64,000 nucleotides of DNA from assembly GCF_900187975.1 (NCBI RefSeq), contig NZ_FZPC01000005.1, positions 186,001 through 250,000 of the forward strand, read 5' to 3'. Under the pieces are notes generated by a model. The model was not told the origin of the DNA, did no database searches, and saw only the letters and a program-made list of their open reading frames with translations. Shown piece by piece: positions 1 through 64,000 of the stretch. Numbering within the stretch: the stretch's first letter is position 1; the number at the start of each line of letters is the position of its first letter. The stretch comes from Pseudomonas delhiensis (GTDB taxonomy: Bacteria; Pseudomonadota; Gammaproteobacteria; Pseudomonadales; Pseudomonadaceae). The position numbers were made by a program, and so were the translations under genes.

Positions 1-146
1 TCACCCGCGCCCTGATCGAATACGACGAAACCCTGCGCAGCGCCCTGCGCAAAGCCGGCTACGTCACCCGCGACGCCCGCGAGGTTGAGCGTAAGAAAGT
101 CGGTCTGCGCAAAGCGCGTAAGCGTCCGCAGTACTCCAAGCGTTAA
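1..146 (+). CDS. rpsI: 30S ribosomal protein S9, C-terminal part
   Basis: The reading frame enters from the left edge (codons from position 3) and stops at TAA 144-146. It encodes the conserved basic tail of uS9, ending in RKRPQYSKR, the tail that reaches the ribosomal P site. The N-terminal part lies outside the window, where rplM would normally precede it. A rho-independent terminator follows 18 bases after the stop. Confidence 0.97.
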
Positions 147-163
147 TACGGCGCTTCGAAAAA

Positions 164-197
164 ACGCCCAGCTCCAACAGGACTGGGCGTTTTTTTA
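164..197 (+). terminator. rho-independent terminator after rpsI
   Basis: Stem ACGCCCAG (164-171) pairs with CTGGGCGT (183-190) and is followed by a run of T. It separates the ribosomal protein operon from petABC. Confidence 0.9.
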
Positions 198-298
198 TGC
201 CTAGGATTAAGGTGGCCGGCAATTTATGCGGCAAGGTGTCGCATGCCTGAGAGCCGCGTGGCACAAGGGCTCCAGCTTCCTGCTCAAGGGTAATTACC

Positions 299-327
299 TT
301 GTCAGGTAGAGGGCTTTTCTTTACCAT
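299..327 (+). promoter_or_regulatory. candidate sigma70 promoter for petABC
   Basis: TTGTCA (299-304), a 17-base spacer and TACCAT (322-327) lie 80 bases before petA. The hexamers are an imperfect match and the assignment is by eye. Promoters further upstream are not excluded. Confidence 0.4.
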
Positions 328-406
328 TTGGCGAATTTTTCTGCGGCACAACTTTTACTCTAAGGCCCGAGAAGATAACGGGCTAAAGCTGATGGGAGAC
401 GACTGA

Positions 407-997
407 ATGAGTAATGACGGCGTGAATGCAGGCCGGCGTCGCTTCCTCGTCGCGGCCACTTCGGTGGTCGGCGCCGCGGGAGCTGTCGGTGCTGCGGTCC
501 CGTTCGTGGGGTCATGGTTCCCCAGTGCCAAGGCCAAGGCGGCCGGCGCGCCGGTGAAGGTGAACGTCGGCAAGATCGAGCCAGGGCAGCAGGTCATCGC
601 TGAATGGCGCGGCAAGCCGGTGTTCCTGGTTCACCGAACCAAGGAGATGCTCGACGCCCTGCCGACCCTCGAGGGCCTGCTGGCCGACCCGGAATCCAAG
701 GCCTCCGACCAGCCGACCTACGTCGATCCCAAGCTGCGCTCCATCAAGCCGGAACTCGCCGTCATCGTTGGTATCTGCACCCACCTGGGCTGCTCGCCGA
801 CCTTCCGCCCGGAAGTCGCTCCCGCCGACCTCGGCCCGGACTGGAAGGGTGGCTACTTCTGCCCCTGCCACGGCTCCCACTACGATCTGGCCGGTCGCGT
901 CTACAAGGGCCAGCCCGCGCCCCTGAACCTGCCGATTCCGCCCTATAGCCTCGATGGTGACGTGCTGACCATCGGTGTGGACCAGGAGAAAGCCTGA
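407..997 (+). CDS. petA: ubiquinol-cytochrome c reductase, Rieske iron-sulfur subunit
   Basis: This 196-residue Rieske protein of the cytochrome bc1 complex takes electrons from ubiquinol at the periplasmic face. A twin-arginine region (R10-R12, then FLVA) precedes a hydrophobic segment that serves as export signal and anchor. Cluster-binding boxes are CTHLGC at 124-129 and CPCHGSH at 152-158, giving ligands C124, H126, C152 and H155 with a C129-C154 disulfide by family rule. The Shine-Dalgarno is GGGAGA before ATG 407. The stop overlaps the petB start by one base, so the three subunits form one operon. Confidence 0.97.
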   Translation: MSNDGVNAGRRRFLVAATSVVGAAGAVGAAVPFVGSWFPSAKAKAAGAPVKVNVGKIEPGQQVIAEWRGKPVFLVHRTKEMLDALPTLEGLLADPESKASDQPTYVDPKLRSIKPELAVIVGICTHLGCSPTFRPEVAPADLGPDWKGGYFCPCHGSHYDLAGRVYKGQPAPLNLPIPPYSLDGDVLTIGVDQEKA

Positions 998-2208
998 TGA
1001 ACAAGTTCATGGCTTGGGTCGATGCCCGCTTCCCCGCGACCAAGATGTGGGAAGACCATCTGAGCAAGTATTACGCCCCGAAGAACTTCAACTTCTGGTA
1101 CTTCTTCGGTTCCCTGGCGCTGCTGGTGCTGGTCAACCAGATCCTCACCGGTATCTGGCTGACCATGAGCTTCACGCCGTCGTCGGAAGAAGCCTTCGCC
1201 TCCGTGGAATACATCATGCGCGATGTGGACTACGGCTGGATCATCCGCTACATGCACTCCACCGGCGCCTCGGCGTTCTTCGTGGTGGTCTACCTGCACA
1301 TGTTCCGCGGCCTGCTCTACGGCTCCTACCAGAAGCCGCGCGAGCTGGTGTGGCTGTTCGGCATGCTGATCTACCTCGCCCTGATGGCCGAGGCCTTCAT
1401 GGGCTACCTGCTGCCCTGGGGCCAGATGTCCTACTGGGGCGCCCAGGTGATCATCTCGCTGTTCGGCGCCATCCCGGTGGTGGGCGAGGCGCTGGCGCAG
1501 TGGATCCGCGGTGACTTCCTGATCTCCGGCATCACCCTGAACCGCTTCTTCGCCCTGCACGTGATCGCCCTGCCGATCGTCCTGCTCGGCCTGGTCGTGC
1601 TGCACATCCTGGCGCTGCACGAAGTCGGCTCGAACAACCCCGACGGCGTCGACATCAAGAAGAAGAAGGACGAGAACGGCATCCCGCTGGACGGTATCCC
1701 GTTCCACCCGTACTACACCGTCAAGGACATCCTCGGCGTGGTGGTCTTCCTGTTCGTGTTCTGCACCGTGATCTTCTTCTTCCCGGAAATGGGCGGGTTC
1801 TTCCTCGAGAAGCCCAACTTCGAGATGGCGAACCAGTTCAAGACCCCCGAGCACATCGCCCCGGTGTGGTACTTCACCCCGTTCTACGCGATCCTGCGCG
1901 CCGTTCCGGACAAGCTGATGGGCGTCATCGCCATGGGCGCCGCCATCGCCGTGCTGTTCGTGCTGCCGTGGCTCGACCGTAGCCCGGTGCGCTCGATCCG
2001 CTACAAGGGCTGGCTGAGCAAGATCTGGCTGGTGATCTTCGCGGTGTCCTTCGTGATCCTCGGCTACTACGGCTCCCAGGCCCCGTCGCCGCTGGGCACC
2101 ACGCTGTCGCGTCTGTGCACCATCCTGTATTTCGCGTTCTTCATCCTGATGCCGTTCTACACCCGGATGGAGAAAACCAAACCGGTTCCGGAAAGGGTGA
2201 CTGGCTGA
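997..2208 (+). CDS. petB: cytochrome b subunit of bc1 complex
   Basis: The 403-residue cytochrome b carries both b hemes and the two quinone sites of complex III in the inner membrane. It has eight or so hydrophobic segments and paired histidines in the second and fourth helices (for example RYMHSTGASAFF and VVVYLHMFRG). The quinol-oxidation motif, PEWY in mitochondria, reads PVWY at 289-292, a variant I recall from beta- and gammaproteobacteria. The start overlaps the petA stop (TGATG) and the stop overlaps the petC start in the same way. Confidence 0.97.
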   Translation: MNKFMAWVDARFPATKMWEDHLSKYYAPKNFNFWYFFGSLALLVLVNQILTGIWLTMSFTPSSEEAFASVEYIMRDVDYGWIIRYMHSTGASAFFVVVYLHMFRGLLYGSYQKPRELVWLFGMLIYLALMAEAFMGYLLPWGQMSYWGAQVIISLFGAIPVVGEALAQWIRGDFLISGITLNRFFALHVIALPIVLLGLVVLHILALHEVGSNNPDGVDIKKKKDENGIPLDGIPFHPYYTVKDILGVVVFLFVFCTVIFFFPEMGGFFLEKPNFEMANQFKTPEHIAPVWYFTPFYAILRAVPDKLMGVIAMGAAIAVLFVLPWLDRSPVRSIRYKGWLSKIWLVIFAVSFVILGYYGSQAPSPLGTTLSRLCTILYFAFFILMPFYTRMEKTKPVPERVTG

Positions 2209-2990
2209 TGAAAAAGCAATTCGCAGCATTGATTCTGGCCCTGGTGCCCCTCTTCGGCTTCGCCGCCGAAGGCCACGGACCGGCCCTCGATCACGTCGAC
2301 ATCGACCTGACCGACAAAGCAGCCATGCAGGATGGCGCGCGTACCTTCGCCAACTACTGCATGGGTTGCCACAGCGCCAAGTTCCAGCGTTACGAGCGCG
2401 TTGGCCGTGACCTCGGGATTCCCGAGGAGCTGATGCTGAGCCACCTGGTGTTCACCGGGGCGAAGATCGGCGACCACATGGACATCGGCATGAAGCCGGC
2501 CGACGCCAAGGTCTGGTTCGGCGCCGCGCCGCCGGACCTGACCCTGGTGGCCCGCGTGCGTGGCACCGATTGGCTGTACACCTACCTGCGCTCCTTCTAC
2601 GAGGATCCCAAGCGTCCGTGGGGGGTGAACAACAAGGTGTTCCCGAACGTCGGCATGCCCAACGTGCTGGGTAGCGTGCAAGGCCGCCAGGTTATCGGTT
2701 GCAAGCAGGTCCAGGTCGTGGAAAATGGCAAGAAGCAGTTCGATCCGCTGACCGGTACGCCGCTGACCCACGAGGCCTGCGACCAGCTCACCGTGGTGCC
2801 GAAGACCGGCCAGCTGACCGAAGCGCAGTTCGACGAGAAGGTGAAGAACCTGGTGACCTTCCTGGCTTACTCGGCTGACCCGAACAAGCTGGATTCCCAC
2901 CGCATCGGCACCTACGTCCTGCTGTACCTGGCCTTCTTCTTCGTGTTCGCCTACCTGCTCAAGCGCGAATACTGGAAGGACGTGCACTAA
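2208..2990 (+). CDS. petC: cytochrome c1
   Basis: This 260-residue cytochrome c1 passes electrons from the Rieske centre to soluble cytochrome c. The start at ATG 2208 gives a normal signal peptide (MKKQFAALILALVPLFGFAA) and overlaps the petB stop. One c-type heme site, CMGCH, lies at 51-55. A single membrane anchor (about 237-255) near the C-terminus is followed by a basic cytoplasmic tail. A strong GC hairpin terminator follows at 3015-3048, closing the petABC operon. Confidence 0.97.
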   Translation: MKKQFAALILALVPLFGFAAEGHGPALDHVDIDLTDKAAMQDGARTFANYCMGCHSAKFQRYERVGRDLGIPEELMLSHLVFTGAKIGDHMDIGMKPADAKVWFGAAPPDLTLVARVRGTDWLYTYLRSFYEDPKRPWGVNNKVFPNVGMPNVLGSVQGRQVIGCKQVQVVENGKKQFDPLTGTPLTHEACDQLTVVPKTGQLTEAQFDEKVKNLVTFLAYSADPNKLDSHRIGTYVLLYLAFFFVFAYLLKREYWKDVH

Positions 2991-3014
2991 GCACAGCCAG
3001 CTCCAAGCGTTGAA

Positions 3015-3048
3015 GCGCGCGCGCCCCTCGGGGCGCGCGCGTCTTTTT
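3015..3048 (+). terminator. rho-independent terminator after petC
   Basis: A 13-base GC-rich arm (3015-3027) pairs with 3030-3041 across a TC loop, followed by a T-run. Confidence 0.9.
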
Positions 3049-3082
3049 ACCTCCCTGAAATGCTGTTGCGAGGAGGCCCGGC

Positions 3083-3700
3083 ATGGCCGCAGTCAATAAA
3101 CTCACCTGTTACTCCGACCCTGCCGATCACTACTGCCACCGCGTGCGTCTGGTCCTGGCGGAAAAGAACGTCCAGGCCGACATCGTCGAGGTCCAGGCCG
3201 GGCGCTGCCCGCCGAAGCTGGCCGAGGTCAACCCCTACGCCAGCGTGCCGACCCTGGTCGACCGCGACCTCGTGCTCTACGAGTCGACGGTGATCATGGA
3301 GTACCTGGAAGAGCGCTACCCGCACCCGCCGCTGATGCCGGTGTACCCGGTGGCGCGCGCCAACACCCGCCTGCTGGTGCACCGCATCCAGCGCGACTGG
3401 TGCGCCCTGGTCGACCGCATCCTCGACGATCGTCAGAAGGATGGCGATCGCGCCTTGGCGCGCAAGGAGTTGCGTGAGAGTCTAACGGGTGTGTCGCCGC
3501 TGTTCGCCGAGAAGCCTTTCTTCCTCAGCGAGGAGTTGAGCCTGGTCGACTGCTGCCTGCTGCCGATCCTCTGGCGCCTGCCCCAACTCGGCATCGAGCT
3601 GCCGCGGCAGGCCAAGCCGTTGCTCGACTACATGGAGCGGCAGTTCGCCCGTGACAGCTTCCAGGCTAGTCTGTCCTCTATAGAACGTGATATGCGCTAA
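3083..3700 (+). CDS. sspA: stringent starvation protein A (GST-fold)
   Basis: This 205-residue protein has a glutathione-S-transferase fold and in relatives binds RNA polymerase, altering transcription during starvation and stress. The N-terminal thioredoxin-like half contains the characteristic [15 protein letters not shown] stretch, then SVPTLVDRD and the [12 protein letters not shown] region. The helical C-terminal half is complete. sspB follows after 8 bases, the conserved sspAB pair. The start at ATG 3083 follows AGGAGGC. Confidence 0.95.
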
Positions 3701-3708
3701 GGATACCG

Positions 3709-4119
3709 ATGATGAATTCCAGTCGACCCTACCTCGTACGAGCCCTTTATGAGTGGATCGTCGACAACGGCTGTACACCGCATATCCTGGTGAACGCCGA
3801 GTACCCGGGGGTCAAGGTGCCGCCGGGCTATGCCAGCGACGGCCAGATCGTCCTCAACGTGTCGCCCACGGCGGTGCGCCACCTGCTGATGGACAACGAG
3901 GCGGTGAGCTTCGAAGGGCGCTTCGGCGGCGTGGCGCAGAGCCTGTACATCCCGTCCCAGGCGGTGATGGCGGTCTATGCGCGGGAGAACGGCCAGGGCA
4001 TGGTCTTCGACCTGGAGCCGCCGGTGCCGGCGGACGACGAGGAACTGCAGGACGACGGCGGCCCCAGCGACGAGCCGCCAAAGCCCAGCGGGCGGCCCAG
4101 CCTGAAGGTGGTCAAGTAA
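3709..4119 (+). CDS. sspB: ClpXP adaptor / stringent starvation protein B
   Basis: This 136-residue SspB tethers ssrA-tagged peptides to the ClpXP protease. The folded N-terminal domain (about 1-105, RPYLVRALYEWIVDN through MAVYAREN) is followed by an acidic, proline-rich linker (EPPVPADDEELQ...). The extreme C-terminus, GRPSLKVVK, matches the short ClpX-docking tail of the family. A second ATG at 3712 is an equally possible start. It is cotranscribed with sspA and closed by the terminator at 4121-4149. Confidence 0.95.
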   Translation: MMNSSRPYLVRALYEWIVDNGCTPHILVNAEYPGVKVPPGYASDGQIVLNVSPTAVRHLLMDNEAVSFEGRFGGVAQSLYIPSQAVMAVYARENGQGMVFDLEPPVPADDEELQDDGGPSDEPPKPSGRPSLKVVK

Positions 4120-4120
4120 G

Positions 4121-4149
4121 AAAAAAGGCGATCCTCGGATCGCCTTTTT
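4121..4149 (+). terminator. rho-independent terminator after sspB
   Basis: GGCGATCC and GGATCGCC form the stem, flanked by A-run and T-run, so the hairpin can act in both directions. Confidence 0.9.
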
Positions 4150-4257
4150 CATGCCCGCGCGGTTGTGATGGTTCGCCGGCGGGCAGGTGGGCCCGTAGGA
4201 GCCTGCTTTGCAGGGCGCGCCGAGGTGGGTATCGCTTCGCCCAACCCATTCTGTGGT

Positions 4258-4421
4258 GGATAGCGCCTACGGCGTTATCCGCCGAATCGTGGACAGAGCC
4301 TGCTCCGGAAGCACGAGCGTAGGAGCGGACTCCGTCCGCGATTGGATTCACCGGCCGCGCCGGGCGTCCCGGTACAGTTTTGGCCAGCGGCGGATAACCG
4401 CGAACGGTTATGCGCCCTGCG
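4258..4421. repeat. composite palindromic element, interrupted copy
   Basis: The left half (4258-4284, ATAGCGCCTACGGCGTTAT core) and right half (4389-4421, GGATAACCGCGAACGGTTAT core ending GCGCCCTGCG) have the architecture of the complete copies at 58461-58580 and 63778-63882. The middle is longer here because a GTAGGAGC-type palindrome (4319-4342) sits inside. The rest of the 4150-4450 gap holds another GTAGGAGC-like half site near 4197 and a GGGTATCGCTTCGCCC motif near 4227. No gene was seen. Confidence 0.6.
4319..4342. repeat. GTAGGAGC-type REP palindrome
   Basis: GTAGGAGCGGACTCCGTCCGCGAT has the imperfect hairpin (GCGGAC/GTCCGC) of the Pseudomonas REP class seen at several other places in this window. 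It lies between the two halves of the composite element. Confidence 0.65.
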
Positions 4422-4515
4422 TTCCTACGAAGAGCCGCCGCGGCGCCAAGAAAAAGCCCCGCTTGGCGGTAATGCTGTTCACTTAAGCGTTTAACGCTTG
4501 GCGGGCTACTCCAGA

Positions 4516-4556
4516 AACCCGCTGCCAGTCATCTGGCAGCGGGTTGTTTGTATGTT
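4516..4556 (+). terminator. strong terminator-like hairpin
   Basis: A 13-base perfect stem (4516-4528 with 4533-4545, loop TCAT) is followed by T-rich sequence up to about 4558. No plus-strand gene ends directly before it, so it may terminate a short unannotated transcript or readthrough from sspB. Confidence 0.6.
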
Positions 4557-4620
4557 TTTCAGCCACTCCGAGAGGGCTCGACACCAGAATCGACCCACAG
4601 AGGCTAGAAAACAGACCAAG

Positions 4621-4658
4621 AAAAACGCCGCGACTCCCATGGGAGTCGCGGCGTTTTT
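4621..4658. terminator. bidirectional terminator palindrome
   Basis: A nearly perfect 38-base palindrome (arms 4621-4638 and 4641-4658) has an A-run on one side and a T-run on the other. On the minus strand it is the likely terminator of the lpoA-yraN-diaA-dolP operon, 55 bases after the dolP stop. Confidence 0.8.
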
Positions 4659-4712
4659 CTTAAGTGAACAGCATTACCGCTTGGCGGGGCTTTTTCAACT
4701 GGCTGAAGTCGC

Positions 4713-6289
<1,577 letters not shown>

Positions 6290-6293
<4 letters not shown>

Positions 6294-8104
6294 AGGCCGC
6301 CGTTCTCCAGTGCCTGCGCCTGGCCATTGCGGAACTCCGCCCAGGGCAGCTGGCGCTGGATGCGCTGGTTGGGCGCCAGGCTCAGGTTGCCGGTGAAGCC
6401 GTCGAGCTGCATGCCCGGCAGGGCCTTCAGCTCCGGCAGGCGCGGGGCCAGGCGGTAGGCGTCGGCGCCCATGGCGTAGAGGCGGCCGAGGCTGGTGGCG
6501 GCCTGCGGCCACTGGGCCACGACCTGCTGGCGCAGCGGGTTGCCGGTCTGCAGCAGCCAGGGCGTCTCGCAGAAGCGGATGCCGTTGAGGTCCTGGTCCT
6601 GCGCCGGGTTGCTCTGGCCGGTGTAGAGGTTGGAGGTGGCGTAGACCGGCAGGTCGCCGGCGTACTGGAAGGCCAGAGTCGGCTTGATCTGGCGCGCCTG
6701 CTGCGGGGTCGAGGCGAGGAAGATGAAGTCGATGTCCTGGCGGCGCGAGGGCTGGGTGTCGACGTTGCTGTCGAGCACGCCCTGCAGGCGCTTGGCGCGG
6801 CCTTCGCTCTGGCGCAGCTGGAGCAGGTCGGCGATCTGCTGGGCCAGCTCCACCGGCTGGTCGACGTGCTCGGCGGCGATCAGGGTGCCGCCGCGGGCCT
6901 GCCAGTCACGGCTGAAGGCCGCCAGCACGCGGTCGCCCCAGTCGCCGCGCGGCACCAGCGCCACGGCGCGGCGCATGCCGTCGTCCCAGGCCTTGCGGGC
7001 CACTTCGCGGGCCTCGTCCTCGGCCGACAGGCCGAACTGGAACAACTGGGCCGGGCCGGCCTGGGCGCTGTCGGTGTAGTTCAGGGCCAGGGTGGTGATG
7101 GGCAGTTGCGGACGATCGCCGAGCTGCTTGACCAGCGGCTTCTCCAGCGGGCCGACCACCAGTTGCACGCCGTCGGCCTGGGCCTGGCGGTAGAAGTCGT
7201 CCAGCGAGCGCACCTGGCTGCTGTCGTAGAGCTGGATGGCCGGCTGCTGGCTGCCGCCCTGCTGGGCCTGGTAGTAGGCGGCCATGAAGCCGTCCTGCAG
7301 GGCGCGGGCGACGCCGGCCAACTGGCCCTGCTGGGGCAGCAGCAGGCCGATCTTGTTCAGCGGCTGGGCGGCCAGCGACTTGAGCTTCTCCAGGGCGTCC
7401 GGCAGTTGCTTGGCCGCCGGGTGCTGCGGGTTCTGCTGGCGCCAGGTGTCGATGTTGGCCTGCTGCTCCTGCAGGGTCGAGGCGCTCTTCACCACGCGGG
7501 CCAGGTCCAGCCAGCCGTTCAGGTCGCCTTCGTTGGCCACCGGTTGCAACTGCTCCACCGGCAGGCTGGAGACCAGGCCCCAGATGGCCTCGTGGTTGGC
7601 CTTGCTGGCCTCGGCGTTGAGCAGCGGGTCGACGAACACGCGCTCGCGGGCGGCGGCCAGTGTCTGGCCATCGGCGGCCAGGGCCTGGGCCTTGACCAGG
7701 CCGCTGCGCGCCTGCTGTTCCACCGGCAATTCGCCCAGGTGGGCGAAGCTGGGATGGTCGAAGGCCTTGAGGGCGGCCTTGGGCTTGTTGCGGGCCAGGG
7801 AAATCTGCGCATCCAGGGTGCTGGCGAAGATCTGCTGCGCCGGCTTGAGGCTGTCCATCGGGAGCTGCTGGAGTATCTGCGCGGCGCGGGCGATGTCCTT
7901 CTGCTGGTAGGCAAGGTCGGCGGCCGACAGCTTGAGCAGCACGGCTTCCTCGGGCTTGGCGGTGGCGGCCTGCTGCAGCAGTTGCTCGATGCTGGCGTTC
8001 GGGGTGCGCGGCAACTCGCCGAGGTTGGAGGAGGGCGAACTGGCGCAGGCGGCCAGCAGGGTGGCCAGGCACAGGGCGGAAAGCGGACGCAGTCGAGCGA
8101 TCAT
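6290..8104 (-). CDS. lpoA: LpoA-type lipoprotein, penicillin-binding protein activator
   Basis: The 604-residue lipoprotein has the lipobox LLAAC with C20 as the acylated residue. A TPR-like helical N-terminal domain (about 30-260) is followed by a periplasmic-binding-protein fold (about 265-604, starting KIGLLLPQQGQLAGVARALQDG). In E. coli LpoA stimulates PBP1A from the outer membrane. P. aeruginosa uses a different activator (LpoP) for PBP1B, so the exact partner here is uncertain. ATG 8107 is one codon upstream, but 8104 gives better spacing to GAGAAG. First gene of a four-gene operon, divergent from rsmI. Confidence 0.92.
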
Positions 8105-8140
8105 CATCGGGCTTCTCGTGGCGCATTCAAAGAGTCGGCA

Positions 8141-8196
8141 ATTGTACCCAAGGCGGCAGGCCGAGGCGATGGCGGGCGCCTGAAACGGGATACAAT
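8141..8196. promoter_or_regulatory. divergent -10 elements between lpoA and rsmI
   Basis: TACAAT occurs on the minus strand at 8141-8146 facing lpoA and on the plus strand at 8191-8196 facing rsmI. Both lie about 35 bases before their start codons. The -35 regions are weak by eye. Confidence 0.45.
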
Positions 8197-8231
8197 GGGG
8201 AATTTTCCGGTTCGGGATTAAGGAGCGCTGC

Positions 8232-9074
8232 GTGTCCCTCGGTACCTTGTATGTAGTGGCTACGCCCATCGGCAATCTCGACGACATCAGCGCCCGTGCC
8301 CAGCGCACCCTGCGCGAGGTGGCCCTGATCGCCGCCGAGGACACCCGCCACTCGATCCGCCTGCTGCAGCACTTCGGCATCGAGACGCCGCTGGCCGCCT
8401 GCCACGAGCACAACGAGCGCGAGCAGGGCGGGCGCTTCATCACCCGCCTGCTGGCGGGGGACGACGTGGCGCTGGTCTCCGATGCCGGCACGCCGCTGAT
8501 CTCCGACCCCGGCTACCACCTGGTGCGCCAGGCGCGCGCCGCGGGCATCCGGGTGGTCCCGGTGCCGGGGGCCTGCGCGCTGATCGCCGGGTTGTCGGCG
8601 GCGGGCCTGCCGTCGGACCGCTTCGTCTTCGAAGGGTTCCTGCCGGCCAGGACGGCCGGGCGCAAGGCGCGCCTGGAGGCGCTGCGCGAGGAGCCGCGCA
8701 CGCTGATCTTCTACGAGGCGCCGCACCGCCTGCTGGAGTGCATCCAGGACATGGCCGAGGTGTTCGGCGAGGCGCGCCAGGCGGTGCTGGCCCGCGAGCT
8801 GACCAAGACCTTCGAGACCCTCAAGGGCCTGCCCCTGGGCGAGTTGCGCGACTGGGTGGCGGCGGACGCCAACCAGCAGCGCGGCGAGTGCGTGCTGCTG
8901 CTGGGCGGCTGGGAGGCGCCGCAGGAGGAGGGCATCGACGCCGAAGCGCTGCGGGTGCTCGACCTGCTGCTGGCGGAGCTGCCGGTCAAGCGCGCGGCGG
9001 CGCTGGCGGCGGAGATCACCGGGGTGCGCAAGAACCTGCTGTACCAGGCGGCGCTGGAGCGCAAGGCGGACTGA
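8232..9074 (+). CDS. rsmI: 16S rRNA 2'-O-methyltransferase RsmI
   Basis: This 280-residue tetrapyrrole-methylase-fold enzyme methylates the ribose of C1402 in 16S rRNA using SAM. The N-terminus has the conserved [15 protein letters not shown], followed by [22 protein letters not shown] and [17 protein letters not shown]. The GTG start at 8232 follows AGGAG. It is the plus-strand neighbour of the divergent lpoA operon, the same arrangement as E. coli yraL/yraM. The stop is 87 bases before rnpB. Confidence 0.95.
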
Positions 9075-9123
9075 GGCCGCCGTTCGCGACCTGAGACCTT
9101 CGTAGCGGGCTGGCGGATTGCCC

Positions 9124-9152
9124 TTGCGGCAGGCAGTCGCTGCCGCTAACCT
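9124..9152 (+). promoter_or_regulatory. sigma70 promoter for rnpB
   Basis: TTGCGG (9124-9129), 17 bases, TAACCT (9147-9152). The predicted start, about 9-10 bases downstream, coincides with the expected 5' end of the RNase P RNA. Confidence 0.6.
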
Positions 9153-9161
9153 TGGCGCCGG

Positions 9162-9515
9162 AGAGTCGATTGGACAGTCGCTGCCATGTGGTTTCCACAT
9201 GGGGGAGGAAAGTCCGGGCTCCATAGGGCAGAGTGCCAGGTAACGCCTGGGAGGCGCGAGCCTACGGAAAGTGCCACAGAAAACAACCGCCTAAGCGCTA
9301 CAGCGCCGGTAAGGGTGAAAAGGTGCGGTAAGAGCGCACCGCACGGCTGGCAACAGTGCGTGGCTAGGTAAACCCCACTCGGAGCAAGACCAAATAGGAA
9401 TCCGTTGCGTGGCCCGCGCTGGATTCGGGTAGGTCGCTTGAGGCGTTCAGTGATGGACGTCCCAGAGGAATGGCTGTCCTCGACAGAACCCGGCTTACAG
9501 ATCGGCTCTCCCCAC
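9162..9515 (+). ncRNA. rnpB: RNase P RNA (M1 RNA, bacterial type A)
   Basis: The catalytic RNA of RNase P, which trims tRNA 5' leaders. The 5' end AGAGTCGATTGGACAGTCGC and the conserved core GAGGAAAGTCCGGGCTCC (from 9205) are plain, as are GCCACAGAAA, the GGTAAGGGTGAAAAGGTG segment, the AGACCAAATAGG block and the CGGCTTACAG 3' element that pairs with the core. The two termini are complementary as in type A RNAs. Ends are estimated to within a few bases. A rho-independent hairpin lies downstream at 9592-9627. Confidence 0.95.
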
Positions 9516-9591
9516 TTTTCCCACTTCTTCCCACAACGACCATTTGTCGCGCGATGGAAGAAGCATAAATCTTAAGAAGTTGCTTTAAGTA

Positions 9592-9627
9592 AAAAAGCCC
9601 AGTGTTTTGAAAACACTGGGCTTTTTG
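9592..9627 (+). terminator. rho-independent terminator downstream of rnpB
   Basis: AAAGCCCAGTGTTTT pairs with AAAACACTGGGCTTT and is followed by T residues. The interval 9516-9591 shows nothing else recognisable. Confidence 0.85.
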
Positions 9628-9716
9628 CCTTTCCAGATGGCGTCAAAAACGCCACCGAACCTCTTAAAAGCACGCTAAATCTCCGTCCTATAAGGATTTT
9701 TCCCTTCGGCCTCGCC

Positions 9717-9746
9717 TTGACGGTGGGGAGCGCGCATTTCTATAGT
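9717..9746 (+). promoter_or_regulatory. sigma70 promoter of the dcw cluster (PmraZ)
   Basis: TTGACG (9717-9722), an 18-base spacer and TATAGT (9741-9746) form the best housekeeping promoter in this region, 75 bases before mraZ. The predicted transcription start (about 9753) lies at the edge of the MraZ box array. Confidence 0.75.
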
Positions 9747-9754
9747 GTGCGCAA

Positions 9755-9789
9755 GTGGTATGAAGTGGGTAAAAGTGGGATCAATTGGC
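9755..9789 (+). promoter_or_regulatory. MraZ operator: tandem TGGG-type boxes
   Basis: GTGGT (9755), GTGGG (9765), GTGGG (9775) and TTGGC (9785) repeat with an exact 10-base period just downstream of the promoter. MraZ of E. coli binds TGGG boxes separated by 5 bases, which gives this period. The place fits autorepression of the cluster. Confidence 0.7.
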
Positions 9790-9821
9790 AAGGAAAGCCA
9801 ACCACCGGGGGAAACGCTGAC

Positions 9822-10273
9822 GTGTTTCGCGGAGCCAACGCCATCAGTCTCGACGCCAAAGGGCGCCTCGCGATGCCGAGTCGGTATCGTGACGAGCTCG
9901 TTTCGCGTTGCAATGGCCAGCTCATCGTCACCATCGATGCCGTCGACCCCTGCCTGACCGTCTACCCCTTGCCCGAATGGGAACTCATCGAAGCCAAGCT
10001 CCGCGAGCTGCCCTCGCTGCGTGAAGAAACGCGGCGCCTGCAGCGTTTGCTGATCGGCAACGCGGTGGACCTGGAACTGGACGGCAACGGGCGTTTCCTG
10101 GTGCCGCCGCGGCTGCGCGAGTACGCCGGGCTGGACAAGCGGGCGATGCTCGTCGGCCAGTTGAACAAGTTCCAGCTGTGGGACGAAGACAAGTGGAATG
10201 CGGTGGCCGAGGCCGACCTCGCCGCCATCAAGGAACCCGGCGGACTGCCGGATGAACTACGCGACCTGATTTT

Positions 10274-10277
<4 letters not shown>
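9822..10277 (+). CDS. mraZ: transcriptional regulator MraZ
   Basis: This 151-residue regulator consists of two AbrB-like repeats, each with the DxxGR signature ([17 protein letters not shown] near residue 10 and [18 protein letters not shown] near 90). It forms a ring and represses the dcw operon promoter. The GTG start at 9822 follows GGGGGAAA and yields the family length; a longer in-frame extension upstream covers the operator and is rejected. The stop overlaps the rsmH start (GTGA). Confidence 0.95.
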
Positions 10278-13258
<2,981 letters not shown>

Positions 13259-13259
<1 letters not shown>

Positions 13260-14725
13260 TGCCGATGAGCCTTAACCAACTGCTGCCGCAGGCCGAGGAC
13301 GGCGTGCTGATCCGCGAGCTGACCCTGGACAGCCGCGCGGTCAAGCCCGGCGACCTGTTCCTGGCCATTCCCGGTGCCCTGCACGACGGCCGCGCGCACA
13401 TCGCCGACGCCGTCGCCCGTGGCGCCGCCGCCATCGCCTACGAGGCCGAGGGGGCGTCCGTCGCGCCCAGCGGCGATACGCCGCTGGTCGCCATCAAGGG
13501 CCTGGCCGCCCAGCTCTCGGCCATCGCCGGGCGCTTCTACGGCGAGCCCAGCCGCGGCATCGAGCTGATCGGCGTCACCGGCACCAACGGCAAGACCAGC
13601 GTCAGCCAGTTGCTGGCCCAGGCCCTGGACCTGCTCGGCCAGCGCTGCGGCATCGTCGGCACCCTGGGCAACGGTTTCCACGGCGCCCTGGAAAGCGGCA
13701 GGCACACCACCCCCGACGCCCTGGCGCTACAGGCCACCCTGGCGCGGCTGAAGCAGGACGGCGCGCGCGCCGTGGCCATGGAGGTGTCCTCCCATGGCCT
13801 GGAGCAGGGCCGCGTGGCCGCCCTCGAATTCGACGTCGCGGTGTTCACCAACCTGTCCCGCGACCACCTGGACTACCACGGCACCATGGAAGCCTATGGC
13901 GCCGCCAAGGCCAGGCTGTTCGCCTGGCCGGGCCTGAAGTGCCGGGTGATCAACCTGGACGACGCCTTCGGCCGCCAGCTGGCCGGCGAGGCGCACCCCT
14001 CGCGCCTGATGGGCTACAGCCTGGAAGACGCCAGCGCCTTCCTCCATTGCCGCGAGGCGCGCTTCAGCGACGCCGGCGTCGAAGCCCACCTGGTCTCGCC
14101 CAAGGGCGAGGGCGTGCTGCGCAGCCCGCTGCTCGGCCGCTTCAACCTGAGCAACCTGCTGGCGGTGGTCGGCGCGCTGCTCGGCCTGGACTACCCGCTG
14201 GGCGACATCCTCAAGGTGCTGCCGCAACTGCAGGGCCCGGTGGGCCGCGTGCAGCGCCTGGGCGGCGGCGACAAGCCGCTGGTGGTGGTGGACTACGCCC
14301 ATACCCCCGATGCCCTGGAGAAGGTCCTGCTGGCGCTGCGCCCGCATGCCCACGGCAAGCTGCTGTGCCTGTTCGGCTGCGGCGGCGACCGCGACCGCGG
14401 CAAGCGCCCGATCATGGCCCAGGTGGCCGAACGGCATGCCGACGGCGTGCTGGTGACCGATGACAACCCGCGCAGCGAAGACAGCGCGCGGATCATCGAC
14501 GACATCCGTGCCGGCTTCGCCAGGCCCGAGGCGGTGCGCTTCGTGCCGGGCCGCGGCCTGGCCATCGCCCAGCTGATCGCCGGCGCCGGCGCCGACGACG
14601 TGGTGCTGCTGGCCGGCAAGGGCCACGAGGATTACCAGGAGATCGCCGGCGTCCGCCAGCCGTTCTCCGACCTGCAAGAAGCCGCCAAGGCGCTGGCAGC
14701 CTGGGAGGTGAAGAAAGATGCTTAA
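13259..14725 (+). CDS. murE: UDP-MurNAc-L-Ala-D-Glu: meso-diaminopimelate ligase MurE
   Basis: The 488-residue Mur ligase adds meso-DAP to the stem peptide in the cytoplasm. The ATP loop GTNGKT is at 108-113, and the DNPR motif at 402-405 is the signature for meso-DAP rather than lysine. GHEDYQEI near the C-terminus is also typical. The start at ATG 13259 follows AGGAGGG inside ftsI at proper spacing; ATG 13265 is an alternative. It overlaps murF by 8 bases. Confidence 0.97.
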
Positions 14726-16082
14726 GCCGCTGCTGCTCAGTGAAGTCGCCGCCGCCCTGGAAGGCCGCGTGCTGGGCGCCGACGTCGCCTTCGACGCGGT
14801 GAGCACCGACAGCCGCGCCATCGAGGCCGGCCAACTGTTCGTCGCCCTGAGCGGGCCGCGCTTCGACGGCCACGACTACCTCGCCGAGGTCGCCGCCAAG
14901 GGCGCCGTCGCCGCCCTGGTGCAGCGCGAGGTGGCGGAAGCGCCGCTGCCGCAGCTGCTGGTGGCCGACACCCGCGAGGCCCTCGGCCGCCTCGGCGCGC
15001 TGAACCGCGCCGCCTTCACCGGCCAGGTGGCGGCGGTGACCGGCTCCAGCGGCAAGACCACGGTCAAGGAGATGCTCGCCAGCATCCTGCGCACCCAGGG
15101 CGAGGTCCTGGCTACCCGCGGCAACCTGAACAACGACCTGGGCGCGCCCCTGACCCTGCTGCAGATCGGCCCGCAGCACGCCAGCGCGGTGATCGAACTG
15201 GGCGCCTCGCGGGTCGGCGAGATCGCCTACACCGTCGGCCTGACACGCCCGCAGGTGGCCATCATCACCAACGCCGGCACCGCCCACGTCGGCGAGTTCG
15301 GCGGCCAGGACAGGATCGTCCTGGCCAAGGGCGAGATCCTCGAGGGCCTGGATGCGGCCGGCAGCGCCGTGCTCAACCTCGACGACCGCGCCTTCGACAC
15401 CTGGAAGGCCCGCGCCGCCGGGCGCCGGGTACTGAGTTTCGCGCTGAACAACGGCAACGCCGACTTCCGCGCCCGCGACCTGCAGCGCGACGCCCGCGGC
15501 TGCGTCGGCTTCACCCTGCTGGGGCTGGCCGGCGAGGCGCGCATCCAGCTCAACCTGCTGGGCGAACACAACGTCGCCAACGCCCTGGCCGCCGCGGCCG
15601 CGGCCCACGCCCTGGGCGTGCCGCTGGTCGGGATCGCCCGGGGCCTTGCGCAACTGCAGCCGGTCAAGGGCCGCGCGGTTGCCCAGCTGGCGACGAACGG
15701 CATGCGGGTGATCGACGACAGCTACAACGCCAACCCGGCGTCAATCTGCGCGGCCGTTGATATACTCGCCGGCTTTTCCGGCCGGACCGTCCTGGTCCTC
15801 GGGGACATGGGCGAACTGGGCGCCTGGGCCGAGGCCGCGCACCGCGAGGTGGGCGTCTACGCCGCGGGCAAGGTCGGTGCGCTCTATGCCGTGGGGCCGC
15901 TGATGCGCAACGCCGTCGAGGCGTTCGGCGCGGCGGGCCGGCACTTCGCCGACCAGGCCAGCCTGATCCAGGCCCTGGCCGGCGAACCCTCCACCACCAC
16001 CATTCTGATCAAGGGCTCGCGCAGCGCGGCGATGGACAAGGTCGTCGCGGCGCTGTGCGCCTCCCCCGAGGAGAAACATTGA
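14718..16082 (+). CDS. murF: UDP-MurNAc-tripeptide: D-Ala-D-Ala ligase MurF
   Basis: The 454-residue ligase adds D-Ala-D-Ala to complete the UDP-MurNAc-pentapeptide. The P-loop TGSSGKTT spans 108-115. Downstream are [11 protein letters not shown], the [13 protein letters not shown] metal-site region, [10 protein letters not shown] and the [10 protein letters not shown] motif of Mur ligase C-terminal domains. The start lies inside murE (8-base overlap), and the stop shares a base with the mraY ATG. Confidence 0.97.
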
Positions 16083-17164
16083 TGCTGCTGCTGCTCGCCG
16101 AGTACCTGCAACAGTTCCACAAGGGCTTCGGCGTCTTCCAGTACCTGACCCTGCGCGGCATCCTCAGCGTGCTGACCGCGCTCGCCCTGTCGCTGTGGCT
16201 GGGCCCCTGGATGATCCGCACCCTGCAGATCCGCCAGATCGGCCAGGCCGTGCGCAACGACGGGCCGCAGTCGCACCTGTCGAAGAAGGGCACCCCGACC
16301 ATGGGCGGCGCCCTGATCCTCACCGCCATCGCCATCAGCACCCTGCTCTGGGCCGACTGGTCGAACCGCTACGTCTGGGTGGTGCTGGCCGTGACCCTGC
16401 TGTTCGGCGCCATCGGCTGGGTCGACGACTACCGCAAGGTGATCGAGAAGAACTCCCGCGGCCTGCCGAGCCGCTGGAAGTATTTCTGGCAGTCGGTGTT
16501 CGGCCTGGGCGCCGCGGTCTTCCTCTACCTGACCGCCGAGACCCCGGTGGAAACCACCCTGATCCTGCCGCTGCTGAAGAACATCGAGATTCCCCTGGGC
16601 ATCTTCTTCGTGGTGCTGACCTACTTCGTCATCGTCGGCTCCAGCAACGCGGTGAACCTGACCGACGGCCTGGACGGCCTGGCGATCATGCCGACGGTGA
16701 TGGTCGGCGGCGCCCTGGGCATCTTCTGCTACCTGTCGGGCAACGTGAAGTTCGCCGAATACCTGCTGATCCCCAGCGTGCCCGGGGCCGGCGAGCTGAT
16801 CATCTTCTGCTCCGCCATCGTCGGTGCGGGCCTGGGCTTCCTCTGGTTCAACACCTACCCGGCGCAGGTCTTCATGGGCGACGTCGGCGCGCTGGCCCTG
16901 GGCGCCGCGCTGGGCACCATCGCGGTGATCGTCCGCCAGGAGATCGTGCTGTTCATCATGGGCGGGGTGTTCGTCATGGAAACCCTGTCGGTGGTCATCC
17001 AGGTCGCCAGCTTCAAGCTGACCGGAAAACGGGTGTTCCGCATGGCGCCCATCCACCACCACTTCGAACTCAAGGGCTGGCCGGAGCCGCGCGTGATCGT
17101 GCGCTTCTGGATCATCACGGTGATTCTCGTGCTGATCGGCCTGGCCACGTTGAAACTGCGTTGA
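16082..17164 (+). CDS. mraY: phospho-MurNAc-pentapeptide translocase MraY
   Basis: The 360-residue integral membrane enzyme transfers phospho-MurNAc-pentapeptide to undecaprenyl phosphate to form lipid I. The length equals that of the E. coli enzyme. About ten membrane segments are visible. Active-site loops are GWVDDYRKV (the paired aspartates), [21 protein letters not shown] and [13 protein letters not shown]. The start at 16082 gives the usual N-terminus and TGATG coupling to murF; a start 27 bases upstream is less likely. Confidence 0.97.
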
Positions 17165-17177
17165 GGGCAAAAGCAGC

Positions 17178-18524
17178 ATGAGCCTGATCGCTTCGGACAA
17201 TTTCCGCATCGTTGTCGGCCTCGGCAAGAGCGGCATGTCGCTGGTGCGCTTCCTGGCGCGCCAGGGCGTGCCTTTCGCCGTGGCCGACACCCGCGAGAAT
17301 CCGCCGGAGCTGGCCAGCCTGCGCGCCCAGTACCCGCAGGTGGACGTGCGTTGCGGCGAGCTGGACGCCGGGTTCCTCTGCCGCGCCCGCGAGCTGTACG
17401 TCAGCCCCGGCCTGTCGCTGCGTACGCCGGCGCTGGTGGAAGCTGCCGCCCGTGGCGTGCGCCTGTCCGGCGACATCGACCTGTTCGCCCGCCATGCCAA
17501 GGCGCCGATCGTCGCCATCACCGGCTCCAACGCCAAGAGCACCGTGACCACGCTGGTCGGCGAGATGGCCGCGGCGGCCGGCAAGCGCGTGGCGGTGGGC
17601 GGCAACCTGGGCACCCCGGCCCTGGACCTGCTGGCCGACGACGTCGAGCTGTACGTGCTGGAGCTGTCCAGCTTCCAGCTGGAGACCTGCGAGCGCCTGG
17701 GCGCCGAGGTCGCCACCTGCCTGAACGTCAGCGAAGACCACATGGACCGCTACGACGGCATGGCCGACTACCACCTGGCCAAGCACCGCATCTTCCGCGG
17801 CGCCCGCCAGGTCGTGGTGAACCGCGCCGACGCCCTCAGTCGTCCGCTGATCGCCGACGCCGTGCCGTGCTGGACCTTCGGCACCGACAAGCCCGACTTC
17901 AAGGCCTTCGGCCTGGTGGAAGAGGGCGGCGAGAAGTGCCTGGCCTTCCAGTTCGAGGCGCTGATGCCGGTACGCGAGCTGAAGATCCGCGGCGCCCACA
18001 ACCAGTCCAACGCCCTGGCCGCCCTGGCCCTGGGCCACGCCGTGGGCCTGCCGTTCGAGCCCATGCTGCAGACCCTGCGTGAATTCGCCGGCCTGGCCCA
18101 CCGTTGCCAGTGGGTCGGCGAGCGCGCCGGGGTGAGCTTCTACGACGACTCCAAGGCCACCAACGTCGGCGCCGCGCTGGCCGCCATCGAGGGCCTGGGC
18201 GCCGACATCGACGGCAAGCTGGTGCTGATCGCCGGCGGCGATGGCAAGGGCGCGGATTTCAGCGCCCTGCGCGAGCCGGTGGCGAAGTTCTGCCGCGCCG
18301 TGGTGCTGCTCGGCCGCGACGCCGAGCTGGTTGGCGCTGCGCTGAGCGACCAGACGCCGAAAGTGCGCGTGCAGACGCTGGACGAAGCCGTGCGCAAGGC
18401 CGCCGAGCTCGCCAAAGCGGGCGACGCCGTGCTGCTGTCGCCGGCCTGCGCCAGCCTGGACATGTTCAGGAACTTCGAAGAGCGCGGCCGCCTGTTCGCC
18501 AGGGCCGTGGAGGAGATCGCCTGA
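17178..18524 (+). CDS. murD: UDP-MurNAc-L-alanine: D-glutamate ligase MurD
   Basis: The 448-residue ligase adds D-glutamate to UDP-MurNAc-L-Ala. Its ATP loop reads GSNAKST (116-122) where most Mur ligases have GTNGKST; the P. aeruginosa enzyme has the same variant as I recall. Other motifs are VVGLGKSGMS, ELSSFQLET, NVSEDHMDRY, the H of RGAHNQSNALAA and the DDSKATN loop. It starts 13 bases after mraY with GAGGG upstream and is coupled to ftsW by TGATG. Confidence 0.97.
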   Translation: MSLIASDNFRIVVGLGKSGMSLVRFLARQGVPFAVADTRENPPELASLRAQYPQVDVRCGELDAGFLCRARELYVSPGLSLRTPALVEAAARGVRLSGDIDLFARHAKAPIVAITGSNAKSTVTTLVGEMAAAAGKRVAVGGNLGTPALDLLADDVELYVLELSSFQLETCERLGAEVATCLNVSEDHMDRYDGMADYHLAKHRIFRGARQVVVNRADALSRPLIADAVPCWTFGTDKPDFKAFGLVEEGGEKCLAFQFEALMPVRELKIRGAHNQSNALAALALGHAVGLPFEPMLQTLREFAGLAHRCQWVGERAGVSFYDDSKATNVGAALAAIEGLGADIDGKLVLIAGGDGKGADFSALREPVAKFCRAVVLLGRDAELVGAALSDQTPKVRVQTLDEAVRKAAELAKAGDAVLLSPACASLDMFRNFEERGRLFARAVEEIA

Positions 18525-19723
18525 TGTTCTCCTTCCTGCGCCCATACCCGTCCCCGCTGATCAGCCGCAACGGCATCGACCTGGACTTCCCGCTGCTCGC
18601 CGGTTGCCTGGCGTTGCTCGGCCTGGGCCTGGTGATGGTGACCTCGGCGTCCTCGGAAGTGGCGGCGGCGCAGTCGGGCAACCCGCTGTACTTCTCGGTG
18701 CGCCACCTGATCTACCTGGCCATCGGCTTCGTCGCCTGCGGCGTGACCATGCTGACGCCGATGGAGACCTGGCAGCGCCACAGCTGGAAGCTGCTGGGCG
18801 TGGCCTTCCTGCTGCTGGTGGCGGTGATCACCCCCGGCGTCGGCCGCGAGGTCAACGGCTCCATGCGCTGGATCGGCTTCGGCCTGTTCAACATCCAGCC
18901 CTCGGAGATCGCCAAGGTCTTCGTGGTGGTGTTCATGGCCGGCTACCTGGTGCGCCGCCAGCACGAGGTGCGCGAGAGCTGGATCGGCTTCTTCAAGCCC
19001 TTCGCCGTGCTGCTGCCGTTCGCCGGCCTGCTGCTGCGCGAGCCGGACTTCGGCGCCACCGTGGTGATGATGGGCGCCGCGGCGGCCATGCTGTTCCTCG
19101 GCGGCGTCGGCCTGTTCCGCTTCGGCCTGATGGTGGCCCTGGCGGTGGGCGCGGTGGCCCTGCTGATCTGGACCCAGCCCTACCGGATGGCGCGCCTGAC
19201 CAACTTCAGCGACCCCTGGGCCGACCAGTTCGGCGCCGGCTACCAGCTCAGCCAGGCGCTGATCGCCTTCGGCCGCGGCGGCTGGACCGGCATGGGCCTG
19301 GGCAACAGCATCCAGAAGCAGTTCTACCTGCCCGAGGCGCACACCGACTTCGTGTTCGCCGTGCTGGCCGAGGAGCTGGGCATCGTCGGCGCCCTGGCCA
19401 CCGTCGGCCTGTTCGTCTTCGTCGGCCTGCGCGCGCTCTACATCGGCATCTGGGCCGAGCAGGCCAAGCAGTATTTCTCCGCCTACGTGGCCTACGGCCT
19501 GGCCTTCCTGTGGATCGGCCAGTTCCTCATCAACGTCGGCGTGAACGTCGGCCTGCTGCCGACCAAGGGCCTGACCCTGCCGTTCCTCAGCTACGGCGGT
19601 TCCTCGCTGGTCATCTGCTGCGCCTGCCTGGGCATGCTGCTGCGCATCGAATGGGAGCGGCGCACGGCGGTGGGCAGCGAAGAGTACGAATTCACCGAGG
19701 AGGACTTCGCCGATGAAAGGTAA
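18524..19723 (+). CDS. ftsW: septal peptidoglycan glycosyltransferase FtsW (SEDS)
   Basis: The 399-residue SEDS protein polymerises lipid II at the septum with FtsI. Ten transmembrane segments are predicted by hydrophobicity. Conserved features are GSMRWIGFGLFNIQPSEIAK, REPDFGATVV (with the catalytic-region aspartate), GAGYQLSQALIAFGRGGWTGMGLGNS split across loops, and PFLSYGGSS near the C-terminus. The start at 18524 shares a base with the murD stop. It overlaps murG by 11 bases. Confidence 0.96.
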   Translation: MFSFLRPYPSPLISRNGIDLDFPLLAGCLALLGLGLVMVTSASSEVAAAQSGNPLYFSVRHLIYLAIGFVACGVTMLTPMETWQRHSWKLLGVAFLLLVAVITPGVGREVNGSMRWIGFGLFNIQPSEIAKVFVVVFMAGYLVRRQHEVRESWIGFFKPFAVLLPFAGLLLREPDFGATVVMMGAAAAMLFLGGVGLFRFGLMVALAVGAVALLIWTQPYRMARLTNFSDPWADQFGAGYQLSQALIAFGRGGWTGMGLGNSIQKQFYLPEAHTDFVFAVLAEELGIVGALATVGLFVFVGLRALYIGIWAEQAKQYFSAYVAYGLAFLWIGQFLINVGVNVGLLPTKGLTLPFLSYGGSSLVICCACLGMLLRIEWERRTAVGSEEYEFTEEDFADER

Positions 19724-20778
19724 CGTCCTCATCATGGCCGGCGGCACCGGCGGCCACGTGTTCCCGGCCCTGGCCTGCGCCCGCGAGTTCCAGGCCCGCG
19801 GCTACGCCGTGCACTGGCTCGGCACGCCGCGCGGCATCGAGAACGACCTGGTGCCCAAGGCCGGCCTGCCGCTGCACCTGATCAACGTCAGCGGCCTGCG
19901 CGGCAAGGGCCGCCTGGCCCTGCTGCGCGCGCCCTTCGACCTGCTCAAGTCGCTGTTCCAGGCCCTGGGCGTGGTTCGCAGGCTCAAGCCGGTCTGCGTG
20001 CTCGGCCTGGGCGGCTACGTCACCGGCCCCGGCGGCGTGGCGGCGAAGCTGAGCGGCGCGCCCCTGGTGATCCACGAGCAGAACGCCGTCGCCGGCACCG
20101 CCAACCGTGGCCTGGCGCCGCTGGCCAGGCGCGTCTGCGAGGCCTTCCCGGACACCTTCCCGGCCAGCGCCAAGCGCCTGACCACCGGCAACCCGGTGCG
20201 CGCCGAGCTGTTCCTCGACGCCGACGCCCGCGCCGCGCTGGCCGGCCGCAAGGTCAACCTGCTGGTGCTGGGCGGCAGCCTGGGCGCCGAGCCGCTGAAC
20301 AAGCTGCTGCCCGAGGCGCTGAGGCTGATCCCCGCCGAGCAGCGCCCGGCCATTCGCCACCAGGCCGGTCGTCAGCATGCCGAGGTCACCGCGGAGCGTT
20401 ACGCCCAGGCCGGTGTCCAAGCCGACGTCGCTCCGTTCATCGGCGACATGGCCGCGGCCTACGCCTGGGCCGACCTGGTGATCTGCCGCGCCGGCGCCCT
20501 GACCGTCAGCGAGCTGACCGCCGCCGGCCTGCCGTCCTTCCTGGTGCCGTTGCCCCACGCGATCGACGACCACCAGACGCGCAATGCCGAATTCCTGGTA
20601 CGGGAGGGCGCCGCCCGCCTGCTGCCGCAAAAGTCTACCGACGCCGCCGACCTGGCCGCGCAGCTGTCCGAGGTATTGATGCATCCCGAATCCCTGAAGC
20701 AGATGGCCGCCAGCGCCCGGCGCCTGGCCATGCCCGAGGCTACCCGCACGGTGGTCGACGCTTGCCTGGAGGTGGCCC

Positions 20779-20786
<8 letters not shown>
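19713..20786 (+). CDS. murG: lipid II synthase MurG (GlcNAc transferase)
   Basis: This 357-residue GT-B glycosyltransferase adds GlcNAc to lipid I on the cytoplasmic membrane face. The N-terminal loop [12 protein letters not shown] (10-21) and the second glycine loop [13 protein letters not shown] are intact. The donor-binding region reads [20 protein letters not shown]. The start codon lies inside ftsW and the stop overlaps murC by 8 bases. Confidence 0.97.
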
Positions 20787-23165
<2,379 letters not shown>

Positions 23166-23169
23166 GACC

Positions 23170-24033
23170 ATGAACGGCGCGATGCTCCGCCACTCGCAAC
23201 CCGGTATCGGCCGCGCGCCCGCGCGCAAGCCGGTGCCGCGCGGCGCCAGCCGCCTGGTGGCGAAGGAGCCGATCAGCGCTCGCCTGCCCAGGCCCGGCTT
23301 CGGCTTCCTGCGCATCCTGATGTGGCCGGTGCTGCTGGCCGCGCTGGGCTTCGGCGCCTACCAGGGCGCGCAGTACGTGCTGCCCTACGCCGACCGCCCG
23401 ATCGCCAAGATCAGCGTCGAGGGCGACCTCAGCTACATCAGCCAGCAGGCGGTGCAGCAGCGCATCACGCCGTTCGTCTCGGCCAGCTTCTTCACCATCG
23501 ACCTGGCCGGCATGCGCCAGGAACTGGAGCAGATGCCCTGGATCGCCCACGCCGAGGTGCGCCGCGTCTGGCCGGACCAGGTGGTGATCCACCTGGAGGA
23601 ACAGCTGCCGGTGGCCCGCTGGGGCGACGAGGCGCTGCTGAACAACCAGGGCCAGGCCTTCGCGCCCCACGAGGTGTCGCACTACGAGCACCTGCCGCGC
23701 CTGTCCGGCCCGCAGTTCGCCCAGCAGAAGGTGATGCAGCAGTACCAGATCCTCAGCCAACTGCTGCGGCCCCTGGGCTTCACCATCGCCAGCCTGGAGA
23801 TGAGCTCGCGCGGCGCCTGGACGCTGGACACCGCCCAGGGCGTGCAGATCGTCCTGGGCCGCGACCACACGGTCGAACAGATCCGCCGTTTCGTGACCAT
23901 CTACGAAAAGGCCCTGAAAGAACAGATATCGAAGATTGCGCGCATCGACATGCGCTACCCCAACGGCCTGGCCGTGGCGTGGCGCGACCCGCTGCCGCAG
24001 ACGGACGTGGCCCAGGCCGCGGCCGCGCAGTGA
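23170..24033 (+). CDS. ftsQ: cell division protein FtsQ
   Basis: The 287-residue bitopic protein bridges cytoplasmic and periplasmic division complexes. A basic cytoplasmic tail of about 45 residues is followed by one membrane helix (about 48-66, [17 protein letters not shown]). A POTRA domain starts at [19 protein letters not shown], followed by the beta domain containing [19 protein letters not shown]. It begins 4 bases after the ddlB stop. Confidence 0.96.
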
Positions 24034-24054
24034 TTTGAGGAGACAGCAATAACC

Positions 24055-25302
24055 ATGGCAAGCGTGCAGAGCGGCAAGATGGTGGTCGGCCTGGACATCG
24101 GTACCTCCAAGGTGGTGGCACTGGTGGGCGAGGTCGCGGCCGATGGCAAGCTGGAGATCGTCGGCATCGGCACCCATCCGTCGCGCGGCCTGAAGAAGGG
24201 CGTGGTGGTGAACATCGAGTCCACCGTGCAGTCCATCCAGCGCGCCATCGACGAGGCGCAGCAGATGGCCGGCTGCCGGATCCACTCGGCCTTCGTCGGC
24301 ATCGCCGGCAACCACATCCGCAGCCTGAATTCCCACGGCATCGTGGCCATCCGCGACCGCGAGGTCAGCCCGGCCGACATCGACCGCGTGCTCGACGCCG
24401 CCCAGGCCGTGGCCATCCCGGCCGACCAGCGGGTGCTGCACACCCTGGCCCAGGACTACGTGATCGACAACCAGGAAGGCGTGCGCGAGCCGCTGGGCAT
24501 GTCCGGCGTGCGCCTGGAAGCCAAGGTGCACGTGGTGACCTGCGCGGTGAACGCCGCGCAGAACATCGAGAAGTGCGTGCGCCGCTGCGGCCTGGAAGTC
24601 GACGACATCATCCTCGAGCAACTGGCCTCGGCCTACTCGGTGATCACCGAGGACGAGAAGGAACTGGGCGTGTGCCTGGTGGACATCGGCGGCGGCACCA
24701 CCGACATCGCCATCTTCACCGAGGGCGCCATCCGCCATACGGCGGTGATCCCGATCGCCGGCGACCAGGTCACCAACGACATCGCCATGGCCCTGCGCAC
24801 CCCCACGCAGTACGCCGAGGAAATCAAGATCCGCTACGCCTGCGCCCTGGCCAAGCTGGCCGGCGCGGGCGAAACCATCAAGGTGCCCAGCGTCGGCGAC
24901 CGGCCGCCGCGGGAGCTGTCGCGCCAGGCCCTGGCCGAGGTGGTGGAGCCGCGTTACGACGAGCTCTTCACCCTGGTCCAGGCCGAACTGCGGCGCAGCG
25001 GCTACGAGGACCTGATCCCGGCCGGGATCGTCCTGACCGGCGGCACCGCCAAGATGGAAGGCGCCGTGGAGCTCGCCGAGGAGATCTTCCACATGCCGGT
25101 GCGCCTGGGCGTGCCGCAGGGCGTCAAGGGGCTGACCGACGTCGTGCGCAACCCCATCTATTCCACCGGCGTGGGCCTGCTCATGTATGGCCTGCAGAAG
25201 CAGTCCGACGGCGTCTCCATGTCCGGCGGCAGCGGCTTCAGCGATGAACCCAAGACACCTGTCCTGGAACGGCTCAAACGCTGGGTCCAGGGCAATTTCT
25301 GA
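24055..25302 (+). CDS. ftsA: cell division protein FtsA
   Basis: This 415-residue actin-like ATPase anchors FtsZ to the membrane. The phosphate loops VGLDIGTSKV (N-terminal) and VDIGGGTTDIAIF are intact, with TGGTAKMEG as the adenosine motif. The inserted 1C/SHS2 domain occupies about 85-165. The C-terminus, VLERLKRWVQGNF, is the amphipathic membrane-targeting helix. GAGGAGA precedes ATG 24055. Confidence 0.97.
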   Translation: MASVQSGKMVVGLDIGTSKVVALVGEVAADGKLEIVGIGTHPSRGLKKGVVVNIESTVQSIQRAIDEAQQMAGCRIHSAFVGIAGNHIRSLNSHGIVAIRDREVSPADIDRVLDAAQAVAIPADQRVLHTLAQDYVIDNQEGVREPLGMSGVRLEAKVHVVTCAVNAAQNIEKCVRRCGLEVDDIILEQLASAYSVITEDEKELGVCLVDIGGGTTDIAIFTEGAIRHTAVIPIAGDQVTNDIAMALRTPTQYAEEIKIRYACALAKLAGAGETIKVPSVGDRPPRELSRQALAEVVEPRYDELFTLVQAELRRSGYEDLIPAGIVLTGGTAKMEGAVELAEEIFHMPVRLGVPQGVKGLTDVVRNPIYSTGVGLLMYGLQKQSDGVSMSGGSGFSDEPKTPVLERLKRWVQGNF

Positions 25303-25319
25303 TTTACCGGCGCGGTAAA
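25303..25319. repeat. small perfect inverted repeat between ftsA and ftsZ
   Basis: TTTACCG-GCG-CGGTAAA lies immediately after the ftsA stop and 38 bases before the ftsZ start. It could form a hairpin in the ftsA-ftsZ mRNA or be a protein-binding site. No T-run follows, so it is not a terminator. Confidence 0.5.
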
Positions 25320-25357
25320 ACGTAGGCGACACAACTAGAAAGGAAGGAGAAGGGAAA

Positions 25358-26542
25358 ATGTTCGAGCTCGTCGATAACGTCCCACAAACGGCAGTAATCA
25401 AAGTCATCGGTGTCGGTGGTGGCGGCGGCAACGCCGTGAACCACATGGCCAAGAACAACGTCGATGGCGTGGAGTTCATCTGCGCCAACACCGACGCCCA
25501 GGCGCTGAAGAACATCGCGGCGCGCACCGTGCTGCAGCTTGGCCCGGGCGTGACCAAGGGCCTGGGCGCCGGCGCCAACCCTGAAGTCGGCCGCCAGGCC
25601 GCGATCGAGGATCGCGAGCGCATCGCCGAGGTGCTGGAAGGCGCCGACATGGTCTTCATCACCACCGGCATGGGTGGCGGCACCGGTACCGGTGCGGCGC
25701 CGATCATCGCCGAGGTGGCCAAGGAAATGGGCATCCTGACCGTCGCGGTGGTCACCCGTCCGTTCCCGTTCGAGGGCCGCAAGCGCATGCAGATCGCCGA
25801 CGAGGGCATCCGCTCCCTGGCGGAAAGCGTCGACTCGCTGATCACCATCCCCAACGAGAAGCTGCTGACCATCCTCGGCAAGGATGCCAGCCTGCTGGCC
25901 GCCTTCGCCAAGGCCGACGACGTGCTGGCCGGCGCCGTGCGCGGCATCTCCGACATCATCAAGCGTCCGGGCATGATCAACGTCGACTTCGCCGACGTGA
26001 AGACCGTGATGAGCGAGATGGGCATGGCCATGATGGGCACCGGCGCCGCCAGCGGCCCGAACCGTGCCCGCGAGGCCACCGAGGCGGCGATCCGCAACCC
26101 GCTGCTGGAAGACGTCAACCTGCAGGGCGCCCGCGGCATCCTGGTGAACATCACCGCCGGTCCCGACCTGTCCCTGGGCGAGTACTCCGACGTGGGCAAC
26201 ATCATCGAGCAGTTCGCCTCCGAGCACGCCACCGTCAAGGTGGGCACCGTGATCGATCCGGACATGCGCGACGAACTGCACGTCACCGTGGTCGCCACCG
26301 GCCTGGGCGCGCGCCTGGAAAAACCGGTCAAGGTGGTCGACAACACCGTGCAGACCCAGGCGGTCAGCAGCCAGGCTCCGGTACAGCGCGAGCAGCAGTC
26401 GGTGAACTACCGTGACCTGGACCGCCCGACCGTGATGCGCAACCAGGCGCACGGCAGCGCGGCCACCGCGGCCAAGCTCAACCCGCAGGACGACCTGGAC
26501 TACCTGGATATCCCGGCATTCCTGCGTCGCCAGGCCGATTGA
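25358..26542 (+). CDS. ftsZ: cell division protein FtsZ
   Basis: The 394-residue tubulin-like GTPase forms the Z-ring. The nucleotide loop GGGTGTG is at 106-112 and the T7 synergy region appears as FADVKTVMSEMG. An intrinsically disordered linker (about 320-375) leads to the conserved C-terminal peptide DYLDIPAFLRRQAD, which binds FtsA and ZipA. The start is ATG 25358 after GGAAGGAGAAGGG, a strong ribosome-binding site consistent with high expression. Confidence 0.98.
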   Translation: MFELVDNVPQTAVIKVIGVGGGGGNAVNHMAKNNVDGVEFICANTDAQALKNIAARTVLQLGPGVTKGLGAGANPEVGRQAAIEDRERIAEVLEGADMVFITTGMGGGTGTGAAPIIAEVAKEMGILTVAVVTRPFPFEGRKRMQIADEGIRSLAESVDSLITIPNEKLLTILGKDASLLAAFAKADDVLAGAVRGISDIIKRPGMINVDFADVKTVMSEMGMAMMGTGAASGPNRAREATEAAIRNPLLEDVNLQGARGILVNITAGPDLSLGEYSDVGNIIEQFASEHATVKVGTVIDPDMRDELHVTVVATGLGARLEKPVKVVDNTVQTQAVSSQAPVQREQQSVNYRDLDRPTVMRNQAHGSAATAAKLNPQDDLDYLDIPAFLRRQAD

Positions 26543-26559
26543 GGCAATTTATCAGGAGT

Positions 26560-27566
<1,007 letters not shown>

Positions 27567-27598
27567 GGAAACCTTCCTCCTTTCAAGCCGTACATATT

Positions 27599-27627
27599 GA
27601 AGGCCACCTCCGGGTGGCCTTTTTTTA
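27599..27627 (+). terminator. rho-independent terminator after lpxC
   Basis: AAGGCCACC / GGTGGCCTT stem with a short loop and a run of seven T. It lies between the convergent lpxC and dciA genes. Confidence 0.9.
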
Positions 27628-27740
27628 TGTTTGCGAAATGACGCGGGCAAGATGCTTGGAGGTTGGAGAAGGAAAATTCACACGAGTTCACCGGCAAAGG
27701 CCGATGAAAGGCCCGAACGGATCGGCGGTAGCGGCGGGGC

Positions 27741-28196
27741 TCAGTCTTCGCGCGGGCGGCTGCGGCTGGCCAGGCGTTCCAGGGCGGCCTTCAGGCGCGG
27801 GTTGCTGATGCCTTCGGCGGCTTCCTGCAGGGCTTCGGCGGCGGCGACGGAGAGCTGGTGGGTGCGCACCGGCGCCCGGCGCTCGACCTGGGGCTGGACC
27901 TTGAACAGGATGTGCTGCAGCCCGGCGAACTCGTCGAACATCTGCAACTGGCGCAGCAGGCGTTTCTGCTGGTAGCGCAGGCGCGTGGCCCAGTGCGCGT
28001 CGGTCAGCACCAGCAGCAGGCTGCCGGCGCGCCAGGCGGCGACCCGGCAGTGCGGGCGCGCGGCCGGCTGCAGCTGGCTGTCGAGCAGCTGTTGCAACTG
28101 GGCGAGGCGCTGGGCCTCGTTGAACAGCGTCTGCAACGGCTTGGCTTCGCGCAGCAGCTTGGTGGTGGCCTGTGCCGGCAGCGGGCGGAACGCCAT
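27741..28196 (-). CDS. dciA: DUF721 protein, DciA-type replicative helicase operator
   Basis: A 151-residue DUF721 protein with the family pattern in the middle (HCRVAAWRAGSLLLVLTDAHWATRLRYQQKRLLRQL), followed by a charged C-terminal tail ending SRPRED. DciA loads or activates DnaB in bacteria lacking DnaC, and the P. aeruginosa member beside secA has been assigned this role. ATG 28196 gives the family length; longer in-frame extensions toward 28481 lack conservation. It is transcribed toward lpxC and divergent from secA. Confidence 0.82.
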   Translation of the reverse strand: MAFRPLPAQATTKLLREAKPLQTLFNEAQRLAQLQQLLDSQLQPAARPHCRVAAWRAGSLLLVLTDAHWATRLRYQQKRLLRQLQMFDEFAGLQHILFKVQPQVERRAPVRTHQLSVAAAEALQEAAEGISNPRLKAALERLASRSRPRED

Positions 28197-28283
28197 GGCG
28201 AAAATTCCGGGGTTGTTGAGCGCCGATGGTATCAGAATGGGGGCATCCCGGGCCGCCGCGCCGACGTCCGCCGCAGTCGAGCC

Positions 28284-28313
28284 TTGAACTTTCCCCGTGC
28301 GACACAATATAAA
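28284..28313 (+). promoter_or_regulatory. sigma70 promoter upstream of secA
   Basis: TTGAAC (28284-28289), 18 bases, TATAAA (28308-28313) is a close match to consensus and would produce a leader of about 180 bases before secA. A second -10-like TAGAAT is at 28416-28421 with a weak -35. The 305-base gap 28197-28501 otherwise holds only the candidate leader frame. Confidence 0.6.
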
Positions 28314-28380
28314 GCAGGCGGACTGCCAGTCCTCCCCCGCGTTCCGGCCAGGCAATGTGCGTGCAGGGAAAGTCCCCGGC

Positions 28381-28491
28381 ATGACCTGGGCACTTCTTTC
28401 GTTCACGTTTCCGAGTAGAATGCTCCCTTTGCCGTCGATGCAAGCCGCGGCCAGCCAGTCGGGCAGCCCTCCATTCCCCAAGTTCGGATGA
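28381..28491 (+). CDS. possible 36-residue secA leader peptide
   Basis: ATG 28381, preceded by AGGGAAAG at 8 bases, opens a frame with a mildly hydrophobic start ([18 protein letters not shown]) and a proline-rich end (SPPFPKFG). Its stop is 10 bases before the secA ATG and overlaps the only Shine-Dalgarno-like sequence of secA (GGATGA). Position and size recall secM of enterics, but there is no sequence similarity to SecM. Codon use is less GC-biased than real genes here, which argues for caution. Confidence 0.3.
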
Positions 28492-28501
28492 CCCAGTCGA
28501 T

Positions 28502-31255
28502 ATGTTTGCGCCTTTGTTGAAAAAACTCTTTGGAAGCAAGAACGAGCGTGAAGTGAAGCGCATGGCCAAGCAGGTCCAGGCCATCAATGCGCTCGAGCCA
28601 CAGATGGTGGCGCTTTCCGATGAGCAACTGAAGGCCAAGACCGAAGAGTTCAAGGCGCGCGTGGCCAAGGGCGAGAGCCTCGACGACCTGCTCCCCGAAG
28701 CCTTCGCCGTGGCCCGCGAGGCGGGCAAGCGGGTGATGGGCATGCGCCACTTCGACGTCCAGCTGATCGGCGGCATGACCCTGCACGAGGGCAAGATCGC
28801 CGAGATGCGCACCGGCGAGGGCAAGACCCTGGTGGGCACCCTGGCGGTGTACCTGAACGCGCTGTCCGGCAAGGGCGTGCACGTGGTCACCGTGAACGAC
28901 TACCTGGCCCGCCGCGACGCCAACTGGATGCGTCCGCTGTACGAGTTCCTCGGCCTTTCCGTGGGCATCGTCACGCCGTTCCAGCCGCCGGAGGAGAAGC
29001 GCGCGGCCTACGCCTCGGACATCACCTACGGCACCAACAACGAATTCGGCTTCGACTACCTGCGCGACAACATGGCCTTCAGCCTGCAGGACAAGTTCCA
29101 GCGCGAGCTGAACTTCGCCGTGGTCGACGAAGTGGACTCCATCCTCATCGACGAGGCGCGCACCCCGCTGATCATCTCCGGCCAGGCCGAAGACAGCTCC
29201 GAGCTGTACATCAAGATCAACAAGCTGATCCCGCGCCTCAAGCGCCACATCGAGGAAGTCGAGGGCCAGGTGACCCAGCAGGGCCACTACAGCATCGACG
29301 AGAAGACCCGCCAGGTCGAACTCAACGAGCAGGGCCACGCCTACGTCGAGGAACTGCTGAGCCAGGCCGGCCTGCTGGGCGAGGGCGAGAGCCTCTACTC
29401 GGCGCACAACCTCAGCCTGCTGACCCACGTCTACGCCGCGTTGCGCGCCCACACCCTGTTCCACCGCAACGTCGAATACATCGTCCAGGGCGACCAGGTC
29501 CTGCTGATCGACGAGCACACCGGCCGCACCATGCCCGGCCGCCGCCTCTCCGAGGGCCTGCACCAGGCCATCGAGGCCAAGGAGAACCTGCCGATCCAGG
29601 CCGAGAGCCAGACCCTGGCCTCCACCACCTTCCAGAACTACTTCCGCCTCTACACCAAGCTGTCCGGCATGACCGGCACCGCCGACACCGAGGCCTTCGA
29701 GTTCCGCCAGATCTACGGCCTGGACGTGGTGGTGATCCCGACCCACCGGCCGATCGCCCGCAAGGACTTCAACGACCTGGTCTACCTGACCCAGGAAGAG
29801 AAGTACGCCGCGATCATCACCGACATCCAGCAGAGCCAGGCCCTGGGCCGGCCGATCCTGGTCGGTACCGCCTCGATCGAGACCTCCGAGTACGTCTCCC
29901 AGCTGCTGCAGCAGGCCGGCATCGAGCACAAGGTGCTCAACGCCAAGTACCACGAGAAGGAAGCCGAGATCATCGCGCAGGCCGGTGCGCCGGGCTCGGT
30001 GACCATCGCCACCAACATGGCCGGCCGCGGTACCGACATCCTCCTGGGCGGTAACTGGGAAGCCGAGATCGCCGGCCTGGAAAACCCCAGCGATGAGCAG
30101 ATCGCGCAGATCAAGGCCGAATGGCAGAAGCGCCACCAGCAGGTGATCGAGGCCGGCGGCCTGCACGTGATCGCCTCCGAGCGCCACGAGTCCCGCCGTA
30201 TCGACAACCAGCTGCGGGGCCGCTCCGGCCGCCAGGGCGACCCGGGTTCCAGCCGCTTCTACCTGTCGCTGGAAGACAACCTGATGCGCATCTTCGCCTC
30301 CGACCGGGTGAAGAACTTCATGAAGGCCCTGGGCATGCAGCCGGGCGAGGCCATCGAGCACCGCATGGTCAGCAACGCCATCGAGAAGGCGCAGCGCAAG
30401 GTCGAAGGCCGCAACTTCGACATCCGCAAGCAGCTGCTCGAGTTCGACGACGTGGCCAACGAGCAGCGCAAGGTGATCTACCACATGCGCAACAGCCTGC
30501 TGGCCGCGGAGAACATCGGCGACACCATCGCCGAGTTCCGCGAGGAAGTGCTGAACAACACCATCAGCCAGCACATCCCGCCGCAGTCGCTGCCCGAGCA
30601 GTGGGACATCTCCGGCCTGGAAGCCTCGCTGTACAGCGACTTCGGCCTGAAGCTGCCGGTCCAGCAGTGGCTGGACGACGACGAGAAACTCTACGAGGAG
30701 ACCCTGCGCGAGAAGATCCTCGCCGAGCTGGTCGCCGCCTACAACGAGAAGGAAGAGCTGGCCGGCGCCGAGGCGCTGCGCACCTTCGAGAAGCAGATGC
30801 TGCTGCGCGTGCTGGACGACCTGTGGAAGGACCACCTGTCCACCATGGACCACCTGCGCCACGGCATCCACCTGCGCGGCTACGCGCAGAAGAACCCGAA
30901 GCAGGAATACAAGCGCGAGTCCTTCAACCTGTTCCAGGAACTGCTGGATTCCATCAAGCGCGACACCATCCGCGTGCTGTCCTTCGTCCAGGTCCGCCGC
31001 GAGGATCCGGCCGAGGAAGAGGCGCGCCTGCGCCGCGAGGCCGAGGAAATGGCCAAGCGCATGCAGTTCCAGCACGCCGAGGCGCCGTCCATCGACCAGG
31101 CCCCCGATGCCGAGGAAGGCGAAGAGGGCGAGCAGGGCCCGGCCCAGGTCGTGCCGCTGGAGCCGGTGCGCGCCGAGCCGAAGATCGGCCGCAACGAGCT
31201 GTGCCCCTGCGGCTCCGGCAAGAAGTACAAGCATTGCCATGGCCAGGTGAACTGA
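28502..31255 (+). CDS. secA: preprotein translocase ATPase SecA
   Basis: The 917-residue motor drives proteins through SecYEG. Walker A RTGEGKT places the lysine at K108 as in E. coli, followed by [17 protein letters not shown] and the second nucleotide-binding fold with [10 protein letters not shown] and [10 protein letters not shown]. The acidic linker (about 838-890) precedes the zinc-binding SecB-interaction tail at 901-917, with ligands C901, C903, C912 and H913. The upstream Shine-Dalgarno is weak, which may matter for regulation. A terminator follows at 31275-31312. Confidence 0.98.
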
Positions 31256-31274
31256 TCCGCCTGACCTGACCACA

Positions 31275-31312
31275 CGACGCCGCGACCGGCCCTGCCGCTC
31301 GCGGCGTTTTTC
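31275..31312 (+). terminator. rho-independent terminator after secA
   Basis: CGACGCCGCGA pairs with TCGCGGCG and is followed by TTTTT. The loop is about 13 bases long. Confidence 0.8.
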
Positions 31313-31348
31313 ACATTCGATCCACCCTTTTTCGTAAGGAGCACATCC

Positions 31349-32566
31349 ATGGCTGTCGGTCTCGGCCCCATCTCCACCCTGCATCCGGTCCCCGGCTTCG
31401 AACTGGGCATCGCTTCCGCCGGCATCAAGCGCCCCGGTCGCAAGGACGTCGTGGTGATGCGCTGCGCCGAAGGCTCCACCGTGGCCGGGGTGTTCACCAC
31501 CAACGCCTTCTGCGCCGCGCCCGTGCTGCTGTGCAAGAAGCGCTTCCTCGGGCCGGTGCGCTACCTGGTGACCAACACCGGCAACGCCAACGCCGGCACC
31601 GGCGAGCCGGGCCTGGCCAACGCCTCGGCGGTGTGCGCCAGGCTGGCCGAGCTGGCCGGCGTGGACGAAAGCCAGGTGCTGCCGTTCTCCACCGGGGTGA
31701 TCGGCGAGCCGCTGCCGGTGGCCAAGATCGAGGCCGCGCTGCCGGCCGCCCTGGCCGCCCTGGGCCCGGACAACTGGGCCGAGGCCGCCGCCGGCATCAT
31801 GACCACCGACACCCTGCCCAAGGGCGCCAGCCGCCAGTTCGTGCACGACGGCGTCACCGTCACCGTCACCGGCATCAGCAAGGGCGCCGGCATGATCAAG
31901 CCGAACATGGCTACCATGCTCGGCTACATCGCCACCGACGCCAAGGTCGCCCAGGGCGTGCTGCAGGACCTGCTGCGCGACGCGGCGAACAAGTCGTTCA
32001 ACCGCATCACCATCGACGGCGACACCTCCACCAACGACAGCTGCACCCTGGTCGCCACCGGCCAGGCCGCGCTGCCGGAGATCACCCAGGCCAGCGGCGC
32101 GTTGTTCGGCGCCCTGAAGCAGGCGGTGATCGAGGTGTCCATGGAGCTGGCCCAGGCCATCGTCCGCGACGGCGAAGGCGCCACCAAGTTCGTCACCGTG
32201 CAGGTCAATGGCGGCGGCACCCACCAGGAGTGCCTGGATGTCGGCTACGCCGTGGCCCACTCGCCGCTGATCAAGACCGCGCTGTTCGCCTCCGACCCGA
32301 ACTGGGGCCGCATCCTTGCCGCGGTGGGCTACGCCGGCGTGCCGAACCTGGACGTCAGCAAGATCGACGTGTTCCTCGACGAAGTCTGCATCGCCAGCCG
32401 CGGCTGCCGCGCCGCCAGCTACACCGAGGACCAGGGCGCGCGGGTGATGGCCCAGGAAGAGATCACCATCCGCATCGAGCTGGGCCGCGGCGACTGCAGC
32501 GAGACCATCTGGACCACCGACCTGTCCCACGAGTATGTGAAGATCAACGCGGAATACAGGACCTGA
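31349..32566 (+). CDS. argJ: bifunctional ornithine acetyltransferase / N-acetylglutamate synthase
   Basis: The 405-residue ArgJ recycles the acetyl group in arginine synthesis. It self-cleaves before a conserved threonine, here T189 in [14 protein letters not shown], to give alpha and beta chains. The N-terminus ([22 protein letters not shown]) and the C-terminal [11 protein letters not shown] tail are complete. TAAGGAG precedes ATG 31349. It stands alone between the secA terminator and the GST gene. Confidence 0.97.
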
Positions 32567-32568
32567 AG

Positions 32569-32596
32569 GCAGCTTGCAGCTTGCAGCTTGCAGCTT
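32569..32596. repeat. tandem heptamer GCAGCTT x4
   Basis: Four perfect head-to-tail copies of GCAGCTT fill the gap between argJ and the GST gene. The same heptamer family recurs at 44327-44390. Confidence 0.9.
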
Positions 32597-32612
32597 GAGC
32601 GAGGAACGAGCG

Positions 32613-33236
32613 ATGAAACTGGTCATTGGCAGCAAGAACCTGTCGTCCTGGTCGTTGCGTGGCTGGCTGGCCATGCAACTGACCGGTGCGGAATTCGAAG
32701 AGGTGCTGATCCCGCTGGGCGGCGTCGACACCTCGCGGCGCATCCGCGAGCACTCGCCCACCGGCAAGGTGCCGGTGCTCGAGTGCGAGGACGGGGTGAT
32801 CTGGGATTCCCTGGCCATCGCCGAGTACCTGGCCGAACGCTTCCCCGAGGCACACCTGTGGCCGCGCGGCGAGGCGGCCCGGGCGCTGGCGCGGTCGATC
32901 TGCGCGGAGATGCACAGCGGCTTCCCCGCCCTGCGCTCGCACATGCCCATGGACCTGCAGCGGCACAAGCCGCTGGCCAAGGTGCCGCCCGAGGTGGAAA
33001 CCGACATCGCCCGCGTCATCGAGCTGTGGACCCTGTGCCGCCAGGGCTTCGGCCAGGACGGGCCGTTCCTGTTCGGCCATGCCAGCATCGCCGACGCCTT
33101 CTACGCGCCGGTGGCCACGCGCCTGCGCAGCTACGCCGTGGAGCTGCCGCCGCTGGCCAAGGCCTACGTGGACACCATCTACCAGTGGGCGGCCTTCCAG
33201 CCCTGGCTGCAGGCCGCGCTGGCCGAGCGCCCCTGA
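32613..33236 (+). CDS. glutathione S-transferase family protein
   Basis: A 207-residue cytosolic GST. The N-terminal thioredoxin-like domain has SKNLSSWSLRGWLAM (catalytic serine region near residues 9-13), the cis-proline element GKVPVLE and the glutathione-contacting WDSLAIAEYLAE. The C-terminal helical domain contains SIADAFYAPVATRL. It is of the type annotated PA4401 in P. aeruginosa; the substrate is unknown. ATG 32613 follows GCGAGGAACGAGCG; an upstream in-frame ATG falls in the heptamer repeat and is rejected. Confidence 0.88.
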   Translation: MKLVIGSKNLSSWSLRGWLAMQLTGAEFEEVLIPLGGVDTSRRIREHSPTGKVPVLECEDGVIWDSLAIAEYLAERFPEAHLWPRGEAARALARSICAEMHSGFPALRSHMPMDLQRHKPLAKVPPEVETDIARVIELWTLCRQGFGQDGPFLFGHASIADAFYAPVATRLRSYAVELPPLAKAYVDTIYQWAAFQPWLQAALAERP

Positions 33237-33264
33237 GCGCCGGCAACCGACGAGGAGTTATGCA

Positions 33265-34215
33265 GTGAAACGAGTACATGTCGCCGCCGCCGTGATCCGT
33301 GGCGCCGATGGCCGCGTGCTGATCGCCCGGCGCCCGGACGACAAGCACCAGGGCGGCCTCTGGGAGTTCCCCGGCGGCAAGGTGGAGGAGGGCGAGCCGG
33401 TGCAGGCGGCGCTGGCCCGCGAGCTGGAAGAGGAGCTGGGCATCCGCGTCGAGCGCGCCCGGCCGCTGATCCGCGTGGCCCACGACTACCCGGACAAGCA
33501 GGTGCTGCTGGACGTCTGGGAGGTCTCGGGGTTCTCCGGCGAGCCCCACGGCGCCGAGGGCCAGCCGCTGGCCTGGGTGGCCCCGCGGGAGCTGCCCGAC
33601 TACGAGTTCCCCGCCGCCAACCGGCCCATCGTGCACGCCGCGCGGCTGCCCGAGCGCTACCTGATCACCCCCGACGGCCTGGAGCCGCAGGAAGTCCTGC
33701 AGGGCATCCGCGCCGCCGTGGCCGGCGGCGTGCGCCTGATCCAGCTGCGCGCGCCGAACATGTACAGCCCGGAATACCGCGACATGGCGGTGGACGCCGT
33801 GGGGCTGTGCGCCGGCAAGGCGCAGCTGATGCTCAAGGGCCCGCTGGAATGGCTGGGCGACTTCCCCTCCGCCGGCTGGCACCTGACCGCCGAGCAACTG
33901 CGCAAGTACGCCCCCAACGGCCGTCCCTTCCCCCAGGAGCGCCTGCTCGCGGCCTCCTGCCACGGCGCCGAGGAGCTGGCGCTGGCCAGCGCCATGGGCG
34001 TGGACTTCGTCACCCTGTCGCCGGTGCAGCCCACCCAGAGCCACCCGGGCGAACCGGCGCTGGGCTGGGACGCGGCGCAGCAACTGGTGGAAGGCTTCAA
34101 CCAGCCGGTATTCCTCCTCGGCGGCCTGGGCCCGCAGGACCTGGAGCGCGCCTGGCAGGCAGGCGCCCAGGGCGTGGCCGGCATCCGCGCGTTCTGGCCG
34201 AAGGCCGGGGCGTAG
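33265..34215 (+). CDS. fusion of MutT-type Nudix hydrolase and ThiE-like domain
   Basis: A 316-residue two-domain protein. Residues 1-130 are a Nudix hydrolase of the MutT (8-oxo-dGTP) type with the complete Nudix box at 38-60 (GKVEEGEPVQAALARELEEELGI is the consensus GX5EX7REUXEEXGU). Residues about 140-316 resemble thiamine-phosphate synthase (GVRLIQLRAPNM, FVTLSPVQPTQSHPG, VFLLGGLGPQDL), although several ThiE substrate residues look changed, so synthase activity is doubtful. The GTG start at 33265 follows GAGGAG. The same fusion exists in P. aeruginosa (PA4400 region). Confidence 0.9.
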   Translation: MKRVHVAAAVIRGADGRVLIARRPDDKHQGGLWEFPGGKVEEGEPVQAALARELEEELGIRVERARPLIRVAHDYPDKQVLLDVWEVSGFSGEPHGAEGQPLAWVAPRELPDYEFPAANRPIVHAARLPERYLITPDGLEPQEVLQGIRAAVAGGVRLIQLRAPNMYSPEYRDMAVDAVGLCAGKAQLMLKGPLEWLGDFPSAGWHLTAEQLRKYAPNGRPFPQERLLAASCHGAEELALASAMGVDFVTLSPVQPTQSHPGEPALGWDAAQQLVEGFNQPVFLLGGLGPQDLERAWQAGAQGVAGIRAFWPKAGA

Positions 34216-34249
34216 GCCGGAGCAGCCAGGCCGTACCGAGGTGCTCTTC

Positions 34250-34316
34250 GTAGGAGCGAGCTTGCTCGCGAATGAGCCCCGCAGCGCTTCCTGTTCGCGA
34301 GCAAGCTCGCTCCTAC
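34250..34316. repeat. inverted pair of GTAGGAGC REPs
   Basis: GTAGGAGCGAGCTTGCTCGCGA (from 34250) and its inverse (34295-34316) face each other across about 22 bases, a REP doublet (REPIN) arrangement. Confidence 0.8.
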
Positions 34317-34339
34317 GAAAAGCCGTGCTTCCCAGCAAC

Positions 34340-34407
34340 GTAGGAGCAGACCTTGTCCGCGATAGCCGGACGTATCGGCGCGGATCGCGGATGAGATCCG
34401 CTCCTAC
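34340..34407. repeat. REP doublet, diverged
   Basis: GTAGGAGCAGACCTTGTCCGCGAT at the left and GGATGAGATCCGCTCCTAC at the right form a second inverted pair with diverged cores. Confidence 0.7.
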
Positions 34408-34432
34408 AATCGCCCCCACGTCATTCCCATTG

Positions 34433-34472
34433 TAGGAGCGCGCCCTGCGCGCGAATCGCGGGCAGGGCCCGC
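34433..34472. repeat. GTAGGAGCGCGCCCTGCGCGCGA REP
   Basis: A third REP copy abuts the end of the adenosyltransferase gene; its right half ends at GGGCCCGCTC without the terminal CTAC. The whole 34216-34482 gap is repeats. Confidence 0.75.
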
Positions 34473-34482
34473 TCAGTTTGTT

Positions 34483-35055
34483 TCAGGCGGGCTTTTCCGC
34501 CGCCTTCCACAACACCTCGGCCACGCCCTGGCGCTTGGCGGCGATGCGCGCGGCGACGAATAGCAGGTCCGACAGCCGGTTCAGGTAGCGCAGCCCCGCG
34601 CCCTGCAGCGGCTCCTCGGCGTTGAGCTGCTGGCAGCGGCGCTCGGCCTTGCGCGCCAGGGCGCGGCACACGTGGATCTGCGCCACCAGGCGGGAGCCGC
34701 CGGGGAGGATGAAGTCCTTCAGCGGTTCCAGCTCCTCGTTCCAGGCGTCGATGGCCTGCTCCAGGCGGGCCACCTCGTGGTCGTCCAGGGCCCGGTATTG
34801 CGGCATCGCCAGTTCGCCACCGAGGTCGAACAGGCGGTGCTGCACCGGCGCCAGCACCGTCAGCAGCTGGTCCAGCGCGGCGCTGCGGGCTTCCTGCAGG
34901 TCGGCCAGCAGCAGTCCCAACTGGCTGTTCAGTTCGTCCACGCAACCGATGGCCTCGATGCGCGGGTGGTGCTTGGGCACCCGGCTGCCATCGGCCAGGC
35001 CGGTTTCGCCGGCGTCGCCGGTGCGGGTGTAGATCTTCGACAGGCGGTAGCCCAT
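34483..35055 (-). CDS. PduO-type ATP:cob(I)alamin adenosyltransferase
   Basis: The 190-residue enzyme transfers adenosyl from ATP to cob(I)alamin. The N-terminal ATP motif KIYTRTGDAGETGLADGSR, the GCVDELNSQLGLLLA segment, and the C-terminal RYLNRLSDLLFVAAR helix are all diagnostic of the PduO/MMAB family. Its start ATG 35055 lies 3 bases after the stop of the upstream sensor kinase gene, so they are likely cotranscribed, though a functional link is not obvious. Confidence 0.93.
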   Translation of the reverse strand: MGYRLSKIYTRTGDAGETGLADGSRVPKHHPRIEAIGCVDELNSQLGLLLADLQEARSAALDQLLTVLAPVQHRLFDLGGELAMPQYRALDDHEVARLEQAIDAWNEELEPLKDFILPGGSRLVAQIHVCRALARKAERRCQQLNAEEPLQGAGLRYLNRLSDLLFVAARIAAKRQGVAEVLWKAAEKPA

Positions 35056-35058
35056 GCC

Positions 35059-37116
<2,058 letters not shown>

Positions 37117-37161
37117 AGGGGCTCGGCGATCGAGGGCGGGGCGGGCAGGTTAGCCCGCCGT

Positions 37162-39079
<1,918 letters not shown>

Positions 39080-39149
39080 GGGGCAGGGGACTCGGAGGTG
39101 GCGGGGGGAGTTCGCCGGTTCTTGGCCGGGCGCGCGCTTGTGGCTCAGT

Positions 39150-39155
39150 TATAAT
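39150..39155 (+). promoter_or_regulatory. candidate -10 element for yajQ
   Basis: A perfect TATAAT (39150-39155) lies 78 bases before yajQ. No good -35 is seen at 16-18 bases upstream. Confidence 0.45.
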
Positions 39156-39157
39156 GA

Positions 39158-39712
<555 letters not shown>

Positions 39713-39830
39713 GCGGAACCTCGTCGACCGGGCGGCGTCGCAACTAGAGTACCGCTCGGCGAACACCGATCGCCATGGTTCGCCATGGCGATCGCATTTC
39801 TACGGATCGAAACCAAGGGGGCCCCATTCC

Positions 39831-40679
39831 ATGGACATGAACTACGACCAGATAGTACGCAGCGCTGAGGCCTGGACGCCGCTGGTGCTGAGTTACCTGG
39901 GCAACGCCGTGCTGGCGCTGATCACCCTGCTGGTCGGCTGGTGGCTGATCAACCTGCTGACCCGCCGGGTGGGCGGGCTGCTGGCCAGCCAGCGGGTGGA
40001 CAAGACCCTCCAGGGCTTCATCGGCAGCCTGGTCAACATCGTGCTGAAGATCCTCCTGGTGGTCAGCGTGGCCTCGATGATCGGCATCCAGACCACCAGC
40101 TTCGTCGCCGCCATCGGCGCCGCCGGCCTGGCCATCGGCCTGGCCCTGCAGGGCAGCCTGTCGAACTTCGCCGGCGGCGTGCTGATCCTGCTGTTCCGCC
40201 CGTTCAAGGTCGGCGATGCCATCGAGGCGCAGGGCGTCGCCGGCACCGTGGACAGCATCCAGATCTTCCACACCGTGCTGCGCACCGGTGACAACCGCAC
40301 GGTCATCATGCCCAACGGCGCGCTGTCCAACGGCATCATCACCAACGTCTCGAGCCAGGCCACGCGCCAGGTGATCTTCGACATCAAGCTGGCCTTCGAC
40401 GCCGACCTGGACGCCGCCCGCGGCATCCTCCTGGAGCTGGCCCAGGACCCGCGCGTGCTCAAGACCCCCGCGCCGGTGGTGGTGGTCTCGGCCCTGGGCG
40501 AGAATTCGGTGACCCTGTCGCTGCGCCTGTGGACCGCCAATGCCGACTTCGGCGCGGTGACCTTCATGCTCAACGAGCAGGTGCGCCTGTGCCTGCGCGA
40601 CCGCGGGATCGACCTGGCGCTGCCGAGCCGGGTGGTGCGGGTGGTCAGGGGTTCCGAGGAGGAAGCCTTCGCCGAGTGA
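39831..40679 (+). CDS. mscS: small-conductance mechanosensitive channel MscS
   Basis: The 282-residue channel releases solutes on hypo-osmotic shock. Three membrane helices (about 20-42, 65-85 and 92-122) precede the cytoplasmic cage. The pore-lining TM3 glycine/alanine pattern is clear (AAIGAAGLAIGLALQGSLSNFAGGVLI), followed by FRPFKVGDAIE and the FPN-like PNGALSNGIITN loop. The region 39713-39830 has a 10-base inverted repeat (39768-39795) and no gene. A terminator follows at 40696. Confidence 0.96.
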   Translation: MDMNYDQIVRSAEAWTPLVLSYLGNAVLALITLLVGWWLINLLTRRVGGLLASQRVDKTLQGFIGSLVNIVLKILLVVSVASMIGIQTTSFVAAIGAAGLAIGLALQGSLSNFAGGVLILLFRPFKVGDAIEAQGVAGTVDSIQIFHTVLRTGDNRTVIMPNGALSNGIITNVSSQATRQVIFDIKLAFDADLDAARGILLELAQDPRVLKTPAPVVVVSALGENSVTLSLRLWTANADFGAVTFMLNEQVRLCLRDRGIDLALPSRVVRVVRGSEEEAFAE

Positions 40680-40695
40680 GGGCGAGCCCATGAGG

Positions 40696-40722
40696 AAGGC
40701 CGGCCATGTGCCGGCCTTTTTC
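40696..40722 (+). terminator. rho-independent terminator after mscS
   Basis: AAGGCCGGC / GCCGGCCTT stem with CATGT loop, followed by T-run. Confidence 0.88.
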
Positions 40723-40789
40723 GTTTCTGCGCCGGCCTTGCCGGCGCAATTGTGGGCAGGGCCCCTACAGGTCGAGGGGGAATTCTGGC

Positions 40790-40824
40790 GTAGGATGGGT
40801 GGAGCGAAGCGATACCCATCCTAC
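40790..40824. repeat. inverted repeat GTAGGATGGGT...ACCCATCCTAC
   Basis: Perfect 11-base arms surround a GGAGCGAAGCGAT core. A related GGGTATCGCTTCGCCC fragment is present near 4227. This is a dispersed repeat family of Pseudomonas genomes. Confidence 0.8.
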
Positions 40825-40850
40825 GAAGGCGCCTCGGTACGGATTCCCCT

Positions 40851-40892
40851 GTAGGAGCGCGCCCTGCGCGCGAATTGCGGGCAGGGCCCGCC
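40851..40892. repeat. GTAGGAGCGCGCCCTGCGCGCGA REP
   Basis: Left half is intact (GTAGGAGCGCGCC from 40851) and the right half ends GGGCAGGGCCCGCC. It abuts the 3' end of ampG. Confidence 0.75.
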
Positions 40893-40901
40893 CAAGGCAG
40901 C

Positions 40902-42716
40902 TCAGCCGCTGCGCTCGGCGCCGTGCCGCGTGGCCACCGGCTCTTCCGGTTCGCGCGGCACGCCGTCGGGCATGCCCTTGTCGCGGCGCAGCCACAGCCA
41001 GCCGATCAGCAGCAGGGTGGGGATGCCGAGCACGGCGGTGACGAAGAAGAAGTGCTCGTAGCCCATGTGCTCGACCATGCTCCCCGAGTAGCCGCCGATG
41101 AAGCGCGGCAGCAGCAGCATGGTGGAGCTGAGCATGGCGTACTGGGTGGCGGAGAACTTCAGGTTGGTCAGGCTCGACAGGTAGGCGACGAAGGCCGAGG
41201 CGGCCAGGCCGCCGCTGAAGTTGTCGAGCATGATGGTCAGCACGAACATGCTCACGCGGGGCTCGAATTCGCGCAGCAGGGTGAAGACGTCCTCGCCGAT
41301 CACGCTCGGGTCGGTGATCGGGCCCATGTGCGCCAGCATGGCGAACAGCAGGTTGGTGCCGGCCGAGGCGGCGCCGGCGATGAACAGGATCGGCAGGATG
41401 CTGAAGCGGGCGATGAGCAGGCCGCCGGCCGCCGCGCCGACCAGGGTCATGATGACGCCGAACAGCTTGCTGACGGTGGCGATCACTTCCTTGGAGAAGC
41501 CCATGTCGATGTAGAACACCCCGGCCATCACGCCCATCACGGTGTCGGAGAGCCGGTAGGTGGAGATCAGCCCGAGCAGCAGCAGCGCCTGCCAGCGGTA
41601 GCGGCGGATGAACTCGGTGATGGGCGTGAGCACCGGCGCCATCAGCAGGCGGCCGGGGGCCGACAGGCAGCTCAGGGCGATCAGCAGGTAGAGGCTCGCC
41701 AGCCACCATTTGCCGGCGCCCGCGGAGTTGGCCATGGCGGTGCCGGTCACCAGCAGGATGATCAGCACTATCACCGACACCGCCTGGTGGACGAAGTCGA
41801 ACTGCGGCACGCCCTTGCCGTGGGCGGCGACCAGCAATGGCCGGCGCACCCGCGAGAGCAGCTCGCGCACCGGGCGGATCTGCTTGCGCCCGCGCGGGCT
41901 CAGGCAGAGGACGATGAACAGGGCGTAGAGCCCCGCCCGCGGCCAGGCCTGGTTGGTCAGCGCGGTGAGCATGGCCGGCACCGAGATCAGCAGTACCAGC
42001 AGTTGCAGCACCGAGAGCAACTGGTGGTTGAAGGCGTAGGCGGAGTTGCCCACCGCCTGCGGCTGGACGTTCACGTCGGGCTCGCGGATCAGCAGGCTGG
42101 TGACCAGGCCGGGGAGGATCAGCAGGGCGAACAGCGCGTAGGTCAGGCCCCAGGCCGCCTGGCTGTAGTGCAGGCTGCTGGAGCCCAGCCACTCGGCGAG
42201 GAACAGCGCGCCGGCGCTGGCCAGCAGCACGGCGCCGCGGTAGCCGGTCATGTAGCAGGCGGCCAGGGCGGCCTGGCGGGTGTTCTCGGCGATCTCCAGG
42301 CGGTAGGCGTCGATGGCGATGTCCTGGGTGGCCGAGGCGAAGGCCACCACCAGGGCCAGGCCGATCAGCCAGGGCAGGTGGCTCTGCGGGTTGCACAGGG
42401 CCATGCCGAGCAGGCCGATGGCGATCAGCGCCTGGGAGAACACCAGCCAGGAGCGGCGCCGGCCGAGCCGGCCGACGATGGGCAGGCGCCACTGGTCGAG
42501 CATCGGCGACCACACCCACTTGAACGCGTAGACCAGCCCCAGCCAGCTGGCGAAGCCGATGGTTTCCCGCGCCACGCCGGCTTCGCGCAGCCACACCGAG
42601 AGGGTGGTGAAGACCAGCATCGTCGGCAGCCCGGCGGCGAAGCCGAGCAGCAAAAGCGCGAGACTGGCGGGAGACTTGTAGGCAACCAGTGCCTCTCGCC
42701 AGGAGTGCTTCTTCAT
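40902..42716 (-). CDS. ampG: muropeptide permease AmpG
   Basis: The 604-residue inner-membrane transporter imports GlcNAc-anhydroMurNAc peptides for cell-wall recycling, and so controls ampC beta-lactamase induction. It is a major-facilitator protein with 12 or more membrane helices and a long central loop (about 215-330). The N-terminus has SLALLLLGFAAGLPTMLVFTTLSVWLREAG, and the ASATQDIAIDAYRLE motif is diagnostic. Length resembles the P. aeruginosa AmpG, which also lies next to yajQ and mscS. Confidence 0.95.
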   Translation of the reverse strand: MKKHSWREALVAYKSPASLALLLLGFAAGLPTMLVFTTLSVWLREAGVARETIGFASWLGLVYAFKWVWSPMLDQWRLPIVGRLGRRRSWLVFSQALIAIGLLGMALCNPQSHLPWLIGLALVVAFASATQDIAIDAYRLEIAENTRQAALAACYMTGYRGAVLLASAGALFLAEWLGSSSLHYSQAAWGLTYALFALLILPGLVTSLLIREPDVNVQPQAVGNSAYAFNHQLLSVLQLLVLLISVPAMLTALTNQAWPRAGLYALFIVLCLSPRGRKQIRPVRELLSRVRRPLLVAAHGKGVPQFDFVHQAVSVIVLIILLVTGTAMANSAGAGKWWLASLYLLIALSCLSAPGRLLMAPVLTPITEFIRRYRWQALLLLGLISTYRLSDTVMGVMAGVFYIDMGFSKEVIATVSKLFGVIMTLVGAAAGGLLIARFSILPILFIAGAASAGTNLLFAMLAHMGPITDPSVIGEDVFTLLREFEPRVSMFVLTIMLDNFSGGLAASAFVAYLSSLTNLKFSATQYAMLSSTMLLLPRFIGGYSGSMVEHMGYEHFFFVTAVLGIPTLLLIGWLWLRRDKGMPDGVPREPEEPVATRHGAERSG

Positions 42717-42751
42717 GAAAGGTTTCCAGCACGCAAAAAATTACGCGAACT

Positions 42752-43135
42752 CTACTCGCAGAGCCCGCCGTGAAGCCAGCCGTGCCGACGTATGTCCACC
42801 CGATCGTTGTGGATTCGGACCCCCTCGGCGCGCAATCGTGCCCGCTGTTCGTCGCCGCCCGGGCTGCCCAGCGGCAGGCTGATGCGCCCGCCGGCGGCGA
42901 TCACCCGGTGCCAGGGCAGGCGCGAGCCCTCCGGCAGCTGGCTGAGCACCCGGCCCACCAGGCGCGCCGAGCGGCCCAGGCCGGCCATGCGGGCCAGCTC
43001 GCCGTAGCTCACCACGTAGCCTTCGGGTACCTGGGACAAGGCCAGATAGATGGCCTCGCGGCGTACCTGCAGGCTTTCCAGGCCCAGGTCGGCGGTGTTT
43101 TCCAGCAGGGGAGCGGGCGGCTTTCTCGAAGGCAT
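42752..43135 (-). CDS. alkyltransferase-like DNA-binding protein (MGMT family)
   Basis: A 127-residue protein with the O6-alkylguanine-DNA alkyltransferase DNA-binding fold (VPEGYVVSYGELARMAGLGRSARLVGRVLSQLP). The catalytic PCHR is PWHR at 74-77, so the alkyl-acceptor cysteine is absent. Such ATL proteins recognise O6-alkylguanine and recruit nucleotide excision repair rather than repair it directly. ATG 43135 is preferred; a TTG at 43186 would add 17 residues but lacks a ribosome-binding site. It lies just upstream of ampG on the same strand. Confidence 0.9.
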   Translation of the reverse strand: MPSRKPPAPLLENTADLGLESLQVRREAIYLALSQVPEGYVVSYGELARMAGLGRSARLVGRVLSQLPEGSRLPWHRVIAAGGRISLPLGSPGGDEQRARLRAEGVRIHNDRVDIRRHGWLHGGLCE

Positions 43136-43306
43136 GGGGCGGTTTTCCACTGGCAGCGGGGCCTGGTCGACAGCATAGAGCCGCAATGATGCAGGAGGTG
43201 CCCTTCATCCATCCAGTTGAACTCCCCGCATGGGGGCCGGTCAGTCGTTGCTCTGGTGTCGGGTGTGCGGATAATGCCCGGCTTTTGTTCCAGCCATCCG
43301 AATTGA

Positions 43307-44320
43307 ATGCCGCTCATGTTGTCGAGAACCCTGCTGTGCCTTGCCGTCGCCGCCGCTCCACTGACTTCCCTGGCCGATACCGTCTGGCTGAAGAACGGTG
43401 ACCGGCTGACCGGCAAGATCAAGCTCTACGACGGGGGCCGCCTGGTGCTGGCCACCGACTACGCCGGCGAGGTCACCCTGACCGGCGACAAGATCGCCAC
43501 CCTGCAGACCGAGCAGAACCTGCTGGTCAAGCACGACGAGGACGCCACCGGCGAGCATTCCAAGGGCCTGAAGGCCGCCGAGCCGGGCAAGGTCACCCTG
43601 GTCAACGGCGCCGAGGAGACTGTGCCCCTGGCCAGCATCGAGCAGATAGTGCCGCCGCGCCCGCTGCTGCAGGACTGGGTGTGGAAGGGCCAGGTGGACT
43701 TCTCCGTCGACCACACCATGGCCGAGAACGACGTCGAGGACTACGACGTCGACTTCAAGACCAACGCCCGCCACGGCATGTGGCGGCACAACCTGCAGGG
43801 CGAGTACAACCGCGAGAAGAAGGACGACTCGGTCAGCGTCAACAATTACTCCGCCGAGTATGCCCTGGACCGCTTCTTCGACGAGCACTGGTTCTGGCAG
43901 GGCAAGGCGGAATACAAGCGCGACTGGGTCGAGGACCTGGAGAAGAAGCGCACCGTCGGTACCGGTCCCGGCTACCAGTTCTGGGACAACGAACTGGGCG
44001 CCTTCTCCCTGGCCACCCTGGTCAACCGCAACGACTACGACTTCGTGGGCGGCGAGAAGGACCATTTCTATTCGGCGAGCGTGAAGTGGGACTACAACCG
44101 CTACCTGCTGGCCAAGCAGTTCGAGATCTTCACCAACGGCGAGGTGGGCAAGCCGCTGTCGTCGAAGGTGGACTACGAGGTGGAGAGCGAGGCGGGCATC
44201 CGCTACAAGCTGACCTCCTGGGCGGCGCTGAGCCTGAAGGGCGAATGGGACCGCCTGAGCGCCGAGGACGGCGGCGTCAACCAGCGGCGCTATACGCTGG
44301 GGATCGGGGTGGGGTGGTAG
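43307..44320 (+). CDS. DUF481 outer-membrane beta-barrel protein (YdiY type)
   Basis: This 337-residue precursor has a signal peptide with likely cleavage after A23 (SLA-DTVW). An N-terminal soluble part contains VWLKNGDRLTGKI and a second copy-like NGAEETVPLASIEQI. The C-terminal two thirds alternate hydrophobic and polar residues as in a beta barrel and end in an aromatic residue (GVGW), the outer-membrane assembly signal. The function of DUF481 proteins is not established. It stands alone and convergent with the SDR gene. Confidence 0.85.
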   Translation: MPLMLSRTLLCLAVAAAPLTSLADTVWLKNGDRLTGKIKLYDGGRLVLATDYAGEVTLTGDKIATLQTEQNLLVKHDEDATGEHSKGLKAAEPGKVTLVNGAEETVPLASIEQIVPPRPLLQDWVWKGQVDFSVDHTMAENDVEDYDVDFKTNARHGMWRHNLQGEYNREKKDDSVSVNNYSAEYALDRFFDEHWFWQGKAEYKRDWVEDLEKKRTVGTGPGYQFWDNELGAFSLATLVNRNDYDFVGGEKDHFYSASVKWDYNRYLLAKQFEIFTNGEVGKPLSSKVDYEVESEAGIRYKLTSWAALSLKGEWDRLSAEDGGVNQRRYTLGIGVGW

Positions 44321-44326
44321 GGCGTA

Positions 44327-44390
44327 AAGCTGCAAGCGGTAAGCCAGAAGCTGCAAGCGGTTTGCAGCTTGCAGCTTGAGGCTTGCAGCT
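44327..44390. repeat. GCAGCTT-type repeats, partly inverted
   Basis: AAGCTGCAAGC occurs at 44327 and 44349, and the inverse GCAGCTTGCAGCTTGAGGCTTGCAGCT at 44364-44390. The cluster can fold into a hairpin between the convergent DUF481 and SDR genes and may serve as their terminator. Confidence 0.75.
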
Positions 44391-44397
44391 GCCTGTC

Positions 44398-45156
44398 CTA
44401 CAGGCGCAGCCCCCCATCCAGCTCCAGCACGCGGCCGGTGTAGTAGTCGTTCTCGAGGATGTAGGCCACCGAGTGGGCGATCTCGTCCGGGCGGCCCAGG
44501 CGCTTGAGCGGGATGCCGGCGGTCATTTTCTCCAGGGCCTCGGGCTTCATGCTGGCGACCATGTCGGTCTCGATGAAGCCGGGGGCCACGCCGGCCACGC
44601 GGATGCCGTAGCGCGCCAGTTCCTTGGCCCAGACCACGGTGTCGGCGGCGACGCCGGCCTTGGCCGCGGAGTAGTTGGCCTGGCCCATGTTGCCGGCGCG
44701 GGAGATGGAGGAGATGTTGACGATCGCGCCCTGGTTGCCCAGCTCGATCATCTTCGCCGCCACTTCGCGGGTGCAGAGGAACACGCCGGTCAGGTTGACG
44801 TCGATCACCGCCTGCCACTGGGCCAGGCTCATCTTGCTCAGCTGGCCGTCCTTGACCTTGATGGTCAGGCCGTCGCGCAGGATGCCGGCGTTGTTCACCA
44901 GGCCGTTGATGGCGTCGAAGTCGCTGGCCACCTGGGCCACCATGTGGCTAACCTGTTCCTCGTTGGCCACGTTGCACAGGTAGGCGCGGGCGTCGCCGCC
45001 GGCGGCCTTGCAGGCGGCGACCGCCTCGTCCAGTTTCTCCTGGTTCAGGTCGACCAGCGCCAGTCTCGCTCCCTTGGCGGCGAGGAACTCGCCCATGGCG
45101 CGGCCCAGGCCCTGGCCGCCGCCGGTGATGATGATGACCTTGTCTTGCAATTGCAT
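44398..45156 (-). CDS. short-chain dehydrogenase/reductase (FabG-like)
   Basis: A 252-residue SDR with the NAD(P) motif TGGGQGLG (11-18), NNAG at 88-91, N121, catalytic serine 149 or 150 in NISSISR, and Y162xxxK166. It resembles 3-oxoacyl-ACP reductase but carries no partner gene to prove fatty-acid synthesis. ATG 45156 is preceded by GGGGAT; a GTG five codons upstream (45171) is less likely. The corresponding P. aeruginosa gene is PA4389. Confidence 0.9.
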   Translation of the reverse strand: MQLQDKVIIITGGGQGLGRAMGEFLAAKGARLALVDLNQEKLDEAVAACKAAGGDARAYLCNVANEEQVSHMVAQVASDFDAINGLVNNAGILRDGLTIKVKDGQLSKMSLAQWQAVIDVNLTGVFLCTREVAAKMIELGNQGAIVNISSISRAGNMGQANYSAAKAGVAADTVVWAKELARYGIRVAGVAPGFIETDMVASMKPEALEKMTAGIPLKRLGRPDEIAHSVAYILENDYYTGRVLELDGGLRL

Positions 45157-45262
45157 GGTTGGAATCCCCACGGCAATGTCGGGTGATTGGCCTCGCCGGC
45201 AACGGTGAACGAATTTTCTGTGCCCGTCCGTTTGCGACGGATTCTTAGCGAGGAGTCATAAG

Positions 45263-46000
45263 GTGAGCGTGAAAGCTGCCAAGAATGCCCGAGAATTGCT
45301 GCTCAAGGAATACCGGGCAGTGCTTTCCACCCAGTCGAAGAAGTGGCCGGGCTACCCCTTCGGCTCGGTGGTCCCATACTGCCTCGACGGCGCCGGCCGG
45401 CCGCTGATCCTGATCAGCCGGATCGCCCAGCACACCCACAACCTGCAGGCCGACGCCAAGTGTTCGCTGCTGGTGGGCGAGCGCGGCGCCGACGACATCC
45501 AGGCCGCCGGCCGCCTGACCCTGCTGGCCGAGGCCCGGCCGCTGGAGGACGTCGAGGAGATCGAGGCCGCGGCGCAGCGCTACTACGCCTACTTCCCCGG
45601 CTCGCGCGACTACCACAGGGCCCACGACTTCGATTTCTGGGTGCTGCAGCCGGTGCAGTGGCGCTTCATCGGCGGTTTCGGCGACATCCATTGGCTGGGC
45701 GCCGACAGCGTGCCCCTGGCCAACCCCTTCGCCGGCGAGGTGGAGCAGGGCATGGTCGGGCACATGAACCAGGACCACGCCAATGCCATCGTGCACTACC
45801 TGGAACTGGCCGGCCTGCCGGTGGGCGAGGCCCCGGAACTGGTGGGAATCGATACGGAAGGTTTCCACCTGCGCGTCGGCTCCATCCTCCACTGGCTGCC
45901 GTTCCCGGCGCCCTGCGCCAGCCCTGGCGAGGTGCGCCAGGCGCTGGTGCAACTGGCGCGGGCGCAGGCTTGGCCAGGCAACGAGGTGATCCAGGCTTGA
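45263..46000 (+). CDS. HugZ-like heme/flavin-fold protein (pyridoxamine oxidase-like, DUF2470)
   Basis: The 245-residue protein has a split-barrel flavin/heme-binding domain (about 10-150, containing YPFGSVVPYCLDGAGRPLILISRIAQHTHNL) and a C-terminal DUF2470 domain (about 160-240, GHMNQDHANAIVHYL). This two-domain build matches HugZ heme oxygenases and general stress PNPOx-like proteins. No iron or heme-uptake gene is nearby, so the substrate is open. The GTG start at 45263 follows GAGGAG. Confidence 0.85.
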   Translation: MSVKAAKNARELLLKEYRAVLSTQSKKWPGYPFGSVVPYCLDGAGRPLILISRIAQHTHNLQADAKCSLLVGERGADDIQAAGRLTLLAEARPLEDVEEIEAAAQRYYAYFPGSRDYHRAHDFDFWVLQPVQWRFIGGFGDIHWLGADSVPLANPFAGEVEQGMVGHMNQDHANAIVHYLELAGLPVGEAPELVGIDTEGFHLRVGSILHWLPFPAPCASPGEVRQALVQLARAQAWPGNEVIQA

Positions 46001-46064
46001 AATAGGCGGGTGTCGGCGCCAACTACGGAATATCCGGGCCGACGCCCCGCCAAGGACCCCTGAA

Positions 46065-46532
46065 ATGCGAGTCACCCTGTTCTTCCTGCTGCTCTTCCCG
46101 CTGATCGAACTGGCCGTGCTGATCAAGGTCGGCAGCGTCATCGGCGTGGGCTGGACCCTGCTGTTGCTGGTCGCCAGCGCCTTCCTCGGCGCGGCGCTGC
46201 TGCGCGTGGCCGGCCTGGCCACCCTGTGGCGCGCCCGCGAGCGTCTGTCCCGCGGCGAGGTGCCCGAGCAGGAAATGCTCGAGGGCCTGCTGATCGCGGT
46301 CGGCGGCGCCCTGCTGATGCTGCCGGGCTTCATCAGCGACATCCTCGGCCTGCTCTGCCTGCTGCCGTTCACCCGCAGCCTGCTGCTGGGCGGGTTGCGC
46401 CGGCGCATGCGCGAGCAGGAGGAGCGCCGCCGCGCGTTCGCCGACGACCCGTCGGCGCAATCGCGCGGCCCACAAGGGCCGAACGTGATCGAGGGCGAGT
46501 TCGAACGCCGCGACAACGATCGCCTGCGCTGA
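46065..46532 (+). CDS. fxsA: FxsA family membrane protein
   Basis: This 155-residue protein has three or four hydrophobic segments in the first 115 residues (starting MRVTLFFLLLFPLIELAVLIKVG) and a charged cytoplasmic tail with the typical NVIEGEFERRD ending. In E. coli, FxsA overproduction blocks F-plasmid exclusion by phage T7; its normal role is unknown. It lies directly upstream of groESL as in PAO1 (PA4387). Confidence 0.92.
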   Translation: MRVTLFFLLLFPLIELAVLIKVGSVIGVGWTLLLLVASAFLGAALLRVAGLATLWRARERLSRGEVPEQEMLEGLLIAVGGALLMLPGFISDILGLLCLLPFTRSLLLGGLRRRMREQEERRRAFADDPSAQSRGPQGPNVIEGEFERRDNDRLR

Positions 46533-46550
46533 AATTTTTTTCCCCTCGGC

Positions 46551-46578
46551 CTTGAAATGCCCCACGACGACCTCATGT
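46551..46578 (+). promoter_or_regulatory. sigma32 heat-shock promoter of groESL
   Basis: CTTGAAA (46551-46557), 13 bases, CCTCATGT (46571-46578) differs from the sigma32 consensus CTTGAAA-N(11-16)-CCCCATNT at one base. The resulting leader is about 140 bases. Confidence 0.85.
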
Positions 46579-46596
46579 AGCAGGCACCGCAAGGTC

Positions 46597-46659
46597 CCTG
46601 TCATTCGGACAGGCTGTCTTATGCGGCTCGCCCGTCGGGCCGCAAACCGGCGAAGCCGG
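46597..46659 (+). promoter_or_regulatory. three hairpins in the groES leader
   Basis: CCTGTC/GACAGG (46597-46613), a GCGG...CCGC hairpin (46623-46644) and CCGGC/GCCGG (46647-46659) are predicted in succession. They could stabilise the mRNA or regulate translation; none covers the GGGAGA ribosome-binding site directly. Confidence 0.4.
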
Positions 46660-46724
46660 CTTCAACAAAACCTGCCGGACATCGATCCGGCTGTTGGAAA
46701 CCACTGTTTGGGAGAGTTACGACT

Positions 46725-47018
46725 ATGAAGCTTCGTCCTCTGCATGACCGCGTCGTCATTCGTCGCAGCGAGGAAGAAACCAAGACCGCGGGCGGCATCG
46801 TGCTGCCGGGTTCCGCCGCCGAGAAGCCGAACCGTGGCGAAGTGGTCGCCGTCGGTGCCGGCCGCGTGCTGGACAACGGCGAAGTTCGCGCCCTGGCAGT
46901 GAAGGTGGGTGACAAGGTGGTATTCGGCCCCTACTCGGGCAGCAATGCCATCAAGGTCGACGGCGAAGAACTGCTGGTGATGGGCGAGTCCGAGATCCTC
47001 GCCGTCCTGGAAGACTGA
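46725..47018 (+). CDS. groES: co-chaperonin GroES
   Basis: The 97-residue cap of the GroEL chamber. The N-terminus [14 protein letters not shown], the mobile-loop region [20 protein letters not shown] with its IVL contact tripeptide, and the beta-barrel sequence [14 protein letters not shown] are conserved. It is first in the groESL operon behind the sigma32 promoter, 48 bases before groEL. Confidence 0.99.
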
Positions 47019-47054
47019 TCCGCTGCGTCCCCAATCCCACCGAATTCGATTTAG

Positions 47055-48707
<1,653 letters not shown>

Positions 48708-48728
48708 GCCTCCCGGCCCCTGGCTGAG

Positions 48729-48757
48729 AAAGAGCCCCGCTTCGGCGGGGCTTTTTC
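48729..48757 (+). terminator. rho-independent terminator after groEL
   Basis: AGCCCCGC / GCGGGGCT stem with short loop followed by TTTTT. Confidence 0.9.
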
Positions 48758-48787
48758 GTTTCCGGCGCTTTGTGCCAAGATGTGCCG

Positions 48788-48905
48788 CGCAGGAGATGGC
48801 ATTCCTCCTTCAACCGCCCCCGTGGCTGATGATGCCTACGCATTCACCTGGACCAGGCGCGTAGGCGTTCGCCTGCGGCCTGTCCGAAAGCCCCTCAAGG
48901 ACAGG
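48788..48905 (+). promoter_or_regulatory. fluoride (crcB) riboswitch with expression platform
   Basis: The aptamer (about 48788-48840) shows the crcB consensus in order: GGAGATGG, ATTCCTCC, AACCGCC and GCTGATGATGCCTAC. Its 3' strand GCCTACGC (48834-48841) can instead pair with GCGTAGGC (48859-48866), and CCTGTCC (48879-48885) pairs with GGACAGG (48899-48905), which holds the crcB Shine-Dalgarno. This suggests fluoride-dependent switching between folds at the level of translation. The aptamer call is strong; the platform is inferred. Confidence 0.85.
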
Positions 48906-48908
48906 ATC

Positions 48909-49292
48909 ATGTGGAAACCGGTTCTCGCCATCGCCCTCGGCGCCGCCATCGGCGCGTTGCTGCGCTGGTACCTCGGCCTCAAGCTGAACAGCCTGATGCC
49001 CACCGTGCCCCCCGGCACCCTGGCCGCCAACCTGATCGGCGGCTACATCATCGGTGTCGCCGTCGCCTACTTCGCCAGCGCCCAGGGCATAGCCCCGGAG
49101 TGGCGGCTGCTGATCATCACCGGCTTCTGCGGTGGCCTGACCACCTTCTCGACCTTCTCCGCGGAGGTCGTCACCCTGTTGCAGGAAGGCCGCCTGGCCT
49201 GGGCGATGGGGGCGATCGTGGTGCACGTCAGCGGTTCCCTGGCGATGACCCTGCTCGGCCTGTTCACCGGCAACTGGCTGATGGGCAAGTGA
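48909..49292 (+). CDS. crcB: fluoride channel CrcB (Fluc)
   Basis: A 127-residue Fluc channel with four membrane helices, which dimerises in antiparallel fashion and expels fluoride. Family landmarks are [15 protein letters not shown], the asparagine in [14 protein letters not shown], and [15 protein letters not shown] lining the pore. ATG 48909 follows AAGGACAGG; a longer frame from 48780 covers the riboswitch and is rejected. Regulated by the upstream fluoride riboswitch. Confidence 0.96.
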
Positions 49293-49297
49293 ACCGC

Positions 49298-49326
49298 CGC
49301 GGGGGCGCCGGATGGCCGCCCCCGCG
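49298..49326 (+). terminator. GC hairpin after crcB
   Basis: CGCGGGGGC (49298-49306) pairs with GCCCCCGCG (49318-49326). There is no T-run, so termination here would be weak or factor-dependent. Confidence 0.4.
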
Positions 49327-49399
49327 CAGGCAAGCCCCTCCGCGCATCCATTCCCTTCACGCCAAGGCTGGCGCGGCCTCGCCGCCGGCCCGGGGCGTT

Positions 49400-49415
49400 G
49401 TGAAAAAAACGTCAA
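49400..49415 (-). promoter_or_regulatory. ColR-box-like site upstream of colR
   Basis: Read on the minus strand, TTGACGTTTTTTTCAC fits at every fixed position the ColR consensus I recall from P. putida, (T/C)(T/C)NA(C/G)NN(C/T)TTTTTCAC. It lies 61 bases before colR, suggesting autoregulation. Confidence 0.55.
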
Positions 49416-49418
49416 AGA

Positions 49419-49439
49419 CGCTTAAGTTCCAATTAAGCG
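49419..49439. promoter_or_regulatory. perfect inverted repeat in the colR promoter region
   Basis: CGCTTAA-GTTCCAA-TTAAGCG has 7-base arms and a 7-base spacer. It ends 4 bases before a -10-like TAGTCT (49443-49448), so a bound protein would overlap the -35 region. Confidence 0.5.
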
Positions 49440-49475
49440 AGCTAGTCTAGGGTGCCCTGCAAAGCGGAGAGGAAC

Positions 49476-50159
49476 ATGCGGATTCTGTTGGTTGAAGACA
49501 ATCGGGACATCCTGGCCAACATGGCGGATTACCTGGGGCTCAAGGGTTACACGGTGGATTGCGCGCAGGACGGCTTGTCCGGCCTGCACCTGGCGGCGAC
49601 CGCGCACTACGACCTGATCGTCCTGGACGTGATGCTGCCTGGCCTGGATGGTTTCACCCTGTGCCGGCGCCTGCGCGAGGACGCGCGGCGCGACACCCCG
49701 GTGATCATGCTGACCGCCCGCGACCAACTGGACGACCGCCTGCAGGGCTTCCGTTCCGGCGCCGACGACTACCTGCTCAAGCCCTTCGCCCTGTCGGAAC
49801 TGGCCGCGCGCATCGAGGCGGTGCTGCGCCGGACCCAGGGCGGCGGCCGCCGCGAACTGCAGGTGGCGGACCTGAGCTACAACCTCGACACCCTGGAAGT
49901 GAACCGCGGCGGCAGGCCGCTCAAGCTCAACCCCATCGGCCTCAAGCTGCTGGCGGTGCTGATGCAGAAGAGCCCGCACGTGGTGCGCCGCGACGTGCTC
50001 GAGGAAGCCGTCTGGGGCGACGACTGCCCGGACAGCGACAGCCTGCGCAGCCACGTCCACCAGTTGCGCCAGGTGATCGACAAGCCTTTCGCCATGCCCT
50101 TGCTGCACACCGTCCACGGTGTCGGCTACCGCCTGGCGGAGGAAACGAATGGAGTATAG
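49476..50159 (+). CDS. colR: two-component response regulator ColR
   Basis: This 227-residue OmpR-family regulator has the acidic pair E7/D8, phospho-acceptor D51 (LIVLDVMLPG) and LLKPFA in the receiver domain, and a winged-helix DNA-binding domain (about 130-224). Length and order equal those of P. putida and P. aeruginosa ColR, which protect membrane integrity under Zn, Fe, phenol and polymyxin stress. ATG 49476 follows GGAGAGGAAC. It overlaps colS by 11 bases. Confidence 0.92.
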   Translation: MRILLVEDNRDILANMADYLGLKGYTVDCAQDGLSGLHLAATAHYDLIVLDVMLPGLDGFTLCRRLREDARRDTPVIMLTARDQLDDRLQGFRSGADDYLLKPFALSELAARIEAVLRRTQGGGRRELQVADLSYNLDTLEVNRGGRPLKLNPIGLKLLAVLMQKSPHVVRRDVLEEAVWGDDCPDSDSLRSHVHQLRQVIDKPFAMPLLHTVHGVGYRLAEETNGV

Positions 50160-51426
50160 GCAGAGCCTTTCCCGCCGGATCGTCTTTGCTTTCGTGTTCA
50201 TGACCGCGCTGGTCGGCGGCCTGTTTTCGCTGAGCATCGTCGGCGTGGTGCACGTGGTCGAGGAGCGCCTGATTTCCCGTGACCTGGGCGGCGAGCTGGA
50301 CCGCATCATCAACGAGGACCTGCGCAGCGGCAGGGGCCCGCGGCTGGACCCGGGCATGCGCTTCTTCGTCAGCGACGGCGTCGGCGTCTATGCCATGCCG
50401 CCGGCGCTGCGGCGCCTGGAGTCGGGCTTCCACGAGGTGTTCGACGGCGAGCTGTCGTTCCATGCGCTGGTGCGCGACGCCGATGGCCGCCGCTACGTGC
50501 TGCTGCAGGACCAGAGCGATTTCGAGGCGCGCGAGCAGGTCCTGTACGCTGCCGTGGTGACCGGCTACGTGCTCAGCCTGGCGCTGGCCGGCCTGCTCGG
50601 CTGGCTGCTCTCGCGCAAGGTGATGGAGCCGGTGGTGCGCCTGGCGCGCCAGGTGCGCCACCGCGACCAGTTGCTGGACCTGGCGCCGCCGCTGGCGCCG
50701 GACTACGCCCACGACGAGGTCGGCGAACTGGCGGCGGCATTCGACTATGCGATCGGGCAACTGCACCAGGTGCTGACCCGGGAAAAACTGTTCACCAGCG
50801 ATGTCAGCCATGAGCTGCGCACGCCGCTGATGGTGATCGCCAGCAGCAGCGAGCTGCTCGCCGAGGAACCGGGCCTGAGCCCGAAGGCGCGTACCCAGCT
50901 GGCGCGGATCACCACCGCCAGCGAGGAAATGCGTGACCTGGTGCAGACCTTCCTGATGCTGGCGCGCTCGCGCACCAAGGAGCTGGACATCGCCCCGCGG
51001 GCCGGCCTGCAGCGCATCGCCGACGACCTGGCCGGGCAATGGCGCGGGCCCATAGAGGCCAAGGGGCTGCAGCTGATCTACGAGGTGCAGGCGGTGCCGC
51101 CGGAGCAATACAACGCGGCCTTCCTGCGCTCGGTGATGAGCAACCTGCTGCGCAACGCCATGCACTACACGGATGCAGGACACATCCGCTTGCAATTGTC
51201 CGCCAGCGGTTTCGTCGTCGAGGACAGCGGCCAAGGCATCCCCGAGGAGCAGCGCGAGCGCATGTTCCAGCCCTTCGTCCGCGGCCCGCAACAGCGCGGC
51301 GAGGGCCTTGGCCTGGGCCTTTCGCTGGTGAAGAGGATCTGCTCGGCGGAAGGCTGGGAGGTCAACCTGACACCGGCACAGCCACACGGCTGCCGTTTCG
51401 AGGTCCGCCTGGTCGGCGAGGCTTGA
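50149..51426 (+). CDS. colS: sensor histidine kinase ColS
   Basis: The 425-residue kinase has two membrane helices (about 11-36 and 132-156) around a periplasmic loop of about 95 residues. The residues reported to bind Zn and Fe in P. putida ColS fall at exactly the same numbers: E96, H105, E126 and E129 (the last two in FEAREQ). HAMP precedes the H-box DVSHELRTPL with H221. ATP-site motifs are NLLRNAMHY, DSGQGIPEEQ and GLGLGLSLVK. Its start lies inside colR. Confidence 0.92.
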   Translation: MEYRQSLSRRIVFAFVFMTALVGGLFSLSIVGVVHVVEERLISRDLGGELDRIINEDLRSGRGPRLDPGMRFFVSDGVGVYAMPPALRRLESGFHEVFDGELSFHALVRDADGRRYVLLQDQSDFEAREQVLYAAVVTGYVLSLALAGLLGWLLSRKVMEPVVRLARQVRHRDQLLDLAPPLAPDYAHDEVGELAAAFDYAIGQLHQVLTREKLFTSDVSHELRTPLMVIASSSELLAEEPGLSPKARTQLARITTASEEMRDLVQTFLMLARSRTKELDIAPRAGLQRIADDLAGQWRGPIEAKGLQLIYEVQAVPPEQYNAAFLRSVMSNLLRNAMHYTDAGHIRLQLSASGFVVEDSGQGIPEEQRERMFQPFVRGPQQRGEGLGLGLSLVKRICSAEGWEVNLTPAQPHGCRFEVRLVGEA

Positions 51427-51438
51427 CGAATTTTTCAC
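51423..51438 (+). promoter_or_regulatory. ColR-box-like site before the methyltransferase gene
   Basis: TTGACGAATTTTTCAC overlaps the colS stop codon and matches the ColR consensus at all fixed positions but one (A at position 8 instead of C/T). A -10-like CAGAAT lies about 25 bases downstream (51460-51465), so the box sits where an activator would bind. Confidence 0.5.
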
Positions 51439-51505
51439 ATGCGCATGACCGCATGGATACAGAATCACCCGTAGTTTCGTATAAAAAATGAGCAGGAACC
51501 CCATC

Positions 51506-52177
51506 ATGAGCGACAAGCCCGTCGAGCTCGAGTTTTCCCAGAAGTACGACCGTCAGCATGCCGAGCGCTACCTGCGCAAGCATCGCAGTGGGCTGTCTCG
51601 GAAACTTTCCCATTGGCGCGATGTCCAGATCGCCCGCCAGGCGCTCAAGCTGGCCGGCCAGCCGAACCTGGTGCTGGATCTGCCGTGCGGTGCCGGCCGC
51701 TTCTGGCCGATGCTGGCCGAGAAGGACAACCGGGTGATCATCGGCGCGGACAATTCCGCCGACATGATCGCCGTGGCCTGCGCCGGCCAGCCGGAGGAGG
51801 TTGTCAAACGCGTGCGACCTTTGCAGACTTCGGCGTTCGCCATCGATTTGCCGGACAACGCCGTCGACAGCATCTTCAGCATGCGCCTGATGCACCACAT
51901 CGGTGAACCGAGCGACCGCATGACCATGCTGCGCGAGTTCCACCGCGTGACCCGCGACAGCGTGATCCTTTCGCTGTGGGTCGACGGCAACTTCAAGGCC
52001 TGGAAACGTCGTCGCGCCGAGGAAGGGCGCAAGAAGCACGCGTACCAGAACCGCTTCGTGATTCCTGCCCGCACCATCGAGGAGGAATTCCGCCAGGCCG
52101 GGTTCGCGGTGCAGGACCATATCGATTTCGTCCCGCTGGTGCACATGTGGCGGGTCTACATTCTGCGTAAGGAGTAA
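51506..52177 (+). CDS. SAM-dependent methyltransferase (WarA / PA4379 type)
   Basis: A 223-residue class I methyltransferase. The SAM motif I reads LVLDLPCGAGRFWPMLAE (about residue 58), followed by IGADNSADM and the MRLMHHIGEP motif. In P. aeruginosa the matching gene, downstream of colRS and called warA, affects LPS modal length. ATG 51506 with AGGAA at correct spacing is preferred to ATG 51488, which has none. It is coupled to the next gene by TAATG. Confidence 0.85.
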   Translation: MSDKPVELEFSQKYDRQHAERYLRKHRSGLSRKLSHWRDVQIARQALKLAGQPNLVLDLPCGAGRFWPMLAEKDNRVIIGADNSADMIAVACAGQPEEVVKRVRPLQTSAFAIDLPDNAVDSIFSMRLMHHIGEPSDRMTMLREFHRVTRDSVILSLWVDGNFKAWKRRRAEEGRKKHAYQNRFVIPARTIEEEFRQAGFAVQDHIDFVPLVHMWRVYILRKE

Positions 52178-52884
52178 TGATGGGCGCTGATTTGGCAGCT
52201 CTGCAGCGAATTTCCGGTGAAGATGCCATCGATCGCTGGTTGCAGATTCCCGGCAAATGGGTAGAGGAGCCGAACCGGCGCCGCGGCGGCGAGAGCGGGG
52301 TCCAGCGCGTGCTGACCGACGATGGCCGCCTGCTCTATCGCAAGCAGCAGGTCGGGCACATCTACCGTGACCTGCTGCACCCCTTCGGCTACCCGACCGC
52401 CATCCGCGAGCGCGATGCGCTGCAGGCCGCCGCGTCCCTGGGCGTCAAGGTGCCGACCCTGGTCTACGCCGGCTGCCGCAAGGTGGACGGCGAATGGCAG
52501 GCCCTGCTGGTCACCGAGTCGCTGGACGGCTATTCGAGCCTGGAAGACTGCTACGCCCGCGGCGACCACGAGCGCTGGGGCGAGGCCGTGCACCAGCGCG
52601 TGCTGCAGCAGTACGGCAAGACCCTCGCCAGGCTCAACCTGGGCCGCTGGCAGCATGGCTGCCTGTACCTCAAGCATGTCTTCGTCAAGGTCGAGGGCGA
52701 GCAGATCGACGTGGCCCTGATCGACATGGAGAAGGCCCGCCAGCGTTTCAGCGCCAGGCGCGCGGCCCGTCACGACCTGCGCCAGGTGAAGCGCCGTTCG
52801 TCGTGGACGGAAGCGCAATGGCAAGCCTTTGTCTATGGTTACGAGGCGGCGTTTGGCAGCGCCATCAAAGGGTTGCAGGCATGA
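52177..52884 (+). CDS. InaA/WarB-type lipopolysaccharide kinase-fold protein
   Basis: A 235-residue Kdo/WaaP-like kinase-fold protein with QRVLTDDGRLLYRKQQVGHIYRDLLHPFGYPT, then RERDALQAAASLGVKVPTLVYAG, VTESLDGYSS, a catalytic-loop-like HGCLYLKHVFV and VALIDMEKARQRF resembling the DFG region. In PAO1 this is inaA (warB). It shares the ColRS context with the methyltransferase, consistent with LPS core modification. The start overlaps the previous stop by one base; the next ATG (52180) is equally possible. Confidence 0.85.
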   Translation: MMGADLAALQRISGEDAIDRWLQIPGKWVEEPNRRRGGESGVQRVLTDDGRLLYRKQQVGHIYRDLLHPFGYPTAIRERDALQAAASLGVKVPTLVYAGCRKVDGEWQALLVTESLDGYSSLEDCYARGDHERWGEAVHQRVLQQYGKTLARLNLGRWQHGCLYLKHVFVKVEGEQIDVALIDMEKARQRFSARRAARHDLRQVKRRSSWTEAQWQAFVYGYEAAFGSAIKGLQA

Positions 52885-53111
52885 AACTAGAAATCACACG
52901 AAGTTTGCTCCTCGTTGGCGCCCTGGGCGTGGCAACGCTGGCGGCAGCTGCCTGGCACGAGCCGGGCCCCGAAGTGATCGGCTCCCACGGCCAGCAGGCC
53001 AGCTGTCGCGTGCCGGCGAACGTGCAGGCCAAGCAGGCGGCGCGTCCCGACCACGACCTGTTGCTGTTCCTCTTCGGCATGTCCCAGGGCGGCGTCAGCG
53101 CGCCGCGCTGA
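52881..53111 (+). CDS. small periplasmic or membrane-anchored protein, unknown
   Basis: A 76-residue protein with an N-terminal hydrophobic segment (about 8-24, [19 protein letters not shown]), a soluble middle with one cysteine, and a second short hydrophobic patch [13 protein letters not shown]. It overlaps the inaA-type gene by 4 bases and ends just before a terminator, so it is the last gene of the methyltransferase operon. PAO1 has a small gene at the same place (PA4377). Function unknown. Confidence 0.7.
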
Positions 53112-53125
53112 GCCCGAAACGACTG

Positions 53126-53154
53126 GAAAAACCCCGCCCCGGCGGGGTTTTTTC
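53126..53154 (+). terminator. rho-independent terminator of the warAB-like operon
   Basis: AAAAACCCCGCC / GCGGGGTTTTTT hairpin with CCG loop. Confidence 0.9.
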
Positions 53155-53211
53155 TGCGCGCGGCGAATGCATGCCGTTAGACTGCAGGCTGACGACAGGC
53201 GAGAGGCGAGC

Positions 53212-54420
53212 ATGGCTGAGTCCGCATTCACCCCCTTCGGCGTGCAGAACCTGCTGGATACCGACTTCTACAAGCTGAGCATGATGCAGGCGGTGCTGCA
53301 CAACTACCCCAACGCCGAGGTGGAGTGGGAGTTCCGTTGCCGCAACCGCGAGGACCTGCGCCCGTACCTGGCGCGCATCCGCGAGCGCATCGAGGCGCTG
53401 GCCGGGCTGAGCTTCAGCAGCGAGCAACTGGCCTTCCTCGAACGCATTCCCTTCTTCACGCCGGACTTCATCCGCTTCCTCGGCCTGTTCCGCTTCAACA
53501 TGCGCTACGTGCAGACCGGCATCGAGAACGACGCGTTCTTCCTGCGCCTGAAGGGCCCCTGGCTGCACGTGATCCTCTTCGAGGTGCCGGTGCTGGCCAG
53601 CATCAGCGAGGCGCGCAACCTGCAGCGTTATCCACAGGTGACCCTGGACCTGGTGCGCGAGCGCCTGCGCGACAAGCTCGACTGGCTGCGCCGCGAGGCC
53701 AGCGCCGAGGAACTGGCCGGCTTCAAGATGGCCGACTTCGGCACCCGCCGGCGTTTCTCCTATGCCGTGCAGGAATGCGTGGTGCGCGAGCTGAAGGCGA
53801 GCTTCCCGGGCCGCTTCGTCGGCACCAGCAACGTGCACCTGGCGCGCAAGCTCGACCTCAAGCCGCTGGGCACCATGGCCCACGAGTGGCTGATGGCCCA
53901 CCAGCAGCTCGGCCCGCGGCTGATCGACAGCCAGGCCGCCGCGCTGGACGCCTGGGTCCGCGAGTACCGCGGCCAGCTGGGCATCGCGCTGACCGACGTG
54001 ATCACCATGGACGCCTTCCTGCGTGACTTCGACCTGTACTTCGCCAAGCTCTTCGACGGCCTGCGCCACGACTCCGGCGACCCGCTGGCATGGGCGGAGA
54101 AGGCCATCGCCCACTACGAGCAGCTGGGCATCGACCCGCGCAGCAAGACCCTGGTGTTCTCCGACGGCCTCGACCTGCCGCGGGCGCTGCACATCTACCG
54201 TTCGCTGCGCGGGCGGATCGACGTCAGCTTCGGCATCGGCACCCAGTTCACCTGCGACATCCCCGGCGTCGAGCCGATGAACATCGTGCTGAAGATGACC
54301 GCCTGCAACGGCCAGCCGGTGGCGAAGATCTCCGACACCCCGGGCAAGATGCAGTGCAACGACGAGAATTTCGGCCGCTACCTCAAGCACGTCTTCCGCG
54401 TCGACGAGGCCCGGGGCTGA
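53212..54420 (+). CDS. pncB: nicotinate phosphoribosyltransferase
   Basis: The 402-residue enzyme makes nicotinate mononucleotide from nicotinate and PRPP in NAD salvage. The N-terminus [41 protein letters not shown] and GTMAHEW with the phospho-accepting H224 are diagnostic; GIGTQFTCD and [11 protein letters not shown] follow. ATG 53212 is preceded by AGAGGCGAGC. A start 45 bases upstream is possible but extends past the conserved N-terminus. Confidence 0.96.
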
Positions 54421-54501
54421 AAAGCGCTTCGCCGCCGTTGCGCTTCGCCGCGCGACGCGCCAGTCTTGCCGGATGACCTTCCGTCCACCAGGGGAGCAAG
54501 G

Positions 54502-55977
54502 ATGTCAGCGAGCAACCAACTCATCATCGGCGCCGGCGCCGATGGCCAGCCCGTCAGCCAGCCGTGGAAGCTGGCCAACCGCCACGGCCTGATCGCCGGC
54601 GCCACCGGCACCGGCAAGACGGTGACCCTGCAGCACCTGGCCGAGAGCTTCAGCGATGCCGGCGTCGCGGTCTTCGCCGCCGACATCAAGGGCGACCTCT
54701 GCGGCCTGGGCGCGGCGGGCAACCCCCAGGGCAAGGTGGCCGAGCGCATCGCCTCGATGCCCTGGCTGGGCTACCAGGCCAAGGCCTACCCGGTGAGCCT
54801 GTGGGACGTCGCCGGCAAGACCGGCCACCCGCTGCGCACCACCCTCAGCGAAATGGGCCCGCTGCTGCTGGGCAACCTGCTGGAGCTGACCGACAGCCAG
54901 CAGGCCGCGCTCTTCGCCGCCTTCAAGGTGGCCGACCAGCAGGGCCTGCTGCTGCTCGACCTGAAGGACCTGAAGGCCCTGCTCAACTACCTCAAGGACC
55001 ACCCGGAAGTGCTTGGCGAGGACCGCGCCCTGTTCACCGGGGCTTCCTCCCAGGCCCTGTTGCGGCGCCTGGCGACCCTCGAACAGCAGGGCGCCGAGGC
55101 CTTCTTCGGCGAGCCGGCGCTGCAACTGGAGGACATCCTGCGGCCGGACTCCGACGGCCGCGGGCGCATCCACCTGCTCGACGCCAGTCGGCTGGTGCAC
55201 GAGGCGCCCAAGGTCTACGCCACCTTCCTGCTCTGGCTGCTGTCGGAGCTGTTCGAGCAGTTGCCCGAGCGCGGCGACGCCGACAAGCCGGTGCTGGCGC
55301 TGTTCTTCGACGAGGCGCACCTGCTGTTCAACGGCACGCCCAAGGCCCTGCACGACCGCCTGGAGCAGGTGGTGCGGCTGATCCGCTCCAAGGGCGTGGG
55401 CGTGTACTTCGTCACCCAGTCGCCCGGCGACCTGCCGGACGACGTCCTGGCCCAGCTCGGCCTGCGCATCCAGCACGGCCTGCGCGCCTTCACCGCCAAG
55501 GAGCAGAAATCCCTGCGCGCGGTGGCCGACGGCTTCCGCCCGAACCCGGCGTTCGACACCCTGCAGGTGCTCACCGAGCTGGGTATCGGCGAGGCGCTGG
55601 TGGGCACCCTGGAAGAGAAGGGCACGCCGTCCATGGTCCAGCGCGTGGCCATCGCCCCGCCGCAGTCGCGCATCGGCCCGCTGAGCGAAGCCGAGCGCGC
55701 CGCGATCATTCGCAGCTCGCCGCTGGCCGGCCGCTACGACAAGCCGATCGACCGCGAATCGGCCTACGAGCGCCTGACCGGCCGCACCGACGAGAAGATG
55801 GCGCCCAGTGAAACCAAGGCCGACGCCGGCAGCAGCCTGGGCAGCATGGCCGGGGAAATCCTCGGCAGCCTGGCCAGCCAGACCATGAAGACCGTGGTGC
55901 GCCAGGCCGCCAACCAGATCGGCCGCGAGCTGGTGCGCGGGCTGATGGGCTCGCTGCTGGGCGGCAAGCGGCGGTAG
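54502..55977 (+). CDS. DUF853/YjgR-type HerA-like ATPase
   Basis: A 491-residue P-loop ATPase. Walker A is GATGTGKT at 33-40, Walker B lies in VLALFFDEAHLLF, and the sensor-like VYFVTQSPGDLPDDVLAQLG motif follows. A helical C-terminal tail (about 430-491) has glycine-rich repeats SLGSMAGEILGSLAS. YjgR proteins are related to HerA/FtsK translocases; the substrate is unknown. ATG 54502 follows GGGGAGCAAGG. It stands alone between pncB and the repeat-rich gap. Confidence 0.85.
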   Translation: MSASNQLIIGAGADGQPVSQPWKLANRHGLIAGATGTGKTVTLQHLAESFSDAGVAVFAADIKGDLCGLGAAGNPQGKVAERIASMPWLGYQAKAYPVSLWDVAGKTGHPLRTTLSEMGPLLLGNLLELTDSQQAALFAAFKVADQQGLLLLDLKDLKALLNYLKDHPEVLGEDRALFTGASSQALLRRLATLEQQGAEAFFGEPALQLEDILRPDSDGRGRIHLLDASRLVHEAPKVYATFLLWLLSELFEQLPERGDADKPVLALFFDEAHLLFNGTPKALHDRLEQVVRLIRSKGVGVYFVTQSPGDLPDDVLAQLGLRIQHGLRAFTAKEQKSLRAVADGFRPNPAFDTLQVLTELGIGEALVGTLEEKGTPSMVQRVAIAPPQSRIGPLSEAERAAIIRSSPLAGRYDKPIDRESAYERLTGRTDEKMAPSETKADAGSSLGSMAGEILGSLASQTMKTVVRQAANQIGRELVRGLMGSLLGGKRR

Positions 55978-56007
55978 GACGTAGGGCCGCCCATACCCCA
56001 TGCCCGT

Positions 56008-56054
56008 GTAGGAGCGCGCCCTGCGCGCGATTCGCGGGCAGGGCCCGCTCCTAC
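56008..56054. repeat. complete GTAGGAGC REP doublet (47 bp)
   Basis: The element begins GTAGGAGCGCGCCCTGCGCG and ends GGGCCCGCTCCTAC, so both ends are intact. An identical 47-base copy is at 58603-58649. Confidence 0.85.
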
Positions 56055-56091
56055 AGGTTGACGCTGAATTTCCCGTGCATACCGGATAGCC

Positions 56092-56115
56092 CCCTCTCCC
56101 GCTTGCGGGAGAGGG
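56092..56115. repeat. CCCTCTCCCGC hairpin repeat
   Basis: CCCTCTCCCGC pairs perfectly with GCGGGAGAGGG across a TT loop. A related, longer copy is at 63686-63735. The rest of 55978-56255 holds REPs and a terminator, no gene. Confidence 0.75.
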
Positions 56116-56156
56116 AGCGGAGCCAACCCGAAACACAACTGCCACCGGGTGACACC

Positions 56157-56180
56157 ATTCGCGAGCAAGCTCGCTCCTAC
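56157..56180. repeat. single REP, inverse orientation
   Basis: TTCGCGAGCAAGCTCGCTCCTAC is the inverse of the copy at 34250. Confidence 0.75.
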
Positions 56181-56214
56181 GAAGAGCATGCGTGCCACCT
56201 ATATGCTCGCAAAT

Positions 56215-56242
56215 GAAAAAGGCGCCCGCAGGCGCCTTTTTC
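56215..56242. terminator. bidirectional terminator at chemoreceptor 3' end
   Basis: GGCGCC-CGCA-GGCGCC flanked by A5 and T5. On the minus strand it terminates the chemoreceptor gene whose stop is at 56256. A close copy ends the second chemoreceptor gene. Confidence 0.85.
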
Positions 56243-56255
56243 GCATCGCATATCC

Positions 56256-58145
56256 TCAGATGCGGAAACTATCCACCAACTGCCGCAGGCGCCCGGCCTG
56301 GTTCTCCAGGTCGGCGCAGGCGCGCAGGGTGGCCTTGAGGTTCTCCACGCCTTCCTGGTTGAGGGTGTTGATCTCGGTGATGTCCATGTTCAGCGAGTCC
56401 ACCACCGCGGTCTGTTCCTCGGTGGCGGTGGCCACCGACTGGTTCATCGCATCGATCTCGCTGATCCGCCCGGTGACGCTGGCCAGGCGCTGGCCGGCGC
56501 GGTTGGCGATCTCCACGCTCTCCAGGCTGTAGCGCTGGCTTTCGCCCATGGTGGTCACCGCCTCGCGGGCGCCCACCTGCAGTTCCTCGATCATGCCCTG
56601 GATCTGCTGCGCGGCTTCCTGGGCGCGGTGCGCCAGGTTGCGCACCTCGTCGGCCACCACGGCGAAGCCGCGGCCCGCCTCGCCGGCGCGGGCGGCCTCG
56701 ATGGCGGCGTTGAGCGCCAGCAGGTTGGTCTGCTCGGAGATGCCCTTGATGACCTCGAGAATCTGCCCGATGTTCACCGTGCGGCTGTTCAGCGACTCGA
56801 TGTGGGTGCTGGCGTAGCTGATCTTCTCCGACAGCTGGTTCATCGCGGCGATGGTCTGCTCCACCACCTGGCGACCGTCGCCGGCCTGGTGGCTGGCATC
56901 GCTGGCGTGGTGGCTGGCGTCGGCGGCGTTGCGGGCGATCTCCTGGGCGGCGGCGCCCAGTTCGTTGATCGCCGCGGCCACGCTGTTGGTGCGGTTGGCC
57001 TGCTCGTCGGAGTTGGCCATGGACGAGTTGGAGGCGTTGACCACCAGTTGCGACACATCATGCAGCTGGCGCGCGGTGCCGGCCACTTCGCGGATGGACT
57101 CGTGGATGCGCTCGACGAAGCGGTTGAAGGCCTCGGCCAGGGTGCCGAACTCGTCGTGGCTGTGCACCGCCAGGCGCTTGGTCAGGTCGCCCTCGCCCTG
57201 GGCGATGTCCTGCATGGCGCGGCCCATGGCGGTGAGCGGTTGCATCAGCACGCGGATGAGCATGCCGAGCAGGAGGAGGATCGCGACGATGGCGACCAGC
57301 GCAGCTATCACCGCCGAGGTGCGGAAGGTGCTGAGCATGGCGTAGGCCTTGTCCTTGTCGATGGACAGGCCGATGTACCAGTTCACCGAAGGCAGGCCCT
57401 TGACCGGGGCGAAGGCGAGGATGCGGGTGGCGCCGTCAAGCTCGCTCTCGCTGAAGCCGCTGCCGATCCGCGGGGTGTTCTGCGGGTAGATCTCGCCGAG
57501 GTTCTTCATCACCTGCTGCTTGTCCGGGGCGACCAGCACCTTGCCGTCGCCGCTGACCAGGAAGGCATAGCCCATGCCGCTGAAGTCCAGCGAGTTGATG
57601 ATCTGCACGATGGCCTGCAGGTTGAGGTCGCCGCCGACCACGCCCACCGTCTTGCCGGCGGCCTGGGCCGGGGTGGCGATGGTGATGATCAGCTGGCCGG
57701 TGGCGGCGTCGACGTAGGGTTCGGTCAGGGTGGTGCCGCCGGCGGCCAGGGCGTCCTTGTACCAGGGGCGGGTACGCGGGTCGTAGCCATCGGGCATCTT
57801 GTCGTCCGGGCGCATGGTGAAGGTGCCGTCCGCCTGGCCGAGGTAGGTGAAGCTGAAGGTCGAGGTCAGCGCCTTCTGCTCCAGCAGGGCGCCGAGCGTG
57901 GCCGGCGAGCTGTCGCGGCCGATGCTCTGGGCGCTGTGCTCGACCAGCAGGATGCGCCCGCTGAGCCAGTTCTGGATGTTGCTGGCGGTCACTTCACCCA
58001 TTTCCTGCAGGTAGGACTCCAGGTCCGCGCGGATGGCGTTGCGCTGCAGGTAGTCGTTGTACAGGGTGAAGAGCGCGAATGCGGCGAAAACCACCAAGGA
58101 AGCGGCCAGCAGTATTTTGTGGCTGAACTTCAGGTTCTTCATCAT
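56256..58145 (-). CDS. amino-acid chemoreceptor, PctA/PctB type
   Basis: The 629-residue methyl-accepting protein has TM1 (about 10-30), a double-Cache periplasmic domain (about 31-275), TM2 (about 278-300), HAMP and the signalling hairpin with the tip [39 protein letters not shown]. The amino-acid-binding residues of dCache_1AA receptors are present at PctA numbering: Y121, R126, W128, Y129, Y144 and D173. There is no C-terminal CheR-tethering pentapeptide. Ligands are probably proteinogenic amino acids by family. Confidence 0.9.
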
Positions 58146-58460
58146 CTTGTTTTTGCATCCAGGGAGGGGGCCAGTGATTGGGGGCCCCGGCGATGGTTCG
58201 GGGCTCCCGGACTACAGACCGCGCGCCGGGTGGGGCGGCGGTGGGGGCCGCTCGCGGATGGCGTGCGGCCCATGGCACTCCTGTGCCGGTAAGCCCTTGC
58301 CCGGGGCTGAAGCGCCGGCTGATGCGGCTTTCAGACATGAAGTCGGCATTTTCCGTAGGAAGCTTTAGCGAGGCGGACGAACGGTAGCGGTCGGCGGGTG
58401 AAAGGCAGAAAGAAGCGTGGTGCGCGATGGGCCGGGCATGGGAACGGACCGCGAATGGAA

Positions 58461-58580
58461 CGTAGGGCGCATAACGCCTGCGGCGTTATCCGCCGTTTGG
58501 CCCTGGTCCGCTCTCGGCCGGGAGGTCGGGCATGAGGTCGGTGTATCGGCGTATAACCGCGAACGGTTATACGCCCTACG
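58461..58580. repeat. composite palindromic element, complete copy 1
   Basis: The left hairpin (ATAACGCC-TGC-GGCGTTAT) begins with CGTAGGGCG at 58461, and the right hairpin (GTATAACCG-CGAA-CGGTTATAC) ends with CGCCCTACG at 58580. The outer ends are inverted repeats and 52 bases of other sequence separate the hairpins. The 58146-58709 gap otherwise contains upstream sequence of the chemoreceptor gene (58146-58460), a REP doublet and a terminator; no gene is seen. Confidence 0.7.
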
Positions 58581-58602
58581 GGTGCCCATGCCTCGCACCC
58601 TT

Positions 58603-58649
58603 GTAGGAGCGCGCCCTGCGCGCGATTCGCGGGCAGGGCCCGCTCCTAC
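58603..58649. repeat. complete GTAGGAGC REP doublet (47 bp)
   Basis: Identical over 47 bases to the copy at 56008-56054; each lies just downstream of a chemoreceptor gene. Confidence 0.85.
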
Positions 58650-58670
58650 AGGTGGCATCTTGCGAACATG

Positions 58671-58696
58671 AAAAAGGCGCCCGCAGGCGCCTTGTT
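58671..58696 (-). terminator. terminator of the second chemoreceptor gene
   Basis: GGCGCC-CGCA-GGCGCC with a run of A on the plus strand (T-run on the minus strand), 14 bases after the stop at 58710. Nearly identical to 56215-56242. Confidence 0.85.
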
Positions 58697-58709
58697 CATG
58701 GATGGCGGA

Positions 58710-60605
58710 TCAGATCCGGAAGCTGTCCACCAACTGCCGCAGGCGGCCGGCCTGGTTCTCCAGGTCGGCGCAGGCGCGCAGGGTGGCCTGCAGGTTCTCC
58801 ACGCCTTCCTGGTTGAGGGTGTTGATCTCGGTGATGTCCATGTTCAGCGAGTCCACCACCGCGGTCTGCTCCTCGGTGGCGGTGGCCACCGACTGGTTCA
58901 TCGCATCGATCTCGCTGATGCGCCCGGTGACGCTGGCCAGGCGCTGGCCGGCGCGGTTGGCGATCTCCACGCTCTCCAGGCTGTAGCGCTGGCTTTCGCC
59001 CATGGTGTTGACCGCCTCGCGGGCGCCGACCTGCAGTTCCTCGATCATGCCCTGGATCTGCTGCGCCGACTCCTGGGCGCGGTGCGCCAGGTTGCGTACC
59101 TCGTCGGCCACCACGGCGAAGCCGCGGCCCGCCTCGCCGGCGCGGGCGGCCTCGATGGCGGCGTTCAGGGCCAGCAGGTTGGTCTGCTCGGAGATGCCCT
59201 TGATGACCTCGAGAATCTGCCCGATGTTCACCGTGCGGCTGTTCAGCGCCTCGATGTGGGTGCTGGCGTAGCTGATCTTCTCCGACAGCTGGTTCATCGC
59301 GGCGATGGTCTGTTCCACCACCTGGCGGCCGTCGCCGGCCTGGTGGCTGGCGTCGCTGGCGTGGTGGCTGGCATCGGCGGCGTTGCGGGCGATCTCCTGG
59401 GCGGCGGCGCCCAGTTCGTTGATGGCCGCGGCCACGCTGTTGGTGCGGGTGGCCTGCTCGTCGGAATTGGCCATGGACGAGTTGGAGGCGTTGACCACCA
59501 GTTGCGACACGTCATGCAGCTGGCGGGCGGTGCCGGCCACCTCGCGGATGGATTCGTGGATGCGCTCGACGAAGCGGTTGAAGGCCTCGGCCAGCATGCC
59601 GAACTCGTCGCGGCTGTCGACCTTCAGGCGCTTGGTCAGGTCGCCCTCGCCCTGGGCGATGTCCTGCATGGCGCGGCCCATGGCGGTGAGCGGCTGCATC
59701 AGCACGCGGATGAGCATGCCGAGCAGGAAGATGATGGCGACGATGGCCACCAGTGTGGCGATGATGGCCGAGGTGCGGAAGTCGCTGAGCATGGCGTAGG
59801 CGGCGCTCTTGTCCAGCACCAGGGCGACGTACCAGGACACCCCCGGCAGGCCCTCGACGCGGGTCATGGAGACCAGTTGGGTGCGGCCGTCGACGTCGAC
59901 CTCCTGGACGCCCGGGCGGACCTGCGGCGCGCCGTGCGGGTAGATTTCCGCGAGGTTCTTGAACACTTTCCCGGCGTCCGGATGCAGCAGCACCTTGCCG
60001 GCGTCGCTGACCAGGAAGGCGTAGCCGTCGCCGTCGAACTTCAGCGAGTTGAGGATGGCGGTGATGGTCTCCAGCTTCATGTCGCCGGCAGCCACGCCGA
60101 CCAGTTGGCCGTTGCGCATGACCGGCACCGACATGGCGAGGATCTGCTCCTTGGTGCCGGCGTCGAGGAAGGGCTCGGTGACGATCAGCCGGCCGGCGGC
60201 CACGGCGTCCTTGTACCAGCCGCGCTGGCGCGGGTCGTAGCCGTCGGGCATGGGCGAATAGGGGCGCATGGTGAAGACGCCGCTGGCGGCCTCGCCCAGG
60301 TACACCGATTCGAAGTTGCGCTGCAGCACCTGCTGCTCCAGCACGTGCTGGATGCGCTCGGCGGTCGGCTCGCCGTCGGCCAGTTGCGCGGCTTCCATCT
60401 CCACCAGGTGGATGCGGCCTTCCAGCCAGCTCTGGATGTTGCTGGCGGTGAGGCTGCCGATCTCGCGCAGGTAGGACTCGGTGTCCTCCTGGATGGCGCG
60501 GCTCTGGCGGAAGTCGTTGAAGAGGATGAAGCAGGCGAAGGCGAAGATCACCACGAGGGAGGCCGCCAGAAGGATCTTCTTGGCGAAGGACAGCGGGCGA
60601 AGCAT
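58710..60605 (-). CDS. amino-acid/amine chemoreceptor, PctC type
   Basis: A 631-residue dCache chemoreceptor with the same layout as its neighbour: TM1 about 10-30, periplasmic sensor, TM2 about 277-300, HAMP, signalling hairpin. The ligand motif is Y123, R128, W130, Y131 and D175, but the tyrosine expected near 146 is phenylalanine (TEPFLDAG). From about residue 283 to the end it is almost identical to the neighbouring receptor, while the sensor domains differ strongly. The PctA/PctB/PctC cluster of P. aeruginosa is the closest parallel. Confidence 0.88.
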
Positions 60606-60694
60606 GGGTAGAGCATCCTGCGGAAACGACGAAGTAGGCAGGCTATATCGGCGGCGCCGGGCGGAACTTTAGCCGGTGGCGCGGATGATTGGCG

Positions 60695-61171
60695 TCAGCG
60701 GAATGACAGCTGCAGCAGGTAGCCGCAGAAGATCGAGAATATGAAGGGAAAGGACTTCGAGCGGCTCAGGTCGAAGGGTTTCAGGCAGCCTTCGAAAGCC
60801 TTCGGCAGCCGTTGCGACTCAAGGGAAAGCTTGCTCGCCAGCATCAGCGCCACCGTCACCAGGCAGGCCAGGGCCAGGGCATAGAGCAGGCTGTAGGGAT
60901 CGCTGGCCAGGCCCAGCGCGGCGAGCAGCTTGACGTCCGCGGCGCCCAGCTTGCCCAGCAGGTAGCCGGGCAGGCTCAGCAGCAGGCCCAGGCCGGCCGC
61001 GGCGAGGGCGGCGGCAGGGGCGTGCTGGGTCAGGCTGTGGCCGGTGAGGAGCAACTGGCCGGCGGCCATGGCCAGGCCGCCGAGGGTCAGCAGGTTGTCC
61101 ACCTGGCGGCGGCGCAGGTCCTGGACGGCACAGGCGGCCAGCCAGGCGCACAGCGCCAGTGTCGTCAGCAT
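60695..61171 (-). CDS. A24-family prepilin peptidase (CpaA/TadV/FppA-like)
   Basis: A 158-residue membrane aspartic protease without the N-terminal methylase domain, as in Flp/Tad systems. D18 in AVQDLRRRQVDN is the first catalytic aspartate. The second is D79 in GAADVKLL, where the family motif is GxGD, so the glycine before the aspartate is replaced by alanine. About four hydrophobic segments are seen. No Flp pilin or tad assembly genes lie in this window. PAO1 fppA lies in the same chromosomal neighbourhood (pct genes to PA4292). Confidence 0.8.
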   Translation of the reverse strand: MLTTLALCAWLAACAVQDLRRRQVDNLLTLGGLAMAAGQLLLTGHSLTQHAPAAALAAAGLGLLLSLPGYLLGKLGAADVKLLAALGLASDPYSLLYALALACLVTVALMLASKLSLESQRLPKAFEGCLKPFDLSRSKSFPFIFSIFCGYLLQLSFR

Positions 61172-61181
61172 CCCCTGGCTG

Positions 61182-62651
61182 TCAGTAGAAGCGCGACGCC
61201 AGCCAGAACATGCCGGCGGCCAGGGCCATGGAGGTGGGCAGGGTGAGGATCCAGGCCATCAGGATGTTGCGCACGGTGCCGCCCTGCAGGCCGCTGCGGT
61301 TGGCGACCATGGTGCCGGCCACGCCGGAGGACAGCACGTGGGTGGTGGACACCGGCAGGCTGTAGAGGTTGGCCATGCCGATCGCCGCGGTGGCGGTGAG
61401 CTGGGCGCTGATGCCCTGGGCATAGGTCATGCCCTGCTTGCCGATCTTCTCGCCGACGGTGAGCACCACGCGCTTCCAGCCGACCATGGTGCCCACGCCC
61501 AGGGCCAGGGCCACCGCGATGATCACCCAGAAGGGCGCGTATTCGGTGGTGCTGGTCAGGTCCTTGCGCAGCTTCTCCAGGTCGGCCTTCTCGCGCGCCG
61601 GCAGGCTGTCGAGCTTGCCGACCTTCTTCGCGGTGTCGTCCAGGCACAGCAGGTAGCGGCGCACCTGCACGCGGCTGTCGGCGGACAGTTCGTTGTAGCT
61701 GGAGATGCCCTTGATGTCGCTCAGCAGGCCCTTGAGGGTGGACTCGGTCTGCTTCGGCTCGCAGCGGTACAGCTCGGGCATCTCGCCGTCGGCGCCCTTG
61801 CCCAGGGCCAGCATGTCGCCGAGCACGTCGGTGTGGCGCTGGTAGAACTGGCTCAGGTGGATGGCGGCGTCGCGGGTGCGTTCGATCTGGTAGGTGGTGC
61901 TGTTGAGGTCGAGGACGAACTTGGCCGGGACGATGCCGATCAGCACCAGCATGATCAGGCCGATGCCCTTCTGGCCGTCGTTGGAGCCGTGGACGAAGCT
62001 CACGGTCATGGCCGAGAGCACCAGCACCAGGCGGTTCCAGAACGGCGGGTGCTTCTTCTCGTCGACTTCGCGGCGGGTTTCCGGGGTCTTGTGCATCTTC
62101 GACAGCGGGTACATCCACTTCAGGCCGATCAGCACCAGGGCGGCGACGAGGAAGCCGGCCAGCGGCGAGAAGATCAGCGACATGGCGATGTCGATCGCCT
62201 TCTGCCAGTTCACCCCGTCGGCCAGCGGCACGCCGGTGATCACCGCATTGGCCAGGCCCACGCCGAGGATCGAGCCGATCAGGGTGTGCGAGCTGGAGGC
62301 GGGGATGCCGAAGTACCAGGTGCCCAGGTTCCAGGCGATGGCCGCGGCCAGCAGGGAGAACACCATGGCCAGGCCGTGGCCGCTGTTGACGTTGATCAGC
62401 AGTTCGACCGGCAACAGGTGGACGATGGCATAGGCCACGCCGACGCCACCGAGCAGCACGCCGAGGAAGTTGAAGATGCCGGAGAGGATGACCGCGCGGT
62501 AGGGCGACATGGCCTTGGTGTAGATCACCGTGGCCACTGCGTTGGCGGTGTCATGGAAGCCGTTGATGAACTCGAAGGCCAGGACGAAGCCCAGCGCCAG
62601 CACCAGGCTGATGCCTACCCAGGGGTCGAGTCCGCTGAAAAGATCGAACAT
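61182..62651 (-). CDS. pitA: inorganic phosphate transporter, PiT family
   Basis: The 489-residue low-affinity phosphate:proton symporter has about ten membrane helices in two inverted halves. The PiT signatures GFHDTANAVATVIYTKAM (N-terminal half) and SFVHGSNDGQKGIG (second half) are both intact, along with SSSHTLIGS and VSTTHVLSSG. A long central cytoplasmic region (about 270-380) is typical of the PitA type. It ends 10 bases before the prepilin peptidase start. Corresponds to PAO1 PA4292. Confidence 0.93.
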   Translation of the reverse strand: MFDLFSGLDPWVGISLVLALGFVLAFEFINGFHDTANAVATVIYTKAMSPYRAVILSGIFNFLGVLLGGVGVAYAIVHLLPVELLINVNSGHGLAMVFSLLAAAIAWNLGTWYFGIPASSSHTLIGSILGVGLANAVITGVPLADGVNWQKAIDIAMSLIFSPLAGFLVAALVLIGLKWMYPLSKMHKTPETRREVDEKKHPPFWNRLVLVLSAMTVSFVHGSNDGQKGIGLIMLVLIGIVPAKFVLDLNSTTYQIERTRDAAIHLSQFYQRHTDVLGDMLALGKGADGEMPELYRCEPKQTESTLKGLLSDIKGISSYNELSADSRVQVRRYLLCLDDTAKKVGKLDSLPAREKADLEKLRKDLTSTTEYAPFWVIIAVALALGVGTMVGWKRVVLTVGEKIGKQGMTYAQGISAQLTATAAIGMANLYSLPVSTTHVLSSGVAGTMVANRSGLQGGTVRNILMAWILTLPTSMALAAGMFWLASRFY

Positions 62652-62815
62652 GAAGTTTCTGTGACCGGTCGGTGACGGGGGCGGCGATTATGCCAGAAGC
62701 GATAGGATGTCGTCTGAAACCTGAAGCGATTCTCGGAATCTCGCGACACCCGGTCGCACGGGGCTTGCAGCGCTGCGGGCAATGCGTTGCAACGTTTTCG
62801 CGGGGCCGCCGCCGC

Positions 62816-63040
62816 TCAGGTCGCGTCCTGTTCGGCCTGGCGTTGTTGCGCCTTCTGCAGGTCGCTCTGCATCTTCTCCAGTTCCCGGTCGAAGGCCTTG
62901 TCCTGCACGGTCGGGCGCTTGCGCCAGGGCTTCTTGTCGGGGTCGGGCTGGGCGGCGTAGAGGGTGACCTCGCCGCCGTAGACATCCTTGTAACGCTGTT
63001 CCTGGCGCTCCAGTTCGGCGCGCAGTTCGTCTTTCGTCAC
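62816..63040 (-). CDS. small charged protein, unknown
   Basis: A 74-residue, strongly charged protein with heptad-like helices (MTKDELRAELERQEQRYKDVYGGE and ELEKMQSDLQKAQQRQAEQ) around a basic, proline-containing middle. ATG 63040 has AGGTGAC upstream. It lies 165 bases upstream of pitA on the same strand. Codon use looks genuine, but no family is recognised. Confidence 0.6.
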   Translation of the reverse strand: MTKDELRAELERQEQRYKDVYGGEVTLYAAQPDPDKKPWRKRPTVQDKAFDRELEKMQSDLQKAQQRQAEQDAT

Positions 63041-63216
63041 CTGTGTTCCTGATGGCGTGTGGCTGATGGATAGGGATATGCGGGAAAAGCATAGCAGGCG
63101 CGATTATAACCGCTGCCGGGGCGCTGTCAGCCGGGCAGGGCGCGCGGTGGCGGACTCGCACAAATGTAACAGCAAGCTACGCTCAGGAAGCGATCATCAT
63201 TCGAGGAGACCGCTCC

Positions 63217-63519
63217 ATGATCAAGCTCCGCCTTCCCCTGCTGCTGTGCGCGCTGCTGTTCTCGGTGCAGGGCTTCGCCGCCAACACCGCCCAGCAGGAA
63301 AAGATGAAGACCTGCAACGCCGACGCCACCGCCAAGACGCTCAAGGGCGACGAACGCAAGGCCTTCATGAGCAACTGCCTGAAGGCCGGCGGCGGCGACA
63401 CCGGCAAGAAACTCACCCCGCAGCAGGAGAAGATGGCCCAGTGCAACAAGGACGCCGCGGCCAAGGCGCTCAAGGGCGACGAGCGCAAGACGTTCATGAG
63501 TGGTTGCCTGAAGAAATAG
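63217..63519 (+). CDS. PsiF-repeat periplasmic protein
   Basis: A 100-residue precursor with a signal peptide (cleavage likely after FAA, about residue 22) and two PsiF repeats. Each repeat has the pattern QQEKM..CN.DA.AKxLKGDERKxFMSxCLK (about 26-57 and 68-100) with paired cysteines. PsiF is phosphate-starvation inducible in E. coli; the neighbouring pitA gene fits, but no clear Pho box was seen. ATG 63217 follows GAGGAGAC. Confidence 0.88.
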   Translation: MIKLRLPLLLCALLFSVQGFAANTAQQEKMKTCNADATAKTLKGDERKAFMSNCLKAGGGDTGKKLTPQQEKMAQCNKDAAAKALKGDERKTFMSGCLKK

Positions 63520-63583
63520 CCCGGGGGCGGCCCCATGAGTTTCGCAGGCTCAACCCATTCTACGACAGCGTTTTCCTACCCCC

Positions 63584-63643
63584 GTAGGAGCGGACCTTGT
63601 CCGCGATTTGGCGCATAACGCCGTAGGCGTTATACGCCCTACG
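63584..63643. repeat. REP followed by a half composite element
   Basis: GTAGGAGCGGACCTTGTCCGCGAT (63584-63607) is followed at 63611-63643 by ATAACGCCGTAGGCGTTAT ending CGCCCTACG, the right-hand half of the composite element. Confidence 0.7.
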
Positions 63644-63685
63644 GGGAGCCCGGGAGCTTCGTGGTTTCGCATCGCGCCGGACAGT

Positions 63686-63735
63686 CCCCTCTCCCCAACC
63701 CTCGCCTACGCGGCCCGCCCTGAAGGGAGAGGGGG
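63686..63735. repeat. CCCCTCTCCC...GGGAGAGGGG inverted repeat
   Basis: Arms at 63686-63695 and 63725-63734 with a 29-base loop; same family as 56092-56115. Confidence 0.65.
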
Positions 63736-63777
63736 CCGTTCGGCGTGGGCGGATGATGCAGAGTCAGCCGGCAAACT

Positions 63778-63882
63778 CGTAGGGCGAATAACCGTTCGCG
63801 GTTATCCGCCGTTGGCCGTGTCACCGGGGCGTCCGGCGTGGGCGATTCGGCGGATAACGCCGTAGGCGTTATGCGCCCTACG
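63778..63882. repeat. composite palindromic element, complete copy 2 (105 bp)
   Basis: CGTAGGGCG at 63778 and CGCCCTACG at 63882 bound two hairpins (ATAACCG-TTCG-CGGTTAT, and ATAACGCC-GTA-GGCGTTAT) in the same architecture as 58461-58580 but with the two hairpin core types exchanged. The 63520-63949 gap holds only such repeats. Confidence 0.7.
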
Positions 63883-63949
63883 GGTTTCCAGAGAAACCTC
63901 CGAGCGCCCCGAAACCAGGCGTCCCCCTCGCTCCTGCAAGTCCGGGGCG

Positions 63950-64000
63950 TCAGACCCCCGAACACAGCAACCAGGCCACCGCCAGCAGGTAGAACAGCAG
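63950..64000 (-). CDS. possible C-terminal end of a membrane protein
   Basis: On the minus strand a frame open to the right edge encodes the hydrophobic LLFYLLAVAWLLCSGV and stops at TGA (63952-63950). Only 16 residues are visible, so neither reality nor identity can be fixed. Confidence 0.35.
   Translation of the reverse strand: MLFYLLAVAWLLCSGV

Follow-up and report, generated by a model that had tools for sequence, protein, structure and literature searches.

BqsRS and ColRS both sense metals and envelope stress, and the two systems are usually studied separately. For ColR of P. putida, the consensus (T/C)(T/C)NA(C/G)NN(T/C)TTTTT(C/G)AC has been derived from seven footprinted sites, and PP0903 is a proven target with a footprinted site; ColR also binds a site lying between colR and PP0900, a divergent PAP2 gene that is the target of this site, and no clear response of the colR promoter itself to ColR is reported (passages of PMC2689224). 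According to passages of PMC4074579, P. putida colR does not respond to zinc or iron. The BqsR (CarR) operator of P. aeruginosa is described in passages of PMC4682146 as TTAAG(N)6TTAAG, a spacer of 5 or 7 bp or a reversed upstream pentamer nearly abolishing activity; the gene most upregulated by BqsR, PA14_04180, has four pentamers in register, and several high-scoring sites show no Fe(II) induction. PMC12632274 cites a paper whose title presents CarO as a CarSR target, and in its P. aeruginosa Ca2+ transcriptome table colR stands at 0.4 log2.

The colR locus and its ColR boxes

The stretch of P. delhiensis DNA analysed here, 64,000 nt in full and referred to as the window, carries the following genes.

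48909..49292, + strand: crcB (fluoride channel; PF02537, and NF010792 above cut-off), the upstream neighbour of colR on the same strand
49476..50159, + strand: colR, OmpR-family response regulator (PF00072, PF00486), named by gene order and similarity
50149..51426, + strand: colS, sensor histidine kinase (HAMP, HisKA, HATPase_c)
51506..52177, + strand: SAM methyltransferase gene (PF13649), counterpart of PP0903 by position
52177..52884, + strand: Kdo/WaaP-type LPS kinase gene of inaA type (PF06293; the match to NF007383 is below its cut-off)

The order crcB, colR, colS, methyltransferase gene, kinase gene is that of the Pseudomonas colRS locus, and we take the last two genes to be warB and warA, respectively. 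The upstream neighbour differs between species, since P. putida has a divergent PAP2 gene upstream of colR, whereas in P. delhiensis this place is occupied by the same-strand crcB. Of the 25 congeners, 23 have a crcB match in the 1.5 kb preceding colR, in contrast to none of 80 named colR loci, the latter being the best 80 of a longer scan. Tblastn returned no PAP2 match at the P. delhiensis colR locus, and the whole assembly likewise gave none, although the same query protein does match congeners.

Two ColR boxes are located near these genes.

49400-49415, minus strand: candidate ColR box TTGACGTTTTTTTCAC, an exact fit to the consensus in passages of PMC2689224
49400-49404 and 49411-49415, in + strand letters: its half-sites GTGAA and GTCAA
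51423-51438, + strand: second ColR box TTGACGAATTTTTCAC, with 1 mismatch, preceding the methyltransferase gene

The original prediction had placed a ColR-box-like site upstream of colR on the strength of a ColR consensus. That consensus agrees with the one given in passages of PMC2689224, and the site is confirmed, TTGACGTTTTTTTCAC matching all 16 positions with 0 mismatches. It is the single exact match in the window; at up to one mismatch, the window has 3 matches, where shuffled sequence would give 0.33. The second site, TTGACGAATTTTTCAC, is the positional counterpart of the footprinted PP0903 site of P. putida. In comparison with the PP0900/colR site of that species, the P. delhiensis box is the same, has the same orientation and likewise lies upstream of colR, but it is nearer to colR, has no divergent PAP2 gene beside it and stands in register with a second operator.

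That second operator, a perfect TTAAG-N6-TTAAG pair, is present at colR in 21 of the 25 congeners (hereafter box-bearing genomes); at the corresponding place the other four have no near match to the pentamers. The full ColR consensus is retained at colR in six of the 21 (L001-L006), the remainder agreeing at 13-15 of the 16 positions. The half-sites GTGAA-N6-GTCAA are nevertheless kept in all 21, with one GTCAA base altered in L002 and L007. Sites before the methyltransferase gene have TT(G/A)AC-type half-sites in 28 of 30 loci (L001-L030; the other ColR matches of 5 of the 37 matching genomes and more distant matches lie outside this set), their T-tract being loosened as at colR. A third half-site-like ATGAC follows in P. 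delhiensis one 11-bp step further downstream (TTGAC-N6-TTCAC-N6-ATGAC, 51423-51449), and NTGAC occupies the third position at 26 of the 28 methyltransferase-gene sites.

Tandem TTAAG pentamers and the predicted promoter

Three further features separate the ColR box from colR.

49419..49439, no strand assigned: inverted repeat CGCTTAA-N7-TTAAGCG, a by-product of the bases flanking the direct repeat
49422..49437, + strand: predicted BqsR/CarR-type operator TTAAG-N6-TTAAG, with 0 mismatches (pentamers 49422-49426 and 49433-49437)
49448..49453, + strand: predicted -10 element TAGGGT (TAnnnT), 10 bp past the downstream pentamer

The inverted repeat had been singled out in the original prediction as the possible site of a second factor near the colR promoter. 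The letters are present and begin 3 bases beyond the ColR box, as described, and no occurrence of this exact sequence is expected by chance. Irrespective of sequence, the window has 13 inverted repeats with perfect 7-bp arms and a 7-bp spacer, so the palindrome as such is unremarkable. The feature that goes beyond chance is the nested direct repeat, with five distinct perfect places in the assembly and with its retention at colR in 21 of 25 congeners beside a flank in which all 60 columns vary. Furthermore, since TTAA is self-complementary, a TTAAG direct repeat with suitable flanks resembles a palindrome. Across the box-bearing genomes the palindrome is perfect in only four of 21 and falls elsewhere to as few as 4 of 7 arm bases, whereas the direct pentamers are whole in all 21. 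A true inverted-repeat operator of another dimeric regulator, to which the perfect 7-bp palindrome in the window would point, was therefore rejected as highly improbable. The proposal of a second factor at colR is itself well supported, with BqsR now the candidate and a direct rather than an inverted repeat as its site.

The four half-sites of the promoter region share a single 11-bp register, the ColR half-sites lying two 11-bp steps upstream of the TTAAG pair, and this common register is more telling than the 3-bp gap. The array GTGAA-N6-GTCAA-N6-TTAAG-N6-TTAAG-N10-TAnnnT is found in 21 of 21 box-bearing genomes, apart from the altered GTCAA base in two of them; TAnnnT follows the downstream pentamer by 10 bp in every case, with variation in its three inner bases. 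Among these 21 genomes, which are mutually related and were selected for perfect pentamers, the 10 TTAAG columns and the 3 TA..T columns are invariant and 1 of the 10 columns of the ColR half-sites varies, in contrast to the 60-bp flank preceding the ColR box (ungapped), where all 60 columns vary, and to colR itself, with variation at 93 of its 103 fourfold codon sites. The spacer bases TTC (49427-49429) are also invariant in the 21 genomes, which the BqsR operator model leaves unexplained.

The same layout recurs at other promoters of the genus. Pentamer-N6-pentamer-N10-TAnnnT is present at 26 of 26 carO-type genes (25 genomes) and at all 22 bqs operon promoters read out of 25 loci (those of L159, L162 and L165 not being among them); both groups are presumed, from their families and the literature, to be BqsR targets. 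At carO, the N10-TAnnnT follows the last pentamer of the array and not the perfect upstream pair. In the controls, none of the 18 boxes upstream of pmrA has it when read in the direction of the gene, and outside the colR and carO loci it appears in a single one of 22 readings of perfect TTAAG sites. The position of the colR operator relative to the -10 element is that of the carO-type and bqs promoters, and the sites, their register, their conservation and this common layout are established here.

No promoter emerged when 49200-49600 was scanned for the sigma-70 consensus. If the usual 17-bp spacer is assumed, the -35 hexamer falls at 49425-49430, within the operator. The downstream pentamer would then lie between -35 and -10, a position that could equally suit a repressor; at PA14_04180, by comparison, the last pentamer is placed over the -35 element (passages of PMC4682146).

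Candidate regulators of the TTAAG site

P. delhiensis has 21 ColR-like places in its genome, ColR included, and the following one is the BqsR/CarR orthologue.

C74:74841-75509: BqsR/CarR orthologue, with 8gc6 and 9yfa, both named CarR, as best PDB matches

The match to 8gc6 (CarR receiver) scores 250 bits and that to 9yfa (CarR DNA-binding domain) 179 bits. All 25 congeners encode BqsR, and a sample of 119 genomes from the family has it in 107. A BqsR-like box agreeing at 8 of 10 positions lies upstream of two small ORFs, taken for putative PepSY proteins, that precede the P. delhiensis bqsR orthologue.

Perfect TTAAG-N6-TTAAG pairs occur at five distinct places in the 6.7-Mb assembly, one of them at colR. 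Another stands about 70 bp upstream of a gene for a BOF/OB-fold protein (PF04076, NF033674), taken to be a putative carO by family and promoter. Its promoter has four pentamers in register, and PA14_04180 is presumably the carO of P. aeruginosa. No common function is apparent in the surroundings of the other sites in this genome. In the 25 genomes, the most recurrent perfect sites are those at carO (22 genomes) and colR (21). By its letters, a third perfect site, TTAAGAA(G/C)(C/G)CGTTAAG, recurs in 16 of the 25, and in G015 its distance from colR is about 156 kb; in four of the five loci considered (L217, L218, L225, L228, L232) no ORF of at least 80 codons starts within 200 bp downstream of it.

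The P. delhiensis colR site is the same TTAAG-N6-TTAAG direct repeat as the P. aeruginosa operator at PA14_04180, and differs in that its putative target is another two-component system and in being joined to a ColR box. On balance, we consider it probable that in this clade colR is transcribed from a promoter activated by BqsR (CarR), to which a ColR site of older date is joined. Several observations count against BqsR: besides the predicted position of the downstream pentamer between -35 and -10 and the absence of the box from the P. putida-like named loci and from G012, the colR spacer, mostly TTCCAT, is without the TG found in most bqs and upstream carO spacers, and there are the uninduced P. 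aeruginosa sites, the 0.4 log2 of colR in the Ca2+ table and the indifference of P. putida colR to zinc and iron mentioned above.

The PmrA box, (C/T)TTAA(G/T)-N5-(C/T)TTAA(G/T), is nearly identical to the TTAAG motif, and PmrA, or a paralogue of QseB/PmrA type, might instead bind the tandem site and place colRS under PmrAB control. The pattern YTTAAK-N5-YTTAAK is indeed matched on the minus strand by CTTAATTGGAACTTAAG. TTAA recurs with an 11-bp period in both kinds of site, and in most of the box-bearing relatives each TTAAG pentamer is preceded by C or T; unlike the PmrA box, however, the P. delhiensis colR site has A before the second. At the protein level, the P. delhiensis PmrA orthologue shares 46 of 100 DNA-binding-domain residues with BqsR, the highest value among its own regulators aligned, and the recognition region of PmrA orthologues resembles that of BqsR in 14 of 19 residues. 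Of the 22 genomes that encode a PmrA orthologue (at least 81% identity), 21 have the colR box, and the three that encode none lack it, although on the tree this co-occurrence amounts to one independent comparison.

Upstream of pmrA itself, presumed PmrA boxes TTAAC-N6-TTAA(G/T/C) occur in 18 of 20 genomes (the 22 PmrA-bearing genomes except G004 and G020), and the box of G016, on its minus strand, reads TTAAG-N6-TTAAG without a mismatch. Read on the gene's strand, these near-palindromic boxes appear to differ in layout from the colR site: TAnnnT is found 10 bp away in none of the 18, and position 5 of the upstream pentamer is C in 18 of 18, whereas the colR site has G at position 5 of both pentamers. 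PmrA as the sole reading was set aside, the BqsR operator being matched, and is kept as a rival that we regard as unlikely. The boxes before pmrA (L192-L211) are mostly palindromic, CTTAAC-N5-GTTAAG, start 89-107 bp before the start codon and are perhaps autoregulatory. A perfect site, TTAAGATGGTTTTAAG, is also located about 105 bp before the gene of a further PmrA/QseB-like regulator (G016:C18:43239, G015:C1:2851036).

Returning to BqsR, its binding at colR, the signal that it conveys, the direction in which it acts and any concerted action with ColR are inferred from sequence. In its phosphorylated form, BqsR would occupy the two TTAAG pentamers in a head-to-tail arrangement covering the -35 region. 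The half bound downstream would lie 10 bp short of the -10 element, and BqsR would recruit RNA polymerase for transcription of colRS. In this way, when BqsS/CarS senses Fe(II) or Ca2+, the amount of the Zn/Fe(III)-sensing ColRS may rise. ColR, bound in reverse orientation to the neighbouring half-sites of the same 11-bp register, may boost or dampen the effect of BqsR.

Possible role of the ColR half-sites and spread of the array

The original prediction had also suggested that colR may be autoregulated. This is contradicted by the P. putida data, in which the colR promoter has no clear response to ColR (PMC2689224) and none to zinc or iron (PMC4074579). In P. putida-like named loci, the ColR box is located further upstream (-112 to -114) and a TTAAG site is missing, so the P. 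putida negative is not fully transferable. In P. delhiensis and its relatives the ColR half-sites stand in constant phase with the TTAAG site and are kept in all 21 box-bearing genomes, including 18 in which the 1.5 kb upstream gives no PAP2 match; the orientation of the ColR box, in turn, faces away from colR. Control of colR by its own product, which would be compatible with control by BqsR, is a reading that we hold to be rather doubtful.

Alternatively, the box may be a relic of a lost divergent PAP2 gene, or may serve an unseen divergent transcript, with no role at colR. Its orientation suits a divergent target, and the P. delhiensis assembly is without a PAP2 match; a divergent PAP2 gene (PF01569, tblastn, within 1.5 kb upstream) is still present at the locus in three of the 21 box-bearing genomes and in three of the four other congeners, as in 31 of the 80 named loci, and the restriction of the full consensus to L001-L006 would also fit a relic. 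On the other hand, decay would be expected in the 18 genomes lacking PAP2, whereas a single half-site column in 10 varies against all 60 columns of the upstream flank, and the loosened T-tract is equally seen in the proven type of target before the methyltransferase gene. We find a relic unlikely; the persistence of the half-sites after loss of PAP2 argues for a possible role at colR.

Outside the box-bearing genomes, the TTAAG pair at 10 of 10 bases is found in none of the 80 named colR loci, the best 80 of the scan, and at 9 of 10 within 150 bp in four. In the colRS DNA tree, the 21 box-bearing genomes form one clade, weakly supported (80/67), and one change is needed; in the protein tree, the boxless pair G013/G021 falls inside the box-bearing clade (85/73), which would require a loss too. 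G012, the nearest proxy for P. aeruginosa among the congeners, has the receiver closest to the PDB CarR (97%), and its colR locus is without the box. BqsR control of colRS is best read as having been gained after the split from the P. aeruginosa-like lineage.

In kind the finding is an ordinary one, a known regulator's operator in a known promoter. The literature passages searched state no link of BqsR or PmrA to colR. The BqsR reading predicts that one stress-sensing system would set the level of another. A fuller proposal, which we put forward tentatively and with some doubt, is a cascade in which BqsRS drives ColRS through the in-phase array of four half-sites, BqsR and ColR binding next to each other and acting jointly, and which arose once after the split. 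If this is true, colRS would integrate Fe(II)/Ca2+ and Zn/Fe(III) signals, and work on the usual model species would not reveal the cascade. The single short promoter is suited to testing the joint action of two OmpR-family regulators. A direct link of this sort, absent from the P. putida-like and P. aeruginosa-like loci examined, would show Pseudomonas rewiring its metal and envelope defence.
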